The notes below the pieces were generated by a model that saw only the letters and a list, made by a program, of their open reading frames with translations, did no database searches and was not told the origin of the DNA. A DNA stretch of 64,000 nt, from positions 693,501 to 757,500 of the forward strand of contig NZ_CP031842.1 of the NCBI RefSeq assembly GCF_003441615.1, in the 5' to 3' direction. Source of the stretch: Dechloromonas sp. HYN0024 (GTDB lineage: Bacteria > Pseudomonadota > Gammaproteobacteria > Burkholderiales > Rhodocyclaceae). A program made the position numbers and the translations under genes. Of this stretch, positions 1-64,000 are shown one piece after another; positions within the stretch are counted from its first letter, which is position 1, and every line of letters starts with the position of its first letter.

Positions 1-2349
1 GTGCGGATATCCACCTCGGTCAAGAAAGAGAATGGCGAACGGGCTGTTGGTACGCTCCTCGCCAAGGATCATCCGGGCCTGCCGCTGTTGCTGTCCGGCA
101 AGCCCTATGTCGGGCGGGCCACTCTTTTCGGCAAGGCCTTCTATACCAGCTATACGCCGATTCTTGCGAAGGGTGGCAAGGTCATCGGGGCAAGCTTTAT
201 CGGTCTCGATATCTCGACCGAACTTGAGACACTCAAGCAGCAGATTCGCACCTTGAAGATCGGGGACAGCGGTTACTACTATGTGGTCGATGCCAACCCC
301 GGCAAGAGTTTCGGCAGTTTGATCGTGCATCCGGCGAAGGAGGGGAGCAATATCCTCGAGGCCAAGGATGCCGCTGGCCGCGAATTCATTCGCGAGATGC
401 TCGAGCGTGGCAGCGGTGACCTGACCTATCCCTGGCGTGATGCAGAATCCGGCGACAAATCGACGCGGGACATACTGGCGGTTTTTGATACCCTGCCCGA
501 TGCCAAATGGCTGGTCGTCGGTGGCAGCTACGTGGACGAGTTGCGCGCCCTGTCCAGTCAGGTCTCCCGCTTTGTCATGATCGGCGGCTTGCTGCTGGCG
601 CTCTTGCTGGCGGCCTTCCTGTACTGGCTGATTGGCCATCTGATCGTTCAGCCGTTGCGGGAAAAAGTCCTGCCGGCCTTTATCGACCTTGCCGAGGGGC
701 GTTACGACACGCCGCTTGATGTCCGCTCCAACGATGAGGTCGGCCAGGTTATTCAGGGCCTGCAGTCGATGCAGATTCAACAAGGCTTCAACGTTGCCGA
801 AGGCTTGCGCCTCGCCAATGAAAATCTACGGATTCGCATTGCGCTGGATTGCGTGTCGGCCAACCTGCGTATCGCCGATGACGACGGTCTGGTGATCTAC
901 GCCAACCGGGGCTTGCTGACCACCCTGCGTCAGATCGAAGGCGGGCTGCGCAAGCAACAGCCGGATTTCTCGGTTGACCGCTTTGTGGGCAGCAATATCG
1001 GTGCTTTTTACCCTGACCCGAAGGCAGCACTCAAGGCGCTGCGCGAGTTGCAGGGAGCGCGTCAGGCAGAACTCGACATTGGCGGTCGCATCTATAAAGT
1101 GATTACCAATCCGATCGTCAACGAACGCGGCCAGCGCCTCGGTACGGTCGGCGAGTGGGTCGACCGGACGGCGGAACTGAATGCCCAACGCTCGGTTGCC
1201 GCACTGGTTTCCCGCGCCTCTGCCGGGGATCTCGAGGCGCGTCTGGATACGTCGGTTCTTGAGGGGTTTTACAAGGAAATCGGTATCGGGATCAACAGCT
1301 TGCTCGAAACGAGCGGGATGGCTATCGGGGAGATCGGTACCTTGCTCTCGAGGATGGCTGATGGCGATCTCAATCAGAGCTTGAGCGGAGAGTATCAGGG
1401 TTCCTTTGCCCGCTTGTGTGATGATGCCAATCAAACGGTGAACAAGTTGCGTGAACTGGTCGGGGAAATCCAGTCGTCGGCGCATTCGATCAATACGGCG
1501 GCGAAGGAAATTGCCTCGGGCAATCTGGAGCTGTCGCGGCGGACGGAGGAGCAGGCGAGCAGCCTGCAGGAAACGGCCTCGAGCATGGAAGAGCTAACCG
1601 GGACGGTGAAGCAGAATGCCGACAACTCGAGGCAGGCGAGCGAACTGGCGGGGAGCGCACAGCAGGTGGCGATCAAGGGCGGTGAGGTGGTCGGTCAGGT
1701 GGTGCAGACAATGACCGCCATCCACCAGTCGAGCAACCGGATTGCTGACATTATCGGGGTTATTGACGGGATCGCCTTCCAGACCAATATCCTGGCGCTC
1801 AATGCGGCAGTTGAAGCGGCACGGGCTGGCGAGCAGGGGCGTGGCTTTGCCGTGGTGGCGTCGGAAGTCCGCAATCTGGCCCAGCGCAGCGCGGCGGCGG
1901 CGAAGGAAATCAAGGGGCTGATCTCGGACTCGGTGGACAAGGTTGAGGCGGGCAGCAAGCTGGTCGATCAGGCGGGTCGGACGATGGACGAGGTGGTGTC
2001 GAGCATCCGGCGGGTGGCGGGGCTGATGGTCGGGATTTCGGATGCGAGCCGGGAGCAGAGTGCAGGCATCGAGCATGTCAGTATTGCCGTCAGCCAGATG
2101 GATGAGGTGACGCAGCAGAATGCCGCCCTTGTCGAGCAGGCTGCCGCTGCAGCGGAAAGCCTCGAGGAGCAGGCCAGTAGCCTGGCCAAGGCGGTATCGG
2201 TTTTTCAGGTTGATGCGGGCAGTGATTTCCTCCTCGGTGGGCCGGGCAGCGATCAGTCGGCACCGCATGAGCAAGCCCGTGGGGCGGGCCGGGCGAAAAA
2301 GGCGGAAGCCTTGCCGCGTCGCCTTGATGACGAGTGGAAGGAGTTCTGA
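1..2349 (+). CDS. Methyl-accepting chemotaxis protein, 5' end cut off by the window
   Basis: Membrane chemoreceptor that controls CheA. The reading frame is open at base 1, so the true start and first membrane helix lie outside; the GTG at base 1 need not be a start. Visible parts, in order: a periplasmic Cache-type sensor (about residues 1-185, with the typical [10 protein letters not shown] and HP..G signatures), a membrane helix (about 192-213, [16 protein letters not shown]), a HAMP linker, a PAS-like segment (about 285-390), and a long cytoplasmic signalling hairpin whose tip reads [20 protein letters not shown]. The C-terminus is DEWKEF, matching the x-W-x-x-F pentapeptide by which receptors tether CheR and CheB. 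That fits its position directly upstream of cheR. The ligand cannot be predicted. Confidence 0.95.
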
Positions 2350-2351
2350 TC

Positions 2352-3239
2352 TTGGCCGAGACAAAACCGATCAACCCCGTCGTGTCCGGGCTGCGAGCCC
2401 CGTTGTCTGCCGGATTGGCGGGGCGTGAATTTGCCTTTTCTCTGGCCGATTTTGAACGTGTCCGCCAGCTCATCTATCAGCATGCCGGAATATCCTTGTC
2501 ACCGATCAAGCAGGACATGGTCTATTCCCGCTTGGCCCGACGTTTGAGGGCGACCGGGATGACTTCGTTTGCCGCCTATCTGGATGCGCTGGAGACCGAT
2601 AAAGGCGATGAGTGGGAGCGCTTCGTCAATTCGCTAACGACCAATCTGACGTCCTTTTTCCGCGAGCCGCATCATTTTCCGATTTTTGCTGAACATCTTC
2701 GCCGGATCGGTAGCAAACGCCCCATACGCATCTGGTGTTCGGCGGCATCAACTGGCGAAGAACCCTATTCGATTGCCATGACGGTGGCAGAAACCTTCGG
2801 GGCCGATACTTCTCACGTCTCGATCATTGCCTCGGATCTGGATACGCATGTCCTGGCGACAGCCGAGAAGGGGGTTTATCCGCTGGAGAGGGTCGAAAAG
2901 CTGACCCCCGAACAATTGAGAAAATTCTTTCTGCGCGGCACCGGCGGACAGGAGGGCTTTGTCTCGGTCAGGCCGGAGCTCCGGCGGATGGTCTCATTTC
3001 TCAGGATCAATTTGCTCGATGCCAGCTATGCCGTCAAAGGGCCGCTCGATGTCATTTTTTGTCGAAATGTCATGATTTATTTCGACCGGCCGACCCAGTA
3101 CAAGATCCTGTCGCGATTCGCCCCGATGATGCAGCCGGATGGCCTGATGTTTGCCGGCCACTCCGAAAGCTTCATGCATGCGGCCAACCTGTTCAAGTCT
3201 CAGGGCAAGACCGTCTATACCCTGGCCAGCGCCCCATAG
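2352..3239 (+). CDS. cheR: Chemotaxis protein methyltransferase CheR
   Basis: Transfers methyl groups from S-adenosylmethionine to receptor glutamates, setting adaptation with CheB. About 295 residues, normal for the family. It has the N-terminal helical domain (FERVRQLIYQHAGISL) and a SAM-binding domain with RIWCSAASTGEEPYSIAM and the late motif PLDVIFCRNVMIYFD. The frame also opens at GTG 2334, inside the receptor gene. I prefer the TTG at 2352 because AAGGAG at 2338-2343 lies 8 bases upstream of it. The receptor stop (2347-2349) falls between the two, so translation is probably coupled. First of the adaptation trio cheR-cheD-cheB. Confidence 0.95.
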   Translation: MAETKPINPVVSGLRAPLSAGLAGREFAFSLADFERVRQLIYQHAGISLSPIKQDMVYSRLARRLRATGMTSFAAYLDALETDKGDEWERFVNSLTTNLTSFFREPHHFPIFAEHLRRIGSKRPIRIWCSAASTGEEPYSIAMTVAETFGADTSHVSIIASDLDTHVLATAEKGVYPLERVEKLTPEQLRKFFLRGTGGQEGFVSVRPELRRMVSFLRINLLDASYAVKGPLDVIFCRNVMIYFDRPTQYKILSRFAPMMQPDGLMFAGHSESFMHAANLFKSQGKTVYTLASAP

Positions 3240-3251
3240 CAGAGGAAAACG

Positions 3252-3857
3252 GTGCACCACGCCTACGATGAGCCGCTTGCCGCCAACCGGTATTTTGACC
3301 GGAAGTTTGGGCTGGAGGCGGCCAAGATACTGCCCGGAGAGTACTTCGTCTCGACTGACGATGCGCTGCTCGTCACCGTCCTCGGGTCATGCGTGGCGGC
3401 TTGCATTCGCGATACCGATTCGGGTATCGGCGGGATGAACCATTTTATGCTGCCTGATGATGGTGGCCGCAACCCGCTCGGGGCGTCAGCCCGCTATGGC
3501 ACCTATGCCATGGAAATTCTGATCAATCACCTGCTGAAACTGGGGGCGCGGCGCAATCGCCTCGAGGCCAAGGTATTTGGTGGCGGATCGGTGATGGCCA
3601 GTCTGGCCGGCAGCCAGGTTGGAGAAAAAAATGCGGAATTCGTACTTGAATTCCTTAAAACTGAGAAAATCCCCATTGTTGCTAAGGATTTGCTGGATTC
3701 ATATCCGCGGAAAGTCTACTATTTTCCCCATACAGGAAGGGCCCTGGTCAAAAAGCTGCATCGCGTTCATAACGACACGCTGTTCAGCCGGGAGAACGAG
3801 TACAAGATCCGCCTGAGTGGTTCGACCTTCGTTGGCGATGTGGAGTTGTTTGTATGA
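3252..3857 (+). CDS. cheD: Chemoreceptor glutamine deamidase CheD
   Basis: Deamidates specific receptor glutamines to glutamate so that CheR can methylate them; in some bacteria it also acts with CheC on CheY-P. It is 201 residues with the CheD hallmark around residues 34-58: TVLGSCVAACIRD contains the catalytic Cys, followed by GGMNHFMLP with the His. The GTG start has an AGAGGAAA ribosome site 4 bases upstream. It sits between cheR and cheB, the usual order. No cheC was seen here, so its role is probably limited to receptor modification. Confidence 0.94.
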   Translation: MHHAYDEPLAANRYFDRKFGLEAAKILPGEYFVSTDDALLVTVLGSCVAACIRDTDSGIGGMNHFMLPDDGGRNPLGASARYGTYAMEILINHLLKLGARRNRLEAKVFGGGSVMASLAGSQVGEKNAEFVLEFLKTEKIPIVAKDLLDSYPRKVYYFPHTGRALVKKLHRVHNDTLFSRENEYKIRLSGSTFVGDVELFV

Positions 3858-3904
3858 TGCGCTTGCCACTCAAAATGCATGTGGTTTCAAATTTTTCTGA
3901 CTAG

Positions 3905-4963
3905 ATGCCGATGAAAACTAAAGTTTTGGTAGTGGATGATTCGATGTTGATGCGCAGTCTGCTGACCAAGATGATCAATCTGGCGCCGGACATGGAGGTC
4001 GTTGGTGCTGCACCCGACGCTCAGGAGGCGCGGGAGATGATCAAGGTGCTCAATCCGGATGTCCTGACGCTCGATGTCCAGATGCCGAAAATGGATGGGC
4101 TGGAGTTTCTTGAACGCCTGATGCGCCTGCGGCCGATGCCGGTGGTCATGGTTTCGGCATTTACCGAGGCGGGGTCGGATATAACGCTGAAAGCCCTTGA
4201 GCTGGGGGCGGTTGATTACATTGGCAAGCCACGGACTGACAATGGAAAAAGCATCGAGAGCTACGCCGACGATCTGGTCGAAAAAATACGCGCGGCCAAA
4301 GGCGCGCGACTGCACCGTTCAATTGCAAAAGCCACCGCTTCATCGTTGCCACCGACCATCGCGATGCCGGTCAGGCCAGGCGTCGCGGGAAGTGGGGTGG
4401 TGATTCTGGTCGGTGCCTCGACCGGGGGTACCGAGGCAATCAAGGAGTTTTTGCAGGGCATGCCGGCCGACTGTCCCCCCATACTGATTGTTCAGCACAT
4501 GCCGGAGTCCTTTACCGGATCGTTTGCCCGCCGCCTCGATGCCTTGTGTGCGCCGCGGGTCATTGAGGCGCAAGGGAATGAAAAAATCGAAGCGGGTACG
4601 GTCTATGTTGCGCCCGGGCATTCCCATTTGCTGATCCGTCGTGAGGGGGGCGCCCTGTTCACCGAATTGGCGGCTTCGCCGCCGGTCAACCGGCATCGGC
4701 CGTCGGTCGATGTGCTGTTCGATTCAGCGGCCAGTTTGCTCGGCAGCAGGGCACTTGGCGTTATCCTGACGGGTATGGGCAAGGATGGTGCCCAAGGCTT
4801 GTTGAAGTTACGTCAGTCCGGGGCGAAAACCTTCGGGCAGGACGAAGGCAGTTGTGTTGTTTACGGTATGCCGCGCGAGGCTTTTCTGATTGGGGCGGTG
4901 GCCGAGCAGTGTGCGCTGGGTGACATGGCAAGGCGGGTGATCGGTGCAATTGGCACGCATTAA
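3905..4963 (+). CDS. cheB: Protein-glutamate methylesterase/glutamine deamidase CheB
   Basis: Removes methyl groups from receptors when phosphorylated by CheA. It has an N-terminal receiver domain (residues 5-125; acidic pair D11-D12, phosphoacceptor D57, KP at 108-109) and a C-terminal methylesterase domain (about 165-350). The esterase triad is readable as S172 in GASTGGTEA, H198 in VQHMP and D294 in GMGKDGA. At 352 residues it is normal length. The 47-base gap after cheD contains no clear terminator, so cheRDB are probably cotranscribed. Confidence 0.96.
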   Translation: MPMKTKVLVVDDSMLMRSLLTKMINLAPDMEVVGAAPDAQEAREMIKVLNPDVLTLDVQMPKMDGLEFLERLMRLRPMPVVMVSAFTEAGSDITLKALELGAVDYIGKPRTDNGKSIESYADDLVEKIRAAKGARLHRSIAKATASSLPPTIAMPVRPGVAGSGVVILVGASTGGTEAIKEFLQGMPADCPPILIVQHMPESFTGSFARRLDALCAPRVIEAQGNEKIEAGTVYVAPGHSHLLIRREGGALFTELAASPPVNRHRPSVDVLFDSAASLLGSRALGVILTGMGKDGAQGLLKLRQSGAKTFGQDEGSCVVYGMPREAFLIGAVAEQCALGDMARRVIGAIGTH

Positions 4964-5037
4964 TCGGCCGGGCTTGTTGGCAATGGCTAAAGGATTAAAC
5001 TAGAACCCTATTTTTACTATTTGGCATGGGAAAACAA

Positions 5038-5343
5038 ATGCAGACAAGTATTTCGAACGAATCAGGCAAGGTGGTCATCAAGCTGGCGGGGCGTTTTGAT
5101 TTCAATACCCACCGCGAATTTCGTGCCGCATACGAACCCTTTATTGCCGATTCAGAGGTCAGGTCGGTCACCGTTGATTTTTCCGGGGTCGATTATCTGG
5201 ATAGCTCCGCATTGGGTATGTTGTTGATGTTGCGCGACAAATTGGGTGGTGCGGGCAAGGATGTGGCGTTGGCCGGAGTGCGTGGCAACGTAAAACAGGT
5301 GCTAGATATTGCTAATTTTGGTAAATTGTTTCAAATTTCGTAG
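5038..5343 (+). CDS. STAS-domain anti-sigma-factor antagonist-like protein
   Basis: Single STAS domain of about 101 residues. The family switches partners through phosphorylation of a conserved serine; here the site is in VDYLDSSALGMLL, about residues 56-57 counted from this start. I start at ATG 5038 because GGA lies 6 bases upstream and the strand-1 pattern begins immediately; an upstream in-frame ATG at 5026 would add four residues. No anti-sigma kinase or PP2C phosphatase gene is in the window, so the partners are unknown. It lies alone between cheB and cheV, with about 60-130 bp of non-coding DNA on each side, and may have its own promoter. A link to chemotaxis is inferred from position only. 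Confidence 0.88.
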   Translation: MQTSISNESGKVVIKLAGRFDFNTHREFRAAYEPFIADSEVRSVTVDFSGVDYLDSSALGMLLMLRDKLGGAGKDVALAGVRGNVKQVLDIANFGKLFQIS

Positions 5344-5471
5344 AATATTGGTTGGGCGCCGCATTGGCCCTGGTGGCAGGTTGGTCGCCGTGTAGTGATG
5401 GGGGCGGGCGCATTGAACGCGCCTCCTGTGATCGAGGGGGCGACTGACGTGCGACAAGCGAGAGGATGGCA

Positions 5472-6440
5472 ATGTCGGAATTATTGAAGAATATCGACGC
5501 ACGAACGAAATTGGCGGGCACCAACAAGCTCGAGATACTGCTTTTCTTTCTTGGGGTCGATCAGCGAACCGGGCGGCGTGAGACGTACGGCATCAATGTC
5601 TTCAAGGTTCGTGAAGTGATGCGCACCCCGGTGATTACTGCTGCGCCTGACATGCCGCCCTCGGTTGAAGGTATGGTCAGCCTGCGCGGAGCCCTGGTGC
5701 CGGTCATTGACCTCGCCAAGTATTCCGGGATTTCTCCCGAAAAGCCGCGCGAAATCATGATCGTGACGGAATATAACGGACACACGCAGGGTTTTCTCGT
5801 TGAAGGTGTCGACACCATCCTTCGTCTCGACTGGAGCAAGATGCGTGTTCCGCCAGAGATGTTGACGTCGCAGACCGGGGGGCTGGTGACCGCTGTCACC
5901 GAGCTTGATGACAACCGTCTGGTGATGATGATGGATGTCGAGAAGGTGCTCTCGGAGACGTCGACGATCGACAATGAAAGCATGTTCCGCGGCGTTGTAC
6001 CGGTCGACCGCCCGGATTGCACGGTGTTTTATTGCGATGACTCCAGTGTCGCCCGCAAGCAGATCGAACGCACCCTGGCAGCCATGGGTGTCAAGGGTAT
6101 ATCGGCGGTCAATGGCCGCCAGATGTGGGAGGAAATGGAGAAGGTGGCGACCTATGCGCAGTCGATCGGCAAGCCGCCGTCGTCGCTGATCAGCCTGGTG
6201 CTGACCGATATCGAAATGCCCGAGATGGATGGTTATATCCTGACCAAGAAAATCAAGTCTGATCCCCGTTTCAACGGTATTTCGGTGATCATGCATTCCT
6301 CCCTTTCAGGGATGTCCAATCAAAAGCTCGGCGCGTCGGTCGGCGTCGACGAATACGTACCAAAATTCGAGCCGATGCGCCTGTCCGAAACCCTGGCCCG
6401 GCGGCTCGGTGTGGATACCTTGCCGGTTCGTGCGGCCTGA
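5472..6440 (+). CDS. cheV: CheV-type coupling protein (CheW domain fused to receiver), first copy
   Basis: Couples receptors to CheA and provides phosphorylation-dependent adaptation. It has an N-terminal CheW-like domain (about residues 1-170; TYGINVFKVREVMRTP and MVSLRGALVPVIDL are the typical strands) and a C-terminal receiver domain (about 180-320). In the receiver I can read the DD pair in FYCDDSS, the phosphoacceptor in LTDIEMPEMDGY, HSS and PKF, so it looks active. ATG 5472 is chosen over ATG 5466 because AGAGGA at 5461-5466 gives a 5-base spacing. The preceding 130 bp may hold a promoter; a GG-N10-GC element at 5375-5388 is present but has a poor -12 half. Confidence 0.93.
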   Translation: MSELLKNIDARTKLAGTNKLEILLFFLGVDQRTGRRETYGINVFKVREVMRTPVITAAPDMPPSVEGMVSLRGALVPVIDLAKYSGISPEKPREIMIVTEYNGHTQGFLVEGVDTILRLDWSKMRVPPEMLTSQTGGLVTAVTELDDNRLVMMMDVEKVLSETSTIDNESMFRGVVPVDRPDCTVFYCDDSSVARKQIERTLAAMGVKGISAVNGRQMWEEMEKVATYAQSIGKPPSSLISLVLTDIEMPEMDGYILTKKIKSDPRFNGISVIMHSSLSGMSNQKLGASVGVDEYVPKFEPMRLSETLARRLGVDTLPVRAA

Positions 6441-6459
6441 GAGATAGCGGGAGTTGGCG

Positions 6460-7395
6460 ATGGACCTCGTTGAGAACAAAAACCTGCTGGACAGCATCGA
6501 TGCGCGGACGCGCCTGGCCGGTTCCAACAAGATGGAAATTCTGCTTTTCTCGCTGGGGACCCGCGAGATTTTCGGTATCAATGTCTTTAAAGTCCGCGAG
6601 GTTGGCCGGACGCCGCACATTACCCGGACCCCGAACATGCCACGAGGTGTGGAGGGGCTGATTTCGCTGCGCGGCAATGTCATTCCGGTCCTCTCCCTGG
6701 CCCCGTTCATGCAGTTGGATGCGCCAGCGGGACTCGGCAAGACCATGATGGTGGCCGAGTATTCAAAGCGCACGCTGGGTTTCCTGGTGCACGATGTTGA
6801 TCGGATCATCCGGGTGGACTGGGAGCGCGTGAAGGCGCCGGAAAACGTGCTGGCCGCCAATCAGGGGTTGATTACTGCGGTGATCGAACTGGATGATGGC
6901 GGGCTGGTTTCAATTCTCGATGTCGAGCAGATTCTGGCCAATTCGTTTGGCGAGGCGATGATCGTCGATATCCCGCCGGCCAAGGTCGACCCCGATACCA
7001 GCGTCTTTTTTGTCGATGATTCGGTGGTCGCCCGGCGAAAAATTGCTGAAGTGCTCGACAAACTCGGTGTCCGTCACAAACACGCGACCAATGGTCAGGA
7101 AGCCTGGACCCGTTTACAGGGGATCGCCGGGCATGCCGGCCAGATGGGACATAACATCCGTGACGATGTTCGCCTGATCCTGGTCGACGCCGAGATGCCG
7201 GAAATGGACGGCTATGTGCTGACCAAGAATATCAAGTCCGACCCCCGTTTCAACGGGGTGCCGGTGGTCATGCACTCATCGCTCTCTTCTGAAGCCAATC
7301 GGGCCATGGGGAAATCGGTTGGGGTGGATGCCTATGTCGCAAAATTTGATGCCGAAGCGTTGGCGGATACCCTGCGTCCGCTGATTGAACGATAA
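6460..7395 (+). CDS. cheV: CheV-type coupling protein, second copy
   Basis: Tandem paralogue of the preceding gene, with the same architecture: CheW domain (FGINVFKVREVGRTP, LISLRGNVIPVLSL) then receiver (FFVDDSVV, VDAEMPEMDGY, HSS, AKF). The receiver residues are intact. The two copies share near-identical blocks such as SIDARTRLAGSNKMEILLF and IKSDPRFNG, so they probably arose by local duplication. ATG 6460 has CGGGAG 6 bases upstream; a TTG at 6454 is also in frame. The 19-base gap to the first copy indicates one transcript. With no separate cheW in the window, the two CheV proteins may supply coupling for this array. Confidence 0.93.
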   Translation: MDLVENKNLLDSIDARTRLAGSNKMEILLFSLGTREIFGINVFKVREVGRTPHITRTPNMPRGVEGLISLRGNVIPVLSLAPFMQLDAPAGLGKTMMVAEYSKRTLGFLVHDVDRIIRVDWERVKAPENVLAANQGLITAVIELDDGGLVSILDVEQILANSFGEAMIVDIPPAKVDPDTSVFFVDDSVVARRKIAEVLDKLGVRHKHATNGQEAWTRLQGIAGHAGQMGHNIRDDVRLILVDAEMPEMDGYVLTKNIKSDPRFNGVPVVMHSSLSSEANRAMGKSVGVDAYVAKFDAEALADTLRPLIER

Positions 7396-7419
7396 CAATC
7401 CAAGTACCTGGAGTAGTGC

Positions 7420-7815
7420 ATGGCAGCTGATCCGAAAATGAAATTTCTGGTGGTCGACGATTTCTCCACCATGCGACGAATTGTCCGAAATCTTCTCAAA
7501 GAGCTCGGCTTTACCAACGTCGACGAGGCTGAGGACGGGGCGATCGCACTACAGAAATTGCAGGCCGGTGGCTTCGAGTTTGTGGTGACCGACTGGAATA
7601 TGCCGAACATGGATGGCCTGACCCTGCTCCAGTCAATTCGGGCGACGCCGCATCTCAAGCATCTGCCGGTCCTCATGATCACCGCGGAAGCCAAGAAGGA
7701 AAACATTATCGCGGCCGCCCAGTCGGGTGCCAGTGGCTATATCGTCAAGCCTTTTACGGCAGGGACACTTTCGGAAAAGCTGAACAAGATTTTCGAAAAA
7801 ATGGGCCAGGCGTAA
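7420..7815 (+). CDS. cheY: Chemotaxis response regulator CheY
   Basis: Single receiver domain of 131 residues that carries the signal from CheA to the FliM/FliN switch. Acidic pair D13-D14, phosphoacceptor D58 in [12 protein letters not shown]88 in MITAEAK and K110 in YIVKPF are all present, matching enterobacterial CheY closely. A ribosome site (CTGGAG) lies upstream. It is immediately followed by cheZ, as in most gammaproteobacterial and betaproteobacterial loci. Confidence 0.97.
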
Positions 7816-7824
7816 GGGGAAAAC

Positions 7825-8685
7825 ATGTCTGCCAATAACGATTCAGATGACCTTGAAGCTCTTTTTGACTCAATCGCAGCGAGTACTGCCGCCGCGCCGG
7901 AGCCCGCGCCAGTCGCGCCCGTAACGCCTGCGCCAGCGGCGTCGGCGGATGCCGATAGCGATGACTTGCAGGCCTTGTTTGACAGTGTTGCTGCCACGGC
8001 CAGCGTTGCCCAAGTCAGTGCCGACGCCCCCGGCGATGGTGGTGGGCTGGATGGTGATGCCGGTGCAGCCTGGTCGCAGCAGGAGGCGGTGTTCAATCGC
8101 ATCGGTCAGATGGCGCGCAATCTGCACGATACCCTCGGTCAGCTCGGCTACGACAAGCTCATCGAGCAGACCGTTTCGGCGCTGCCCGATGCCAAGGATC
8201 GCCTTGCCTATGTCGCCAATTTGACCGAGCAGGCCGCGTGCCGCGTGCTCAATGCGACGGATATCGCCAATCCTCTGGTTGAAGAGATGGAGCATAGCGC
8301 CCAGGCCCTTGGTCAGCGTTGGGACAAGGTGTTTGCCAACGACATGGGGCCGGCTGAATTCAAGCTACTGGCGGCGGAAACCCGGGCCTTCCTCAATGAG
8401 GGACTACCTCAGAAGGCGCGTGCTACGCATACCCAATTGACCGAAATCATGATGGCTCAGGATTTCCAGGACCTGACCGGACAGGTTATCAAAAAGATTG
8501 TCAGCCTCGCCCATGAGCTTGAGTCGGGCCTGATGACGGTGCTCCTTGAGGTGCTGCCGGAAACCAAGCGCACCGAGGAAGTTGCCAGTCTGATGAACGG
8601 TCCGGTCATCAATGCCGAGGGGCGCAGCGATGTGGTAGTTAACCAGGAGCAGGTCGATGACCTGCTGGACAGCCTCGGCTTCTGA
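7825..8685 (+). CDS. cheZ: CheY-P phosphatase CheZ with an extended N-terminus
   Basis: Dephosphorylates CheY-P to end the tumble or reversal signal. The catalytic helix AQDFQDLTGQVIKK contains D216 and Q220, equivalent to the D and Q of E. coli CheZ in DLTGQ. The C-terminus QVDDLLDSLGF matches the known CheY-binding peptide. At 286 residues it is longer than E. coli CheZ (214) because of about 80 extra N-terminal residues rich in Ala, Pro and Asp. These contain two near-identical segments, SDDLEALFDSIA (8-19) and SDDLQALFDSVA (46-57), that resemble the C-terminal binding peptide. It starts 9 bases after cheY with GGGGAA upstream. Confidence 0.95.
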   Translation: MSANNDSDDLEALFDSIAASTAAAPEPAPVAPVTPAPAASADADSDDLQALFDSVAATASVAQVSADAPGDGGGLDGDAGAAWSQQEAVFNRIGQMARNLHDTLGQLGYDKLIEQTVSALPDAKDRLAYVANLTEQAACRVLNATDIANPLVEEMEHSAQALGQRWDKVFANDMGPAEFKLLAAETRAFLNEGLPQKARATHTQLTEIMMAQDFQDLTGQVIKKIVSLAHELESGLMTVLLEVLPETKRTEEVASLMNGPVINAEGRSDVVVNQEQVDDLLDSLGF

Positions 8686-8696
8686 GGAGGGCGATA

Positions 8697-10601
8697 ATGA
8701 GCGACTTTGCCGGAATGGAAGATCTCCTGCAGGACTTTCTGCAGGAGGCCAGTGATTTGTTGTCCGATGTTGATAACAAACTCGTCGAACTGGAAAAAAT
8801 GCCGGACGACCGTGCCTTGCTCAACGATATTTTTCGTGGCTTCCACACGGTCAAGGGCGGGGCAGGCTTTCTCAATGCGTCCGAACTGGTGACGCTCTGC
8901 CACCTGACTGAAAATCTTTTTGACCGCCTGCGTAATGGCGAACTTGAACTGACGGCCGCCTTGATGGACGTCATCATGGACGCGACCAAGGGCGTGCGCG
9001 AAATGTTTGGCGAATTGGGGCAGATGGTCCAACCTCAGCCGGCCGATCCGCGGGTCATCGCCGCGCTGAAGGGTGTCTTGAGCGGCGAACAGGTGGCCGT
9101 TGCACAGGCTGCCGAGCCGGCCCCTGCGGTTGCCGAAGCGCCGAAGTCACCCAGCGCAGCTTCCGGCGAGCCGGATTGGAACCTGTTGCACGCAGCGGTC
9201 ACCGGGGCGGCATCGCCGGCCTCGCCGGAGCCGGCTGTGGTCATCACCAAGGCCGAAACAGCCATGGTCGAATCGGTTGTGACGCCGGCAGTGGTGGCGT
9301 CCGAGGGGGCGGCATCACCCTTTGGCCGTCGTGCCGTCGACAAGCCAGGCGGTCAACCGGTGTCGGCGCGGCGTGTTGAGGAGCGAGTGCGCGAAAACAC
9401 CATCCGTGTTGATACTTCTCGTCTCGATCAGGTCCTGAATCTGTCGGGCGAAATCGGCCTGACCAAAAATCGTCTGACCAGCCTGCGGGCCGATATCCTG
9501 GCCGGGAAGAGCGACTCCGAGACCCTGCACGCCCTTGATCAGGCGGTCAGTCAGCTCGATTTGCTGGTGTCTGATTTGCAGAATTCCGTGATGAAGACGC
9601 GGATGCAGCCGATCGGCCGCCTGTTCCAGAAATACCCGCGCATTGCCCGCGACCTTGCCCGACAACTCGGCAAGGACGTCGAATTGGTCCTCGCTGGCGA
9701 AGAAACCGAAGTCGACAAGACCATGATCGAGGATCTGGCCGATCCGCTCATCCACCTGATTCGCAATGCTGTCGATCATGGCGTCGAAATGCCCGAGGAG
9801 CGTCAGGCTGCCGGCAAGCCGGTCAAGAGCCTGGTGCGCCTTGAGGCGCGTCAGGAAGGCGATCACATCGTCCTGATCATTGCTGACGACGGCAAGGGGA
9901 TGAATGCCGAGCGGATTCGCGCCAAGGCTATCGAAAAAGGGCTGATTTCCGAAGAGGATGCCAATACTCTGGACGAACGCCAGAGCCTCAACCTGATTTT
10001 CCTTCCCGGTTTTTCGCTCAAGGCACAAATTTCCGATGTATCCGGCCGCGGTGTCGGCATGGATGTGGTGAAAACCAATATCCAGAAGCTCAATGGCTCG
10101 ATAGAGATTCGTTCGGAGCCCGGCAAAGGATCTGTTTTCATCATTTCATTGCCGCTCACGCTGGCGATTCTGCCGGTTTTGCTGGTTCTTCTTGGCGATC
10201 AGCCTTTTGCCCTGCCGCTGTCACTGGTGCGCGAAATTTTGCCGATCGAGCAAAGCAAGGTTCAGGAGGTGGGTGGCAAGGAAACACTGGTGGTGCGCGG
10301 CGAGGTGCTGCCGGTCATCACCCTGGCACGCCTGCTTGGCTGGCCGCTCGAACGCTATCCGGAGTACGGCGTATTCATGCAGACGGCAGAGCGCAGCTTC
10401 ATTCTGGCGGTTGACAGCTTCGCCGGGCGCGATGATGCGGTGATCAAATCGCTGGAGGATTTCCGTCCGAAGGGTGTAGCCGGTGTGACAACCCTGTCCA
10501 ATGGGCAGATCGTATTGATTCTCGACATGAAGGAGCTGTTGTCTGATCTCAGCCAGCATGCCGACACCGGTCCGGGATTGAAGGCGCTCGATTTCGCCTG
10601 A
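8697..10601 (+). CDS. cheA: Chemotaxis histidine kinase CheA
   Basis: Central kinase that phosphorylates CheY, CheB and probably the CheV receivers. It is 634 residues: P1 phosphotransfer domain (1-105, phosphoacceptor H50 in FHTVKGGAGF), a linker rich in Ala, Pro and Glu (about 120-225), P3 dimerisation (about 230-290), P4 ATPase (HLIRNAVDHGVE, DDGKGM, SGRGVGMDVV) and P5 CheW-like domain (about 480-620). I cannot recognise a P2 response-regulator-binding domain in the linker. GAGGAGGG precedes the ATG. It is the last gene of the chemotaxis block, followed by a strong terminator. Confidence 0.96.
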   Translation: MSDFAGMEDLLQDFLQEASDLLSDVDNKLVELEKMPDDRALLNDIFRGFHTVKGGAGFLNASELVTLCHLTENLFDRLRNGELELTAALMDVIMDATKGVREMFGELGQMVQPQPADPRVIAALKGVLSGEQVAVAQAAEPAPAVAEAPKSPSAASGEPDWNLLHAAVTGAASPASPEPAVVITKAETAMVESVVTPAVVASEGAASPFGRRAVDKPGGQPVSARRVEERVRENTIRVDTSRLDQVLNLSGEIGLTKNRLTSLRADILAGKSDSETLHALDQAVSQLDLLVSDLQNSVMKTRMQPIGRLFQKYPRIARDLARQLGKDVELVLAGEETEVDKTMIEDLADPLIHLIRNAVDHGVEMPEERQAAGKPVKSLVRLEARQEGDHIVLIIADDGKGMNAERIRAKAIEKGLISEEDANTLDERQSLNLIFLPGFSLKAQISDVSGRGVGMDVVKTNIQKLNGSIEIRSEPGKGSVFIISLPLTLAILPVLLVLLGDQPFALPLSLVREILPIEQSKVQEVGGKETLVVRGEVLPVITLARLLGWPLERYPEYGVFMQTAERSFILAVDSFAGRDDAVIKSLEDFRPKGVAGVTTLSNGQIVLILDMKELLSDLSQHADTGPGLKALDFA

Positions 10602-10624
10602 TTCCTGTTTTCAGTCAACGAGTT

Positions 10625-10654
10625 GAGAGGGGGCTATGCCCCCTCTTTTTATTT
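10625..10654 (+). terminator. Rho-independent terminator after cheA
   Basis: Perfect 8-bp stem GAGGGGGC-TAT-GCCCCCTC (10627-10645) followed directly by TTTTTATTTT. It ends the chemotaxis transcript and separates it from flhB. Confidence 0.93.
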
Positions 10655-10675
10655 TGAAGGTTTACTCTGTTGTCA

Positions 10676-10693
10676 TTGGCTTGCGGATGGCAT
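10676..10693 (+). promoter_or_regulatory. Candidate sigma-54 promoter for flhB
   Basis: TTGGC-N8-TGGCAT: GG at 10678-10679 and GC at 10690-10691 are exactly 10 bases apart, as sigma-54 requires. The -12 half is TGGC rather than TTGC, so this is weaker than the flgB, fliK and fliE sites. The predicted transcript starts near 10702, about 75 bases before flhB. Known flhA/flhB operons of polar flagellates are often sigma-54 dependent. Confidence 0.5.
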
Positions 10694-10780
10694 CTGAGAA
10701 ACAGAATAAATAAACACACGTACCTCTATAATTTTTCTGGTTTTTTCCTATAATAGCCATAACGTAAACCAAAGATGGCT

Positions 10781-11914
10781 ATGGCCGAAGATAGCGACCT
10801 CGAGAAATCTGAAGAGCCTACAAGTAGGCGAATCGAGCAAGCCCGGGAAAAGGGGCAGGTGCCTCATTCTCGCGAACTTGGCACTTTTCTGGTTTTGATC
10901 GTGGCCGGTGGCGCTTTCTGGACCATGGGTGGCTGGCTGATGCAGCGCTCAATGGCGGTCGTCAGAAAAGGCTTTACCATCGAATCCGAAGTCATGCGTG
11001 AGCCGGGCTTGATGTTGCCCCGGCTGTTCGAGATTTCTGGCGACGCCCTCCTGGCTTTTGCTCCGTTGCTCGGGTTGCTTGTGCTGGCCGCTGTCCTCCC
11101 TCCGTTTTTCCTCAACGCCTGGGTTTTTTCGCCGCAGGCCATCGCTCCTGATTTCAATCGCCTCAATCCGCTGACCGGTTTTGGCCGGATGTTCTCGTGG
11201 AATAGCCTGATGGAGTTGGGCAAGGCGGCGCTGAAGGCGGCCTTGGTCGGTTTCGTTGCTGTCCTGCTGATGTGGAAAGAGCGTGACGAAATATTTGGCT
11301 TGTTGAATGAGCCTCTGGAGTCCGGCTTGATCCATGCAGGCAACCTGGTTTCATTTTCCTTCCTGATCATGGCCGCGACCCTGGTGTTGATCGTCGCCGC
11401 CGATGTGCCTTTCCAGCTTTGGCAATACTTCGACAAGTTGAAGATGACCAAGGAAGAGATCAAGCAGGAAATGAAGGAAATGATGGGCGACCCCCACGTC
11501 AAGGGGCGCATCCGCAGCCTGCAGATGCAGGCTGCCCGCAAACGCATGATGGCAGCAGTGCCGAAGGCCAATGTGGTGGTCACCAACCCGACCCATTACT
11601 CGGTGGCGCTGGTCTATCAAACCGGGATGGCGGCCCCGAAGGTGGTTGCCAAGGGGGCGGGCGCGATTGCCCAGAAAATACGCGAGATAGCCAACGAGAA
11701 TGCGGTGCCGATATTGGAGGCGCCGCCACTGGCGCGAGCGCTCTACAAGCACGCCGCGCTTGACGCAGAAATCCCCTCCGCCCTGTACAGTGCAGTCGCG
11801 GAGGTTCTTGCTTATATCTACCAGCTGGCCAACTGGCGCCAGGTTGGTGGTGTGTATCCGGTGCCGCCGCGCGAATTGCCGGTGCCGCCAGAACTTGTCC
11901 CGGAGGCGGTGTAA
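10781..11914 (+). CDS. flhB: Flagellar type III export switch protein FlhB
   Basis: Integral membrane component of the flagellar export gate; its cytoplasmic domain self-cleaves and switches substrate class from hook to filament. It has four membrane segments between about residues 30 and 215, then a cytoplasmic domain with the self-cleavage motif NPTH in VVVTNPTHYSVAL. At 377-379 residues it is normal length. ATG codons occur at 10775 and 10781; I take the second because family members start MAEDSD, but neither has a good ribosome site. A separate second copy of the C-terminal domain is encoded at 46255-46566. Confidence 0.95.
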   Translation: MAEDSDLEKSEEPTSRRIEQAREKGQVPHSRELGTFLVLIVAGGAFWTMGGWLMQRSMAVVRKGFTIESEVMREPGLMLPRLFEISGDALLAFAPLLGLLVLAAVLPPFFLNAWVFSPQAIAPDFNRLNPLTGFGRMFSWNSLMELGKAALKAALVGFVAVLLMWKERDEIFGLLNEPLESGLIHAGNLVSFSFLIMAATLVLIVAADVPFQLWQYFDKLKMTKEEIKQEMKEMMGDPHVKGRIRSLQMQAARKRMMAAVPKANVVVTNPTHYSVALVYQTGMAAPKVVAKGAGAIAQKIREIANENAVPILEAPPLARALYKHAALDAEIPSALYSAVAEVLAYIYQLANWRQVGGVYPVPPRELPVPPELVPEAV

Positions 11915-13999
11915 ATGGCTGCTTCGACATTCGGCATGCAAAGCTTCATGGCGCGGATGAATACCTCGCAGTTGGCGGCGCCGCTCCTCATCCTGATGAT
12001 TCTGGCGATGATGGTGCTGCCGCTGCCGGCCTTCGTGCTGGATGTCTTCTTCACCTTCAACATCGCCATCTCGGTGCTTGTCCTGCTGGTCGCGGTGAAT
12101 ACCCAAAAGACACTTGAGTTCTCGGTCTTTCCGACGGTGTTGCTGGTGACCACCTTGTTGCGCCTGTCGCTCAACGTCGCCTCGACGCGGGTAGTCATGC
12201 TTGAAGGGCATACCGGTCCGGATGCTGCGGGCAAGGTGATCGAGGCCTTCGGGCATTTCATGGTCGGCGGCAATTTTGCCGTTGGTATCCTCGTCTTCAT
12301 GATCCTGGTGGTCATCAACTTTGTCGTCATCACCAAGGGTGCCGGCCGGGTGGCTGAAGTGTCGGCACGCTTCACCCTTGATGCAATGCCAGGCAAACAG
12401 ATGGCTATTGATGCCGATCTCAACGCAGGCCTGATCGGTGAAGAAGATGCTCGCCGCCGCCGCACTGAAATTTCCCGCGAGGCCGAATTTTTTGGCTCGA
12501 TGGACGGTGCCTCGAAATTCGTACGCGGCGACGCGGTCGCCGGCATCATCATCATGTTGCTCAACCTGGTCGGCGGGCTGATCGTTGGTGTCGTCCAGCA
12601 CAACATGGAACTGGCCATGGCGGCCAAGAATTACACGCTGCTGACGATTGGTGATGGTCTGGTGGCGCAGATTCCCGGCCTGATCATTTCGATCGCCGCC
12701 GGTATGGTGGTTACCCGCGTCTCCGATGATCGCGATATCGGACAGCAGGTCATGGGACAGATGTTCCGCAATGCCAAGGTGATCGGCATCACGGCCGGGA
12801 TCGTCGGCTTCCTCGGCCTGATTCCGGGTATGCCGAACCTGGTCTTCCTGATGCTGGCCTCGGGCATGGGCTGGATGTCCTGGCGGATGATGGACAAGGA
12901 ACGGCGCATTGTCGAAGCGCCGGTCAAGGTTGCCCCGGCACCGGTCCAGGATGCCATGGAAGCGACCTGGGGTGATGTTGCACCGCTTGACGTACTGGGT
13001 CTGGAAGTCGGTTATCGCCTGATTCCGCTGGTCGACAAGTCGCAGGATGGCGAGTTGCTGCGCCGCATTCGTGGCATTCGCAAGAAGTTCGCCCAGGAGG
13101 TCGGATTCCTCGTTTCACCGGTTCATATCCGTGACAATCTGGAATTGAAGCCGAACGCCTACCGCATCCTGCTCAAGGGTGTCGAAGTCGGTCAGGGCGA
13201 GGCCTATGCCGGTCAGCTCATGGCGATCAATCCGGGGCGCGTGGCGGGAACATTGAATGGTACGGCGACCAAGGATCCGGCGTTCGGCCTGCCCGCCGTC
13301 TGGATCGATGCCGCGCAGCGGGAACAGGCCCAGGCCTATGGCTACACCGTGGTCGATGCCTCGACCGTGGTGGCGACGCACCTCAATCACCTGATCCTGA
13401 CGCATGCCGGCGAGTTGCTCGGACGCCAGGAAGTGCAGCAACTACTCGATCATCTGGCCAAGGAAATTCCCAAGCTGGTCGAAGACCTCGTGCCCAAGGT
13501 CATTCCTCTCGGCACCCTGCAGAAAGTTCTGCAGTCGATGCTGGAAGAAGGGGTTCATATCCGCGACATGCGGACGATCATCGAAACTGTCGCCGATCAC
13601 GCGACCCGTACGCAGAACGCCGACGATCTGTCGAGCCAGGTGCGCATCGCCCTTGGTCGTGCCATTTCCCAACAGATCTTCCCGGGCAACAGCGAAATGC
13701 AGGTCATGTCGCTCGATCCGACCCTGGAGCGCCTGCTGTCACAGGCGGTCGCCGGTGGTTCCGAAAATACCAGTTTCGAGCCCGGGCTCGCCGACACGCT
13801 GTTGCGCGAGACTGCCCTGGCGGCCAGCCGTCAGGAAAACCTCGGCCTGCCAGCCGTGTTGCTTGTGCCTGCCAGCCTGCGTTTGCTCTTGTCCAGATTC
13901 CTGCGGCGTACCGTTCCCCAGTTGAAGGTACTGTCCCACAACGAAGTACCTGAAACCCGAATTATCAAGGTGACCTCGATCATCGGAGGTAGAACATGA
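11915..13999 (+). CDS. flhA: Flagellar export gate protein FlhA
   Basis: Largest export-gate subunit; it couples the proton gradient to secretion and docks chaperone-substrate complexes. It is 694 residues, typical: about eight membrane helices in the first 330 residues, the conserved FHIPEP-type loop region (SARFTLDAMPGKQMAIDADL), and a large cytoplasmic domain. It starts at the base after the flhB stop, with CGGAGG 8 bases before the ATG, so it is tightly coupled to flhB. Its stop overlaps flhF in an ATGA. Confidence 0.97.
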   Translation: MAASTFGMQSFMARMNTSQLAAPLLILMILAMMVLPLPAFVLDVFFTFNIAISVLVLLVAVNTQKTLEFSVFPTVLLVTTLLRLSLNVASTRVVMLEGHTGPDAAGKVIEAFGHFMVGGNFAVGILVFMILVVINFVVITKGAGRVAEVSARFTLDAMPGKQMAIDADLNAGLIGEEDARRRRTEISREAEFFGSMDGASKFVRGDAVAGIIIMLLNLVGGLIVGVVQHNMELAMAAKNYTLLTIGDGLVAQIPGLIISIAAGMVVTRVSDDRDIGQQVMGQMFRNAKVIGITAGIVGFLGLIPGMPNLVFLMLASGMGWMSWRMMDKERRIVEAPVKVAPAPVQDAMEATWGDVAPLDVLGLEVGYRLIPLVDKSQDGELLRRIRGIRKKFAQEVGFLVSPVHIRDNLELKPNAYRILLKGVEVGQGEAYAGQLMAINPGRVAGTLNGTATKDPAFGLPAVWIDAAQREQAQAYGYTVVDASTVVATHLNHLILTHAGELLGRQEVQQLLDHLAKEIPKLVEDLVPKVIPLGTLQKVLQSMLEEGVHIRDMRTIIETVADHATRTQNADDLSSQVRIALGRAISQQIFPGNSEMQVMSLDPTLERLLSQAVAGGSENTSFEPGLADTLLRETALAASRQENLGLPAVLLVPASLRLLLSRFLRRTVPQLKVLSHNEVPETRIIKVTSIIGGRT

Positions 14000-15444
14000 A
14001 CGTCAGAAAATTCATCGCCGCAACCGCCAGGGATGCCCTGCGCAAGGTCAAGGAAACGCTCGGCAACGATGCGATTATACTGTCCAATCGCGGCGTGCCG
14101 GGTGGGGTCGAGATCATGGCCGTGGCGGCCCGCGACATGGCGATGATCGTGCCGACTCAGGTTCAGGACGCGCCAAGGCCGGAGCGTAAGCAGCCGGAAA
14201 GTCATGCCGACGACGACTACCGTGTGGTGCTCAGTTCGGCCCGGGCGAGAATTTCCCAGCCTCCGCAACCAACCGTGGTGCCTTCGTCCTCATCGGCGCA
14301 GCATCAGGTAGCTCAACCAAGGCCTGTGGCCACTTCGGTCAATGCAGGCATTCCGAGGACCGGCGCGTTGCGGCAGATGGATAGCGGGCGTCCGGTGCAA
14401 GCCTCGGCGGGTGCCCCCCGCGTTGCCCCGATTGCGCCGCCGGCGGCATCAACAGCTGGCCCGGCCAGTGCTGCACGTCGTCCGGAGGCTGAAGTGGTGC
14501 CGATGGAAGTCATGGATGAAATCCGCTCGCTGCGCAAACTGGTCGAGCAGCATATGGCTGGTTTTGCCTGGGGTGAATCTGCCCGTTCCGAGCCGGTCAA
14601 GACAGAAATTCTCCGGCAGATGCTCGACGCCGGATTCTCCCCGCAGTTTTCCCGTGACATGCTGGCCGATCTGCCGCGTGAAATGAATGCTCAGGAGGCG
14701 ATGGCCTGGGTCAAGGGGGCGGCTGACCGCTCGCTTCTCACTATCGGCCAGGAAAACGACATCGTCGATCGCGGCGGCGTTTATGCCCTGGTTGGCCCGA
14801 CCGGTGTCGGCAAGACAACGACCACGGCCAAGCTGGCGGCCCGCTGTGTGTTGCGCCACGGCCCCAGCAAGGTGGCGCTGGTGACCACCGATGGCTACCG
14901 TATTGGTGCCCATGAGCAACTGCGTATCTACGGCCGTATCCTCGGGGTTTCGGTGCATCTGGTGAAGGACGCCAACGAACTGCGCCAGACCCTGGCAGAA
15001 CTTCAGCACAAGCATATGGTGCTGATCGATACCATGGGCATGAGCCAGCGCGACAAGCTGGTGCCGGAATTGACCGACATGCTGGCTGGCTGTGATGTGC
15101 AGCGCCTGCTCCTGCTCAACTCGACTTCACGTGGCGACACGCTCGATGACGTTGTCCGCGCCTATGCAGGAGAGACGCTGGCCGGTTGCATCCTGACCAA
15201 GATTGATGAGGCCGCCAGCCTGGCAACGGTGCTCGATGTCATCATGCGGCACGGCCTGAAGCTGCAATATGTCTCGAACGGGCAGCGCGTGCCGGAAGAT
15301 CTGCATCTGCCGAATCGTGGTTATCTGTTGCATCGTGCCTTCAAGGATGTCCCGGAAAGCTCGCCGCACCGTCTCGACGGCGTCGAATCCGGCTTGATGA
15401 TGGCAAATGCCGGCATGGTGGCGGTCGGAGGCAGTCGTGGCTGA
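13996..15444 (+). CDS. flhF: Flagellar SRP-like GTPase FlhF
   Basis: SRP-family GTPase that marks the pole for flagellar assembly and recruits FliF. It has an N-terminal basic segment (residues 1-40), a low-complexity Pro/Ala/Ser linker (about 60-170), then the NG domain: P-loop GPTGVGKTT at 267-275, TTDGYRIGAHEQLR, and DTMGMSQRD near 344 where most family members have DTAG. It is 482 residues and overlaps flhA by four bases (ATGA). FlhF with FlhG points to a single or few polar flagella. Confidence 0.95.
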   Translation: MNVRKFIAATARDALRKVKETLGNDAIILSNRGVPGGVEIMAVAARDMAMIVPTQVQDAPRPERKQPESHADDDYRVVLSSARARISQPPQPTVVPSSSSAQHQVAQPRPVATSVNAGIPRTGALRQMDSGRPVQASAGAPRVAPIAPPAASTAGPASAARRPEAEVVPMEVMDEIRSLRKLVEQHMAGFAWGESARSEPVKTEILRQMLDAGFSPQFSRDMLADLPREMNAQEAMAWVKGAADRSLLTIGQENDIVDRGGVYALVGPTGVGKTTTTAKLAARCVLRHGPSKVALVTTDGYRIGAHEQLRIYGRILGVSVHLVKDANELRQTLAELQHKHMVLIDTMGMSQRDKLVPELTDMLAGCDVQRLLLLNSTSRGDTLDDVVRAYAGETLAGCILTKIDEAASLATVLDVIMRHGLKLQYVSNGQRVPEDLHLPNRGYLLHRAFKDVPESSPHRLDGVESGLMMANAGMVAVGGSRG

Positions 15445-16327
15445 TTTTCATGTTGATCAGGCGGCCGGATTGCGTCGCCTGCTGGGTGGTGCCCAGCAAT
15501 TGCAGGTGGTGACGTTTGTCGCCGGATGTGACGGTGTCGGGCGTAGCGTGGCGGTGGCCAACATTGCCGTGGCGCTGGCCCGGCTGGGCAAGGAAGTCCT
15601 GATCATCGACGAACATGCTGCCGGTGACGATATTGCCGCGGCCTTCGGCATGGCGGCCCGCCATGACCTCCTGAACGTGGTTCAGCGTCAAATGCCCTTG
15701 TCGCAGGTTCTGCTGCAGCCCATGCTTGGCCTGCGTGTCCTGCCGGCGGCGCTGGCGGCCCGCAAGCTCGGACGCCTGTCGCTGGCGCAGCAACAAACTT
15801 TGCTTGATGCCATGTCGGGGCTTGAGCGGCCGATTGATGTCATTCTGGTCGATGCCAGCATGGCTCACCCGAACGGATTTTCTCCCTTTGGTCTGGTCGC
15901 CCAGGAGGCTGTCGTCGTGCTTTCAGGTAGTAGCGCTTCGATCACCGAGGCCTATTCGCTCATCAAAAAAGTGAGCCATGCCTTCTCCCGCAAGCATTTC
16001 CGCATTCTGGTAAACAAGGTGCGCAGCCAATCGGATGCCCGCTCGATTTTCGACAATATCGCCCAGGTTGCAGCGCAGCGCGGTGTGGCGCGCCTTGACT
16101 ATGCCGGCGCGATTCCCCTTGATGAATCGCTGCGTCAGTCGGCCCAACTCTGCCGGCCGGTTCTCGTCCAGGCACCAGATTCAGCTGCTGCTGCGGCATT
16201 CCGCGATATTGCTTCGGATATGCTGTACTGGCAGCGTAGCGAATGCGAAGCCGCCGGTGTCGGTCAATTCATGCAGCAACTGTTACACTTGAGCCAACGC
16301 ATAACACCCAACGTATTAAGAGCCTGA
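15437..16327 (+). CDS. flhG: MinD-like flagellar number regulator FlhG/FleN, divergent P-loop
   Basis: By position between flhF and fliA, and by its MinD-like fold, this is FlhG, which limits flagellar number. The start is GTG 15437, with CGGAGG 5 bases upstream, overlapping flhF by 8 bases; it is 296 residues. The deviant Walker A of MinD proteins (KGGxGKT) reads CDGVGRS here (residues 31-37), so both lysines are missing. The next strand ends in IIDEH rather than the usual LDxD. The Walker B strand (DVILVDASM) is recognisable. ATP binding, or MinD-style dimerisation, may be altered or lost. Such divergence may be shared by betaproteobacterial relatives. Confidence 0.85.
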   Translation: MADFHVDQAAGLRRLLGGAQQLQVVTFVAGCDGVGRSVAVANIAVALARLGKEVLIIDEHAAGDDIAAAFGMAARHDLLNVVQRQMPLSQVLLQPMLGLRVLPAALAARKLGRLSLAQQQTLLDAMSGLERPIDVILVDASMAHPNGFSPFGLVAQEAVVVLSGSSASITEAYSLIKKVSHAFSRKHFRILVNKVRSQSDARSIFDNIAQVAAQRGVARLDYAGAIPLDESLRQSAQLCRPVLVQAPDSAAAAAFRDIASDMLYWQRSECEAAGVGQFMQQLLHLSQRITPNVLRA

Positions 16328-17079
16328 TGTATACCGCTGCCGGGCAGCCTGACAGGGACCAGCTGGTTCAGCGCTTCATGCCGCTGGTGAAGCGTATCGC
16401 CTATCACCTGATGGCCCGGCTGCCGCCCAGTGTCCAGTTTGATGATCTTGTCCAGAACGGGATGCTTGGTTTGCTGGATGCCATCGACCGCTATCAGGAG
16501 GGTTTCGGCGCGCAGTTTGAAACCTATGCCAGCCAGCGGATTCGCGGTTCCATGCTCGATGGCTTGCGGGAAAACGACTGGTTGCCACGGAATTTGCGGC
16601 GGGAGTTGCGGCGCATTGAAACAACCATCAACCAGCTTGAGCACGAACATGGCCGGGCGCCATCCGAGCAGGAACTGGCTGACGCGCTGGGCATGACACT
16701 GGCTGAGTATCAGCGGACGCTGCAGGATGCACGTGGCCACCAGATCGTATATTTTGAGGACTTTTCCGGTTCGGATGACGAGGACTTTCTCGAACGCCAC
16801 TTTACGGATAATGATGCCGACCCGGTGAGCATTCTTGAAGATCGCGGCGTCAAGGAGCAATTGGTGCAGGCTATCAGCCTGCTGCCGGAGCGTGAAAAAC
16901 TGATGATGGCTTTGTACTATGAGCAGGATCTGAATTTCCGGGAGATCGGGGAAGTCATGGGCGTCACCGAGTCGCGGGTCTGCCAGTTGCATACCCAGGC
17001 TATCGCCCGCCTGCGTAGCCGTATCGTCCCGGAAGTTCCCGCTGCCATGAAACGTCGCAAGGAGAAGGCCGGTGGATAA
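16327..17079 (+). CDS. fliA: Flagellar sigma factor FliA (sigma-28)
   Basis: RNA polymerase sigma factor for late flagellar genes. It is 250 residues: region 2 (DQLVQRFMPLVKRIAYHL, then DLVQNGMLGLLDAIDRY), region 3 (GRAPSEQELADALGM) and a region 4 helix-turn-helix (LNFREIGEVMGVTESRVCQLH). The start is ATG 16327, overlapping the flhG TGA by one base; an in-frame extension upstream lies inside flhG and is not used. Its targets here should be the TAAA-N15-GCCG sites before flgM, flgK and fliC. Its antagonist FlgM is encoded at 19092-19370. Confidence 0.97.
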   Translation: MYTAAGQPDRDQLVQRFMPLVKRIAYHLMARLPPSVQFDDLVQNGMLGLLDAIDRYQEGFGAQFETYASQRIRGSMLDGLRENDWLPRNLRRELRRIETTINQLEHEHGRAPSEQELADALGMTLAEYQRTLQDARGHQIVYFEDFSGSDDEDFLERHFTDNDADPVSILEDRGVKEQLVQAISLLPEREKLMMALYYEQDLNFREIGEVMGVTESRVCQLHTQAIARLRSRIVPEVPAAMKRRKEKAGG

Positions 17080-17812
17080 GATCAGTCTTGCCGGTCTGGC
17101 AATCAGCGTTATTGCCATTCTGGGTGGCCAGTTTCTCGAAGGAGGGAGCATTGGCTCGCTGGTCCAGCCGACAGCCCTCCTGATTGTCCTCGGTGGCACG
17201 CTGGGTGCAGTCCTGCTGCAGAGTCCGCTGCATATCTTCAAGCGCGGCATGATGATGGCCAAATGGGTGTGGCTCCCCCCGGTCATTGAGCAGAAGCGCC
17301 AGATCGAGCTGATCATGAACTGGAGCCAGATGTCCCGGCGTGAAGGCCTGCTGGCCCTGGAGAATTTTATTCCGGGTATCAAGGATGAGTTCTCCCGCAA
17401 GGGCCTGCAACTTCTGGTCGATGGCGCCGATCCGGAACGCATCCGCGAGTTGCTGGAAGTGGAGATCGGTACCTTCGAAGAGGAGTGGCGTCAGTCGGCC
17501 AAGATATGGGATGCCGCCGGCGGCTATTCGCCGACCATCGGTATTCTCGGGGCGGTCATGGGGCTCATCCATGTCATGGAAAATCTCTCCGATCCGACCA
17601 AACTGGGGGGTGGTATTGCCGTCGCCTTTGTGGCAACGATCTATGGCGTCGGTCTGGCCAATCTGGTTTATTTGCCGGTGGCAGCCAAACTCAAGTACTA
17701 CGTAACGCGCATGGTGGCCTCGCGCGAAATGCTGGTCGATGGCCTGGTCGGCATCGCAGTTGGCGACAATCCGCGCATCATCGAAGGGCGCCTCAAGGGC
17801 TATCTCCACTGA
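17072..17812 (+). CDS. motC: Flagellar stator protein MotC (MotA family)
   Basis: Inner-membrane stator subunit that with MotD conducts ions and generates torque. It is 246 residues of the MotA/TolQ/ExbB fold: two N-terminal helices (ISLAGLAISVIAILGG; TALLIVLGGTLGAVLL), a cytoplasmic domain, and two C-terminal helices (YSPTIGILGAVMGLIHVM; GIAVAFVATIYGVGLANL) containing the conserved prolines and glycines. The GTG start at 17072 has AAGGAGAAGG upstream and overlaps fliA by 8 bases. The arrangement fliA-motC-motD resembles Pseudomonas, where MotCD is the second, swarming-active stator. No motAB is in this window. Confidence 0.93.
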   Translation: MDKISLAGLAISVIAILGGQFLEGGSIGSLVQPTALLIVLGGTLGAVLLQSPLHIFKRGMMMAKWVWLPPVIEQKRQIELIMNWSQMSRREGLLALENFIPGIKDEFSRKGLQLLVDGADPERIRELLEVEIGTFEEEWRQSAKIWDAAGGYSPTIGILGAVMGLIHVMENLSDPTKLGGGIAVAFVATIYGVGLANLVYLPVAAKLKYYVTRMVASREMLVDGLVGIAVGDNPRIIEGRLKGYLH

Positions 17813-18612
17813 TGGCCCGGAAACGTCGTGAAGAGGAGCATGAGAACCACGAACGGTGGTTGGTCTCCTACGCCGATTTCATCACCCTGCTGTTTGCCTT
17901 CTTTGTCGTCATGTATGCCGTATCGTCGGTCAATGAGGGCAAGTACAAGGTTCTGTCCAGTTCGCTGACCAATGCCTTCAACAACAAGACCGGCGAAGCC
18001 GGTGGGCAACCGGTGACGGTCATGGCCGGCGCGCCGCCGATGCCGCCCCGGCCCATCATCAAAATGGACAAAGTGCCGGAGACGGCCAAGAACGAGGCAA
18101 AGAAGGCCGAACAACGGCAGAAGATGAAGAGTGTCGCCGACAACATTATGGATGCCCTGCAGCCGCTGGTCGCCTCGGGCAAGGTGCGCTTGTTGCAGAC
18201 CAGTCGCGGCGTCACGATTGAAATCGCCGACAGCGTCCTCTTCGCCGCAGGACAGGCGCGCCTGCAACCGGCCTCGATCAGCGCCATGAGCGTTATTTCC
18301 CAGGTGTTGGCGAGCACCGATTTTCCGATCACCATCGAGGGACATACCGATAACGTGCCGATCGCCACCACGCAATTCCCGTCCAACTGGGAACTGTCGG
18401 CCATGCGGGCAACGACCGTACTCCGTTTGTTCAATGACGGTGGGGTGGGGGCTGAACGGCTGACGGCGATTGGTTATGGTGAAACGCGGCCGGTGGAAAC
18501 CAATACGACACCCGAGGGGCGGGCGAGAAACCGCCGGGTGGCCATCATGATTGATTCAAATCGTCCGGAAGAGCCAACCGAGATCAACGAGGCGAAAACT
18601 GCTCCACGCTAG
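17812..18612 (+). CDS. motD: Flagellar stator protein MotD (MotB family)
   Basis: Partner of MotC; it anchors the stator to peptidoglycan and carries the ion-binding aspartate in SYADFITLLFAFFVVMY (about residues 20-36). A charged linker (about 75-105) leads to an OmpA-like peptidoglycan-binding domain (about 115-255; IEGHTDNVPI, NWELSAMRA, GYGETRPV, NRRVAIMI). It is 266 residues. The ATG overlaps the motC TGA by one base. The last 20 residues are Glu/Thr rich. It converges with flgN, with only 21 bp between them. Confidence 0.94.
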   Translation: MARKRREEEHENHERWLVSYADFITLLFAFFVVMYAVSSVNEGKYKVLSSSLTNAFNNKTGEAGGQPVTVMAGAPPMPPRPIIKMDKVPETAKNEAKKAEQRQKMKSVADNIMDALQPLVASGKVRLLQTSRGVTIEIADSVLFAAGQARLQPASISAMSVISQVLASTDFPITIEGHTDNVPIATTQFPSNWELSAMRATTVLRLFNDGGVGAERLTAIGYGETRPVETNTTPEGRARNRRVAIMIDSNRPEEPTEINEAKTAPR

Positions 18613-18633
18613 TCTGGATGACCCGATGGCAGG

Positions 18634-19092
18634 TCAGGCCGAATCGATGATTCGACTGCCGGTGCTGGGTGCGGATTGACCGTCGCGGCTGTAGAGGGAT
18701 TGCTCCGCCTCGCTGCGGGTAAGGATGGACAGCGCATCGCTGGCTTTCTGGTGCAATGCGTTGATCAGGTTGCCATTGACTTCGTTTATTTCACGCGCTT
18801 CGCGAGCCACTTTAAGAAGGCCGTCCCAGAGCTTTATCGACTCGGCTTCCCTTGGGTGTGCTGAAAACCAGACCTGCATGTCGATAACGTTGTCGTTGCC
18901 AGCAGAAAGGGCGCGGGCGCGTTCTGCGCCGGCACCATTGAGGCTTTCTGCCAAAGCAAGTTTTTCGGTGTTTATATCGGCCAGTTCTTCACTGGTGCCA
19001 GAGCGCAGAATCTCCTGTTCGCGCAGCAAGGTATCGCGGAAGCGGACAACCAGTGCTGCCTCGTTCTTCAGCAGTGCGGCCAGCGCGGTCAT
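18634..19092 (-). CDS. flgN: Flagellar chaperone FlgN
   Basis: Cytoplasmic export chaperone for the hook-filament junction proteins FlgK and FlgL. It is 152 residues, almost entirely helical, with the FlgN-family pattern LLREQEILRSGTSEELADIN near residues 24-43. The ATG at 19092-19090 overlaps the flgM TGA as ATGA, so the two are translationally coupled. It is identified from the family pattern and from its invariable placement after flgM. Confidence 0.87.
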   Translation of the reverse strand: MTALAALLKNEAALVVRFRDTLLREQEILRSGTSEELADINTEKLALAESLNGAGAERARALSAGNDNVIDMQVWFSAHPREAESIKLWDGLLKVAREAREINEVNGNLINALHQKASDALSILTRSEAEQSLYSRDGQSAPSTGSRIIDSA

Positions 19093-19370
19093 CAAGCCTT
19101 GCGCTGGGAGTCGAGCAGGTCACGGGCCGACTGGATCAGTCCGTCGGCAATCGCTTCAGGGTTGACCTTGAAACGACCTTGCGAGATGGCATCCTTGATT
19201 TCCTGAATGCGCGCGGCATTGACCGGCGGCTTGTCGGTGCTTTGCATGGCGCCGGCAAGTTGGCTCAGGCTGACCGATTCGCCAGCGGCGGCGGCTTCGT
19301 GTGCAGGACGCGCGGCAGGACGGGGTGCCGTCGGGGTCGGGCCTGGCTTGTAGGTGCTGTCGATTTTCAT
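19092..19370 (-). CDS. flgM: Anti-sigma-28 factor FlgM
   Basis: Binds FliA until the hook is complete, then is exported to release late gene expression. It is 92 residues: a disordered N-terminal half rich in Pro/Ala, and a C-terminal sigma-binding half (VNAARIQEIKDAISQGRFKV, then ADGLIQSARDLL). It is followed by flgN with a 4-base overlap. It is preceded by a clear sigma-28 promoter at 19407-19433, giving the usual feedback on FliA. The ribosome site is weak. Confidence 0.94.
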   Translation of the reverse strand: MKIDSTYKPGPTPTAPRPAARPAHEAAAAGESVSLSQLAGAMQSTDKPPVNAARIQEIKDAISQGRFKVNPEAIADGLIQSARDLLDSQRKA

Positions 19371-19406
19371 GATAGGGCTCGCAATACTTTTTTGGTCTCA
19401 GACGGT

Positions 19407-19433
19407 ATAACGACCGTCCAGGCTGAAACTTTA
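19407..19433 (-). promoter_or_regulatory. Sigma-28 (FliA) promoter for flgM-flgN
   Basis: On the minus strand: TAAAGTTT-N11-GTCGTTAT, against the FliA consensus TAAAGTTT-N11-GCCGATAA; the -35 half is exact. The predicted start is near 19400, about 30 bases before flgM. It lies between the end of flgA and flgM and overlaps a 6-bp inverted repeat GACGGT/ACCGTC. Confidence 0.85.
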
Positions 19434-19435
19434 GC

Positions 19436-20113
19436 TCAAAATTCGATTTCCACACTGCCGTCAGCACGCGCCGTGCCAGATATTGTCTGGCCGGAGTTCA
19501 TCCGAATCTGGGTAGATTGACCGAGGGTTGCGTTGTTGATGGCTTTTCCCTCTGCGCTGACAGCAAATCCATTGCCTTTCGAGATCACCCGAACGGTCTG
19601 GCCGGCGCGGATGACAATCGGCGCAACGAGTTGATCCATGCGAATGGTCTGGCCGGCCCCCAGCGAGTTGCGCAGGGTTTTGCCAACGACACTGGCCGGG
19701 TCGCTGGCAACACCGGTCGCCAGGTGTGAGATATCGCCACTGAGGGTGACCAGATCGGCCTCGCCGATGACCTGACCGGCAATTAATGCTCGGCTGGTCG
19801 TGACATAGTTGCCGGCTACGGCAATTTGAGCCGGTACGAGAACGGTCCAGCTATTGGGTGACAGGCAGCGGACGCCAATGGTGGTGCGGCCAACGATCTT
19901 GCTGCCTGGCGGGGTGAATGCTTCAAGGACTGAGCAGGGGGCGAGCCGGCTGGCGTCGAACTGGCCCATGGTGATAGTTGCTTTGCCGGCAAGGTTTTTC
20001 ATTTGCAGGCGGATGTGTTGCTCTGCCGTGTCGACAATCGTTGCCGAGTCAGCGGCAAGGGTAAGCCAGCTATGGGTTAGCAGAAAAAACAGGACAAGAA
20101 AGCGCAGGAGCAT
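19436..20113 (-). CDS. flgA: Flagellar P-ring assembly chaperone FlgA
   Basis: Periplasmic chaperone for FlgI polymerisation. It has a signal peptide of about 20 residues (LLRFLVLFFLLTHSWLTLA), an N-terminal domain, and a C-terminal SAF domain (about residues 95-225; RALIAGQVIGEADL, SLGAGQTIRMDQL, VISKGNGFAVSAEGKAI). It is 225 residues from the ATG at 20113. The frame continues upstream to 20218, but that stretch would run into the divergent flgB promoter and lacks a signal sequence, so I do not include it. It is divergent from flgB and upstream of flgM, the usual order. Confidence 0.92.
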   Translation of the reverse strand: MLLRFLVLFFLLTHSWLTLAADSATIVDTAEQHIRLQMKNLAGKATITMGQFDASRLAPCSVLEAFTPPGSKIVGRTTIGVRCLSPNSWTVLVPAQIAVAGNYVTTSRALIAGQVIGEADLVTLSGDISHLATGVASDPASVVGKTLRNSLGAGQTIRMDQLVAPIVIRAGQTVRVISKGNGFAVSAEGKAINNATLGQSTQIRMNSGQTISGTARADGSVEIEF

Positions 20114-20159
20114 GGGCGTATTTTGCCCGATAGTGCCCTGATCTGCCTGCCAATTTTCG

Positions 20160-20177
20160 ATGGCACGAAGCATGCTT
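20160..20177 (+). promoter_or_regulatory. Sigma-54 promoter for the flgB operon
   Basis: TGGCACGAAGCATGCTT: GG at 20162-20163 and GC at 20174-20175 are exactly 10 bases apart, and the -24 half (TGGCACG) is a perfect consensus. The predicted start is near 20186, with flgB at 20208. FlrC (43710-45071) is the probable activator. Confidence 0.88.
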
Positions 20178-20207
20178 TTAACGAACCAATACGCGCTGGA
20201 GAGAAGC

Positions 20208-20618
20208 ATGGCAGACATTACTCAAAATTTTTCGGTACTCAGCAAGGCACTCGACCTGCGGTCGCAGCGCCATCAGGTGCTGGCGTCCAATATCGCCAAT
20301 GCTGATACGCCAAACTACAAGTCGCGTGACATCGATTTCAAGTCGGCCATGCAAAGTGCACTGGCAGGTCGGTCCGACGCCGGCAGCCTGGCCATGATGG
20401 CCACTGCCGGGGGGCATCTGTCCGGAAATGGTACGAGCAGCCCGGGCTTCCTCCAATATCGCAGCGAGACCCAGTCGGCCGTTGATGGCAATACGGTCGA
20501 TATGGATGTCGAGCGTGCCCAGATTACTGACAACGCACTGCAGTACCAGATTCTTACCCAGTTGATCAGCAACAAATTCCAGGGGCTACGCAGTGCGATG
20601 GCCTCGTCGCAAAGCTAA
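20208..20618 (+). CDS. flgB: Flagellar proximal rod protein FlgB
   Basis: Rod subunit next to the MS ring and exit gate. It is 136 residues with the rod-protein N-terminal motif [20 protein letters not shown] (about 25-44) and a C-terminal helix for coiled-coil packing. I start at ATG 20208, which has GGAGAGAAG directly upstream. An in-frame ATG at 20160 overlaps the sigma-54 promoter and is rejected. First gene of the flgBCDEFGHIJ operon. Confidence 0.95.
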
Positions 20619-20629
20619 GGAGCGTTTGC

Positions 20630-21040
20630 ATGAGCCTGTTTAACGTCTTTCAGGTGTCCTCGAGCGCAATGACGGCGCAGTCAATGCGCCTCAACGCTGT
20701 GGCTTCCAATCTGGCCAATGCCGACAGTATCGTCTCGTCGGACGGCAAGCCTTACCGGGCCAAGCAGGTGGTGTTCGAGGCAACGCCGATGGGTGGGGCG
20801 GGTGACATCGCCAAAGGCGTTCGCGTCCGTCAGGTCGTTGAAGACGCCTCGCCGCCCCGCATCGTGTACGACCCAAGGAATCCGGCAGCCGATGAAAAGG
20901 GCTACGTGTCCTTCCCCAACGTCAATGTGGTCGAGGAAATGACCAACATGATTTCCGCCTCGCGCTCGTACCAGACGAACGTCGAGGTCATGAACACCGC
21001 CAAGACCATGATGCTGCGCACCTTGCAGATCGGTCAATAA
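20630..21040 (+). CDS. flgC: Flagellar proximal rod protein FlgC
   Basis: Rod subunit exported by the type III gate. It is 136 residues with the rod/hook signatures [15 protein letters not shown] near the N-terminus and [21 protein letters not shown] near the C-terminus. AAGGAG lies upstream and the gene starts 11 bases after flgB, in the standard operon order. Confidence 0.96.
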
Positions 21041-21051
21041 GGAGAAGCATC

Positions 21052-21723
21052 ATGAGTAACACGATCAGTAATGCCACCGTCAATTCGGTCATGCAGCAGC
21101 TTTCCGAGAACAAGTCCTCGACGACCAGTGCGGCCGATCAGCTGGGTGATCGCTTCATGACCATGCTGGTGACGCAGATGCAGAACCAGGACCCGCTCAA
21201 TCCCATGGATAACGCGGAAATCACCAGTCAACTGGCACAGATCAATACGGTCAAGGGCATCGACAGCCTCAATAGCACGCTGCAGAAGCTGCTGTCATCC
21301 TACAGCGATGCGCTGTCCATGCAGTCCTCGTCGCTAGTCGGCAAAAATGTCCTTGCCGCCGGCAATTCTCTCCCCCTGGTCGATCAGGGGGCCATTGGCG
21401 GCCTCAAGCTCGATGGTGACGCCGACAAGGTCAGCATCCTGATCAGCGATGCCAATGGCGTCAAGGTGGCGCAGCAGGAGCTCGGTGCGCAAAAGGCCGG
21501 GGTTATCGATTTCGCCTGGGATGGCAAGGATGCCAATGGAACGCGCGTGGCCAACGGCAATTACCAGTTCTCCGTGCAGGCGACCCAGGGAGGCAACAAG
21601 GTCGGGGCGACCGCCCTTGAGGTTGGCACGGTATCTGCTCTCGTTAGAGGACAGAACGGCTTCCAGCTTGAAATCCCCGGCACTGGCCTGGTTGATTTCA
21701 ACGCGGTCCAGCAGATTTATTGA
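21052..21723 (+). CDS. flgD: Flagellar hook cap/scaffold protein FlgD
   Basis: Caps the growing hook and is needed for FlgE polymerisation. It is 223 residues. The N-terminal FlgD signature is DRFMTMLVTQMQNQDPLNPM (about 31-50), followed by an FlgD Ig-like domain (about 110-180; FAWDGKDANGTRVANGNY) and a C-terminal Tudor-like segment. AAGGAG precedes the ATG. Confidence 0.96.
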   Translation: MSNTISNATVNSVMQQLSENKSSTTSAADQLGDRFMTMLVTQMQNQDPLNPMDNAEITSQLAQINTVKGIDSLNSTLQKLLSSYSDALSMQSSSLVGKNVLAAGNSLPLVDQGAIGGLKLDGDADKVSILISDANGVKVAQQELGAQKAGVIDFAWDGKDANGTRVANGNYQFSVQATQGGNKVGATALEVGTVSALVRGQNGFQLEIPGTGLVDFNAVQQIY

Positions 21724-21744
21724 GATTGAGACAAGGAGTACATC

Positions 21745-23019
21745 ATGGCATTCCAACAAGGTTTGAGCGGCCTGGCTTCTTCCTCCAAGGCACTTGACGT
21801 CGCCGGCAACAATATTGCCAACGCCTCGACGGTCGGTTTCAAGTCCTCGGCGACCCACTTCGCTGACGTTTATGGCGCTTCCCTGCAGGGCGGCGGCGGC
21901 TCGCAGATCGGTATCGGTAGTACGTTGAGTGGCGTGCTGCAGCAATACACGCAGGGCAATATCACGGCAACCAACAACCCGCTTGATATCGCCATCAACG
22001 GCACCGGGTTCTTCGGCATGTCCCAGAACGGTAGCACCAGCTACACCCGGAACGGCCAGTTCCACCTCGACAAAAACGGCCTCATCGTCAATGACCAGAA
22101 CCGCAGCCTGCTCGGCGTTCTGGCCGATCCGACCGGCGCTATTCCGCAGCAGCCGCCAACCGATCAGCTGAAAGTTGATTTTGTCACCGGTACGCCGAAC
22201 CCGACCTCGACCGCTTCGGTCACGGCTAATCTGGATTCACGGCAGACGCCGCCTGTCCTGACTACATTCGATCCGACCCAGCCGACCAGCTTTAATAGTT
22301 CGACGGCGATGACGGTGTACGACTCTCTGGGCAATCCGCATACGCTGTCCTACTATTTTGTAAAGACGTCGACGGCCAATGAATGGAGTCAATACACCCG
22401 TCTTGATGGCAATCTGCCCGTCGGTATGACCGCGGCGACGGAAGTCCCGGATCGACTGGTGTTCTCGCCGACTGGCGTGCTGACCGCCTCCTATTTTCAG
22501 GGGTCGGCGACGGCTACGACCATCCCGGGTGTTTTGCCCAACAAACAGTTTGCGGTGACGACAGGTGCTACGACGCCCCTGACATTCGCCATCAATATCC
22601 CGACCATGACGCAGTTCGGCAGTCCGTTCGCCGTTAATGACCTGACCCAGAACGGCTTCGCGCCGGGTAACCTGGCTGGTATCAGCGTCTCCAAGGACGG
22701 TATTGTCCAGGCCCGCTACGACAATGGTCAGGTGCGCAATATCGGCCAGGTGGCGCTGTTCAATTTCCGCAACCCGAACGGTCTGACCTCCATCGGCAAC
22801 AATCAATGGACGGAAACCGGCGACTCGGGTCAGCCGACACCCGGCAACCCGAATACCGGTATTTTCGGCGTACTGCAGGCCTCCGCCGTCGAAGAGTCGA
22901 ACGTCGATCTGACCGCTGAACTGGTCAATCTGATCGTCCAGCAGCGTAATTATCAGGCCAGTGCCCAGTCGATCAAGACGCAGGACCAGATTCTCCAGAC
23001 CCTGGTCAACATCCGCTAA
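21745..23019 (+). CDS. flgE: Flagellar hook protein FlgE
   Basis: Main subunit of the hook. It is 424 residues: N-terminal flagellar bb_rod motif (LDVAGNNIANASTVGFKSS), D1/D2 domains, and C-terminal domain with SNVDLTAELVNLIVQQRNYQ. It is exported until FliK and FlhB switch specificity. CAAGGAG is upstream of the ATG. Confidence 0.96.
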   Translation: MAFQQGLSGLASSSKALDVAGNNIANASTVGFKSSATHFADVYGASLQGGGGSQIGIGSTLSGVLQQYTQGNITATNNPLDIAINGTGFFGMSQNGSTSYTRNGQFHLDKNGLIVNDQNRSLLGVLADPTGAIPQQPPTDQLKVDFVTGTPNPTSTASVTANLDSRQTPPVLTTFDPTQPTSFNSSTAMTVYDSLGNPHTLSYYFVKTSTANEWSQYTRLDGNLPVGMTAATEVPDRLVFSPTGVLTASYFQGSATATTIPGVLPNKQFAVTTGATTPLTFAINIPTMTQFGSPFAVNDLTQNGFAPGNLAGISVSKDGIVQARYDNGQVRNIGQVALFNFRNPNGLTSIGNNQWTETGDSGQPTPGNPNTGIFGVLQASAVEESNVDLTAELVNLIVQQRNYQASAQSIKTQDQILQTLVNIR

Positions 23020-23047
23020 TCGCCGCTGACCACCTGAGCACGACACC

Positions 23048-23791
23048 ATGGATCGTCTGATCTACACCGCAATGACCGGCGCCAAGCATGTATTCATGCA
23101 GCAGGCTGGCACGGCCAATAATCTGGCCAATGCCAGTACTGTCGGTTTCAAGGCGCAGGAGCATCGCTTCCGTGCCGTGCCGGTCCTTGGTGAAGGGATG
23201 CCGACCCGGGCATTTGTCGTCGATGCATCGGTCAGCGATGTGTTCAGCGAAGGCCCCGTGATGTTTACCGGCCGCAACCTCGATGTGTCAGTTCAGGGGC
23301 GTGGCTGGCTGGCGGTACAGATGCCCGATGGCAGCGAGGCTTACACGCGGGCTGGCAGTCTGGACGTCGATGTGACCGGTGTGTTGCAGACCAAGAGCGG
23401 CTACCCGGTGGTTGGCGATGGTGGTCCGATCACCATCCCGCCCGACAACAACATTGAAATCGGCCCGGATGGCACGATTTCCGTGGTCCCCAGTTTTGGT
23501 ACGCCGAACAATGCCAACGCGATTGGCCGCCTGAAACTGGTCAATCCGCCCGAAGCCGATCTGGTGCGCGGCACCGAAGGCCTGTTCCGGCTGCGCAGCG
23601 GCCAGCCGGCCGAGGTGGATGCGACGGTACGGGTTGCTTCCGGCACGCTGGAAGGCAGCAACGTCAATGTGACAGATGCAATGGTCAATCTGATCAGTCT
23701 TTCGCGCCAGTTCGAAATGCAGATCAAGATGCTGCAAACCGCTGATACCAACGCCCAGCGCGCTGATCAGTTGCTTTCACTGAATTCCTGA
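23048..23791 (+). CDS. flgF: Flagellar proximal rod protein FlgF
   Basis: Rod subunit between FlgBC and FlgG. It is 247 residues with the N-terminal GTANNLANASTVGFKAQEHRF motif region and C-terminal NVTDAMVNLISLSRQFEMQ. It lacks a strong ribosome site (only CACGACACC precedes the ATG), so it may depend on translational coupling with flgE, 28 bases upstream. Confidence 0.95.
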   Translation: MDRLIYTAMTGAKHVFMQQAGTANNLANASTVGFKAQEHRFRAVPVLGEGMPTRAFVVDASVSDVFSEGPVMFTGRNLDVSVQGRGWLAVQMPDGSEAYTRAGSLDVDVTGVLQTKSGYPVVGDGGPITIPPDNNIEIGPDGTISVVPSFGTPNNANAIGRLKLVNPPEADLVRGTEGLFRLRSGQPAEVDATVRVASGTLEGSNVNVTDAMVNLISLSRQFEMQIKMLQTADTNAQRADQLLSLNS

Positions 23792-23803
23792 CAGGACTAA
23801 ATT

Positions 23804-24586
23804 ATGATCCGTTCTCTGTGGATAGCACGCACCGGTCTCGATGCCCAGCAGACCCAGCTCGACGTCATCGCCAACAATCTGGCCAACGTCGGCACCAATG
23901 GTTACAAGCGTTCCCGGGCGGTTTTCGAGGATCTGCTGTATCAGAACCTGCGTCAGCCGGGTGCACAATCATCGCAGCAGTCGCAGATTCCGACCGGACT
24001 CCAACTCGGTGCCGGGGCGCGTCCGGTGGCAACGGCACGTTTGTATACTCAGGGCAATCTGCAGAAAACCGACAACACGCTGGATGTGGCGGTTCAGGGC
24101 GGTGGTTTCTTTCAGATATTGCTGCCGGATGGGACTACTGGCTACACGCGGGACGGCTCTTTCCAGAAAGACAATCAGGGGCAGATCGTGACGGCCGACG
24201 GTTATCCGTTGCAGCCGAACATCACCATTCCGGCCAACGCCACTTCCGTTTCCATCGGGACCGATGGCACCGTAACCATTACCCAGGCTGGATCAGCAGC
24301 GGCGACACAGATCGGCTCGATTCAGCTGGCGACCTTCATTAACAATGGCGGCTTGCAGGCAATTGGTCAGAACCTCTTCCTGGAAACCGCGGCGAGTGGC
24401 ACGCCGACCCCCAATACGCCGGGAACCAACGGTGCTGGCGTGACCAACCAGGGCTATGTGGAAACCTCCAACGTCAATGTCGCCGAAGAACTGGTGACGA
24501 TGATTCAGACCCAGCGGGCCTATGAGCTGAATTCCAAGGTGGTCTCGGTGTCCGACGCGATGCTCGGGCGTCTGACCCAGATTTGA
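23804..24586 (+). CDS. flgG: Flagellar distal rod protein FlgG
   Basis: Distal rod subunit that crosses the P and L rings. It is 260 residues, exactly the usual size, starting [20 protein letters not shown]. Rod motif [18 protein letters not shown] and C-terminal [20 protein letters not shown] are present. It shares the FlgE/F/G fold with its neighbours. Confidence 0.97.
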
Positions 24587-24595
24587 GGTGAGATC

Positions 24596-25252
24596 ATGAA
24601 ACGTCTGGTTCTGCTGGCGGTTGTGCTGATCAGTGCTTGCTCGACGACGCCGCCGACCAACGTGCATCAGCCGATGACGGCGCGTCCGGTCATGCGTGGT
24701 GAGCCGCTTGGCGGCAATGGAGCGATCTATCAGGCCGGTTACAGTCGCCCGCTGTTTGAAGATCGCCGGGCGCGTTTTGTCGGCGATACGATCACCATCA
24801 AGATTACGGAAAGCACGACGGCCTCGGCGGCCAATGCCAACAAGCTCGATAAGTCGAATTCCCAGAAGGCTTCCGTCAGTGCGCTCGCCGGCTTGCCCGG
24901 CAAAGGCCTGTCGGGGGTGAATCTGGGTGCCACCAGTTCGACCGCCTTTAGCGGCAAGGGTGCGGCTGCCAATAACAATGTGTTTACCGGCAATATTACG
25001 GTCACTGTCATCGATGTCATGCCCAACGGCAATTTGCTGGTGTCGGGCGAAAAGCAACTGGCAATTGGCGAGGAACAGGAGTTCGTTCGCGTATCCGGGG
25101 TGGTCAATCCGAGCTTTGTGGACTTCTCGAATTCGATTGAATCTTCCAAAGTGGCCGATGCCCGCATCGAATACAAATCGGCCGGCCAGATCAGTGACGG
25201 CCAGATCATGGGCTGGATGGCACGATTCTTCCTTAATGTACTGCCATTCTAG
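24596..25252 (+). CDS. flgH: Flagellar L-ring lipoprotein FlgH
   Basis: Outer-membrane L-ring subunit, which implies a Gram-negative envelope. It is 218 residues with a lipoprotein signal ending in LISAC (lipidated Cys about 15). The family motif DRRARFVGDTITIKITEST and C-terminal ARIEYKSAGQISDGQIMGWM are seen. It is followed 24 bases later by flgI. Confidence 0.96.
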   Translation: MKRLVLLAVVLISACSTTPPTNVHQPMTARPVMRGEPLGGNGAIYQAGYSRPLFEDRRARFVGDTITIKITESTTASAANANKLDKSNSQKASVSALAGLPGKGLSGVNLGATSSTAFSGKGAAANNNVFTGNITVTVIDVMPNGNLLVSGEKQLAIGEEQEFVRVSGVVNPSFVDFSNSIESSKVADARIEYKSAGQISDGQIMGWMARFFLNVLPF

Positions 25253-25276
25253 GCAACATTCAGGCGGAGACCGATC

Positions 25277-26371
25277 ATGAAGACATTTAGCGGCAAATGG
25301 TTCCGGCAGGCGGCAATTGTCACCGCTTGCCTGTTGCCGCTTTGCGGCCAGCCGGCTTTTGCCGAGCGCCTCAAGGATCTGGCGTCGTTGCAGGGTGTCC
25401 GCAATAACCAGTTGATCGGTTATGGCATCGTGGTTGGCCTCGACAGCACCGGCGACCAGACGACGCAAACACCGTTTACGACGCAGGCGATGGGCAACAT
25501 GCTGTCGCAGCTGGGCGTCAATCTGACTGCCGAGCAGGCCACCAAGCTGCAACTGAAGAATGTCGCCGCAGTCATGATTACCGCCGTCATGCCGCCGTTT
25601 TCGAAGCCGGGACAGAACATCGACATTACCGTCTCGTCGATGGGCAATGCGAAAAGTCTGCGTGGCGGCACGCTGCTGATGACCCCGCTGAAGGGGGCGG
25701 ACGGACAGATTTATGCCATTGCCCAGGGCAACGTCCTGGTCGGTGGTGTTGGTGCCTCCTCGGGCGGCTCGAAAATAGCGGTTAACCATCTTTCGGCGGG
25801 AAGAATCCCGGCCGGGGCGACCATCGAGCGTGATATCCAGACGGCGGTCGGGCAGGGTGGCTTCGTCCATTACGAACTGGCCAGCACCGATTTTGGAACC
25901 GTCCAGAACGTTGTCGAGGCGATCAACCGGGCGACTGCCCCGGGGACGGCGCGTGCCGTTGATGGCCGACGTATTGCCGTGCGTGCGCCGGACGATATCG
26001 ATGAGCGCATTTCCTTCCTCGGGCGTCTTGAGAGTCTGGATGTCAAGCCGGCCATGGGCAGCGCCCTGGTGGTCATCAATCCGCGTACCGGTTCCGTGGT
26101 CATGAATCAGAAAGTGACGCTCGATCCCTGTGCTGTCGCCCATGGCAGCCTATCAGTGGTGGTCGATGGCGGTAATCCGGCAACCGGTCAGCCGGCCGAT
26201 ATTCAAGTCACGCAGGGCAACGGCAGCTTGATGAACATCAAGGCCGGGGCCAATCTGGCCGATGTCGTCAAGGCATTGAACGCCCTGGGTGCTAACCCGC
26301 TCGACCTGCTAGCCATCCTGCAGGCCATGAAGGCTGCAGGCGCCTTACGCGCCGAACTCGAAGTCATCTGA
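25277..26371 (+). CDS. flgI: Flagellar P-ring protein FlgI
   Basis: Periplasmic ring subunit assembled with FlgA help. It is 364 residues: signal peptide of about 29 residues ending AFA, then mature ERLKDLASLQGVRNNQLIGYG, the almost invariant FlgI start. The C-terminus NALGANPLDLLAILQAMKAAG is also diagnostic. The start is ATG 25277. Confidence 0.97.
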   Translation: MKTFSGKWFRQAAIVTACLLPLCGQPAFAERLKDLASLQGVRNNQLIGYGIVVGLDSTGDQTTQTPFTTQAMGNMLSQLGVNLTAEQATKLQLKNVAAVMITAVMPPFSKPGQNIDITVSSMGNAKSLRGGTLLMTPLKGADGQIYAIAQGNVLVGGVGASSGGSKIAVNHLSAGRIPAGATIERDIQTAVGQGGFVHYELASTDFGTVQNVVEAINRATAPGTARAVDGRRIAVRAPDDIDERISFLGRLESLDVKPAMGSALVVINPRTGSVVMNQKVTLDPCAVAHGSLSVVVDGGNPATGQPADIQVTQGNGSLMNIKAGANLADVVKALNALGANPLDLLAILQAMKAAGALRAELEVI

Positions 26372-26384
26372 GCGGCGACCTGCG

Positions 26385-27350
26385 ATGAAAATTCAGGATA
26401 CGCCTAACCGCGCCGCCTTTGATGTGCAGGGCTCTCAGGATATCCGCGCCCAGTTTCAGAAGGATCCGAAGCAGGGCCTGAAGGCGGCGGCCCAGCAGTT
26501 CGAGGCGATGTTCCTGCAGATGGTAATGAAGAGCATGCGCGATGCGACGCCTCAGGATGGACTGCTCAATAGTGATTCGTCGCGCTTCTATACCGGCATG
26601 CTTGATCAGCAGATGGCACAGAACATGGCATCGAGTCGGGGTGGCATTGGCTTTGCCCGCTTGATCGAACAGCAACTCGGCCAGCATATGGGGACCCCCA
26701 AGGGGCTGACCGACCTGCAGGGGGCGGCAAATGCTGCCGCCAAGGATTTGCCACTTGCCGTTTCCGATGGCAGCCACCTGCAGCACCGTCCAGTGTTGAG
26801 CGGCTTGCCTAGCTCGGCATCCTACGGAGCCAATGCCTCGACGACCGCACCGGCTCCGGCGGCCACTCAGGAACCACCGGCTTCGTCACGTGAATTCGTC
26901 AATCGGGTCTGGCCGCATGCCGTCGAAGCTTCACGCTCAACCGGCATCCCGCCTGTCTTTCTGGTTGGGCATTCAGCCCTAGAGAGCGGCTGGGGGCGGG
27001 CCGAGATGCGCAAGGCGGATGGCTCCAACAGTTTCAACCTGTTCGGCATCAAGGCTGGCAAGGGCTGGACGGGCGATACCGTCGAGGCAGCGACGACCGA
27101 ATATGTCGATGGCCAGCCGACCAAGGTGGTCGAGCGTTTTAGGGCCTATGCCTCGTATGAGGACTGCTTTCGCGACTACGCCAATTTGCTGCGCAATAGC
27201 CCACGCTACACCGGGGTCATCGGGTCACAGGATGGCACGGAGTTTGCACGTCGTATGCAACAGGCAGGGTATGCCACTGATCCGATGTACGCCGACAAAC
27301 TCTCGCGCATCATCAATGGCCCGACCCTGCGCCAGGCCCTTGTTGGTTGA
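26385..27350 (+). CDS. flgJ: Flagellar rod-cap and peptidoglycan hydrolase FlgJ
   Basis: Two-domain protein that caps the rod and cuts peptidoglycan. It is 321 residues. The N-terminal rod-binding domain (about 28-100) contains AAAQQFEAMFLQMVMKSMR. A linker rich in Ala, Pro and Thr follows (about 135-168). The C-terminal glucosaminidase domain (about 170-321) has the catalytic Glu in ALESGWG (E200). The dual-domain form is usual in beta- and gammaproteobacteria. It is the last gene of the flgB operon. Confidence 0.95.
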   Translation: MKIQDTPNRAAFDVQGSQDIRAQFQKDPKQGLKAAAQQFEAMFLQMVMKSMRDATPQDGLLNSDSSRFYTGMLDQQMAQNMASSRGGIGFARLIEQQLGQHMGTPKGLTDLQGAANAAAKDLPLAVSDGSHLQHRPVLSGLPSSASYGANASTTAPAPAATQEPPASSREFVNRVWPHAVEASRSTGIPPVFLVGHSALESGWGRAEMRKADGSNSFNLFGIKAGKGWTGDTVEAATTEYVDGQPTKVVERFRAYASYEDCFRDYANLLRNSPRYTGVIGSQDGTEFARRMQQAGYATDPMYADKLSRIINGPTLRQALVG

Positions 27351-27357
27351 TCCACCC

Positions 27358-27384
27358 TCAATATTCCGGGTTTCGGGCCGTTAA
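27358..27384 (+). promoter_or_regulatory. Sigma-28 (FliA) promoter for flgK-flgL
   Basis: TCAATATT-N11-GCCGTTAA; the -10 half matches GCCGATAA at seven of eight positions, the -35 half at five of eight, and the spacing is exact. The predicted start is near 27391, with AAAGGA before the flgK ATG at 27411. Confidence 0.72.
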
Positions 27385-27410
27385 TAAAGTAGTCGAGTAA
27401 AGGAATTGCC

Positions 27411-29444
27411 ATGAGCACTGGAATGCTTTCTATCGGGATCACCGGGATCCATGCCGCGCAACTGGGGCTTGAGGCTACGCAGCACAACGTTGCCAATGCC
27501 AACACGCCTGGCTATAGCCGCCAGTACATTCAGCAGTCGGCGGGTATCCCGCGACTGAGTGGCTCCGGCTACTTTGGTAGCGGCACCAATGTCGATACGG
27601 TGCGCCGTGCTTACGATAAATATCTGACAGTTCAGACCTTTGCGGCCCAGACTGCCGCTTCCGAATCGGAAACGCAGCTCGCCAAGTTGAGCCAGATCGA
27701 CAATATGCTGGGCGATCAGAGTTCCGGTCTGGCGCCGGCCATGCAGGATTTTTTTACCGGCATGCAGCAGGTGGCGGCCAATCCGTCACTCGTCTCGGCA
27801 CGGCAGAGCATGCTTTCTTCAGCCCAGGCCCTGGCCGGGCGTTTCAGTGCGATGTCGACCCGTCTTGGTGATCTCTACGATAGTGTCAATGGTGAAATTT
27901 CGAGTGAAATCGGGCTGATCAATGGTTATGCCCAGCAGCTTGCCGACGTTAATGGACAGATTACGCGGGCCGAAGCATCGACCGACCAGACGCCTAACGA
28001 TATGCTCGATATGCGTGATCAACTGGTAGCGGAACTGAATAAGCACGTGCGGGTGACCACCGTCGAGGACTCGATCGGGAATTTCAACGTATTTATCGGC
28101 AATGGTCAGCAACTGGTGGTTGGCTCGATTGTGAACAAGCTCGTTCCGATCAGTTCCAGCACCGACCCGGAACGGGTGGTGGTTGGCTTGCAGGGGCAGT
28201 CAGGTGTGGTTCAGGAGTTGTCGGAATCCCTGGTCGAAGGCGGGGCGCTGGGTGGCCTCATGAAGTTCCGGAGCAACTCGCTGGATGATGTGACCAACAC
28301 CCTTGGGCAGATCGCTGCTTCGCTGGCTTTGACTTTCAATGCCCAGCACGCATTGGGGCAGGATCTTGAAGGACTCAACCAGACCTCGACCACGACAGGA
28401 TTCCAGGCAAATTTCTTTCAATTCAATCAGCCCAAGGTGCTTGTCGGGGCGGTTGGCGCCAGTGTGGTGACGGCCAGTTTTCTGGCCCCGACCGGTGATC
28501 CGGCTACTGGTAATTTCAAAACCGGTCTGACCGGCAGCGACTATGTGTTGCGTGCGACCTCGGCCACCACCATGACGCTGACGCGTGTTTCCGATGGCAA
28601 GGTTTTCCCCGCCACCGGTTCGGCCGGCAGTGTCGCAGCACTGAATGCCCTGATCGTTGGCGAGGGGTTCAGTATCGGGGGAAGCGCCCCGACCGTCGGT
28701 GTCGATTACCGGATCGAACCAACCCGCGATGCGGCCCGCAACTTCCAGGTGAATTCGACCATCGCCGCCGACGTCAAGCGGATTGCTGTCGGTGCCCCGA
28801 GCATCACAACGCTGGGGACGAGCAATACCGGAACCCTCAAGCTTGGTCAGGGCATTGTCAGCCCCGGTTACTCATTGGCTAACGTCCCGAATACGTTTTC
28901 CTATAGCCAGGGCAGCGGCGCCTTTACCTTCACATTTCCTGCCTCCGGTACGGTGAGCGCAACCTATGCCGATGGAACCAGCCTGAACATCGCCGCCGGT
29001 TCGATCAATCGCTTGAACGGTGGGTCGGAACTGACGCGCATCACGTATAACGGCATTTCGATTGACGTTGCAGGCGTTCCGTCCAATGGCGATACCTTCA
29101 CAATTGCCGCCAATACGAATGGGATATCGGATTCCCGCAATGCAGTCAAGCTGGCCGCCTTGCAGACCCAGAGCACGATGGAAGGTGGCAAAGCAACCTA
29201 TCAGGGAAGTTATGCCAGTCTGGTCAGCGGTGTCGGTTCCGTAACCCGGCAGGTCAAGGTGAGCGGCGAATCCCAGAATGCCCTGCTCAAACAGAATCTA
29301 CTGGCGCGTTCGGCGGTTTCCGGCGTCAATCTCGACGAAGAAGCGGCTAATCTTATCCGCTATCAGCAGGCCTATCAGGCCTCCGCTAAATCACTCGATA
29401 TTGCTTCGAAGCTCTTTGACACGCTTCTCGGCATCACCAATTAA
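27411..29444 (+). CDS. flgK: Hook-filament junction protein FlgK (HAP1)
   Basis: First junction ring between hook and filament, exported late with chaperone FlgN. It is 677 residues, on the long side: N-terminal LEATQHNVANANTPGYSRQ, C-terminal SGVNLDEEAANLIRYQQAYQ. The central part (about 320-560) is Gly/Thr/Ala rich and variable, probably the surface-exposed domain. It is expressed from its own sigma-28 site in addition to any read-through from flgJ. Confidence 0.95.
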   Translation: MSTGMLSIGITGIHAAQLGLEATQHNVANANTPGYSRQYIQQSAGIPRLSGSGYFGSGTNVDTVRRAYDKYLTVQTFAAQTAASESETQLAKLSQIDNMLGDQSSGLAPAMQDFFTGMQQVAANPSLVSARQSMLSSAQALAGRFSAMSTRLGDLYDSVNGEISSEIGLINGYAQQLADVNGQITRAEASTDQTPNDMLDMRDQLVAELNKHVRVTTVEDSIGNFNVFIGNGQQLVVGSIVNKLVPISSSTDPERVVVGLQGQSGVVQELSESLVEGGALGGLMKFRSNSLDDVTNTLGQIAASLALTFNAQHALGQDLEGLNQTSTTTGFQANFFQFNQPKVLVGAVGASVVTASFLAPTGDPATGNFKTGLTGSDYVLRATSATTMTLTRVSDGKVFPATGSAGSVAALNALIVGEGFSIGGSAPTVGVDYRIEPTRDAARNFQVNSTIAADVKRIAVGAPSITTLGTSNTGTLKLGQGIVSPGYSLANVPNTFSYSQGSGAFTFTFPASGTVSATYADGTSLNIAAGSINRLNGGSELTRITYNGISIDVAGVPSNGDTFTIAANTNGISDSRNAVKLAALQTQSTMEGGKATYQGSYASLVSGVGSVTRQVKVSGESQNALLKQNLLARSAVSGVNLDEEAANLIRYQQAYQASAKSLDIASKLFDTLLGITN

Positions 29445-29455
29445 GGAGCAACATC

Positions 29456-30682
29456 ATGCGGATAAGCACCTCGATGATGTTTGATACCAATACCCAGAAC
29501 CTGCAGCAATTACAGACGGGGTTGTACCGGCTGCAAAACCAGATGTCCACCGGACGGCGGATTCTGACCCCGGCAGATGATCCGGTTTCTGCCGCCCAAG
29601 CGGTGGTGATTAGCCAGAAAAAGTCGGTCAATAGCCAGTTTGTCGATAATCAGGGCAATGCCGCCAGCCAGTTGGCCAGTCTGGAAAGCACGTTGCGCAG
29701 CACCAGTGATCTCATCTCCAATGTCATGGTCAGAGCCGCCGAGGCTGACAACGCGAATATCAGCGATACCGCGCGGGTGGCGCTGGCAGCGGAGATTGGT
29801 CAGGATTTCGAACAGTTGCTCGGCTTGGCCAACACTACTGATGCGATGGGCCAGCATGTCTTTGCGGGATTCCGGGCGGAAACGCAGCCGTTTGCCGTGT
29901 CGGGGACCCCAGGTAACCGAACCATCAACTACCATGGTGATGATGGCACGCGTCAGTTGCAGGTCGATACCGGCCGGGTGATGGATGTATCTGCGGCCGG
30001 CAGCGATGTTTTCATGCATGTTCGGCAGGGCAATGGACAGTTTTCATTTTCTGCCGGAGCGACCAATGCCGGGACCGGCATTCTCGGCTCATCGTCCATA
30101 ATTTCCGGCTATAACGACAGTACCTATAAGCTCACTTTCACGGCCCCCGGCGTCTATACCCTTGATGTGACAACCAATGGCGTGCCTGCTGCACCAGTAA
30201 CCGGCCAGGTCTATACGGCAGGTTCGGATATCGTGCTCGGACCGGTCGGCCAGCAGATCAAGATTAATATTTCCGGAACCCCGGCTGCCGGCGACACCTT
30301 TACTGTTCAACCGGCGAGCAACCAGGATATCTTCACTACCCTGGATAGCATGATCAAGGCGCTCAGTGCCAATGTGTCCACCTCGCCGACAACTCAGGCG
30401 GCCTTCAAGAACCAGATAACCCAGATTCGCCAGAGCCTTGACCAGGTTTACGATCACCTGATCACCGCGCAAACGTCGGTTGGTGCCCGTCGCCTGGAAC
30501 TGGAGAATCTGACCACCGCCGGGGCGGACCGTGATCTGCAATATCAGACTGATCTGAGCAAACTTCAGGATCTCGATTACACCCAGGCGATCTCCGATAT
30601 GGCCAACAACAAGATGGTCCTTGAGGCAGCCCAATTGTCGTTCAAGCAGGTCAGTCAGATGACCCTGTTCAATTACCTATGA
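29456..30682 (+). CDS. flgL: Hook-filament junction protein FlgL (HAP3)
   Basis: Second junction ring, flagellin-like at both ends. It is 408 residues: N-terminus MRISTSMMFDTNTQNLQQLQ with MSTGRRILTPADDPVSAAQA, C-terminus helix ending MTLFNYL. The middle (about 175-290) is the variable exposed part. It starts 11 bases after flgK with AAGGAG, and overlaps the next gene in an ATGA. Confidence 0.95.
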   Translation: MRISTSMMFDTNTQNLQQLQTGLYRLQNQMSTGRRILTPADDPVSAAQAVVISQKKSVNSQFVDNQGNAASQLASLESTLRSTSDLISNVMVRAAEADNANISDTARVALAAEIGQDFEQLLGLANTTDAMGQHVFAGFRAETQPFAVSGTPGNRTINYHGDDGTRQLQVDTGRVMDVSAAGSDVFMHVRQGNGQFSFSAGATNAGTGILGSSSIISGYNDSTYKLTFTAPGVYTLDVTTNGVPAAPVTGQVYTAGSDIVLGPVGQQIKINISGTPAAGDTFTVQPASNQDIFTTLDSMIKALSANVSTSPTTQAAFKNQITQIRQSLDQVYDHLITAQTSVGARRLELENLTTAGADRDLQYQTDLSKLQDLDYTQAISDMANNKMVLEAAQLSFKQVSQMTLFNYL

Positions 30683-31137
30683 AAAAAATTGCTGCGGTGC
30701 TGATTGCCTCGGCCTTGTTGGCTGGCTGCGGGAATTCGCCCCTGATTCCCAATCAGACCATCGCGCTGACGGCCAAAAAAAGCGTCAGCCTCGCTTCGCT
30801 GGCGACCGCAGGGGTGGTCGTAGGCGCGATTTACCTGATTTACGATCCGCTTGCCCCCAACTGGGAGATCGAGGAGTCCAAAGTGGCGCCGGATGTCTAC
30901 CGTTTTTCGATGAAGATGAAGCGCTACCATACCGGCGGTGCTGGCGAGTCAGTGCAGATACTGAAGCGACGGGCCAGCCAGCTGCAATACGAAAATGGAT
31001 TTGGCAGCTACCAGATTCTCGAATACACCGAAGGCATTGATTCGCAAACCATCGGCGCCAGACGCGTTGCCGAGGGAACCATCCGTCTGGTGCAGCGCCA
31101 GGATGCCGATTCGTTCAGGCTTAATGAAGGCTACTGA
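30679..31137 (+). CDS. Predicted lipoprotein of unknown function, overlapping flgL
   Basis: It is 152 residues with a clear lipoprotein signal: KK at the start, a hydrophobic core, and lipobox LLAGC (Cys 17). The second residue after Cys is Asn (CGN), not Asp, which favours outer-membrane sorting. A second hydrophobic stretch (LATAGVVVGAIYLIYDPL, about 40-57) follows, then a soluble domain (about 60-152) of unknown family with a basic patch KMKRYHTGG. Its ATG overlaps the flgL TGA, so it is translated with flgL and should be a late (FliA) product. It converges on fliR with a 7-base overlap of coding ends. I do not recognise it as a known flagellar protein. Confidence 0.82.
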   Translation: MKKIAAVLIASALLAGCGNSPLIPNQTIALTAKKSVSLASLATAGVVVGAIYLIYDPLAPNWEIEESKVAPDVYRFSMKMKRYHTGGAGESVQILKRRASQLQYENGFGSYQILEYTEGIDSQTIGARRVAEGTIRLVQRQDADSFRLNEGY

Positions 31138-31916
31138 GCGGCCGGAACGGCAAATCCCAATATGGCACTGAGGGCATATTCGTAGAGCCCCTGCAGCGGC
31201 GTCGCTAGATAGTTCATGCTGACCGCCAGCGCGACAAAGCCACCAATCATCGTCAGCGGGAAACCCAGGGCAAAGATATTGAGCTGTGGAGCCGCCCGCG
31301 TCAGAACGGCCAATGCCAGATTGGTTATCATTAGCGCGACGACTACGGGGAGCGAGAGCAGGACACCGACCGAAAACATCTTGGTGCCGAGCTCGACCAG
31401 ATTGAGCCAGCTGTCCGCCCCGAGCGGCGTGGCGCTGACTGGGATGGCATAAAAGCTCTGGGCCAGCGTGGCGACATACATGAGGTGGCCATTCAGCGAT
31501 AGAAAGAGCAAAAAACTGATGAGGCCGATAAACTCGCCGATCACTGGCGTTTGCGAGGCACTCATCGGGTCATAGAAAGTGGCGAAACCGAGTCCCATCT
31601 GGGTGCCGATGAATTCGCCGGCCAGATCGATGGCGGCAAAAACGATGCGGGCGGCAAAGCCCATGCCGATGCCGATAAGCATTTGCTGACCCATGATCCA
31701 CAGGCCCGCCAGCGAGCCCGGGGCGACGGCCGGCATGGGGGGCAGGGCAGGAGCAATCGCCATGGCGATACACAACCCAAGAATCAGGCGGGTCCGGCGG
31801 GGAATCCCGGCCGATCCCCAGAGCGGCGAGGTGGCGATGAAAGCCAGTATGCGAGTCAGCGGAAAGGTGAAGGCGACAATCCAGGCATCAAGTTGTGCCG
31901 TCGTTATGCTCAGCAT
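31131..31916 (-). CDS. fliR: Flagellar export gate protein FliR
   Basis: Integral membrane subunit of the FliPQR export channel. It is 261 residues with about six hydrophobic helices: FTFPLTRILAFIATSPLWG near the N-terminus, and the family pattern FAAIDLAGEFIGTQMGLGFA around residues 90-110. Last gene of the fliLMN-fliOPQR run. Confidence 0.95.
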   Translation of the reverse strand: MLSITTAQLDAWIVAFTFPLTRILAFIATSPLWGSAGIPRRTRLILGLCIAMAIAPALPPMPAVAPGSLAGLWIMGQQMLIGIGMGFAARIVFAAIDLAGEFIGTQMGLGFATFYDPMSASQTPVIGEFIGLISFLLFLSLNGHLMYVATLAQSFYAIPVSATPLGADSWLNLVELGTKMFSVGVLLSLPVVVALMITNLALAVLTRAAPQLNIFALGFPLTMIGGFVALAVSMNYLATPLQGLYEYALSAILGFAVPAAQ

Positions 31917-31918
31917 GG

Positions 31919-32188
31919 TCAGCCGATCAGCTGCGGAATACTCTCGAACAGCCGCTGGATATAGTCCATCATGTATTGCAGCATCCAGGGGCCGACGAGG
32001 ATCAGGACGAGAAACATGACGACCAGTTTCGGGACAAACTGCAAGGTCGCTTCGTTGAGCTGGGTGGCTGCCTGAAAGATGCTGATAATGAGGCCGACGA
32101 CGAGGGCGGAAAGCAGGGCAGGGGCGGCCATCATTAGCGTGACCTCAAGGGCCTGCCGGCCGATTTCCATGACGATGCCGGGGGTCAT
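31919..32188 (-). CDS. fliQ: Flagellar export gate protein FliQ
   Basis: Small two-helix membrane subunit of the export channel. It is 89 residues with the family patterns [20 protein letters not shown] and [16 protein letters not shown]. It overlaps fliP by four bases and is two bases from fliR. Confidence 0.95.
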
Positions 32189-32883
32189 GGGTTGAAGCTT
32201 TTGACCAGTGAGCCAATCACCAGATGCCAGCCATCGACCAGCACAAACAGCATTAGCTTGAACGGCATGGCGACCATGACCGGGGACATCATCATCATGC
32301 CCATCGACATCAGCAGGCTGGCGACCACCATGTCGATGATGAGGAAGGGAATGAATATGATGAAGCCGATCTGGAAGGCGGTTTTCAGTTCGCTGATGAC
32401 GAACGCCGGGATCAGGACGCGCAGAGGCACGTCGTCCGGCTTTTCCATTTTGTCGATGCGGGCGACGCTGGCCAGCATGGCGATATCCGCTTCGCGGGTC
32501 TGTTTCAGCATGAAACTGCGCATCGGCACGGCAGCCCGTTCACCTGCCTGTGCGATGTTGATCTTGTTTTCCGAGAGCGGCAGATATGCTTCGGTATAGA
32601 CCCTGTCGAGGGTTGGCGACATGATGAAAAACGACAGGAAAAGGGCTAGGCCAACCAGTATCTGGTTGGGGGGCGAGGTCTGGGTGCCGAGCGCGTGACG
32701 GAGCAGGGAAAGGACGATGATGATGCGGGTGAAGCTGGTCATCATCAGGACGGCGGCTGGCAGGAAGGTCAGCGCCGTGAGCAGGACGAGGGTCTGGATG
32801 GTCAGGCTGTAGGTGGTTCCGCCACTACCGCTCGGTGTGCTGATGACTGAAGGCAGGCCGCCAGTAGCCTGAGCCAGCGCCAT
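32185..32883 (-). CDS. fliP: Flagellar export gate protein FliP, signal peptide out of frame
   Basis: Core of the export channel. The open frame from ATG 32883 gives 232 residues with normal FliP features ([55 protein letters not shown]). It begins MALAQATGG, which is the tail of a signal peptide rather than a natural start. Upstream in another frame, from ATG 32930, the sequence reads [14 protein letters not shown], a good signal-peptide start that overlaps the fliO stop. One extra C in the C5 run (G5 on the plus strand, 32888-32892) would fuse the two into [12 protein letters not shown] and restore about 248 residues. So this is either a sequencing error, a mutation, or a slippage switch. 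Confidence 0.9.
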
Positions 32884-32930
32884 GACCGGGGGAGGAGCAG
32901 GACAAGCCCGAGGGTGATGCGCCTAAGCAT
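32884..32930 (-). other. fliP: Displaced 5' end of fliP (frameshift at a G5 tract)
   Basis: Encodes [14 protein letters not shown] from ATG 32930, inside the end of fliO. It goes out of frame at the five-G run 32888-32892. No in-frame start exists between the stop codon of the main frame and ATG 32883, so without frame restoration FliP lacks its cleavable signal peptide. Confidence 0.75.
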
Positions 32931-33333
32931 TGTTCTGCCGTTCCTTGATGTTCTTCAGCCATTGCGCAAAGGGCGCTTCAGTGTTGCCGACCACTGTGTT
33001 GGCATCGGCCATGGTGCCCTTGGGGAGTTGATGCAGCGTACGGATCTGGCCGGGAACAATGCCGATGACCAGCCAGCTGTCACCGACTTCGACGAGGACA
33101 ATGCGTTCACGCGGGCCGAGGGCGACGCCGCCGACGATTTTCATGCCGCCCTGGCCGAAACCCTTGCCGCCCGACAGCTTGCGCGCCGCCCAGGCCGTAC
33201 CGAAGAGCAGGCCGAGAATAAGGAGCAGGGCCAGCGTTGCCTGGACATAGGTGCTCGCTGGAATGCCCGGGTTGGCAGCGTCGCTGCCCCACGCGGAGAG
33301 CGGTAGTAGCAGGGGAAGGAAAAGGCGCAGCAA
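32923..33333 (-). CDS. fliO: Flagellar export accessory protein FliO
   Basis: Single-span membrane protein that stabilises FliP during assembly. It is 136 residues: a hydrophobic signal-like start (LRLFLPLLLPLSAWG), a membrane helix (YVQATLALLLILGLLFGTAWA, about 29-49), and a cytoplasmic part (VALGPRERIVLVEVGDSWLVIG). The only start available is TTG at 33333, with no convincing ribosome site. The in-frame region upstream runs to a stop without ATG or GTG. A non-coding segment separates it from fliN, to which it is normally adjacent. Confidence 0.85.
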   Translation of the reverse strand: MLRLFLPLLLPLSAWGSDAANPGIPASTYVQATLALLLILGLLFGTAWAARKLSGGKGFGQGGMKIVGGVALGPRERIVLVEVGDSWLVIGIVPGQIRTLHQLPKGTMADANTVVGNTEAPFAQWLKNIKERQNNA

Positions 33334-33691
33334 GTCGGGGTCGCGTTCTGAATGAGTCAGGTCGCTATCTTAAACCTTGAAACCTTAGTTGGACACAGCT
33401 GATGGTGCGTTTGGGCGGGATGGCCGGTGCGAAGCGATGATGCAGCAGGCTCATGCCTGCAAGGAGGAGCGAGAAAGGCGGTCGCTCGACCAGACGTGCT
33501 AGCGGCCGTGTAGCGGAGTCACTCCATGGTCACTCATCTCGGAGGCGCTATTGTTAGTGTGCGTGCGACAGGGCTGAGCGAGGGAAGCGGCCGACTGGGG
33601 TTTCAAGCTTGACCCCAAACCCGATAATTGGCTTTGCTCGGGTCGACTCGCCACGCATCCCAAGTCAGGTGCCGGCGATGCAGCCGACCAC
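33334..33691. other. Non-coding segment between fliN and fliO, possible insertion remnant
   Basis: About 358 bp without a credible gene, where other flagellar loci have fliN and fliO touching or overlapping. It contains CTTGAAACC at 33376-33384 and its inverted copy GGTTTCAAG at 33599-33607, which would bound an element of about 232 bp. It also holds a possible stem ACCCGA/TCGGGT (about 33619-33643). There is no transposase frame and I cannot name an element family. No clear terminator is seen, so transcription may continue through to fliO. Confidence 0.45.
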
Positions 33692-34126
33692 TCAGCGGTT
33701 GAGCTTACGCATGCGCTCCGACGGCGTGATGATGTCGGTCAGGCGGATACCGAATTTGTCATTGACCACCACTACCTCACCCTGGGCAATGAGCGTGCCG
33801 TTGACCAGAACATCCATCGGCTCGCCGGCCATGGCGTCGAGTTCGACCACCGAGCCGTGGGCCAGTTGCAGCAGGTTCTTGATGGTGATCTTGGTGCGGC
33901 CAAGCTCGACGGTGATCTGGACGGGGATGTCGAGGATCATGTCGAGTTCGTTCATGATCCCGCCCTGACCGACCGGCGCAGAGAAAGACGGGAAGATGTC
34001 GGCGGGTTGGGCCGTTGCCGCAATGTCGCTCGGGGCTTGCTCGGCCATGGCGGCCGCCCAGTCGTCCTCGCTGATCTGGCCGGTGTCTTCGGCGGGGGTT
34101 TCGATGTTTTCGATGTCGTCAGCCAT
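33692..34126 (-). CDS. fliN: Flagellar motor switch protein FliN
   Basis: C-ring component that binds CheY-P and the FliH export complex. It is 144 residues: an acidic, variable N-terminus (MADDIENIETPAEDTGQ) and the C-terminal SpoA domain (about 65-140; LDIPVQITVELGRTKITIKN, VDVLVNGTLIAQGEVVVVND). It overlaps fliM by 8 bases, in the normal fliL-M-N order. Confidence 0.96.
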   Translation of the reverse strand: MADDIENIETPAEDTGQISEDDWAAAMAEQAPSDIAATAQPADIFPSFSAPVGQGGIMNELDMILDIPVQITVELGRTKITIKNLLQLAHGSVVELDAMAGEPMDVLVNGTLIAQGEVVVVNDKFGIRLTDIITPSERMRKLNR

Positions 34127-35135
34127 TTTTCTCTCCCATCACCGGTTCCCCGGGCGGTGCTTCGGGCGTTCCATTGATGAAGCGCTCGACTTTAAGTGCA
34201 TATTGGCCATTTTGCTGACCGTAGGTACATTCCATCAAGGGGACGTTATCCACCTGCGCTTCGATGCGAGGCGTCAGATTGAGGGGGATGACATCGCCCT
34301 CCTTGAGATTGAGAATTTCGCGCAGCGATATTTTGCCCTTACCCAGATGCGCCACGATTTCCACTTCGGCCCCCTGCAACTGCTTGCGCAGCGTGCCGAT
34401 CCACCGCTTGTCGGTAGACAACTGATCGCTTTGCATGGTGCTGTAGAGCAGATCGCGAATCGGTTCGAGCATCGAGTACGGGAAGCAGATGTGCATGTCT
34501 GCGGTGGCGCCGCCGAATTCAAGGGTGAAGGTCGTCGATACGACGATTTCGGATGGGGTCGCGATATTGGCGAACTGCGAATTCATTTCTGAGCGAATGT
34601 ATTCGAAGTTGATGTCGTAGACGGGCTTCCAGGATTTGCTGTATTCGGCAAACACGACGCCAAGCAGGCCCTGGATGATGCGTTGTTCGGTGGCCGTGAA
34701 ATCGCGCCCTTCGACCCGGGTGTGGAAGCGGCCGTCGCCGCCGAACATGTTGTCGACGACGAGAAAGACCAGGTTGGGGTCAAAGACGAACAGCGCGGTG
34801 CCGCGCAGGGGCTTGGCAATGACCAGGTTCAGGTTGGTCGGGACGACCAGGTTGCGGATGAACTCGCTGTATTTCTGGACACGAATCGGGCCGACTGAAA
34901 TCTCGGCATTGCGATGCATGTAGTTGAACAGGCCGATCCGCAGATAGCGGGCGAAACGCTCGTTGACCAGTTCCAGCGTCGGCATCCGGCCACGGACAAT
35001 TCGCTCCTGGGTGCCGAGGTTGTACGAACGTATCCCGCCGCCATCCCCCTCGTGTTCCTCCGGGTCGTCGGTCTCGCCGGTGACGCCCTTGAGTAGCGCG
35101 TCAACCTCGTCCTGGGATAGGAAATCTCCCGCCAT
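34119..35135 (-). CDS. fliM: Flagellar motor switch protein FliM
   Basis: C-ring protein and main CheY-P target. It is 338 residues: N-terminal CheY-binding segment DFLSQDEVDALLKGV (residues 4-18), a CheC-like middle domain with GGDGRFHTR, and a C-terminal SpoA domain (about 255-325). AAGGATCC precedes the ATG. Confidence 0.97.
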   Translation of the reverse strand: MAGDFLSQDEVDALLKGVTGETDDPEEHEGDGGGIRSYNLGTQERIVRGRMPTLELVNERFARYLRIGLFNYMHRNAEISVGPIRVQKYSEFIRNLVVPTNLNLVIAKPLRGTALFVFDPNLVFLVVDNMFGGDGRFHTRVEGRDFTATEQRIIQGLLGVVFAEYSKSWKPVYDINFEYIRSEMNSQFANIATPSEIVVSTTFTLEFGGATADMHICFPYSMLEPIRDLLYSTMQSDQLSTDKRWIGTLRKQLQGAEVEIVAHLGKGKISLREILNLKEGDVIPLNLTPRIEAQVDNVPLMECTYGQQNGQYALKVERFINGTPEAPPGEPVMGEKNG

Positions 35136-35141
35136 GGATCC

Positions 35142-35708
35142 TTATTGAACAATGAATGAGGTGAACAGGACCGCCTTGACCGGGCCTTCAGGCGCGGCAG
35201 CGGCTTTTCCTTTCTTGCTCTTGACCGGGGGCTCGATGATGGCGTTGATTTCATCCTTGAGCTCTTCGGCCAGCTTTTCCTTGCCTTCCTTGGGCAATAG
35301 TTCGGACGCCTTTTTCGATGACAGCAACAGCGTCAGATCATTGCGAATTCTGGGCATCTTGGCCTTGACTTCCGGCTCTGCAAGCGCATCTTCGATTTCG
35401 AGTGTGAGCATGACCTGGAGATACTGGTCGCCGGTTTCGGGGACGAGATTGACGGTGAAGGTTTCCAGATTGAGAAAGACCGGATGCACTTCCTTCTTCT
35501 TGTCCTTCTTTTTGGCCGGCTTGGCAGTTTCCTCTGCCGATTCCTCGTCTTCGGCGTGATCGCCCTTCTTGAGCAGCATGAAGGCTGCGCCGCCACCGCC
35601 CAGCACGAGCAGGAGAACGACGGCGAGGATAATGATCAGTTTCTTTTTGCTTTTTTTCGGGGGGGCTTCTGCCCCTTCTTCGGCTGGCTTGGCAGCATCC
35701 TTCGACAT
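35142..35708 (-). CDS. fliL: Flagellar basal-body associated protein FliL
   Basis: Single-span inner-membrane protein around the stators. It is 188 residues: a Lys-rich cytoplasmic start (APPKKSKKK), a membrane helix (LIIILAVVLLLVLGGGGAAF, about 24-43), a charged linker rich in Glu and Lys, and the periplasmic FliL domain (VFLNLETFTVNLVPETGDQ). It lies six bases before fliM. Confidence 0.94.
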   Translation of the reverse strand: MSKDAAKPAEEGAEAPPKKSKKKLIIILAVVLLLVLGGGGAAFMLLKKGDHAEDEESAEETAKPAKKKDKKKEVHPVFLNLETFTVNLVPETGDQYLQVMLTLEIEDALAEPEVKAKMPRIRNDLTLLLSSKKASELLPKEGKEKLAEELKDEINAIIEPPVKSKKGKAAAAPEGPVKAVLFTSFIVQ

Positions 35709-35742
35709 TGTCTTTCCCCTCTACTCAATCATGACGATCCGG

Positions 35743-37038
35743 CTAAGCGAACAGGTCGACCAAACCTCGTCCCCGTTGAATTGGAATTCCCGCCGGGGCT
35801 GAGCTTGCGTGACTATCGGGCGAAAGTATAGCGTTTTCCCCGGAGGAGCGGGCCTCATTGGCAAATTGATAAGATGCTTCACGGTTTTGTGAGGGCATGT
35901 GGCTGCCGACATTGGCTTGACCGAGACTGATGCCGGCAGTGCTAAACATTTCCCGCAATTGCGGTAGTGAGTCCTGAATGGCCTGGCGCACCTCGGGGTG
36001 CGGCGAAGCGAAAGTCGCGCTGGCCTGGTCGCCGTTAAGCGATATGGAAATCTGCACGGGACCGAGTTGCGGCGGGTTGATGTTGATCTGGGCGACCTGC
36101 TGGTCGTTTTTGGCTAACCAGACGATGCGGTTGCCAAAATCATGCGGCCAGCCTGGTTCGTTGAGGGGCGTACTGATCGCTGCTGGCTGACTGGGTGGAG
36201 TCGAGGCCGCGGTGGCCGAGGTGCCGGTGGCCGCGAGGGCGCTGGTGAAGGCAGGGGTGTAGCCACTGTTGCCGGGATTGCCATCGCCGGCAAGAATTGC
36301 CGCATTTGCCGTCTCTGACCGCTGCGTCATGCGCGGCTCGGCCAGTGGGACGGTTGCCGGGCTGGTGGCGGGAAGTGTGGCTGGCGGGGTGTCGACGGTT
36401 GCCGGTCGGGTTGTTTCCAGCAGGGGTTTGCGACCTTCCTTGGCGGCAGCGCCGGGGCTGATCGCCTTCGCCAGTTGATCGGCAGGGCTGGGCTTTTCCT
36501 CGGCAACGCCCGGCTGAGGGCGGTTCTGCAGCGGCGAGACAAGCTGTGGGGCGAGATATTGGGCGACCAGGCTCGGGTCGGTCGGAACCAGTTCGGCCTC
36601 GTCAGCTTCCTTCCGCGCCTTGTCGTCCGGCATCTTTTTGTTCTCCGCTTCTGCCACCGACGCGCTGGCCTGGGGCTGCCTGGGGGCGGGAGACAATGCG
36701 GCGAGTACGCTGGCGGCGCTTTCCGCGGGGCTTGGTGTCGTGGCTATCGGACGCTTGTCATCGACCGGCGGCAAGGGCGTGCCTTGTTCGGTGTTCACCG
36801 CAGCGCTTACTTTGGCGATCAAATCATCCAGTGCCTGGATGTCAGCTGTCTGTCCGGCCACAGGTGCTTCTCCGGTTAGCAATGTCGGGTCTGTCTGGCC
36901 TGCTGTCGGAATCTGCTCGGCGAGAAGGGCTGCGAAGTCGAGTGGCAGGCCGCTTTCGAGAAGCGAGTCGACCGTGCCGGGTAAGGCTGATTTTCCACCG
37001 ATGGCAGCAGGCAAACCGGGAATCGTCGTAATGCTCAT
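35743..37038 (-). CDS. fliK: Flagellar hook-length control protein FliK
   Basis: Secreted molecular ruler that triggers the FlhB specificity switch. It is 431 residues: a long Pro/Ala/Thr-rich, low-complexity N-terminal region and a conserved C-terminal Flg_hook domain (about 310-400; AQININPPQLGPVQISISLNG, then VRQAIQDSLPQLREMF). AAGG lies 8 bases before the ATG. It has its own sigma-54 promoter at 37076-37093, separating it from fliJ. A second FliK-like gene lies at 46550-47908. Confidence 0.92.
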   Translation of the reverse strand: MSITTIPGLPAAIGGKSALPGTVDSLLESGLPLDFAALLAEQIPTAGQTDPTLLTGEAPVAGQTADIQALDDLIAKVSAAVNTEQGTPLPPVDDKRPIATTPSPAESAASVLAALSPAPRQPQASASVAEAENKKMPDDKARKEADEAELVPTDPSLVAQYLAPQLVSPLQNRPQPGVAEEKPSPADQLAKAISPGAAAKEGRKPLLETTRPATVDTPPATLPATSPATVPLAEPRMTQRSETANAAILAGDGNPGNSGYTPAFTSALAATGTSATAASTPPSQPAAISTPLNEPGWPHDFGNRIVWLAKNDQQVAQININPPQLGPVQISISLNGDQASATFASPHPEVRQAIQDSLPQLREMFSTAGISLGQANVGSHMPSQNREASYQFANEARSSGENAILSPDSHASSAPAGIPIQRGRGLVDLFA

Positions 37039-37075
37039 GATCAGACCTTGATGTACATGAAGTTGACATCAAAGT

Positions 37076-37093
37076 AAGCAAGGCATGTGCCTG
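37076..37093 (-). promoter_or_regulatory. Sigma-54 promoter for fliK and the fliL-R genes
   Basis: Minus strand: AGGCACATGCCTTGCTT. The GG (37091-37090) and GC (37079-37078) are exactly 10 bases apart, with good -24 (GGCAC) and -12 (TTGC) halves. The predicted start is near 37066, leaving a leader of about 28 bases to fliK. It lies in the gap after fliJ. Confidence 0.85.
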
Positions 37094-37096
37094 GTC

Positions 37097-37552
37097 TCAG
37101 TCGGATTGTTCTTCGCTGCGCACGGCATATTTGCGGACGGTGTGTTCATCCTGGATTTTTTGTTGCTGCTTGTTATCGATGACCTTTTCCCGGAGGTCGT
37201 GTCGATGCGACAGCGTATCAATGGCTTTCAGGCGCTTGTTCTGTTCTTTCCAGTTTTCCTGCCCGCTCGCCGTGTTCTGTTCGGAATGGCTGACGGCCAG
37301 CGTTTGCTGGCTGATTGCATCATCGATCCGGGCCAGGAAGTCCTGATAATTGCGCAGGGCCATGGGGGTCAGCCCTTGGGTACAGGCATCGCGCAATTTG
37401 ACGGCATATTCGGCCCGGTAGTCTTCAAGCATCTGCAGGCGGTTGCGGGCGCTTTGCTCGGCGGCAATGAGGACGCCGAGTTGCCGCGTGGCTTCATCGG
37501 TGCGGGTCTGCATCAGATCAAGCAGAGGCTGCAAGGAAAACTTGTTGGCCAT
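37097..37552 (-). CDS. fliJ: Flagellar export chaperone FliJ
   Basis: Coiled-coil stalk of the FliI ATPase; it also escorts substrate chaperones. It is 151 residues, almost wholly helical, starting NKFSLQPLLDLMQTRTDEAT, a typical FliJ N-terminus. It ends just before the fliK sigma-54 promoter and starts four bases after fliI. Confidence 0.92.
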   Translation of the reverse strand: MANKFSLQPLLDLMQTRTDEATRQLGVLIAAEQSARNRLQMLEDYRAEYAVKLRDACTQGLTPMALRNYQDFLARIDDAISQQTLAVSHSEQNTASGQENWKEQNKRLKAIDTLSHRHDLREKVIDNKQQQKIQDEHTVRKYAVRSEEQSD

Positions 37553-37555
37553 GGT

Positions 37556-38974
37556 TTAGGGGAATAGCGCGCCCAGGGCGCCGACGCTGCTGGCAAAATC
37601 GGCCTGCTCGGTCAATTGTTGCTGCAGGAAGGCTTCCATGCGCGGATAGAGACTGATGGCCTGATCGAGGACCGGATCGGAGCCGGGTGAGTAAGCGCCG
37701 ACTGAAATCAGGTCGCGGGAGCGCTGGTAGCGGGCGAAGAGCACTTTGAAACGGCGAATTTCGTCGAGGTGGGCCGGTTCTATCAGGTTAACCATGGCCC
37801 GGCTGATCGATTGCTCGATGTCGATTGCCGGGTAGTGACCGGCGTCGGCCAAGGTGCGTGACAGCACGATGTGGCCGTCGAGAATGGCGCGGGCAGCATC
37901 GGCAATCGGGTCCTGCTGGTCGTCGCCTTCGGCTAGCACGGTGTAGAAAGCGGTCATCGAGCCGCCGCCTTCCGGGCCATTGCCAGCGCGCTCGACCAGT
38001 TGCGGCAGGCGGGCAAATACCGAGGGCGGATAACCGCGTGTCGCCGGTGGTTCGCCAATGGCCAGGGCAATTTCGCGTTGCGCCATGGCATAACGGGTCA
38101 GCGAGTCCATGATCAGGAGAACCTGTTTGCCCTGGTCGCGGAAATGTTCGGCAATACTGGTCGCGTAGGCCGCCCCTTGCAGGCGCATCAGCGGGCCAGT
38201 ATCGGCCGGCGCGGCGACGACGACGGCGCGGCGCATGCCTTCTTCGCCAAGGATCTGTTCGATGAACTCCTTGACCTCGCGGCCACGCTCGCCAATCAGC
38301 CCGACGACGATGACTTCCGCCTCGGTGTAGCGGGCCATCATGCCGAGGAGCACGGATTTGCCGACGCCGGAGCCGGCAAAGAGGCCCATGCGCTGCCCCC
38401 GGCCGACCGTCAGCAAGGCGTTGATCGAGCGAATGCCCACATCGAGGGGGTGTTCGATGGCCGCCCGGGTCATCGGGTTGATCGGGCGGCTTTGCAGGGA
38501 TCGCGTTTTGGTGGCCAGGAGCGGCCCCTTGTTGTCGAGGGGGCGGCCAACGCCATCCAGCACCCGGCCAAGGAGTTCGTCGCCGACCGGCCCTTGCTTG
38601 GCGCGATCGATGGCGCGACGCTTGTACTTGAGCGGAAAGTCGACGCGGGGTGCGGGGTTGGGTGGATCGCAGGCGATAACGCGGGCACCGGGTGCCAGCC
38701 CGTAAACGTCATCGGAAGGCATCAGGTAGAGCTTTTCGCCGGCGAAGCCAACCACCTCCGCTTCGATGGGCGCTCCCGTTCCCGGGAATACGTAGCAGGA
38801 ACTGCCTAGTGGCAGTTTCAGGCCGGATGCTTCCATGACCAGGCCATTGATCCGGGTCAGATGGCCGGCCGGCCACAGAGGCTGGGCTGATGAGGCGGCC
38901 AGCTGACAGCCTTCAAGAAAACGCTGCCAGCGCCCGACGTGGTCGGGGAGGTGGGTCAAGGCTGGTTCATCCAT
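37556..38974 (-). CDS. fliI: Flagellum-specific export ATPase FliI
   Basis: F1-beta-like ATPase that releases export substrates from chaperones. It is 472 residues: Walker A AGSGVGKS (200-207), the export-ATPase signature [18 protein letters not shown], and [17 protein letters not shown] for Walker B. It overlaps the end of fliH by 19 bases. Confidence 0.97.
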
Positions 38975-39666
38975 TCGGAAGGCGTCGTGCCGATTGATTC
39001 GAGAACACGCTTCCAGCGGGTTTCGATGGTTGCATCGATCTCGCTTGTGCCAGCGGTGAGCAGGCAGCCGCCGGGCGAAATGGCAGGGTCATCAATGATC
39101 TGGGTGCCGGTCTGGGCGAGTTGTTCGCCAATCTGTTCGCGAATCAACGGGCTATCGGCCGGATTCATGCGGAGAATAACGTGGGCGTGGTGCAGGGGCA
39201 GGGCAGCGACAGCTTCGCGAATAACCGGCAAGAGCAGCTCGGGGCGCGTGCGGATGGTGCCGCGGAGGACCTGGGCGGCTACTTCGAGGGCGAGGTCGAG
39301 AAGCTGTTCGGCGATGTGCTGGTCGAGATGGGCCAGCGAGATGTGCAGATTGCCGAGGAGTTCGGCAAACTGGGCCGAGCTTTCGGCGGCCGTAATCGCC
39401 ATCGCCTGTTGGGCGGCTTCGAGACCTTCGCGATAGCCGGTGCTGTAACCCTCGGCTCGGGCCGCTTCGTGGCTGCGCTGAAGTTCATCGAGGGTTGCTT
39501 GGCTGTGCGTGGTCCGTGCTTCGGTTGCTTGCGGCACGGTGGATGCGCTGGCAATGGACGGGGGGGCAGTATCGGCGACCGAAAGTGCCTGGGTATTCTC
39601 GTCGAGCGATCCGATGTTCCAGCGTTGGAAGCCGCCCAGTTTGTCCTTCGGGATGACGCCGGCCAT
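38956..39666 (-). CDS. fliH: Flagellar export ATPase regulator FliH
   Basis: Dimeric peripheral stalk that holds FliI and links it to FliN. It is 236 residues: a variable N-terminus with [14 protein letters not shown], a helix ([16 protein letters not shown], about 75-90) with weak GxxxG-like spacing, and a C-terminal domain ([20 protein letters not shown]). It lies between fliG and fliI. Confidence 0.92.
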
Positions 39667-39672
39667 GTTCGC

Positions 39673-40674
39673 TTAGACCATTTGCTCGCCGCCGGCCCCG
39701 CCGAGGACGATTTGTCCTTCGTCGGCCAGACGGCGGACCACCTTGAGGATTTCCTTCTGTTCGCCTTCGACTTCGGAGAGGCGAACCGGCCCCTTCGACT
39801 CGAGGTCTTCGCGCAGCATTTCGGCAGCCCGTTGCGACATGTTCTTGAAAATCTTTTCGCGCAGTTCGGGCGAGGCGCCTTTGAGCGCGAGAATCAGCGA
39901 GTCGGACTGCACTTCGCGCAGGATGAGCTGGATCGAGCGGTCGTCGATCTCCATGAGATTTTCGAAGACGAACATCTCGTCGAGAATCTTCTGGGCGAGG
40001 TCAGGGTCGTATTCGCGGATCGCATCGACGACCGAGGTTTCGTTGGCCGTGCCGATGAAGTTCAGAATCTCGGCGACCGTCCGGACGCCGCCCATCGCGG
40101 TGCGCTTGACGCTGCCCGAGCCGGACATGATGCGCATCATCGCTTCATTGAGTTCGCGCAGGGCGGTTGGCTGAATACCCTCGAGGGTGGCGATGCGCAA
40201 AACGACGTCGTTGCGCAGACGTTCGGTGAAGTGATTGAGGATTTCGCTGGAGTGGTCGTGCTCGAGATGAACCAGGATGGTCGCGATGATCTGCGGGTGC
40301 TCATTCTTGATCAGGTCGGCAACGGTCGTCGCGTCCATCCATTTCAAGCCTTCGATGCCGGAAGTTTCGCCACCTTGCAAAATGCGCGAAATGAGATTCG
40401 AGGCCTTGTCGTCGCCGAGTGCTTTGGTCAACACCGAGCGAATGTAATTGTCGGTGTCTACGTGAACCGCACTGTGTTCTTCGGCGTCCTTATGAAACGC
40501 GTCGAGGACGGTTTCAATGGTCGTTCTCGGCACGCTCTTGAGCGACGCCATGGCATGGCCAAGCTTTTGCACTTCGCGCGGCCCTAGGTGCTTGAGCACC
40601 TCGGAGGCGTTGTCTTCGCCGAGGGCGATGAGCAGAGTGGCGCTCTTTTCCAGGCCGTCGTCGCTAGGAGGCAT
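39673..40674 (-). CDS. fliG: Flagellar motor switch protein FliG
   Basis: C-ring protein that touches FliF and the stators. It is 333 residues: an N-terminal FliF-binding domain, a middle domain with HPQIIATILVHLEHDHSSEI, and a C-terminal torque domain with MFVFENLMEIDDRSIQLILREV and MSQRAAEMLREDLE, including the charged residues that face the stator. It overlaps fliF by 11 bases. Confidence 0.97.
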   Translation of the reverse strand: MPPSDDGLEKSATLLIALGEDNASEVLKHLGPREVQKLGHAMASLKSVPRTTIETVLDAFHKDAEEHSAVHVDTDNYIRSVLTKALGDDKASNLISRILQGGETSGIEGLKWMDATTVADLIKNEHPQIIATILVHLEHDHSSEILNHFTERLRNDVVLRIATLEGIQPTALRELNEAMMRIMSGSGSVKRTAMGGVRTVAEILNFIGTANETSVVDAIREYDPDLAQKILDEMFVFENLMEIDDRSIQLILREVQSDSLILALKGASPELREKIFKNMSQRAAEMLREDLESKGPVRLSEVEGEQKEILKVVRRLADEGQIVLGGAGGEQMV

Positions 40675-42412
40675 TGGCGCCCATCCAGTCCTTGATGATG
40701 TTGGCGACCGCCTTGGGGTCGGTCTGTGCTATGTCGCGTGCCTTTTGCACCTTGTCGGCGTAGTTGTCCATGATGCTGGTGTCGGCGCCTTGCTCGCCGT
40801 AGGCGCCAGCCACGCGGGCATGGTTGGTGGCGTTTGCTGCTTTCTCGGCCTCGGCGGCTGCCCGGCGCTCTTCGGGCGACGGGAACATCGTCTTTAGCGA
40901 TGGCTGGATGACCTTCTTGAAGAGGAAAGCGACGATCAGGGCAATCAGCAGGTATTTGACCAGATCCTTGGCAATCGAAATGTTTTCCGGATCTTTCCAT
41001 AGCGGGGCGGAGGCTTCGTTCTTGTCGCCGGCCGTAAACGGCGCGTTGGCCACCGAAATCGAGTCGCCGCGTTCCTTGTTGAAGCCCATCGCCTCGCGGA
41101 CCAATTCGTTGATCTGTTTCATTTCGGCATCTGGCAACGGCTTGTTGACCGGCTGGCCGTTCTTGTCGACATCCTTGCGATGATTGATGACGATGGCGGC
41201 GGACAGGCGGCGGATGTCGCCCATGCCTTGCTTGGTATGGCGGATGGTCTTGTCGACTTCAAAATTGACGGTGGCGTTCTTGCTCGTGTTCACCGGCTGG
41301 CCAACGGCGTTGAGCGGTGCAGTCAGGCCGGCGGCATCAAGGCGGCCCTGGGCTTCACCCGGCTTGCCTAGCTGGGCGGGCGCCGTGCCGGTGCCCGGTT
41401 GGGTCAGCGGGGCGGTGGCCGGCACCGGTGGCTGATTGGTCAGGGCGCCTGGTACGCCACCGGCTGACTGGTTGATGCTGGCTGATTCGTTGGTCTGCCG
41501 GCTGCGAATGGCCGTGGTTTCCGGGGTGTTGTTGGGACGGTAGCTTTCGGCCGTCTGCTCGCTTTGGGAGAAGTCGATATCGGCGGCGACCTGAACCTTG
41601 AAATTGTCGTTGCCCAGCATTGGCTTGAGAATGTCTTCGATACGCTTGATGATGCTGCCTTCGATATCCCGGACATATTTGACCTGGGCGGCGTCGAGGC
41701 CGGCTTCGGTTAGCTTGCTCTTGAGCTGGGAGAGCAGGGTGCCGCTCTGGTCGATGACGGTGACGTTGGTGGCCGGCAGCTGCGGTACGCTGGACGAAAT
41801 CAGATGCGTGATGCCGGCGATCTGGCCGCTATCGAGGGTGCGCCCGGCATAGACGTTGAGCATGACCGATGCGGTCGGCTTTTGTTCTTCGCGGACGAAG
41901 ACCGAGGGCTTGGGAATGGCCAGATGGACACGAGCTGACTGGACGGCGCCGATCGACTGGATGGTGCGGGCCAGTTCGCCTTCGAGACCTCGCTGGTAAT
42001 TGACCTGTTCGGCAAACTGACTGATGCCGAATTTCTGGTTTTCCATCAGTTCAAAGCCCACCATGCCGCCGCGCGGCAGGCCCTGCGAAGCGAGTTTGAG
42101 CCGAATGTCGTGCACGCGGTCAGCCGGTACCTGCAGAGCGCCGTTCTCGCTGTAGCGATGCGGGATGTTCTGCTGTTCGAGGGCGGTGACGATGGCGCCA
42201 CCGTCCTTTTCGTTCAGATTGGAGAAAAGTGTCTTCCAGTCGGGCTGGCGGCTCCACAGGATGGTGCCGACGACGATGGCGATCAGGGCGGCAATGGCGA
42301 CGATGAAGACAAGCTTCTGCTGACTGCCGAGCCTGTTGAAGGCGTCGCGCAGACGCTCTGCCGGATTTCCTCCCGGTGCGTTTCCTGCTGTCGTCTCAGT
42401 AGTTGCTGCCAT
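40664..42412 (-). CDS. fliF: Flagellar MS-ring protein FliF
   Basis: Builds the inner-membrane MS ring that houses the export gate; FlhF recruits it to the pole. It is 582 residues: membrane helix 1 (LVFIVAIAALIAIVVGTIL, about 35-53), ring-building domains with RYSENGALQVPADRVHDIRL, a Pro/Gln-rich loop (about 305-365), membrane helix 2 (LVKYLLIALIVAFLFKKVI), and a C-terminal FliG-binding tail. The start is ATG 42412; the frame also has a TTG three bases earlier. First gene of fliFGHIJ. Confidence 0.96.
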   Translation of the reverse strand: MAATTETTAGNAPGGNPAERLRDAFNRLGSQQKLVFIVAIAALIAIVVGTILWSRQPDWKTLFSNLNEKDGGAIVTALEQQNIPHRYSENGALQVPADRVHDIRLKLASQGLPRGGMVGFELMENQKFGISQFAEQVNYQRGLEGELARTIQSIGAVQSARVHLAIPKPSVFVREEQKPTASVMLNVYAGRTLDSGQIAGITHLISSSVPQLPATNVTVIDQSGTLLSQLKSKLTEAGLDAAQVKYVRDIEGSIIKRIEDILKPMLGNDNFKVQVAADIDFSQSEQTAESYRPNNTPETTAIRSRQTNESASINQSAGGVPGALTNQPPVPATAPLTQPGTGTAPAQLGKPGEAQGRLDAAGLTAPLNAVGQPVNTSKNATVNFEVDKTIRHTKQGMGDIRRLSAAIVINHRKDVDKNGQPVNKPLPDAEMKQINELVREAMGFNKERGDSISVANAPFTAGDKNEASAPLWKDPENISIAKDLVKYLLIALIVAFLFKKVIQPSLKTMFPSPEERRAAAEAEKAANATNHARVAGAYGEQGADTSIMDNYADKVQKARDIAQTDPKAVANIIKDWMGANAS

Positions 42413-42544
42413 CAATAGCCGGTCAAATTGCGGTGAAACAGAAGAAGAATCAATAGAGAAGCCAAATTATCCTAGAAATATTCTACTATTACCCGAGCTG
42501 AATTCACCCTTTCTTTTTTCGCAGTTGCCGCCCAGAGCGATTCC
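42413..42544. promoter_or_regulatory. Divergent fliF / flrB intergenic region
   Basis: It is 132 bp, AT-rich relative to the surroundings, and must hold the promoters for fliFGHIJ (minus) and flrBC (plus). No GG-N10-GC element is found; the nearest minus-strand candidate has only a 9-base spacing. TAGAA-ATA-TTCTA, a small dyad at 42473-42485, and several TA-rich hexamers are possible operator and -10 elements. That would fit early genes controlled by a master activator encoded elsewhere. Confidence 0.4.
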
Positions 42545-43717
42545 TTGACCCCTGATACCGACACGAAGACCGCCGAATTGCAACGGGCGTTTGCCATGTT
42601 CAATCAGGTTTCGGCCGAACTGACCCAGGCCTATGAGGCGCTTCAGGTTCGCGCTACCTCGCTGACCGAAGAGCTGGCGGTGGCGAATGGCGAGTTGCGC
42701 CGGCAGTATCAGGAAAAGGAAGCGCTTTCCGAGCGTCTGTCGTCCTTGCTGGATGCCTTGCCGGCGGGCGTTGTCCTGCTCGACGCATCAGCCATCGTGG
42801 CGGCGGTTAATCCGGCGGCCATGGCGATTTTCGGCGACGATATGGTGGGTTGGCACTGGGGTGATGTGGTCCGCGCCAGCTTGGAGCCGACGATGGCGGT
42901 TGGCGAATGGCTGCATGGGGAAAATCGTTTGTCGATCGGCGAAAGCGCCCTGCCATCAGCTGGCGGAAAGATACTGCTGATCCATGATGTGACCGCTGCC
43001 CACCGGATGAAAACCGAGCTGGAGCGTAGCCAGCGACTCGCGGCGATGGGGGAGATGGCTGCCTCTCTGGCCCATCAGCTGCGCACGCCGTTGGCGGCAG
43101 CCCTGCTGTATACCTCCAATCTTGGCGCGGCAGGTGTGTCTGATGAGATGCGGGCGAAATTCTCCGAAAAAGCGTCCGGCCAGTTGCGACGCCTTGAGCG
43201 GCTGATTCAGGACGTGCTTCTTTTTGCCCGCGGCGAGAGTATCGGCCGGGATGTCATTCCGGTTTCCGATCTACTGGCTGAGGCGGCGCAAACCGTCGAG
43301 CCGTTGATGCGTGAACACGGGCTGACTTTTGTTGCAGAAGATGCCTGTGACGGGGCGATCATCGTCGGTAGTCGCAAGGCTTTGTTCGGGGGGCTGGTCA
43401 ATCTGCTCGAGAATGCCATGCAGGCCACACCGGCAGGCGGCAAAATTTGCCTCTCCGGCAATTGTCGCGGCGATCTGGTGGCGATTGGCGTGCGCGATAG
43501 TGGTCCAGGAATTACGCGTGACATGCAGGCGCGGATTTTTGAGCCGTTCTTTACCACCAAGGGGCAGGGAACCGGCCTCGGTCTGGCCATCGCACTCGGT
43601 GTGGCGCGGGCGCATGGCGGGGCCATCGAAATTTTTTCGGAGCCGGGTGACGGCGCCGAATTTGTCATTACCTTGCCGGTGGCACCGGCAGAGAGCGAAT
43701 CTGAACACCATGGCTGA
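42545..43717 (+). CDS. flrB: Flagellar sensor histidine kinase FlrB/FleS type
   Basis: Cytosolic kinase that phosphorylates FlrC. It is 390 residues with no membrane helix: an N-terminal coiled coil (about 10-70), a short PAS-like domain (about 68-150; LLDASAIVAAVNPAAMAIFG), HisKA (H177 in SLAHQLRTPLAAAL) and HATPase (NLLENAMQA, DSGPGI, GTGLGLAIALGVARAHGG). The TTG start is poorly supported, with only AGAG upstream; ATG at about 42596 is an alternative. It overlaps flrC by 8 bases. Its signal is probably basal-body assembly rather than a small molecule, as in Vibrio and Campylobacter. Confidence 0.9.
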   Translation: MTPDTDTKTAELQRAFAMFNQVSAELTQAYEALQVRATSLTEELAVANGELRRQYQEKEALSERLSSLLDALPAGVVLLDASAIVAAVNPAAMAIFGDDMVGWHWGDVVRASLEPTMAVGEWLHGENRLSIGESALPSAGGKILLIHDVTAAHRMKTELERSQRLAAMGEMAASLAHQLRTPLAAALLYTSNLGAAGVSDEMRAKFSEKASGQLRRLERLIQDVLLFARGESIGRDVIPVSDLLAEAAQTVEPLMREHGLTFVAEDACDGAIIVGSRKALFGGLVNLLENAMQATPAGGKICLSGNCRGDLVAIGVRDSGPGITRDMQARIFEPFFTTKGQGTGLGLAIALGVARAHGGAIEIFSEPGDGAEFVITLPVAPAESESEHHG

Positions 43718-45071
43718 ACATAGTTTGCCCATTCTTGTTGTCGAAGATGATCCCAGTCTGCGTGAGGCGATTGGCGATACGCTCGAGCTTGCAGGCCGCC
43801 CGTATGTCGCCGTTGATGGTGGCGAGGCTGCGCTGGCGGCGCTGGGCGAACAGGCTTTCTCGATTGTCGTCAGCGATGTGCGGATGATGCCGATGGATGG
43901 CATTGCCTTGCTCAAGGAAATCCGGGCCCGCCTGCCCCATCTGCCGGTGGTCCTCATGACGGCTTACGCCGAGGTGGACAAGGCGGTCGACGCCATGCGT
44001 TCCGGGGCCTGCGATTTCCTGCTCAAGCCGTTTGAGCCGAAGGCCTTGCTGGCACATATCAACAAATACGAGTTGCCGGATACCGATGATGGCGGTGGTG
44101 TGGTTGCCATCGATCCGGCCAGCCGTGACCTGTTTGCTATCGCCCAGCGCGTCGCCCAGACCGATGCGACAGTTCTTCTGACCGGAGAGTCAGGGGTTGG
44201 CAAGGAAGTGGTCGCTCGCTTCATTCATCGCCAGTCGGCCCGGCGGGAAGGTCCGTTCGTCGCCATCAACTGTGCCGCGATCCCGGATAGTCTGCTTGAG
44301 GCCACGCTGTTCGGTTACGAAAAGGGGGCCTTTACCGGGGCGCAGCAGGCACAGGCCGGGAAGTTCGAGCAGGCGCAAGACGGTACCTTGCTCCTCGACG
44401 AAGTTACCGAAATGCCCATGGGGCTGCAGGCCAAGCTCCTGCGCGTCCTGCAGGAACGCGAGGTCGAGCGGGTTGGTGGCAAGAAGCCGGTGGCCCTCAA
44501 TATCCGCATCGTCGCCACCTCTAACCGCGATATGGCGGAGGCTGTGGCGAAAGGGGTCTTCCGCGAGGATCTTTACTACCGGCTCAATGTTTTTCCGGTG
44601 GCCATCCCGCCGTTACGTGAGCGGCCGCTTGATATCGTGCCGATCGCCCGCTATTTTCTGGTCGAGCATGGTGGTCGCTTCGGACGCAGCGGCGTCGGTT
44701 TCGGCCCCGCAGCGGAACAGGCGCTGCTGCGTCATGGTTGGCCCGGCAACGTGCGCGAGCTTGAAAATGTGATTCAACGGGCACTGATTTTGTCCACCGG
44801 GGCGGAGATCGGCGTAGACAACCTGAGACTGGCTCCCGCGCCAACATCACCGCAGGCCGGTGAGGTGTCGCGGCCAGCCAGCGAAGCGCCACTGCTTGAA
44901 TCCGACAAAAGGCTTGATAATATGAAGGATATAGAGCGCGAACATATCCTTCGGACCTTGGCCGAAGTGGGTGGCTCGCGGAAAATGGCAATCGAGAGGC
45001 TGGGTATTTCAGAGCGCACCTTGCGCTACAAGCTGCAGCAGTATCGGGATGAAGGTTTTTTCAAGGATTGA
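43710..45071 (+). CDS. flrC: Sigma-54-dependent flagellar response regulator FlrC/FleR type
   Basis: Activates sigma-54 promoters of middle flagellar genes. It is 453 residues: receiver domain (D56 in VSDVRMMPMDG, K106 in LLKPF), AAA+ domain with Walker A GESGVGKE (159-166) and the sigma-54 contact loop GAFTGA (206-211), and a Fis-type DNA-binding helix-turn-helix at the end (GGSRKMAIERLGISERTLRY). The start is ATG 43710; the frame extends far upstream inside flrB without reason to use it. Its probable targets are the sigma-54 sites before flgB, fliK, fliE and perhaps flhB. Confidence 0.94.
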   Translation: MAEHSLPILVVEDDPSLREAIGDTLELAGRPYVAVDGGEAALAALGEQAFSIVVSDVRMMPMDGIALLKEIRARLPHLPVVLMTAYAEVDKAVDAMRSGACDFLLKPFEPKALLAHINKYELPDTDDGGGVVAIDPASRDLFAIAQRVAQTDATVLLTGESGVGKEVVARFIHRQSARREGPFVAINCAAIPDSLLEATLFGYEKGAFTGAQQAQAGKFEQAQDGTLLLDEVTEMPMGLQAKLLRVLQEREVERVGGKKPVALNIRIVATSNRDMAEAVAKGVFREDLYYRLNVFPVAIPPLRERPLDIVPIARYFLVEHGGRFGRSGVGFGPAAEQALLRHGWPGNVRELENVIQRALILSTGAEIGVDNLRLAPAPTSPQAGEVSRPASEAPLLESDKRLDNMKDIEREHILRTLAEVGGSRKMAIERLGISERTLRYKLQQYRDEGFFKD

Positions 45072-45090
45072 GTTGGCCTGACTATTGCTT
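45072..45090 (+). promoter_or_regulatory. Sigma-54 promoter for fliE
   Basis: TTGGCCTGACTATTGCTT: GG at 45075-45076 and GC at 45087-45088 are exactly 10 bases apart, with a consensus TTGC at -12. It begins directly after the flrC stop codon. The predicted start is near 45099, then TAAGGAG and the fliE ATG at 45119. Confidence 0.88.
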
Positions 45091-45118
45091 GTATTGAGGC
45101 AGGTTTAAGGAGCTGGTT

Positions 45119-45445
45119 ATGGACACCCAAGGTATTGAACAAATGTTGAGCGTGTTGCGGTCCACCGCGGCGCAGGCTACCGGCAAACCGGCTGAAAGCA
45201 CCGGTGCGGGCGCGGCCGGCGGTGTCGATTTTGCCCAGGTCCTGAAATCGTCGATCGACAAGGTTAACCAGACCCAGCAGCAGGCCGACACGATGGCGGA
45301 AAAACTTGCCGCCGGCGATACCACCCAGAATCTCCACGAAGTCATGATCGCGTTGCAGACGGCCAGCGTTTCCTTCCAGGAAATGGTGCAGGTCCGTAAC
45401 AAGCTGGTGACGGCTTATCAGGACGTGATGAACATCCAGATTTGA
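45119..45445 (+). CDS. fliE: MS ring-rod junction protein FliE
   Basis: First exported component, joining the MS ring and export gate to the rod. It is 108 residues with FliE-family C-terminus LHEVMIALQTASVSFQEMVQVRNKLVTAYQ and helix DFAQVLKSSIDKVNQTQQ. TAAGGAG precedes the ATG. It is separated from fliF here by the divergent flrBC genes and has its own sigma-54 promoter. It converges with ycgR, 22 bp away. Confidence 0.95.
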   Translation: MDTQGIEQMLSVLRSTAAQATGKPAESTGAGAAGGVDFAQVLKSSIDKVNQTQQQADTMAEKLAAGDTTQNLHEVMIALQTASVSFQEMVQVRNKLVTAYQDVMNIQI

Positions 45446-45467
45446 TGAGTGGTGTCAGAGGCGCAGA

Positions 45468-46244
45468 TTAGCGAGTCTTGCGCTCTCGCGACTGGCGAGC
45501 GATATAGCGCTCAATAAAGGCCTGACGGGTGCCGGGCAGGCTGACGAATTCGCAGCCCAGGCGCATTTGTTGTTCGCCGTCGGCCATTTCGCTCTTGAGG
45601 ATTTCGCAGACGCGCAGGTTGATCGACAGTACGCTTTCGCCGGGAATTTCCAGGCGGCAATCATGAAACAACTCCCCCAGCGTAAACAATTCGGCGTCCC
45701 GGATCGGGCCGAGCAGGCTTAGGCCACCACCACTCAAATCGAAAACCGGGTAATCGAGAACCATGTTGTGCCCGGATGCCTTGGCAACGGCCAGCTGGCA
45801 GCGCAAGGGCTGTGCTTGCGGTGTTTCGACGCGAAAGAATTCACGTCGCTGCAGGCGCAGGAGGTCGGTCGGAATAGCGCCGCTGAAGGCCGGGTTGCCA
45901 TCGATGGTAGTCGTTGAAAGACCAGAAATGCGAAGCTGGATCTTGATCCGGTCAAGCGGGGCTGACAGGGTGATGCGGGTCGCCTTGAGCGCCGCCTCGT
46001 TGTTTGCCGCGTGGTTGGAACGGTCGAGGATGAGCTGGTTGCCGGCTTCGTCAATGCCGAGCAGGGACGACAGGAAGAACTGTTTGCCTTCGTCAAGATA
46101 AACGGTAATCAGCGTCCGGTTCTTGAGCAGGGCGCGCAGGTGGATGAGGATTTCGGCGCGGTTGTGGAGAAGGTATTTGCCGTAGCTGGCGGGCTGGTCG
46201 ATTTCGAAAACTGGAACCGATACGTCGTTCTGGGCAATAGTCAT
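45468..46244 (-). CDS. ycgR: Flagellar brake protein YcgR (PilZ, c-di-GMP effector)
   Basis: Binds cyclic di-GMP and slows or biases the motor at the FliG/FliM/MotA interface. It is 258 residues: an N-terminal YcgR domain (about 10-120) and a C-terminal PilZ domain with the c-di-GMP signature RxxxR (R134-R138 in QRREFFR) and DxSxxG (D169 to G174 in DLSGGG). The start is ATG 46244 with a weak AGG upstream; the frame continues to 46340 without a better start. It is the last gene of the fliC-flaG-fliD-fliST cluster. The nearest cyclase gene is at 55781-57553. Confidence 0.92.
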   Translation of the reverse strand: MTIAQNDVSVPVFEIDQPASYGKYLLHNRAEILIHLRALLKNRTLITVYLDEGKQFFLSSLLGIDEAGNQLILDRSNHAANNEAALKATRITLSAPLDRIKIQLRISGLSTTTIDGNPAFSGAIPTDLLRLQRREFFRVETPQAQPLRCQLAVAKASGHNMVLDYPVFDLSGGGLSLLGPIRDAELFTLGELFHDCRLEIPGESVLSINLRVCEILKSEMADGEQQMRLGCEFVSLPGTRQAFIERYIARQSRERKTR

Positions 46245-46254
46245 GAAACCTGAA

Positions 46255-46566
46255 TCACGGTGGTGGTTGAGCGGGCGGGCTGCTGAGGGTGTTGGCGCTA
46301 TTATGTTCAAGACGGTAAAGCCAGGCCAGCAGTTCAGCAACTACCCTGTATAACTGGGGTGGGATGCGCTCGTCAATATCCACTTGGGTGAGTAGTGCGA
46401 CGAGTTCGGGGGATTCATGGACATATATGCCATGTTCCCTGGCGCGGGCAATGATCTGCTCGGCGATCAGCCCCTTGCCCTTGGCCACGACGCGCGGAGC
46501 GGCATCGGTCTGGCCGTAGGCCAGAGCGACTGCCTCGCGGGTGGCGTCACTACCCGGCTTGGCCAT
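46255..46566 (-). CDS. fhlB: FlhB C-terminal-domain homologue FhlB
   Basis: It is 103 residues covering only the post-cleavage cytoplasmic half of FlhB (AVALAYGQTDAAPRVVAKGKGLIAE, then VDIDERIPPQLYRVVAELLAWLYRLE). It has no membrane helices and no NPTH autocleavage motif, because it starts just after that point. It overlaps the preceding fliK-like gene by 17 bases. Similar stand-alone proteins (B. subtilis YlqH) can partly replace the FlhB C-domain in the export switch. That a FlhB-C module and a FliK-like protein are cotranscribed suggests that they interact. Confidence 0.9.
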   Translation of the reverse strand: MAKPGSDATREAVALAYGQTDAAPRVVAKGKGLIAEQIIARAREHGIYVHESPELVALLTQVDIDERIPPQLYRVVAELLAWLYRLEHNSANTLSSPPAQPPP

Positions 46567-47908
46567 GATCGACGCAGATTTGGGTCAGGTTCAGTCCGGC
46601 GGCTGTCAGTTGCTCGCGTAGCGCCTGGGCACCGTCTCGCAACTTGGCCTCACTGGCTGGCATTTCTGCGCTGACTGAAATGCTGACAGCGCCGCCTGCC
46701 CCCAGGCGCAGCGCGACATCGATGCCGCCGAGTGCGGGTAGGTCGAGTTTGAGGCGGGTCAGCCACTGGCTATCGGGTTCGCCATCCGGTGAGGGTCGGG
46801 ATTCAGGATCGCCGGAAATTTCCCACCACATCGGCTGTCCTGGCCAGACCTGGCCTTGCCAGACAAAATTCTGCGTCGCCAGACCATTGAGCTGTTGCTG
46901 GACGAGCGCCACCAGTTCGCGGGGAACCGGATTTTCGCTGGCCGCGGCCGGAATGTTTGTCGCCACTGCGCCATGGGGGGCGCCGTTTCGGTCGGGCAAT
47001 CCCTGCGTAAGTGTTTCGCCGTATTTTTGATTGACTGGCACGGCCATGTTGAGGCCGGATGACTTATCCGGCAACTGCGTGCCGGGTGTCTCGAGATCAG
47101 CCGTGGTGCCTGGCGTGGCAGCTGGTGTCGCGGGCATCGCCGGTGATGACAGGGTGGCTGAAATCGCCGACGCTGCCGGGGCCACGAGATTACCCGGCAG
47201 GGGGCTGGCCGCGATAGCATCAGGCGGGCTGGCGACCGGTGAGGCAAGCGGAAAGCTGGCGCTGCGATTGACGAAAGCCGGGGCATTTTGCGGTGCTGGC
47301 GAGAGTTTTCCCTGTGGCTGTTGCAGCAATGCCGCCGTCGGCAATTGTCCAGTGACCCAGCGCGCCTGGTGGGCTTCGTAGAACATGCCGCTCTGCGTGA
47401 GTGCCTGCTTTAATACCGGGGCGAGATCGGCGGCGTTTTTTGGCATCGTCTCGACCAGTGGCTGGCTACGATTCAGTGGGGCTGGCGGGGCCTGCTTGCC
47501 TTCGCCTTCGAGGGGCGTCAATAAATTGCCGATGACCTTGCCGGCGTTGCTCAGCGAGGTGCTTACCGATTCCTGCGGCGGGGCCGCGTTGTTGCCGGCT
47601 GAGCGATTGGCCACGAAGGCCAGGGTCAGCTTGCCGTCGCTCTCGGTGACTTCAAGTTCGAGGACATCGCCGGGTTTGGCCGAAAACGGCAGGGCGAGCG
47701 TTATGTCGCGCTGGGAGACCAAGGCGCGGTAGGTGCCATTCGGCATCATCGCCTGAATTTCGGCCATGATGCGCTGGCCGGGGACGAGATTGCTCAGGAC
47801 ATCGGCAATGCGCTGGGCTGTGGCAACGGGTTGCGCCTGAGCGTTGGTGACCGATTGCAGGTCCGGCATGACCAGACGCAGACTGCTGGCGACGTCCGGC
47901 GGGATCAT
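46550..47908 (-). CDS. Second FliK-like hook-length control domain protein
   Basis: It is 452 residues. The N-terminal domain (about 25-110; VPGQRIMAEIQAMMPNGTYRALV) is conserved-looking and unlike fliK at 35743-37038. The middle is Pro/Ala low complexity (about 110-310). The C-terminal Flg_hook-type domain (about 330-450; WQGQVWPGQPMWWEISG, LKLDLPALGGIDVALRLG, LREQLTAAGLNLTQICVDHG) is recognisable. It overlaps fliT by 4 bases and fhlB by 17. The layout matches the ylqG-ylqH pair of B. subtilis. Function is unproven; possibilities are a second ruler or a regulator of late export. Confidence 0.85.
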   Translation of the reverse strand: MIPPDVASSLRLVMPDLQSVTNAQAQPVATAQRIADVLSNLVPGQRIMAEIQAMMPNGTYRALVSQRDITLALPFSAKPGDVLELEVTESDGKLTLAFVANRSAGNNAAPPQESVSTSLSNAGKVIGNLLTPLEGEGKQAPPAPLNRSQPLVETMPKNAADLAPVLKQALTQSGMFYEAHQARWVTGQLPTAALLQQPQGKLSPAPQNAPAFVNRSASFPLASPVASPPDAIAASPLPGNLVAPAASAISATLSSPAMPATPAATPGTTADLETPGTQLPDKSSGLNMAVPVNQKYGETLTQGLPDRNGAPHGAVATNIPAAASENPVPRELVALVQQQLNGLATQNFVWQGQVWPGQPMWWEISGDPESRPSPDGEPDSQWLTRLKLDLPALGGIDVALRLGAGGAVSISVSAEMPASEAKLRDGAQALREQLTAAGLNLTQICVDHGQAG

Positions 47909-48243
47909 GGGGTGGCCGGTGGATCGATCGCTTTGGCAAAGGCGTGGACCAGACCGGAAATCTGATCTTTGCGTTCCGAGCAGACGGCCACGGCATCATG
48001 CAGGAGTAGCAGGACGCCCCTGACCTGTGCGGCACGCTCAGCCTTGGTCAGATCATGCGGTGGCGGTGCACAGAGAATATCCATGGTGTGCAGCAGATCG
48101 TGATGCAGACCATCGACTTTTTCCCATTCACCCTTTTCAGCAACCTCCAGCAAGGTTTGCAGGCCCCTGGAGAGCCGCAGAAGGATATCTTCCGGGCTAG
48201 GGTTGCTGTTCAGGATTCTGCCTCCCGGGGGTGCCGATTTCAC
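47905..48243 (-). CDS. fliT: FliT-like flagellar chaperone
   Basis: It is 112 residues, helical, with a pattern compatible with FliT (DILLRLSRGLQTLLEVAEKGEWEKVDGLHHD) and located directly after fliS, where fliT belongs. FliT escorts the filament cap FliD and in enterics also modulates FlhDC. The start is uncertain: GTG 48243 makes it overlap fliS by 47 bases and has no clear ribosome site. Identification rests largely on context. Confidence 0.72.
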   Translation of the reverse strand: MKSAPPGGRILNSNPSPEDILLRLSRGLQTLLEVAEKGEWEKVDGLHHDLLHTMDILCAPPPHDLTKAERAAQVRGVLLLLHDAVAVCSERKDQISGLVHAFAKAIDPPATP

Positions 48244-48607
48244 GCCAGGCGGAGGCTATCTCGCCAAGCAAACCCTGAACTTCGCGAATGGCCGCTGCAT
48301 CCTTGTGGACATTGGCATACACCAGACGCGACACCATGTATTCGTAAAGCGCCTTGAGATTCTGTGCCAGATCGCCACCCTGCTCGGTATCCAAGCTGGC
48401 CGAGAGGCCGCTCAGGATGATGTCGATGGCTTTCATCAGGGCGTCGGATTTTCCCTTGTAATCGTTGGCAGCCAAAAGCACCAGGGCTTGCTGCATCGCA
48501 CTTTCAGCACCATCGAACAGCAGCACAATCAGGCGATGCGGGTCGGCACCACGGATATCGGATTCGATACTGATTTGTTGATAGGAGGCGATGGGGTTTG
48601 AAAACAT
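48197..48607 (-). CDS. fliS: Flagellin chaperone FliS
   Basis: Binds the C-terminal helix of flagellin and stops premature polymerisation before export. It is 136 residues with the FliS hallmarks ADPHRLIVLLFDGAESAMQQA (about 21-41) and LYEYMVSRLVYANVHKDAAAI (about 88-108). It follows fliD by 70 bp. Confidence 0.95.
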   Translation of the reverse strand: MFSNPIASYQQISIESDIRGADPHRLIVLLFDGAESAMQQALVLLAANDYKGKSDALMKAIDIILSGLSASLDTEQGGDLAQNLKALYEYMVSRLVYANVHKDAAAIREVQGLLGEIASAWREIGTPGRQNPEQQP

Positions 48608-48677
48608 GAATTGACGATCTGGACAAAAGTGCGATTATCTTAGCAAGGACAGGGCAAACGAGCGCCATTCTCCTGTT

Positions 48678-50018
48678 TCATTTCTGGAGTTGCGCGATTT
48701 GCTGACTGAGGTAGCTACTTGTGGTTTGCATGGAGCTAACCATCTTATCGAGCGCAGTAAATTGAGCACGGTAGCGCTTCTCGACTAGGCTGACCCGGAG
48801 TTCCAATGTGGCTTGACTGTCCTTGTAACGATTAACAGTAGTGTTGAGGCCACTGATTCGACTTGCCACAGAACCGTTGCCGCTCAGTATGCCTGTTACA
48901 GCCGTACTGTACGATTTGCCATAGGCATTGAGCACTTTGACGACATCGGTGGCTGATGTGCTGATTGCTGAACTTAGTGCGGCGGTATCGAGTTTTAGCT
49001 GCCCATTTGTCTGGACGCTGACACCGATTGATGAAAGCGTTTTCAAGGTGGCGCTGCTAAGTTCTGTTGGAACAGTTGTTCTGGCGCTACTCAATGTGTT
49101 GAGCAGCGAACGAACCGTGCCGTCGCCATTGAAGGCTTGGGCGGTTTTGGTGGTCGCGTCGTAGTTGCTATTGTTTTTTATCAGCGTAACCACCGCGTTA
49201 TAGCTATCGACAAAAGCTTGCGCCGCTGCAGTAATCTTGGTGCTGTCATTTTGCACGGTGACGTTTGATGTCCCCAATTTCACAGCGGTCAAGGTCAGTC
49301 CAGCGATGTTCGAAAATGTATTGGTGCTTGAGTTGACTTCGATGCCGTCGATCTTGATCTTGGCATCCAGTGCGTCCTTGCGATTCAATCCAGCCGTAGC
49401 TGTGTCGAAGGTTGCCAGTGAGTCTTGTCCGCCCGATGCGGCGACTGTTGAAACTAACGAAAACCCTTTGCCAGTGCCCGATTTGTCACCGGTCATTACC
49501 ATACGTTGCTTGCCCGTTGAGTCGGTAATTACGGTTGCTGTCACGCCGATTTGTGCGGCGTTGATGGCGGAGCTCACGTTTTCTAACGTCGCCCCTGCGC
49601 TGATGCTAATGGGCGTGGCAGCGACTCCGGCAACTGTGAAAGTTAGATCGCCAGCGGAGAAAGTAGTGCCTGCAGCATATGCGGTGGTGAAACTTTTTTG
49701 CGCGCTAGCCAGTTGCGTCACTTCCAGGCCATAACTGCCGACTGCTGCGGTGTATGAAGCACTTGCGCCGAGTACTGTCGTGTCGCTGGATGTTGCGCTC
49801 AGGGCCGAAAGTTTGGAAGGAAACTGTAGCGTATCGGCGGCTGAATTTAGCGCATCAAGCTTGGACTTTAGTGTGCCGTAGAGGGAAATTTGGCTATTGG
49901 CCGCCGAGATCTTGGTATCCAGCGCCCTGATGGGGGCTCGCTCGGCAGTAATGATGCTGCTTAGCATGGATTGCAAATCCACGCCGGTGCCTATGCCCAG
50001 AGAGCTGGTGGTTGCCAT
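48678..50018 (-). CDS. fliD: Filament cap protein FliD (HAP2)
   Basis: Caps the filament and folds incoming flagellin. It is 446 residues: N-terminal motif GIGTGVDLQSMLSSIITAE, a Thr/Ser/Ala-rich exposed centre, and C-terminal helix QFTALDKMVSSMQTTSSYLS. The centre (about 90-330) has fewer G/C-ending codons and more A/T than the neighbouring export genes, as common for surface-exposed flagellar proteins. GAGGGA lies upstream of the ATG. Confidence 0.95.
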   Translation of the reverse strand: MATTSSLGIGTGVDLQSMLSSIITAERAPIRALDTKISAANSQISLYGTLKSKLDALNSAADTLQFPSKLSALSATSSDTTVLGASASYTAAVGSYGLEVTQLASAQKSFTTAYAAGTTFSAGDLTFTVAGVAATPISISAGATLENVSSAINAAQIGVTATVITDSTGKQRMVMTGDKSGTGKGFSLVSTVAASGGQDSLATFDTATAGLNRKDALDAKIKIDGIEVNSSTNTFSNIAGLTLTAVKLGTSNVTVQNDSTKITAAAQAFVDSYNAVVTLIKNNSNYDATTKTAQAFNGDGTVRSLLNTLSSARTTVPTELSSATLKTLSSIGVSVQTNGQLKLDTAALSSAISTSATDVVKVLNAYGKSYSTAVTGILSGNGSVASRISGLNTTVNRYKDSQATLELRVSLVEKRYRAQFTALDKMVSSMQTTSSYLSQQIAQLQK

Positions 50019-50036
50019 GGCGATTTCCCTCTATCG

Positions 50037-50408
50037 TTATGCCTTGTCTCTGATCAAAAGACCTTGCAGTTTGTCCAGGGCACGGGCAATTGCCACCGCT
50101 TCTTCTGATGGGAACTGTCGGATGACCTGCTTGGTCTGGATATCCGTGATCTTAACAATTTGGGAGCCCGAAGTGTCGTCAATCGAAAAGCTGAGTTCCG
50201 ATTGTCTCGAGGAAACGAACTCGGCAATTTTTTCTACGGCTTGTTTGACTTCAAGCTTGTCTGGCGTTTTCTCGGCCGCCTGAGGGGGCTTGACCGGTTC
50301 GGCGGCCTTGCTACTTACAACGGCTGGCTGGCGTGTCGCGATAGCGGCGGCCTCTGGCAGGGGCGCGCGTGGTGGTGAATTTACGTTACTAATCAGATCG
50401 GTGGTCAT
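50037..50408 (-). CDS. flaG: Flagellar protein FlaG
   Basis: Small protein linked to filament length in polar flagellates. It is 123 residues: a Pro/Ala-rich N-terminus and the FlaG domain at the end (FSIDDTSGSQIVKITDIQTKQVIRQFPSEEAVAIARAL). AGGAG precedes the ATG. It lies between fliC and fliD, as in Pseudomonas and Vibrio. A terminator-like hairpin separates it from fliC. Confidence 0.93.
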   Translation of the reverse strand: MTTDLISNVNSPPRAPLPEAAAIATRQPAVVSSKAAEPVKPPQAAEKTPDKLEVKQAVEKIAEFVSSRQSELSFSIDDTSGSQIVKITDIQTKQVIRQFPSEEAVAIARALDKLQGLLIRDKA

Positions 50409-50423
50409 TTTCGGCTCCTAACG

Positions 50424-50466
50424 AGAAAGGTGCAGCGGCCTGATAAAGCCACCGCACCTTTTTTCG
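50424..50466 (-). terminator. Hairpin terminator between fliC and flaG
   Basis: AAAGGTGC (50426-50433) pairs with GCACCTTT (50454-50461), and the inner bases GCGGC/GCCACC extend the stem with a mismatch. On the minus strand an A6 run precedes it and only TTT follows. On the plus strand it is followed by TTTTTT. It probably trims the abundant fliC message while allowing partial read-through to flaG-fliD. Confidence 0.7.
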
Positions 50467-50485
50467 AGTTTGAGGCAGCAGCCTA

Positions 50486-51169
50486 TTAACGCAACAGAGT
50501 CAGCACGTTTTGCGGGATTGCGTTGGCTTGGGCAACCATCGCCGTACCTGCTTGCTGGAGAATCTGGAAGCGCGAGAGATTCGAGGTTTCCTGAGCAAAG
50601 TCGGCATCCATGATACGGCTTTGGGCGGCCCGTTGGTTTTCGTAGGAGGCTTGCTTCGCCTGGATGGCAAACTGCGAGTTGTTGATGATCGAACCTTGCT
50701 TGATCCGCTCTGTAGTGAGTGCCGCGAGGTCACTCGATGCGGCTTCGGCACCGGTTACAGCGATAGTCGCACCTGCAGTACCACCGAATTCAGCGATAGC
50801 GTTGGAGGCATCTGTTTGAACCGTTGCGGCTTGAGCTGAGAGCAGGGCACGTTCGGCCGAGGTTGCCGACGCTACACCAACGGCGTTCAATTCAATGATA
50901 CGCGCCATGATGTCGCCGACTACTGCAAGGGCGCCATCGGCAATCTGGGCGGAAGAGATGTCGTCACCCAGTTTGCGGATTTTGACATTCGTAATACGGG
51001 CGGCTGCATCGATCTTGACGCCAGAGGCGAGACCCGAGGCGTCGTCCTTGGCGGAGTTGACGCGCAGACCGGAGGAGAGACGTTCAAGGGCCGAAGCAAG
51101 GCCGAGAGAGTTCTTGGCCAGATTCTTTTGGGCGTTGAGCGAGTAGTTGTTGGTGTTGATTTGTGACAT
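50486..51169 (-). CDS. fliC: Flagellin, exceptionally short
   Basis: Filament subunit of only 227 residues; most bacterial flagellins exceed 270 and the minimal forms are about 250-280. The D0 and inner D1 helices are present (NNYSLNAQKNLAKNSLGLAS, ERLSSGLRVNSAKDDASGLA; C-terminal SRFQILQQAGTAMVAQANAI, QNVLTLLR). There is no D2/D3, and the D1 hairpin region is reduced to a Gly/Ala/Thr/Ser stretch (about 128-150). Good ribosome site AGGAG; a strong sigma-28 promoter is upstream. It is the only flagellin gene here and is followed by flaG and fliD. The adjacent glycosyltransferase suggests that it is glycosylated, possibly at Ser/Thr residues in 100-155. Confidence 0.93.
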   Translation of the reverse strand: MSQINTNNYSLNAQKNLAKNSLGLASALERLSSGLRVNSAKDDASGLASGVKIDAAARITNVKIRKLGDDISSAQIADGALAVVGDIMARIIELNAVGVASATSAERALLSAQAATVQTDASNAIAEFGGTAGATIAVTGAEAASSDLAALTTERIKQGSIINNSQFAIQAKQASYENQRAAQSRIMDADFAQETSNLSRFQILQQAGTAMVAQANAIPQNVLTLLR

Positions 51170-51259
51170 TTTGATTCTCCTAATCTAGAAAGCACCTAGG
51201 GTGGTTACTGGCGGGTAAGCTTTCTTCCACCCCTACCGTTTTTTCTGCTGACAAGTTTC

Positions 51260-51286
51260 TTTACGGCAAAGGGCGGCGATACTTTA
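51260..51286 (-). promoter_or_regulatory. Sigma-28 (FliA) promoter for fliC
   Basis: Minus strand: TAAAGTAT-N11-GCCGTAAA, close to the FliA consensus (seven of eight at -35; GCCG then AA at -10). The predicted start is near 51253, leaving an untranslated leader of about 84 bases. Confidence 0.88.
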
Positions 51287-51301
51287 GGAAAATTTTCAAG
51301 G

Positions 51302-54300
51302 TCACGCATTTTTTTCTTGCGGCGCGGGGAGGTGGGCGTGCAGCCAGTCTTCCACATGGTTTTCGAGCAGGTAATTGGCATGAACCCAGTCGCGCATGAC
51401 TTTGCCCTCCCGTTCGCGCGCCTCGGCATCGTGAATTCGTGCGCGCAGGGCATCGATCCATGCTTGAGACGTATTGACGACGCGGCAGGCCGGACTATTC
51501 CTGTACGGGTCAATGTCCGTGCAGACGACTGGAAGACCGAGGCTGCCGTATTCGAGCAGGCGCAAATTGCTTTTGCCCTGATTGAAGGGGATTTGAGCCA
51601 GGGGGGCGACTGCGATATCGAGATTGAGCAAGGCCAGAAACTTTGGATATTCGCTAAACGGAACAAGGTCGTGGTATTCAGCGAGGAGAGGCCGGATTTC
51701 ATCCGGGCACATGCCAAAAAATATCCAGTCTGCTTCATCCCGAGTCTGTTCGATGATTTCCTTCAACAGCATTAAATCACCTTGGTGTGTTGAACCTCCA
51801 GCCCATCCGACCCGCGGCTTTTTCCCTGTGCGTTTGAGACTGTCGAGCGGGCGCCAAATATCTTGTTCCAGCCGGTTGGGTACAACCCGTATATCGGGGA
51901 TCAGATGGCGATAGGTTTCCGCCAAAAACTCTGTGGAGACGACCAGTCGGTCACATCGTGCCAGGGCATATTTCAGGCGGGCGCGCGCATTCGGTGGAAT
52001 GTTCTCCCGGAAGGGATTGTTCTTGTCCATATCGCTGATAAGATCATCAAGGGCATAGACGACGAAAGGGCATGTTGGGGCCGAACGCCATTCGTCAAGC
52101 GATTCAAGCGCCATATTGTGAATGTAGTTTTGAACAATGACTGTGCTGGGCGCCAATCGGGCAATTTCAGCCTGCGTGTGATACCTCGGCTTAACCCCCA
52201 GCTTCTGGGGCCACACACATTCGGTTGCTAGTCCGGCCTTGCGCGCCGCCCTCAGGGGTGACCTGATCCGGAAGTCCCCTTGTGCGTTATAGATAGGATG
52301 CGCCAGTATGCGCGGGGTATCGGCTGGAACATATTGCCACTGTGGTCGATATTCAGTTTCCAGGGTAGGGGCAGCGTCGGCGAGCGACAGATTCGGATTC
52401 CAATAAAGGTCGACCATACCTACCTTTCCCCAGCGTTGGCGGAAGGACTTGTTGGCATCGATTTTGGCGATAGCAGACGTCAATCGGAGCATGGTGTCGT
52501 AGGCTGAGGTTTCTCCACCATAGACAATGCTTGCCCGTGGCTGACGAATCAGGCGCAGGTTGCGTTGGCGTAGCTTGAGACCAAGGTCGCAATCGGCGAG
52601 ATGATCGCCAAGGGCGGTTTCATCCATGCCCCCTGCGTCTAGATAGTCCTTTTTGCGGATCAGGAAACAAGTCGACGGCAGGGAACTGGCATCCTGTGCC
52701 AGTTTAAGGCTATCGAGGTAGCCGCTTTCACCGAGCTTGGCAATGCCACATATTGTTGACTCGTTGGTGTTTTTTAAACCAAGGGTATTGTCTGTAGCGA
52801 GAACTTTGGCATCGCCAGGGTTGTGATGCTGCGGGAAAGCCGCAGCGATATCGGCTTGGATGAAGGTATGAACGAGTTCTTCAAGCCAGTTGTCCTGCAC
52901 GATGACGATCTCCTCTCGGACGAGGAGAACCAGATCGTTTTCGGCTGCGGCGATTGCTGCGTTGCAGCGAGCGGCATGGTTGGGGGTGGATTTGTTATTC
53001 ACCCTCCGTACTTTGCAGAATTTTGATTGTGCCTCGGCATCTTTGATCCATTGATCAAGATCAGGATCATTTTCCCCTTCGTCGGTCACGATCTGTATCG
53101 TGAATTCCGGATAGCGCGTGATCTTCTCGATGCTTTCGAAGCAGCGTGATAGTAGTTCGAGTTGTCCTTGCGAGAGGATGGCTATCGTCACCGGAGGTGG
53201 CTGATCGAATAGTCCTCGGGTGTTCCAGCTTTGTGCCGTGGCGTGTACCAGTTCGGCTGCTAAACCTTGATTCTTCTGGTGCTCAATCAAGGTCAGTAGG
53301 CAGGCGTTGGTGTCGCTGGGGAAACTGTCTGGATACGTGATGAGCTGGTCGGGAATGTGTTTGATGCTGGGCCAGCCGAATGCGGCAGCAAGGCGTAACA
53401 GCTGGCTAAACCAAGGGCTGCCACCATATACCCCGCATCCGCCACTCTTGATCCAGGCTTCCTTGCGAACACAAAGCGGCCCGGCCAGGTCCATTCCTTG
53501 TAAATGGGCTGGGTTGGTTCCTGGCTTGAAGCGCGGTGTGTGTCGGTTGCCTGCGCCATCAATGCAATCGTCGTCGACAAAAAGCGCGGCTGCTTCGGGA
53601 AAGAGGGAGGCCTCTTTGGCCAGTCGCCACAGGTACAAGATGTCCAGCTTGGCCCCGGCCGGAATTTCGATAATCCAATTGCATGGACTGACCTCGGCAA
53701 GGCGATCGACAGCATGCTTGAAATCATCGGAGCAGGGGATTGTCTGCCAGCCGACATTGGGCACATCTTCTAGTCCCGCAGGGCCGGGCAAGGTACTTAC
53801 CACGTCAAGGTGCCAGTTTTCATTGACTTGGAGGCCGAGGCTGTCAAGCGTATCGGCGAGTTTGCTCTCTAAACCAGCTGGCAGGCGGATAAAGAAATGA
53901 AATTTTTGCTCGTTGAGCGGACTAATGTGATCCGGAATACTACTTTCAAGAAACGTTATGTCGGTCTCAATGAGTTCGCGCTGCGAAAGCCAGTATTGAT
54001 ATTTCTGGCTGATAAGGCTTGTGGTACTTGAGGCTCCCCAGTCTGTGCTGATTTGATTGGGCCTGGCGATTTGTGAAAAGGCGCCGAGAGACTCGGCCGC
54101 AAGTGCAGCGGAGTTTGCGGGGGGGACATGCAAGAAATTTTCAGGCGTACTTTCAATCGGCTGGAGCAAATTGGAAGTACGGATGGCATGCTCAGGCGGA
54201 TTCTGCTGAAAGGCAGCTGTGCTCAGGATTGTCGTACTGATTCGTTTCAGGGTGTCTTTATTCCAGAGGTAAAGGAGCGCTTCAGTGTCTTCGCAACTGG

Positions 54301-55012
54301 AGGCGTGGCTCAATGAGACGGTGCTGGGTCGGCTGCACTCGGGAGGGTCAAGGTGTGTTGCATATTTGCTAACAAAGCGCTGGGCGTACTCGCGCTGCTT
54401 CCTGTCAAAGTTGCCACCGGACTCATGGATAAGGGGAATGTCGCAGCAAATGCCCAGCTTGAAACCTGCCAAATAGGCCGAAAAGCTGAAATCTAGGTCA
54501 TAAAGGTGAAAGCCATCAAAGATGGAGGCATCGAACCTAATATCGGCGGCTACTTGACGCGTAGCGACCATAAGTAGTCCATCAATAACTTTTATGCCAG
54601 GGATGGTGGGCCATTCTTGGGCACCAAATACGTTGAGGTCCAATGATTTTGATTTAGGCAACGCGTGCGCAATAACGCCATGAAGATATCGATTGGCGAC
54701 ATCTATCCATTGACCACTTATGATTTTGCTTGCGCCGGCAAAACCCAATAGATCAAATCTGGATAGGCGATCGATGATCTTTTCCGCAAAATTTTCATCC
54801 AGTATGAGTATGTCATCGTGGGAGAATATCAATATATCTCCGCTAGATTGCGTTATTCCACGGTTGTATCCTTCGGCCAGCGAACGCGCGTCATGAATAC
54901 CGATGATTTCGTAGGGCACATCGGCAAATAGGCATTTGTAGTTCTCGCAAATGCGAGCATATTTGATGGCTTCTATGCTGCAGATAATGACGGATATTTT
55001 CGGATTTTTCAT
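51302..55012 (-). CDS. Large multi-module glycosyltransferase, probable flagellin or surface glycan enzyme
   Basis: It is 1236 residues with no membrane helix. Four modules can be seen. Module 1 (about 1-220) is GT2-like: KISVIICSI, acidic motif FSHDD at 63-67, and FDGFHLYDLDFSFSAYLAG at 165-183. Module 2 (about 370-580) is a weaker GT2-like unit with FVDDD at 478-482 and AGPLCVRKEAWIKSGG. Module 3 (about 605-860) is GT2-like (VTIAILSQGQ, CFLIRKKDYLDAGGMDE, DCDLGLKLR) but has REE where an acidic metal-binding motif is expected. Module 4 (about 900-1225) is GT4/GT1-like (RVGWAGGSTHQGD, LRLLEYGSLGLPVV). It lies 132 bp upstream of fliC on the same strand and is more AT-rich than the flagellar genes. 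No good ribosome site is visible. Substrate is unknown. Confidence 0.88.
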   Translation of the reverse strand: MKNPKISVIICSIEAIKYARICENYKCLFADVPYEIIGIHDARSLAEGYNRGITQSSGDILIFSHDDILILDENFAEKIIDRLSRFDLLGFAGASKIISGQWIDVANRYLHGVIAHALPKSKSLDLNVFGAQEWPTIPGIKVIDGLLMVATRQVAADIRFDASIFDGFHLYDLDFSFSAYLAGFKLGICCDIPLIHESGGNFDRKQREYAQRFVSKYATHLDPPECSRPSTVSLSHASSCEDTEALLYLWNKDTLKRISTTILSTAAFQQNPPEHAIRTSNLLQPIESTPENFLHVPPANSAALAAESLGAFSQIARPNQISTDWGASSTTSLISQKYQYWLSQRELIETDITFLESSIPDHISPLNEQKFHFFIRLPAGLESKLADTLDSLGLQVNENWHLDVVSTLPGPAGLEDVPNVGWQTIPCSDDFKHAVDRLAEVSPCNWIIEIPAGAKLDILYLWRLAKEASLFPEAAALFVDDDCIDGAGNRHTPRFKPGTNPAHLQGMDLAGPLCVRKEAWIKSGGCGVYGGSPWFSQLLRLAAAFGWPSIKHIPDQLITYPDSFPSDTNACLLTLIEHQKNQGLAAELVHATAQSWNTRGLFDQPPPVTIAILSQGQLELLSRCFESIEKITRYPEFTIQIVTDEGENDPDLDQWIKDAEAQSKFCKVRRVNNKSTPNHAARCNAAIAAAENDLVLLVREEIVIVQDNWLEELVHTFIQADIAAAFPQHHNPGDAKVLATDNTLGLKNTNESTICGIAKLGESGYLDSLKLAQDASSLPSTCFLIRKKDYLDAGGMDETALGDHLADCDLGLKLRQRNLRLIRQPRASIVYGGETSAYDTMLRLTSAIAKIDANKSFRQRWGKVGMVDLYWNPNLSLADAAPTLETEYRPQWQYVPADTPRILAHPIYNAQGDFRIRSPLRAARKAGLATECVWPQKLGVKPRYHTQAEIARLAPSTVIVQNYIHNMALESLDEWRSAPTCPFVVYALDDLISDMDKNNPFRENIPPNARARLKYALARCDRLVVSTEFLAETYRHLIPDIRVVPNRLEQDIWRPLDSLKRTGKKPRVGWAGGSTHQGDLMLLKEIIEQTRDEADWIFFGMCPDEIRPLLAEYHDLVPFSEYPKFLALLNLDIAVAPLAQIPFNQGKSNLRLLEYGSLGLPVVCTDIDPYRNSPACRVVNTSQAWIDALRARIHDAEAREREGKVMRDWVHANYLLENHVEDWLHAHLPAPQEKNA

Positions 55013-55063
55013 TTTGCGCGATGTTGTGTTCGGGGCTTTTCTCTGAATCGCTTCGGCTGACTA

Positions 55064-55729
55064 TCAGGCGGGTTCTGCCCGAACGACATACTGAAGCGCC
55101 ATAGCATCGTTGATCGCGATGCTGGCATCGGCGCCGCATAAGCGAGCTATTTCACCAATCATCGGAAGTACTCTGTCCCGGCCTGGTTCGTCATAAACTC
55201 TGGGTAATCCCGCGACAATTTTAAAGCCAGTGGAGGCGAATAAATCGATGATGGTTTTTTTGGTAAACCACCGTAAGTGGGTCTTGTCCATTAAGCCACT
55301 ATCTTCGTAACGGAATTCGCCGGTCGACAGCTTTGCGATGATCGACCAATGCTGTGCATTGGGAATGCAAGCGACAACGCTGCCATTTGTTGGCAAAACC
55401 TCTCGAATTGCCCCCAGTATCTTCCACGGATCTTTCAGATGCTCTAGCGTGTCGCCAAAAACCCAGCAGTCCCGATCGGCTTGTTCTTGGTAGAACTTGC
55501 TGTCAGCAGTTTCGATATCCATTGCCACCGCATGGTCGCAATGCTTGCTAGCGACCTCTGCGTAGCTTGGGTCAATATCAATGCCGAACCAGTCACAATT
55601 AGCATTATTCTTGAACGCCTGCGCCAGAGCCCCTGAACTGCATCCGATCTCGATAACCTTCCGGGAATGGCTGGGGATCAGTCGTAAAAGGTCAGGGTTG
55701 TGTGCATTGTGTATAGGGGTCTGGTGCAT
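55064..55729 (-). CDS. Class I SAM-dependent methyltransferase
   Basis: It is 221 residues. SAM-binding motif I is VIEIGCSSGALAQAF (about residues 25-39), followed by FGIDIDPSYAEVA (motif II) and CWVFGDTLEHLKDPWKIL. This is the Methyltransf_23-like type common in glycan and O-antigen clusters. GGAG lies 7 bases before the ATG. It lies 51 bp upstream of the large glycosyltransferase on the same strand, so it probably methylates a sugar of the same glycan. Small-molecule methylation cannot be excluded. Confidence 0.87.
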   Translation of the reverse strand: MHQTPIHNAHNPDLLRLIPSHSRKVIEIGCSSGALAQAFKNNANCDWFGIDIDPSYAEVASKHCDHAVAMDIETADSKFYQEQADRDCWVFGDTLEHLKDPWKILGAIREVLPTNGSVVACIPNAQHWSIIAKLSTGEFRYEDSGLMDKTHLRWFTKKTIIDLFASTGFKIVAGLPRVYDEPGRDRVLPMIGEIARLCGADASIAINDAMALQYVVRAEPA

Positions 55730-55780
55730 ATTTGAACTCCATCTGTTTAGATGCTGAACTGACCAAATCGGTAGGTGCCT

Positions 55781-57553
55781 CTATTCGCTGACCACCCTGT
55801 TCTTGCCCGTCTGCTTGGCCTTGTACATGCCGTCATCGGCCCGCTTGATCACCGTTGCCTGGGTGTCCTCGGCAGTCATTTGGGTGACCCCTGCGCTAAA
55901 GGTAATCAACACCTTGTCGTTGGCGTGCAGGAAAAACTTCTTGGTCAGTTCGCGCTGCAGGCGGGTGAGGGCGCTGACGGCATCGTCGAGCGGGGTGTCG
56001 GGGAGCAGGATGATGAACTCCTCGCCGCCATAACGGGCGACTGTGTCCTGCGGGCGGAGGGTTTCCCGGCAGATGGTGGCGAGGTGAATGAGGGCCTGGT
56101 CGCCGGTATCGTGACCCATCGAGTCGTTGAGCTTCTTGAAGTTGTCGATGTCGATCAATGCGACGCACAGCGAGGTGTCGTGGCGTGTTGCCCGGGATGC
56201 TTCCTTGGCAAAAATTTCTTCAAGGCCGCGGCGGTTGAGAACGCCGGTCAACTGGTCGTGGCGGACCAGGTCGCTGGTGGTCTCGAGTTCGCGCTCAAGC
56301 TCGGTGATGCGGGCTTCGGATTCCTGAACCTTTTTCTGGGTCGTGCGCAGTTCGTCGCGGGAGCGCTGGGCGCTGATCTGAATAGTCTTGGTTTCACGCA
56401 TGACTTCGCCGAGGACGGTTTCCAGTTCGGAGATGTCATTGGCCGAACTAATCTTTTCGGCGCAGCTTTCAATCTTGTCGTGATAGTCGGAAGTCGCATC
56501 GGCAAAGTCGGCCAGCTGGTCGACGAAGCCGGCCAGCATGTGTTTGATGGCTTCGCGGGCTTCCGACAGGCTGGCTTTGAGCTGACTTTGTTTGTAGAGG
56601 ACTTCCTTGAGGCGCCGTTCGGCATCGTCGAGGGCGCGCTGTGACAAGGGTTTGTCGATGATTTCGCGGACCACGTCGATCTGACCGTGCAGCCAATGGT
56701 CGTCCAGCACGAGGTCGGTGATGTTGCCGACCAGCAGGCGAAGCAGGCCAAGCAGGCTGTGGCGGAGTTCTGACTGGTCTTCGGCCAGCAGTTCGAGCTT
56801 GAAGGCAAAGCGCTTCAGTCGGGTGAGAAATTCCTGCAACTGGGCCGGGCTTCCTGCTGTGCGGATATCCTGAGCCAGTACCTTGGCGTCGGCCGACAAT
56901 TGAGGGCTTTCAACCAGTTGGGTGGCCATCGCTGTTTCAAGCGTAAAGGCAAACAGCTCACGTAATTCGGGTAACAGATCGGTGCTGGCAGCGGTAGTGG
57001 CAGCCGAAGATGAGGCTGGGCTGGCAGTCGGTTGAGGTGCAGCGATGTCGACCGGTACGGTGGCATCTGGTTCCTTGCCCTGGCCCCAGGAGCGCAGGAG
57101 ATTCTGCATCCGGTTGAAGAGGGTTTCCGGGTTGGCGCCGCTGCTTGCCAGGACGTGCTCAAGGGACTCCCGCTTGCGGGCCGATGTCAGGCCCGGGTGT
57201 TTTGCATCCCACAGTCGGAGCAGGTCACTGATAACCTCGGACCAGGCCAGTTTTTGTGCTTCGGCGAGACCAGCAACGAAGTCGCCCAGATGTTTTTTGT
57301 AATCGTCCCAGTTGCCTGCCTTGACCGCGTCTTCCAGTTGCCTGGCCAGGCGTAGCTGGTCTGGCGAGGTCTTGGGCAAGGCTGCGGCCAGTGAGCGCAA
57401 CTCCGATTCGGGGAAGGTGTTTGCAACGTGCTTGGTCCCGGCGATCTCGTGGTAGAGGGTCTGGTAATTCTCGGGCGATGGCGGAATACGGCGAACCGCC
57501 AGTAGGCGCAACGTCTCGCGGGCGATCTCGAAGGGATTGGTCAGCTTGTTCAT
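55781..57553 (-). CDS. Diguanylate cyclase (GGDEF) with long N-terminal helical region
   Basis: Makes cyclic di-GMP. It is 590 residues and soluble. The N-terminal part (1-380) is of no family that I can name; it starts NPFEIARETLRLLAVRRIPP and contains a Pro/Ala/Ser linker (about 165-195). A coiled coil (about 370-415) then leads to the GGDEF domain (about 420-585), with active-site GGEEF (509-513) and inhibitory I-site RxxD (RPQD, 500-503). The enzyme should therefore be active and product-inhibited. It is a candidate source of the signal sensed by YcgR (45468-46244). It ends the flagellar block. Confidence 0.93.
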   Translation of the reverse strand: MNKLTNPFEIARETLRLLAVRRIPPSPENYQTLYHEIAGTKHVANTFPESELRSLAAALPKTSPDQLRLARQLEDAVKAGNWDDYKKHLGDFVAGLAEAQKLAWSEVISDLLRLWDAKHPGLTSARKRESLEHVLASSGANPETLFNRMQNLLRSWGQGKEPDATVPVDIAAPQPTASPASSSAATTAASTDLLPELRELFAFTLETAMATQLVESPQLSADAKVLAQDIRTAGSPAQLQEFLTRLKRFAFKLELLAEDQSELRHSLLGLLRLLVGNITDLVLDDHWLHGQIDVVREIIDKPLSQRALDDAERRLKEVLYKQSQLKASLSEAREAIKHMLAGFVDQLADFADATSDYHDKIESCAEKISSANDISELETVLGEVMRETKTIQISAQRSRDELRTTQKKVQESEARITELERELETTSDLVRHDQLTGVLNRRGLEEIFAKEASRATRHDTSLCVALIDIDNFKKLNDSMGHDTGDQALIHLATICRETLRPQDTVARYGGEEFIILLPDTPLDDAVSALTRLQRELTKKFFLHANDKVLITFSAGVTQMTAEDTQATVIKRADDGMYKAKQTGKNRVVSE

Positions 57554-57575
57554 GTCGAAATTTGAAGGTTCAAGC

Positions 57576-57581
57576 TATAAT
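57576..57581 (+). promoter_or_regulatory. -10 element of the tRNA-Thr promoter
   Basis: Exact TATAAT followed by a GC-rich discriminator (CGCGCCCC) typical of stable RNA genes; the tRNA begins 17 bases downstream. No good -35 hexamer is visible at the right distance. Confidence 0.6.
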
Positions 57582-57598
57582 CGCGCCCCATCACTTGG

Positions 57599-57672
57599 GC
57601 CCCCGTAGCATGAAGGTCGTGCAGTTGATTTGTAATCATCAGGTAGCGGTTCGATTCCGTTCGGGGGCACCA
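57599..57672 (+). tRNA. tRNA-Thr (anticodon TGT), atypical D-arm
   Basis: Acceptor stem GCCCCCG (57599-57605) pairs fully with CGGGGGC (57662-57668), followed by encoded ACCA. T-arm is AGCGG-TTCGATT-CCGTT. Anticodon loop TTTGTAA gives TGT at 57631-57633, reading ACA (Thr). The D-arm reads GCATGAAGGTCGTGC instead of the usual GCTCAGTTGGTAGAGC pattern: the conserved A14 position is not A and the stem ends in a weak T-G pair. The anticodon stem has a T-T mismatch. It is 74 bases including CCA. A -10 box and a terminator flank it, so it is probably transcribed. Confidence 0.85.
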
Positions 57673-57688
57673 GTTAAATCAAACAGTT

Positions 57689-57720
57689 AGGCCATTCTTC
57701 GGAGTGGCCTTTTTGTTTTT
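57689..57720 (+). terminator. Rho-independent terminator after tRNA-Thr
   Basis: AGGCCATTC-TTCG-GAGTGGCCT (57689-57710): a 9-bp stem with a UUCG tetraloop, followed by TTTTTGTTTTTTG. Confidence 0.92.
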
Positions 57721-57850
57721 TGCGTTGTTGCTCCCACGGCTGCCAATTATCCAATGGATCCAGTTCCATGGAATGGGATCATAACCGGCGGTTGGCCGCA
57801 ATAGGGCGGGTTTCGTCAGGGAGCGGCCATTCCGGCAGAAAAATTTGCCG

Positions 57851-58108
57851 CTATTGGAGAATGAGCCGGAAGTGTTCACCGGCCGGAATGTGCACGGCAA
57901 TTTCGGCGATGAACAGGGATACGCTCAGGGCATGGAGCTTTGCCGCCATCATGACTGGCAAGGCAGCACTGTTTTCCAGGACCAGTTCTTCATCTTGAAG
58001 CATGGCCATGGGAAACGGGCCATAGGCGAAGGTGGAGCCTTTTTCGTCGATGCATTCGTGACCGATGAGTTCTTCAAGGTCCGTGTCGGCTGTGCAGTGA
58101 TATTTCAT
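57851..58108 (-). CDS. Small hypothetical protein
   Basis: It is 85 residues from ATG 58108, which has an excellent ribosome site (GGAGG, 5 bases upstream). The frame continues upstream to 58141, but with no site. Sequence features: Cys-containing start (MKYHCTADTDLEELIGHECID), an acidic middle and a hydrophobic helix (LSVSLFIAEIAVHIP). No family is recognised. It is monocistronic, between the tRNA-Thr terminator and the DUF2789 gene. Confidence 0.6.
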   Translation of the reverse strand: MKYHCTADTDLEELIGHECIDEKGSTFAYGPFPMAMLQDEELVLENSAALPVMMAAKLHALSVSLFIAEIAVHIPAGEHFRLILQ

Positions 58109-58267
58109 GATTGCCTCCGAAGAACAATGCCCTTCTGGCATTGTTTACGGCCTTATATCAGCAAAATTTAGGCCTGCCTTGGCTTGGCCCCGGCGATTGA
58201 ACTGTCCGGCTGATTGGTCATCAAACCTGACACGATCATCATTCCGATAATTGGGTCAGGAGTTAGC

Positions 58268-58498
58268 ATGAATGCCAGTTTGCATACAATGGGCAATCTA
58301 TTTGCCCAGCTTGGCTTGCCCGACCAGCCGGCGGCCATCGAGTGTTTTATCGCCAGCCATCGCCCCTTGGGCAAGGGGGTGGCGCTATACCGAGCTGCCT
58401 TCTGGACTGCCTCGCAGCGTGCATTTCTCAAGGAAGAAATTATTGAGGATGCGGATTGGTCGGGCGTTATCGACGAGTTGAATGGGCGTTTGTCGTAA
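58268..58498 (+). CDS. DUF2789 family protein
   Basis: It is 76 residues from ATG 58268, with AGGAG 5 bases upstream. The pattern NASLHTMGNLFAQLGLP, IECFIASHRPL and FWTASQRAFLKEEI matches the small conserved family DUF2789 as I know it. Function is unknown in the family. The open frame from 58214 adds residues without a ribosome site and is not used. Confidence 0.82.
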   Translation: MNASLHTMGNLFAQLGLPDQPAAIECFIASHRPLGKGVALYRAAFWTASQRAFLKEEIIEDADWSGVIDELNGRLS

Positions 58499-58660
58499 GG
58501 TCCTAACGGGCGCTGCCGGGGGATTACCCGTCATCTCCCCTTGCTGTCGTGAGGCGCGCCAGTCGGTTACACTGACGGCGACGGGATTTGCTTCTCGTGA
58601 CTGCAACTGTCTCGCGTGGGGGGCGATATTTTTCCCTGATTTTTGACAACGGATCGTTTC

Positions 58661-59062
58661 ATGTTTGCCATCCATCCCGTCGCTATATATTGCACAGCCG
58701 CCCTCGGGGTGCTGCTTTTTCTGCTTGGTCTGGCTGTCTCGATTTGTCGTTTCCGGAGTGGTATCGGCTCTGGTCTGGCACCAGAACGCAATGGCTTGCT
58801 CAATAAGGTGATCCGGGCACACGCCAACACGGCTGAGTTCGCACCATTTCTGGTGGTGTTGTTCCTGTATTTTGGCTGGCGTGGGCCATCCGATATGGTT
58901 GTCTATATGATCATCGCCGTCACCCTTTGCCGCTATTTGCTGGTTATCGGCCTGCTGGCCTGGCCCAGCCTGTCGCGGCCCAATCCAGCGCGATTCGTCG
59001 GTGCGCTTGGCACCTATCTGCTCGGTACTGCGCTCTGCGTTGCCATGGTGGCAGGACTCTAG
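58661..59062 (+). CDS. MAPEG family membrane protein
   Basis: It is 133 residues with four hydrophobic helices (IYCTAALGVLLFLLGLAVSI; FAPFLVVLFLYFGW; VVYMIIAVTLCRYLLVIGLL; ALGTYLLGTALCVAMVAGL). The motif RAHANTAEFAPFLVVL is typical of MAPEG (glutathione and eicosanoid metabolism) relatives in bacteria. I start at ATG 58661; a TTG at 58643 is in frame. The substrate is unknown. It lies 2 bases before the MFS gene, so both are cotranscribed. Confidence 0.85.
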   Translation: MFAIHPVAIYCTAALGVLLFLLGLAVSICRFRSGIGSGLAPERNGLLNKVIRAHANTAEFAPFLVVLFLYFGWRGPSDMVVYMIIAVTLCRYLLVIGLLAWPSLSRPNPARFVGALGTYLLGTALCVAMVAGL

Positions 59063-59064
59063 GC

Positions 59065-60309
59065 GTGGCTTTGTCGGGCAGCATGCGGGCGCTGGCGCAC
59101 CGCAACTTCCGCCTTTACTTTGCCGGGCAGGCTGTGTCCATTCTTGGTTCGTGGATCCAGCAGGTGGCGCTCGCATGGTTGGTGTACCGGTTGACGGGGT
59201 CAGCCGCTTTGCTCGGTGTCACGGCTTTTTGTGGGCTGATCCCGCAACTGGTGGTGGGGCCTTTGGCTGGCGCCTGGATCGACAAGCACGACAAGAAAAA
59301 ATGGCTGGTCGGCGTGCAGTCGCTGATGGCTGTGCAGGCTTTCGTTCTGGCCGGCCTGTGTTGGTTGGATGCGCTCAGCACAGGCTTCATCGTGCTGATG
59401 GCGCTGATTCTTGGTGTTCTGAGCAGTTTTGATGCGCCATTGCGGCAATCGTTGATTGGCAGTTTCGTTGGCGGTCGCGATGATCTGCCGAATGCACTGG
59501 CCCTCAATGCCATGCTGTTTAACGCCGGACGCTTTATCGGCCCGCCCATTGCCGGCCTCCTCCTCGGGCTGACCTCGGAGGCTGTCTGTTTTGCCATCAA
59601 CGGCTTTTCCTTCCTGGCCTTGATTGGCGCCGTCCTGTGCGTTCGCGGCGAGGCAACACTGCGCGCTCAGGGTTCTGTTGGCGAGGTGTTCAAGGAGGGG
59701 GCTTTGTTTGCGTGGCGCACCTGGGTAATTCGTATGCTGATTATCACGCTCATCGCACTGAACCTGACCGCTTCCGCCTATGCCGTACTGTTGCCGGTGT
59801 TTGCCCGTGATGTATTTGCTGGCGATGCGACGACGCTCGGTTGGCTGTGGGGGGCGGCTGGTTGTGGATCTTTCGCTTCGACGATTGTGCTGGCTACCCG
59901 ACGGTCCACGAAGGCGGTGATTTCGGCGGTGGTGACTGGTGTCGCGATCAGTGCTGTCTCCTTGGTGGTCTTTTCCTCCACGAGTTGGCTTCCCCTTGCA
60001 CTCTGCGGCATGGTTGGCCTGGGGTTTGGCATCTCGGTGTGCAATGTGGGTATCAATATGGTCTTGCAGAATGCTGCACCGGATGCCTTGCGTGGCCGCA
60101 TTGTTTCGTTCTTTACCTCGGCCCGCTTCGGCTTTGATGCGCTCGGCGGGTTGCTGGCTGGCTTCGTTGCGGCCAGCTTTGGTGCCGGGAGCACGTTGTT
60201 TGTTGAGGGCTGGGTTCTGCTGATCTTCGCTATATTTCTATTTGGTCGGCGGCAGCGTCTGCAGGCGCAAATAGCGGCCGCACACCAGGGTGTCAGGGGC
60301 GGTCACTGA
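59065..60309 (+). CDS. MFS transporter, EntS-like
   Basis: It is 414 residues from GTG 59065 (AGGA 8 bases upstream); ATG 59083 is an alternative that starts at MRALAHRNFRLYFAGQ. Twelve predicted helices. The MFS_3/EntS-like signature is seen in ALAWLVYRLTGSAALLGVTAF, PLAGAWIDKHDKKKWL and NAVALN-like DLPNALALNAMLFNAGR. A drug or siderophore exporter role is plausible, but nothing nearby defines the substrate. It ends convergent to the iclR gene. Confidence 0.88.
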   Translation: MALSGSMRALAHRNFRLYFAGQAVSILGSWIQQVALAWLVYRLTGSAALLGVTAFCGLIPQLVVGPLAGAWIDKHDKKKWLVGVQSLMAVQAFVLAGLCWLDALSTGFIVLMALILGVLSSFDAPLRQSLIGSFVGGRDDLPNALALNAMLFNAGRFIGPPIAGLLLGLTSEAVCFAINGFSFLALIGAVLCVRGEATLRAQGSVGEVFKEGALFAWRTWVIRMLIITLIALNLTASAYAVLLPVFARDVFAGDATTLGWLWGAAGCGSFASTIVLATRRSTKAVISAVVTGVAISAVSLVVFSSTSWLPLALCGMVGLGFGISVCNVGINMVLQNAAPDALRGRIVSFFTSARFGFDALGGLLAGFVAASFGAGSTLFVEGWVLLIFAIFLFGRRQRLQAQIAAAHQGVRGGH

Positions 60310-60441
60310 AGCGATCACCAAGCTGAGCATCGGTGCCGCCAATCACAATGTCGATCTGACGCAACTTGAAGCGCGATAAGGCAGAGCAAGGAGGGGGGGG
60401 CGGTCCGTCATGACGGCAAAGCCCGCGATTTTGGCGGCAGC

Positions 60442-61242
60442 TTATTCGCTAATGCCGCCGTGACCCAACCGGTGCGACAGCGTCCTGGCTGCTTCAAGCA
60501 TGGCCTTGGCGACAGGGCTGTCCCATTCGACGTTGAAGTCACCGATCGAACCCAATGACGTAATTGCTGCCACCATCGTCCCGGTGTGATCGTAGACCGG
60601 AGCGCTGAAACCGTTGATGCCGGGGGTCAGGCTGCCCGAGGCGCGGCTGATGCCATGTGAGCGGATTTCCGTGAGGTTTTTCTCGAGTTGCCGGCGAACG
60701 GTGGTAATGGCGGTTTTGCTGGTCTCGGAGATATCAGCAAGTTCTTTGTCCAGCATCTGCTTGAGGAATGGCGAACGGTAAAAGGCGGCGAAGGCTCTTC
60801 CGGTTGCCGAGTTACATAGTGGCAACACGGTGCCGGCGCGCAGGGTGATGGTGATCGGGCCGCCGGCATCGACGATGCGGACGATGGTTGCGCCGTGATT
60901 ACCCCAGACCGCCAGTGCAACAGTTTCGTGAATTTCCTCGCAGAGCGCCTCAAGCATTGGTCCGGCCAGACGAACGGGGTCGAGACGACCTAATCCGGAA
61001 AGCCCCAACTCCAAAGCGTAGGCGCCCAAGTCGTAGCGACCGCTGCTGCCGTCCTGTTCGACGATGCCAATGCGGAGAAAGCTGACCATATATCTATGCG
61101 CTTTGGCGGCCGGCATGCCGGCACCTTTGGCGATGTCACGCAACATCATCGGACGATTGGTCGCGGCCAGAACATTCAAAAGTCGGAATCCAACCTCGAT
61201 AGACTGAATTCCCTGGCGGTCGCTGGCTACTTTTGTCGGCAT
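60442..61242 (-). CDS. IclR family transcriptional regulator
   Basis: It is 266 residues: an N-terminal winged helix (about 12-75; SIEVGFRLLNVLAATNRPMMLRDIAKGAGMP) and a C-terminal ligand-binding IclR domain (about 85-255; AVWGNHGATIVRIVDAGGPI, GINGFSAPVYDHTGTMVAAI). No catabolic genes are adjacent, so the effector is unknown. It is divergent from the parA-like gene across 97 bp, which it may control, and convergent to the MFS gene. Confidence 0.93.
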   Translation of the reverse strand: MPTKVASDRQGIQSIEVGFRLLNVLAATNRPMMLRDIAKGAGMPAAKAHRYMVSFLRIGIVEQDGSSGRYDLGAYALELGLSGLGRLDPVRLAGPMLEALCEEIHETVALAVWGNHGATIVRIVDAGGPITITLRAGTVLPLCNSATGRAFAAFYRSPFLKQMLDKELADISETSKTAITTVRRQLEKNLTEIRSHGISRASGSLTPGINGFSAPVYDHTGTMVAAITSLGSIGDFNVEWDSPVAKAMLEAARTLSHRLGHGGISE

Positions 61243-61339
61243 GATCGTTGTAATGAAAGTAAAGCGTACATTCTATGCATCTATGAGCCACTTGAGGCGG
61301 CGAATATAATGACCCCGCTAAAACTATAAGGGAGGTCAT

Positions 61340-61960
61340 ATGCGGGCAGTTCTGGTTGCAAATCCGAAGGGTGGGGCCGGCAAGACGACGCTGGCGACGA
61401 ATCTGTCCGGCTACTTTGCCAACAAGGGGAAGAAGACAACCTTGTGCGACCTCGATCGCCAGCAGTCTTCCTTGCGCTGGATGGCCTTTCGCGACCCGTC
61501 CCTGTCGCCGATCACGGGCTACTTTGCCGGCAACCAGATTTCGTCCAGTCTGCCGAAGGAAGCTGACTGGGTAGTGGTGGATGCCCCGGCCGGATTGCAG
61601 GGCTACAAGTTGACGGACTACCTGCGGGCGGTCGACAAGGTTGTCGTCCCCCTGGTGCCCTCAGTATTTGATATGGCTGCGACGGAAGACTTCCTGAATT
61701 CGATCCGGACTGAAATTCGCGGTCAGCGGACCAAGGTCGGCATTGTCGCCATGCGCGTCGATCCCCGCACGCGGGCTGCGGCCATGCTGGAAGAGTTCCT
61801 CAAGCACTTCGATATTCCTATTGTGGCTTATCTGAGAAACACCCAGAACTACGTCAATGTCGCCGCTGCCGGTGCAACCGTATTCGATCCGCCACGCGCC
61901 CGGCATCGTCGCGATGTAGAGCAGTGGTCGAGCTTGGTCGAGTGGATCGAAAAGAAATAG
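61340..61960 (+). CDS. Orphan ParA-like ATPase
   Basis: It is 206 residues of the ParA/MinD fold with an intact deviant Walker A KGGAGKTT (residues 10-17), DLDRQQSS (Walker A') and VVVDAPAG (Walker B). The short length and missing N-terminal HTH match small ParA proteins that position cargos (ParC/MipZ/PpfA-like) rather than plasmid ParA with its own DNA-binding domain. No ParB or cargo gene is next to it. GGGAGG lies upstream of the ATG, and TATAAT at 61305-61310 is a possible -10. Its role is unknown. Confidence 0.88.
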   Translation: MRAVLVANPKGGAGKTTLATNLSGYFANKGKKTTLCDLDRQQSSLRWMAFRDPSLSPITGYFAGNQISSSLPKEADWVVVDAPAGLQGYKLTDYLRAVDKVVVPLVPSVFDMAATEDFLNSIRTEIRGQRTKVGIVAMRVDPRTRAAAMLEEFLKHFDIPIVAYLRNTQNYVNVAAAGATVFDPPRARHRRDVEQWSSLVEWIEKK

Positions 61961-61982
61961 TCCATCATTTCGACAATAGTTC

Positions 61983-62011
61983 TTGACGTGCCGGGCCAAG
62001 GTCTGGATAAT
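61983..62011 (+). promoter_or_regulatory. Sigma-70 promoter of initiator tRNA
   Basis: TTGACG (61983-61988), 17-bp spacer, GATAAT (62006-62011), then a GC-rich discriminator. The tRNA starts 20 bases downstream. Confidence 0.88.
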
Positions 62012-62030
62012 GCGCCCTCTCTCTGACGGA

Positions 62031-62106
62031 CGCGGGATGGAGCAGTTGGCAGCTCGTCGGGCTCATAACCCGAAGGTCGCAGGTTCAAGTCCTGCTCCCG
62101 CAACCA
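62031..62106 (+). tRNA. Initiator tRNA-fMet (anticodon CAT)
   Basis: It is 76 bases including CCA. Initiator features: C1 opposite A72 mismatch (CGCGGGA with TCCCGCA), three consecutive G-C pairs in the anticodon stem (CGGG and CCCG around CTCATAA), and anticodon CAT at 62064-62066. It is located between the parA-like gene and the rRNA operon. Confidence 0.96.
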
Positions 62107-62187
62107 GCAAGCAAGTTGATTGGAAATACTACAACCAACATGTTTCTGGAGTTTGAAAGAAAGATTTCAGGAAATGTTCTGAATAGC

Positions 62188-62216
62188 TTGACGGGGAGTT
62201 GGGATTGGTTCATAAT
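62188..62216 (+). promoter_or_regulatory. rRNA operon promoter
   Basis: TTGACG (62188-62193), 17-bp spacer, CATAAT (62211-62216), about 200 bases before 16S. The upstream stretch is AT-rich (TTTCAGGAAATGTTCTGAAT), as for UP-element rRNA promoters. The rest of 62107-62420 holds boxA and the processing stem and no gene. Confidence 0.82.
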
Positions 62217-62267
62217 CTTGCCTCTCTGCTGCAGACGAAGCGAAAGCGACGGCGCGGTGAAGTGAAT

Positions 62268-62279
62268 GATCTTTAACAA
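62268..62279 (+). promoter_or_regulatory. boxA antitermination site of the rRNA leader
   Basis: GATCTTTAACAA closely matches the Nus-factor boxA consensus TGCTCTTTAACA; it sits in the leader between promoter and 16S. Confidence 0.75.
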
Positions 62280-62284
62280 TTTGG

Positions 62285-62306
62285 ACAACCGATAGGTGTG
62301 GGTGCC
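62285..62306 (+). repeat. Left arm of the 16S rRNA processing stem
   Basis: This 22-base segment (starts ACAACCGATAGG, ends GGGTGCC) is the reverse complement of 63973-63995 apart from one extra base. The pair brackets the 16S gene and would form the RNase III processing stem. Confidence 0.85.
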
Positions 62307-62420
62307 TTGATGCGTAAGCGACGCAAGTCGCAAAAAGTATTATGGCAATCACACGGATAGAGAAATCTATTGAAGTAATGAGAATTACTGTCAGTGAATT
62401 GTGAGTTGTTTTGTTGGATT

Positions 62421-63959
<1,539 letters not shown>

Positions 63960-63972
63960 GAGAAGCATCTGT

Positions 63973-63995
63973 GGCACCCACAACCTATCGGTTGT
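63973..63995 (+). repeat. Right arm of the 16S rRNA processing stem; start of the spacer
   Basis: This segment (starts GGCACCCACAAC, ends TCGGTTGT) is complementary to 62285-62306. It lies in the first bases of the internal transcribed spacer; the remainder of the rRNA operon lies beyond the window. Confidence 0.85.
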
Positions 63996-64000
63996 TCATG

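Follow-up and report, generated by a model that had tools for sequence, protein, structure and literature searches.

Burkholderia cenocepacia has a flagellin glycosyltransferase (GT), BCAL0111. In Pseudomonas syringae, the genes upstream of fliC include fgt1 and fgt2, which serve the rhamnosyl part of a flagellin glycan composed of rhamnoses and a distal, methylated viosamine; VioT of this organism is 1,173 amino acids in length (excerpts of PMC3927599). FgtA (PA1091) of Pseudomonas aeruginosa joins a GT to a phosphotransferase, and for PA1088, the methyltransferase of the PAO1 island, the authors propose a route to a CDP-N,N-dimethylthreonine donor (excerpts of PMC11833859). The flagellin islands of Enterobacteriaceae form a variable insert of low mean GC at the flagellin locus that contains GTs and methyltransferases, some of them with GT41 (excerpts of PMC4875605).

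The window (the whole 64,000-nucleotide stretch of DNA analysed here) encodes a multi-module GT directly upstream of fliC. PA1091 presumably adjoins fliC likewise. Like the Pseudomonas systems of Fgt1, Fgt2, VioT, and FgtA, as far as the excerpts describe them, the locus combines a GT upstream of fliC with a methyltransferase, putatively for a distal sugar or donor group. PA1091 is set apart by its described phosphotransferase, a domain that Pfam does not detect in the window GT at E ≤ 1. Compared with the excerpted Enterobacteriaceae islands, it is here the single GT gene itself that is split, into a resident core and a variable part. The core has tandem GT-A domains in common with chondroitin synthase K4CP and heparosan synthase, whereas the window GT has an additional GT-B module and an exchanged N-terminal module. 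In the open-licence literature, which leaves out most subscription journals, we found no description of N-terminal exchange within a flagellin GT. We consider it fairly likely that the window GT is a flagellin-directed, multi-module enzyme of a flagellin glycosylation island, the first module of which, probably together with the methyltransferase, has been swapped as a cassette.

Organization of the locus

The window genes described here are all on the reverse strand. In the direction of transcription, they encode a conserved GGDEF-domain protein that forms the boundary of the variable site (55781..57553; PF00990, 151 bits), a 221-amino acid class I SAM methyltransferase (55064..55729; PF13489, 54 bits), the 1236-amino acid GT, a 227-amino acid flagellin that has only the N- and C-terminal helical regions (fliC, 50486..51169; PF00669 and PF00700), FlaG (50037..50408; PF03646, 80.4 bits), and the filament cap FliD (48678..50018; PF07195 and PF02465). 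The methyltransferase and the GT are the only genes between the GGDEF gene and fliC, and the stop codon of the GT is 132 bp from the start of fliC. The methyltransferase, GT, and flagellin reading frames that the earlier note describes are real. Overall, its observation was partly confirmed and its interpretation is partly supported.

The four modules that the earlier note had assigned to the GT are borne out. The N-module (amino acids 1–265, 54218..55012), hereafter the head, is the exchanged part and consists of a PF13712 GT-A domain with an SHDD motif. It is followed by a linker (amino acids 266–337, 54002..54217) that has no Pfam match and is probably flexible. The conserved core (amino acids 338–1236, 51305..54001) contains three GT modules: module 2 (amino acids 368–600, 53213..53911), a GT-A domain with D480-D481-D482; module 3 (amino acids 606–880, 52373..53197), a GT-A domain with R699-E700-E701 and D809; and module 4 (amino acids ~897–1232, 51317..52324), a GT-B domain of the GT4 type. 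The module junction (amino acids ~319–349, 53966..54058) is where DNA similarity to L008, the locus with the nearest core, begins.

Structure and conservation of the core

The model of the core (amino acids 338–1236) has a pLDDT of 90.4 and a pTM of 0.87, and core matches at E ≤ 1e-20 occur in 117 of 395 family genomes, the window's own included. The top Foldseek matches of the core are two-domain GT-A polymerases (heparosan and chondroitin synthases). By sequence, the best phmmer match of the window GT in the PDB reaches an E value of only 0.035. Module 4 has two Rossmann-like domains that match solved GT4 enzymes, and it is usually the most conserved of the modules. Module 2 of the window has no profile match over the gathering score; of the same module in four relatives, one (L016) passes PF00535, at 24.6 bits. 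The model covers module 2 within the core folded as a whole, and the VIA rows scarcely bear on it.

Core-bearing loci number 82, of which 76 are non-identical. Motifs were counted in 68 of these 76, with short, fragmentary, or weak loci excluded; 28 of the 68, including the window, are near loci (core identity of about 42% or more). D480 of module 2 is kept in all 68, as is D809 of module 3, which from GT2 enzymes we take to be the base. At position 701, which by the same comparison is presumably that of the metal-binding Asp, module 3 of the window lacks Asp and has E701 instead (REE, amino acids 699–701, 52910..52918). The near loci have REE (10), RED (4), KEE (4), SED (2), DEE (2), or one of six single forms, so that an acidic residue is found at position 701 in 26 of the 28 (16 Glu and 10 Asp) and at position 700 in all 28. 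In the 40 more distant loci, NND is the commonest form (16), and position 701 is Asp in 34. The claim that this module has lost its acidic metal motif was therefore overstated: on sequence grounds, REE represents a variant of this clade, in which the presumed metal position mostly carries Glu or Asp, and not a loss.

It is possible, if somewhat unlikely, that module 3 is a noncatalytic scaffold in this clade and that the glycan is shorter than the number of modules suggests. That near relatives mostly have xE[E/D] in place of NND is consistent with this, and so is the identity of module 3, which is the lowest of the three core modules between L008 and L001 (42%) and between the window and L008 (61%). 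Catalytic function is favored by the acidic residues at 700 and 701 and the universal D809, and by the conservation of module 3, which equals or exceeds that of module 2 in 17 of 25 hand-picked pairs.

The methyltransferase

The methyltransferase (METHYLTRANSFERASE) matches 3cc8_A with 147 bits over amino acids 7–219. Its closest relative (58% identity, G268) lies beside an ABC transporter with a Wzt C-terminal domain, which suggests that the enzyme may come from LPS biology. Another relative adjoins a PF13712 GT (55%, G028), a third a head-like fragment (51%, G349), and a fourth shares its stretch of DNA with GT41 and FliC (51%, G313). Such pairings with a PF13712-type GT thus occur elsewhere too, but some relatives lack them. 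No methyltransferase match was found in the 12.5 kb of L174, a locus of the same genus whose head is of the same class, although the contig of L174 begins 2.65 kb before the GT.

We think that the methyltransferase probably acts on the glycan or on its sugar donor. Action on flagellin itself or on a nonsugar donor group is unlikely: it has a precedent in the proposed role of PA1088 (excerpts of PMC11833859), whereas the adjacency of the G028 relative to a PF13712 GT and the lack of a phosphotransferase domain, by Pfam, in the window GT argue for a sugar.

Linkage of the core to flagellin

FliC is encoded 116–846 bp downstream of the GT in 27 of the 28 near loci, including the window. Because 13 of the 28 were fetched via FliC and one is the window itself, the fair count is over the other 14: FliC lies within 526 bp in 13 of these, and in the sole exception the contig ends 220 bp past the GT. 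The core also lies upstream of fliC in Methylophaga, Stutzerimonas, Marinobacter, and Pseudomonas loci (L031, L033, and L036 in Stutzerimonas and Pseudomonas).

The 42 loci from GTDB genomes that came from tblastn with the window GT give a more varied result. FliC was found at most 1 kb downstream in 18 and at most 5 kb downstream in two more, and downstream FliC was not detected in 22 with the window's FliC as query, seven of these being on short contigs with less than 3.5 kb of room. Since this was the sole query, divergent flagellins may have been missed. These 22 are mostly distant (26–42%), which leaves room for other substrates in the family at large. Among them, L025, L026, and L029 have flagellin matches upstream, and in L037 (Thiomonas) the GT directly follows a Flagellin_N gene in an flg cluster; the four neighbors scanned in L022 belong to radical SAM and GT families, and none is flagellar. 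The earlier note held that homologues found consistently far from flagellin genes would speak against a flagellin-directed enzyme; near relatives do not show this, and distant ones are mixed. The conserved fliC linkage supports well a flagellin-directed glycan enzyme, and flagellin is very probably the substrate.

It is quite improbable that the GT builds an LPS or exopolysaccharide unit and adjoins fliC by chance or through co-regulation. The two-domain polymerases among the Foldseek matches, the Wzt-type transporter beside the G268 methyltransferase, and the 22 tblastn loci with no downstream FliC point in this direction, but among the 14 near relatives not chosen via FliC, 13 have the core followed by fliC, and this, together with the linkage in four further genera and the Thiomonas arrangement, argues against it.

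The variable site and free-standing relatives of the head

The distance from the GGDEF gene to fliC is 4.6 kb in the window and 4.2–19.6 kb in 16 other genomes. The core starts 1.8 kb from the GGDEF gene in the window, as against 1.4–16.7 kb in 14 other core-bearing loci of the genus (the duplicates L175 of L003 and L180 of L002 are not counted in either comparison). The shortest of the latter distances is in L002, in which the head alone precedes the core. The GGDEF gene is 70–86% identical across the loci of the genus with a full match. Variable content therefore occupies a fixed site between GGDEF and fliC, as in an island. Sugar-biosynthesis genes, another mark of an island, are absent between these two genes in the window, and L123 has two epimerase-type genes there. 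Unlike L123, the window has no nucleotide-sugar genes at this site, so that the self-contained enzyme proposed in the earlier note is unproved.

The head of the window matches PF13712 with 95.3 bits (cut-off 27) over the entire profile (1–210 of 210), and it is found at E ≤ 1e-8 in 53 of 395 family genomes. Its 19 best nonself places are in open frames of 275–582 amino acids and, from these lengths, lie outside core fusions. The model of the N-module, made with two sequences, is poor (mean pLDDT 54.5), and we draw no claims about fold from it; its pLDDT below 50 at amino acids 219–337 is weak evidence for a flexible linker.

FlmG is, we assume, of the GT41 TPR type. Two genomes of the same genus (G201 and G062) have no core match and hold at this site a free-standing homologue of the head (56–58%), along with further glycan genes and, on the opposite strand, a gene for a TPR protein. 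By Pfam, this TPR protein is a GT41 in L105, and L107 and L110 have homologues of it. In this, the two genomes resemble the GT41 TPR systems represented by FlmG (PMC7591256), whereas a protein of the PF13844 type is lacking from the window's genome (no matches, with the control matching in 2 of 14 named genomes). The nine closest free-standing head loci that were inspected (50–58%) all have FliC in the fetched stretch, and in these an opposite-strand open reading frame of 789–851 amino acids stands between the head relative and FliC. FliC is absent from the fetched stretch at the distant free-standing relatives L113, L114, and L119 (29–37%). Because its closest free-standing relatives sit with FliC, the window head is evidently related to an accessory GT that belongs to a rival system linked to flagellin. 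Taken with the site, these relatives make the methyltransferase and head look like a minimal cassette swapped onto an ordinary flagellin GT core. A tblastn search of phages gave only partial matches, none of the 151 records having a single place that covers 80%.

Exchange of the head

Only one of the 42 tblastn loci (L014) matches the window GT from amino acid 3; most others match from amino acid ~300 or later. The full open reading frames at these loci reach 2936 amino acids, with differing sequence before the core; in 14 that were scanned with Pfam, this sequence contains methyltransferase, GT2, or GT4 domains in some cases and nothing recognizable in others. The same arrangement as in the window, which the earlier note did not recognize as described, does recur. 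L174 (G429, same genus) encodes 1202 amino acids with a head of the same class (55%) and a core of 53% identity and ends 159 bp before fliC (start set at nucleotide 2654, the automatic start having falsely added ~290 amino acids). PF13712-type heads of lower identity (29–30%) precede the core in L139 and L140, and in L014 and L120 a further module precedes such a head and core.

The cores of the window and L008 are 68% identical and sisters on the tree (SH-aLRT 99), and their heads are unrelated (best E 0.8). The blastn alignment between them begins at window position ~53993 (amino acid ~340), and identity per 90-column bin is 28–48% before the junction and 52–83% after it. Conversely, L008 and L001 share a 10,069-bp block of 94.0% DNA identity, which begins at the edge of the fetched stretch and stops at L008 nucleotide 10069 inside the GT gene (its amino acid ~393, equivalent to window amino acid ~352), giving a second junction position. 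Past it, identity per bin is 39–64% over ~1.5 kb and then 59–79% in the GT4 part, with FliC 89% and FliD 83% identical; at the protein level, the heads are 93% identical and the cores 58%. L173 is collinear with L001 at 74% across the gene, which makes L008 look like the recombinant.

Several other loci show the same discordance. L003/L176 and L125 have cores of ~66% identity with unrelated heads, blastn similarity starting only inside module 2; L025 and L026 (Paracidovorax) are 83% identical in the aligned part of the core, also with unrelated heads; and three genomes of a single genus, each consisting of one contig (G000, G338, and G368), have heads that show no similarity to one another at E < 1e-5. 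The clearest recombinant, L008, comes from a metagenome assembly.

We compared the heads of 26 loci, excluding those with core identity below 42% or fewer than 200 amino acids before the core (L006, core only, by length; L190, 41.9%, by identity). Heads are related in 116 of the 325 pairs, a comparison in which the N-terminal parts of L174, L182, L127, and L004 may carry false start extensions. Unrelated heads occur in 3 of 14 pairs at core identity of at least 60%, 8 of 16 at 55–60%, and 43 of 61 at 50–55%. On the tree of the 26 cores, three head classes, which are loose (L124 and L125 are joined only via intermediates), need 7 changes against a minimum of 2 and a mean of 9.8 when classes are shuffled (≤7 in 4 of 200 shuffles); 11 finer, hand-grouped classes need 14. 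Head classes are thus not random on the tree: a head is passed on within a lineage for some while before another takes its place.

The mosaic structure of the GT gene is nearly certain. That this is an ordinary flagellin island acquired by whole-gene transfer, with a head that merely evolves fast, is very unlikely: partial clustering of head classes on the core tree and the gene-level transfer with low GC in Enterobacteriaceae (excerpts of PMC4875605) are in keeping with it, but the heads do not belong to one family (window, PF13712; L002 and L009, PF00535; L001, L003, and L008, no Pfam match), those of L008 and L001 are far more alike than their cores, and the break in similarity is sharp.

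A model for flagellin glycosylation and head exchange

In the mechanism that we propose, the GT is presumably cytoplasmic and would glycosylate the short flagellin on Ser or Thr before export. The core, with its two GT-A modules and single GT-B module, would probably attach the protein-proximal sugars, and the GT4-type module, being in general the best conserved, is the most plausible initiator. A distal sugar would be added by the first module, and the methyltransferase would methylate this sugar or the corresponding donor; from the parallel with P. syringae, we give this division of labor roughly even odds.

The first module, probably with the methyltransferase, would be a cassette that has replaced another head. 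In relatives, the core and fliC are retained while the head is exchanged, in some cases together with glycan genes upstream of it, by recombination whose inner end often falls at the beginning of the core or shortly ahead of it. The chances are about equal for and against the broader proposition that the family consists of polymorphic enzymes, with a fliC-anchored core, exchangeable heads (some from the free-standing GTs of rival systems), and a recurrent junction. If so, the glycan could be changed in a single event with the flagellin-recognizing step retained, much as polymorphic toxins exchange their tips, and phages or grazers that recognize flagella would be a likely driver. One crossover within the gene would alter the outer sugar and leave the attachment machinery unaffected, a concrete genetic route to fast diversification of flagellar glycans. 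The natural head swaps in close relatives are ready experiments on which module sets which sugar; they also test how well a modular GT tolerates head exchange, which would be useful for glyco-engineering of laboratory strains.

Base composition

The earlier note suggested that the AT-rich genes were transferred as a unit. The methyltransferase (GC 0.512) and the first ~225 amino acids of the GT are indeed AT-rich (0.430 for amino acids 1–100 and 0.488 for 101–225), but the core is not (0.543) and resembles fliC (0.566), flaG (0.538), and fliD (0.526); the GGDEF gene has a GC of 0.597. Transfer did happen, but at the level of a module, with the first GT module placed before a resident core, and the methyltransferase was probably transferred along with this module. 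The lowest GC among the 64 one-kilobase bins of the window is at 54001–55000 (0.489). The AT-rich part ends before the similarity junction at amino acid ~340, the intervening amino acids 226–337 having a GC of 0.539. The GC profile thus supports a foreign head without marking the junction exactly.

Exchange of the amino-terminal region

The two Paracidovorax loci L025 and L026, which encode unrelated heads, share only 56% identity in module 2, as compared with 96% in modules 3 and 4. The exchange therefore extends beyond the linker into module 2.

The heads of three core-bearing relatives (L003, L008, and L001) form a class for which Pfam gave no match; our guess is that this class is a GT-B enzyme. 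A conserved stretch, PD(Y/F)xExSxGIRxxHxLCH, lies close to the start of these heads. The same stretch opens a separate 866-amino acid TPR protein (57–2657) in the locus of the same-genus relative L174, where this protein overlaps the start of the glycosyltransferase.

Flagellin-linked loci

In flagellin-linked loci L105–L112 and L122, a protein of ~800 amino acids is encoded on the opposite strand, between the accessory glycosyltransferases and fliC; that of L105 was assigned to GT41 by Pfam. A second, related protein (846–1058 amino acids) is present in five checked loci among these, and in L105 it has a GT2 domain at its start.

Most flagellins adjoining the GT41-type protein are ~270 amino acids in length. 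Flagellins are very short, at 218–242 amino acids counted from the first ATG, in those core-bearing relatives that are closest to the window (FliC at least 54%; e.g., L124 and L149), and are ~264 amino acids in other core-bearing relatives. The flagellin of the window (50486–51169, minus strand) has 227 amino acids.

Away from the window locus, the same genome carries GT4-like and methyltransferase stretches within one long frame (L044, C1:2124839–2126455), which gave 24% against module 4 and 38% against the window methyltransferase, respectively.
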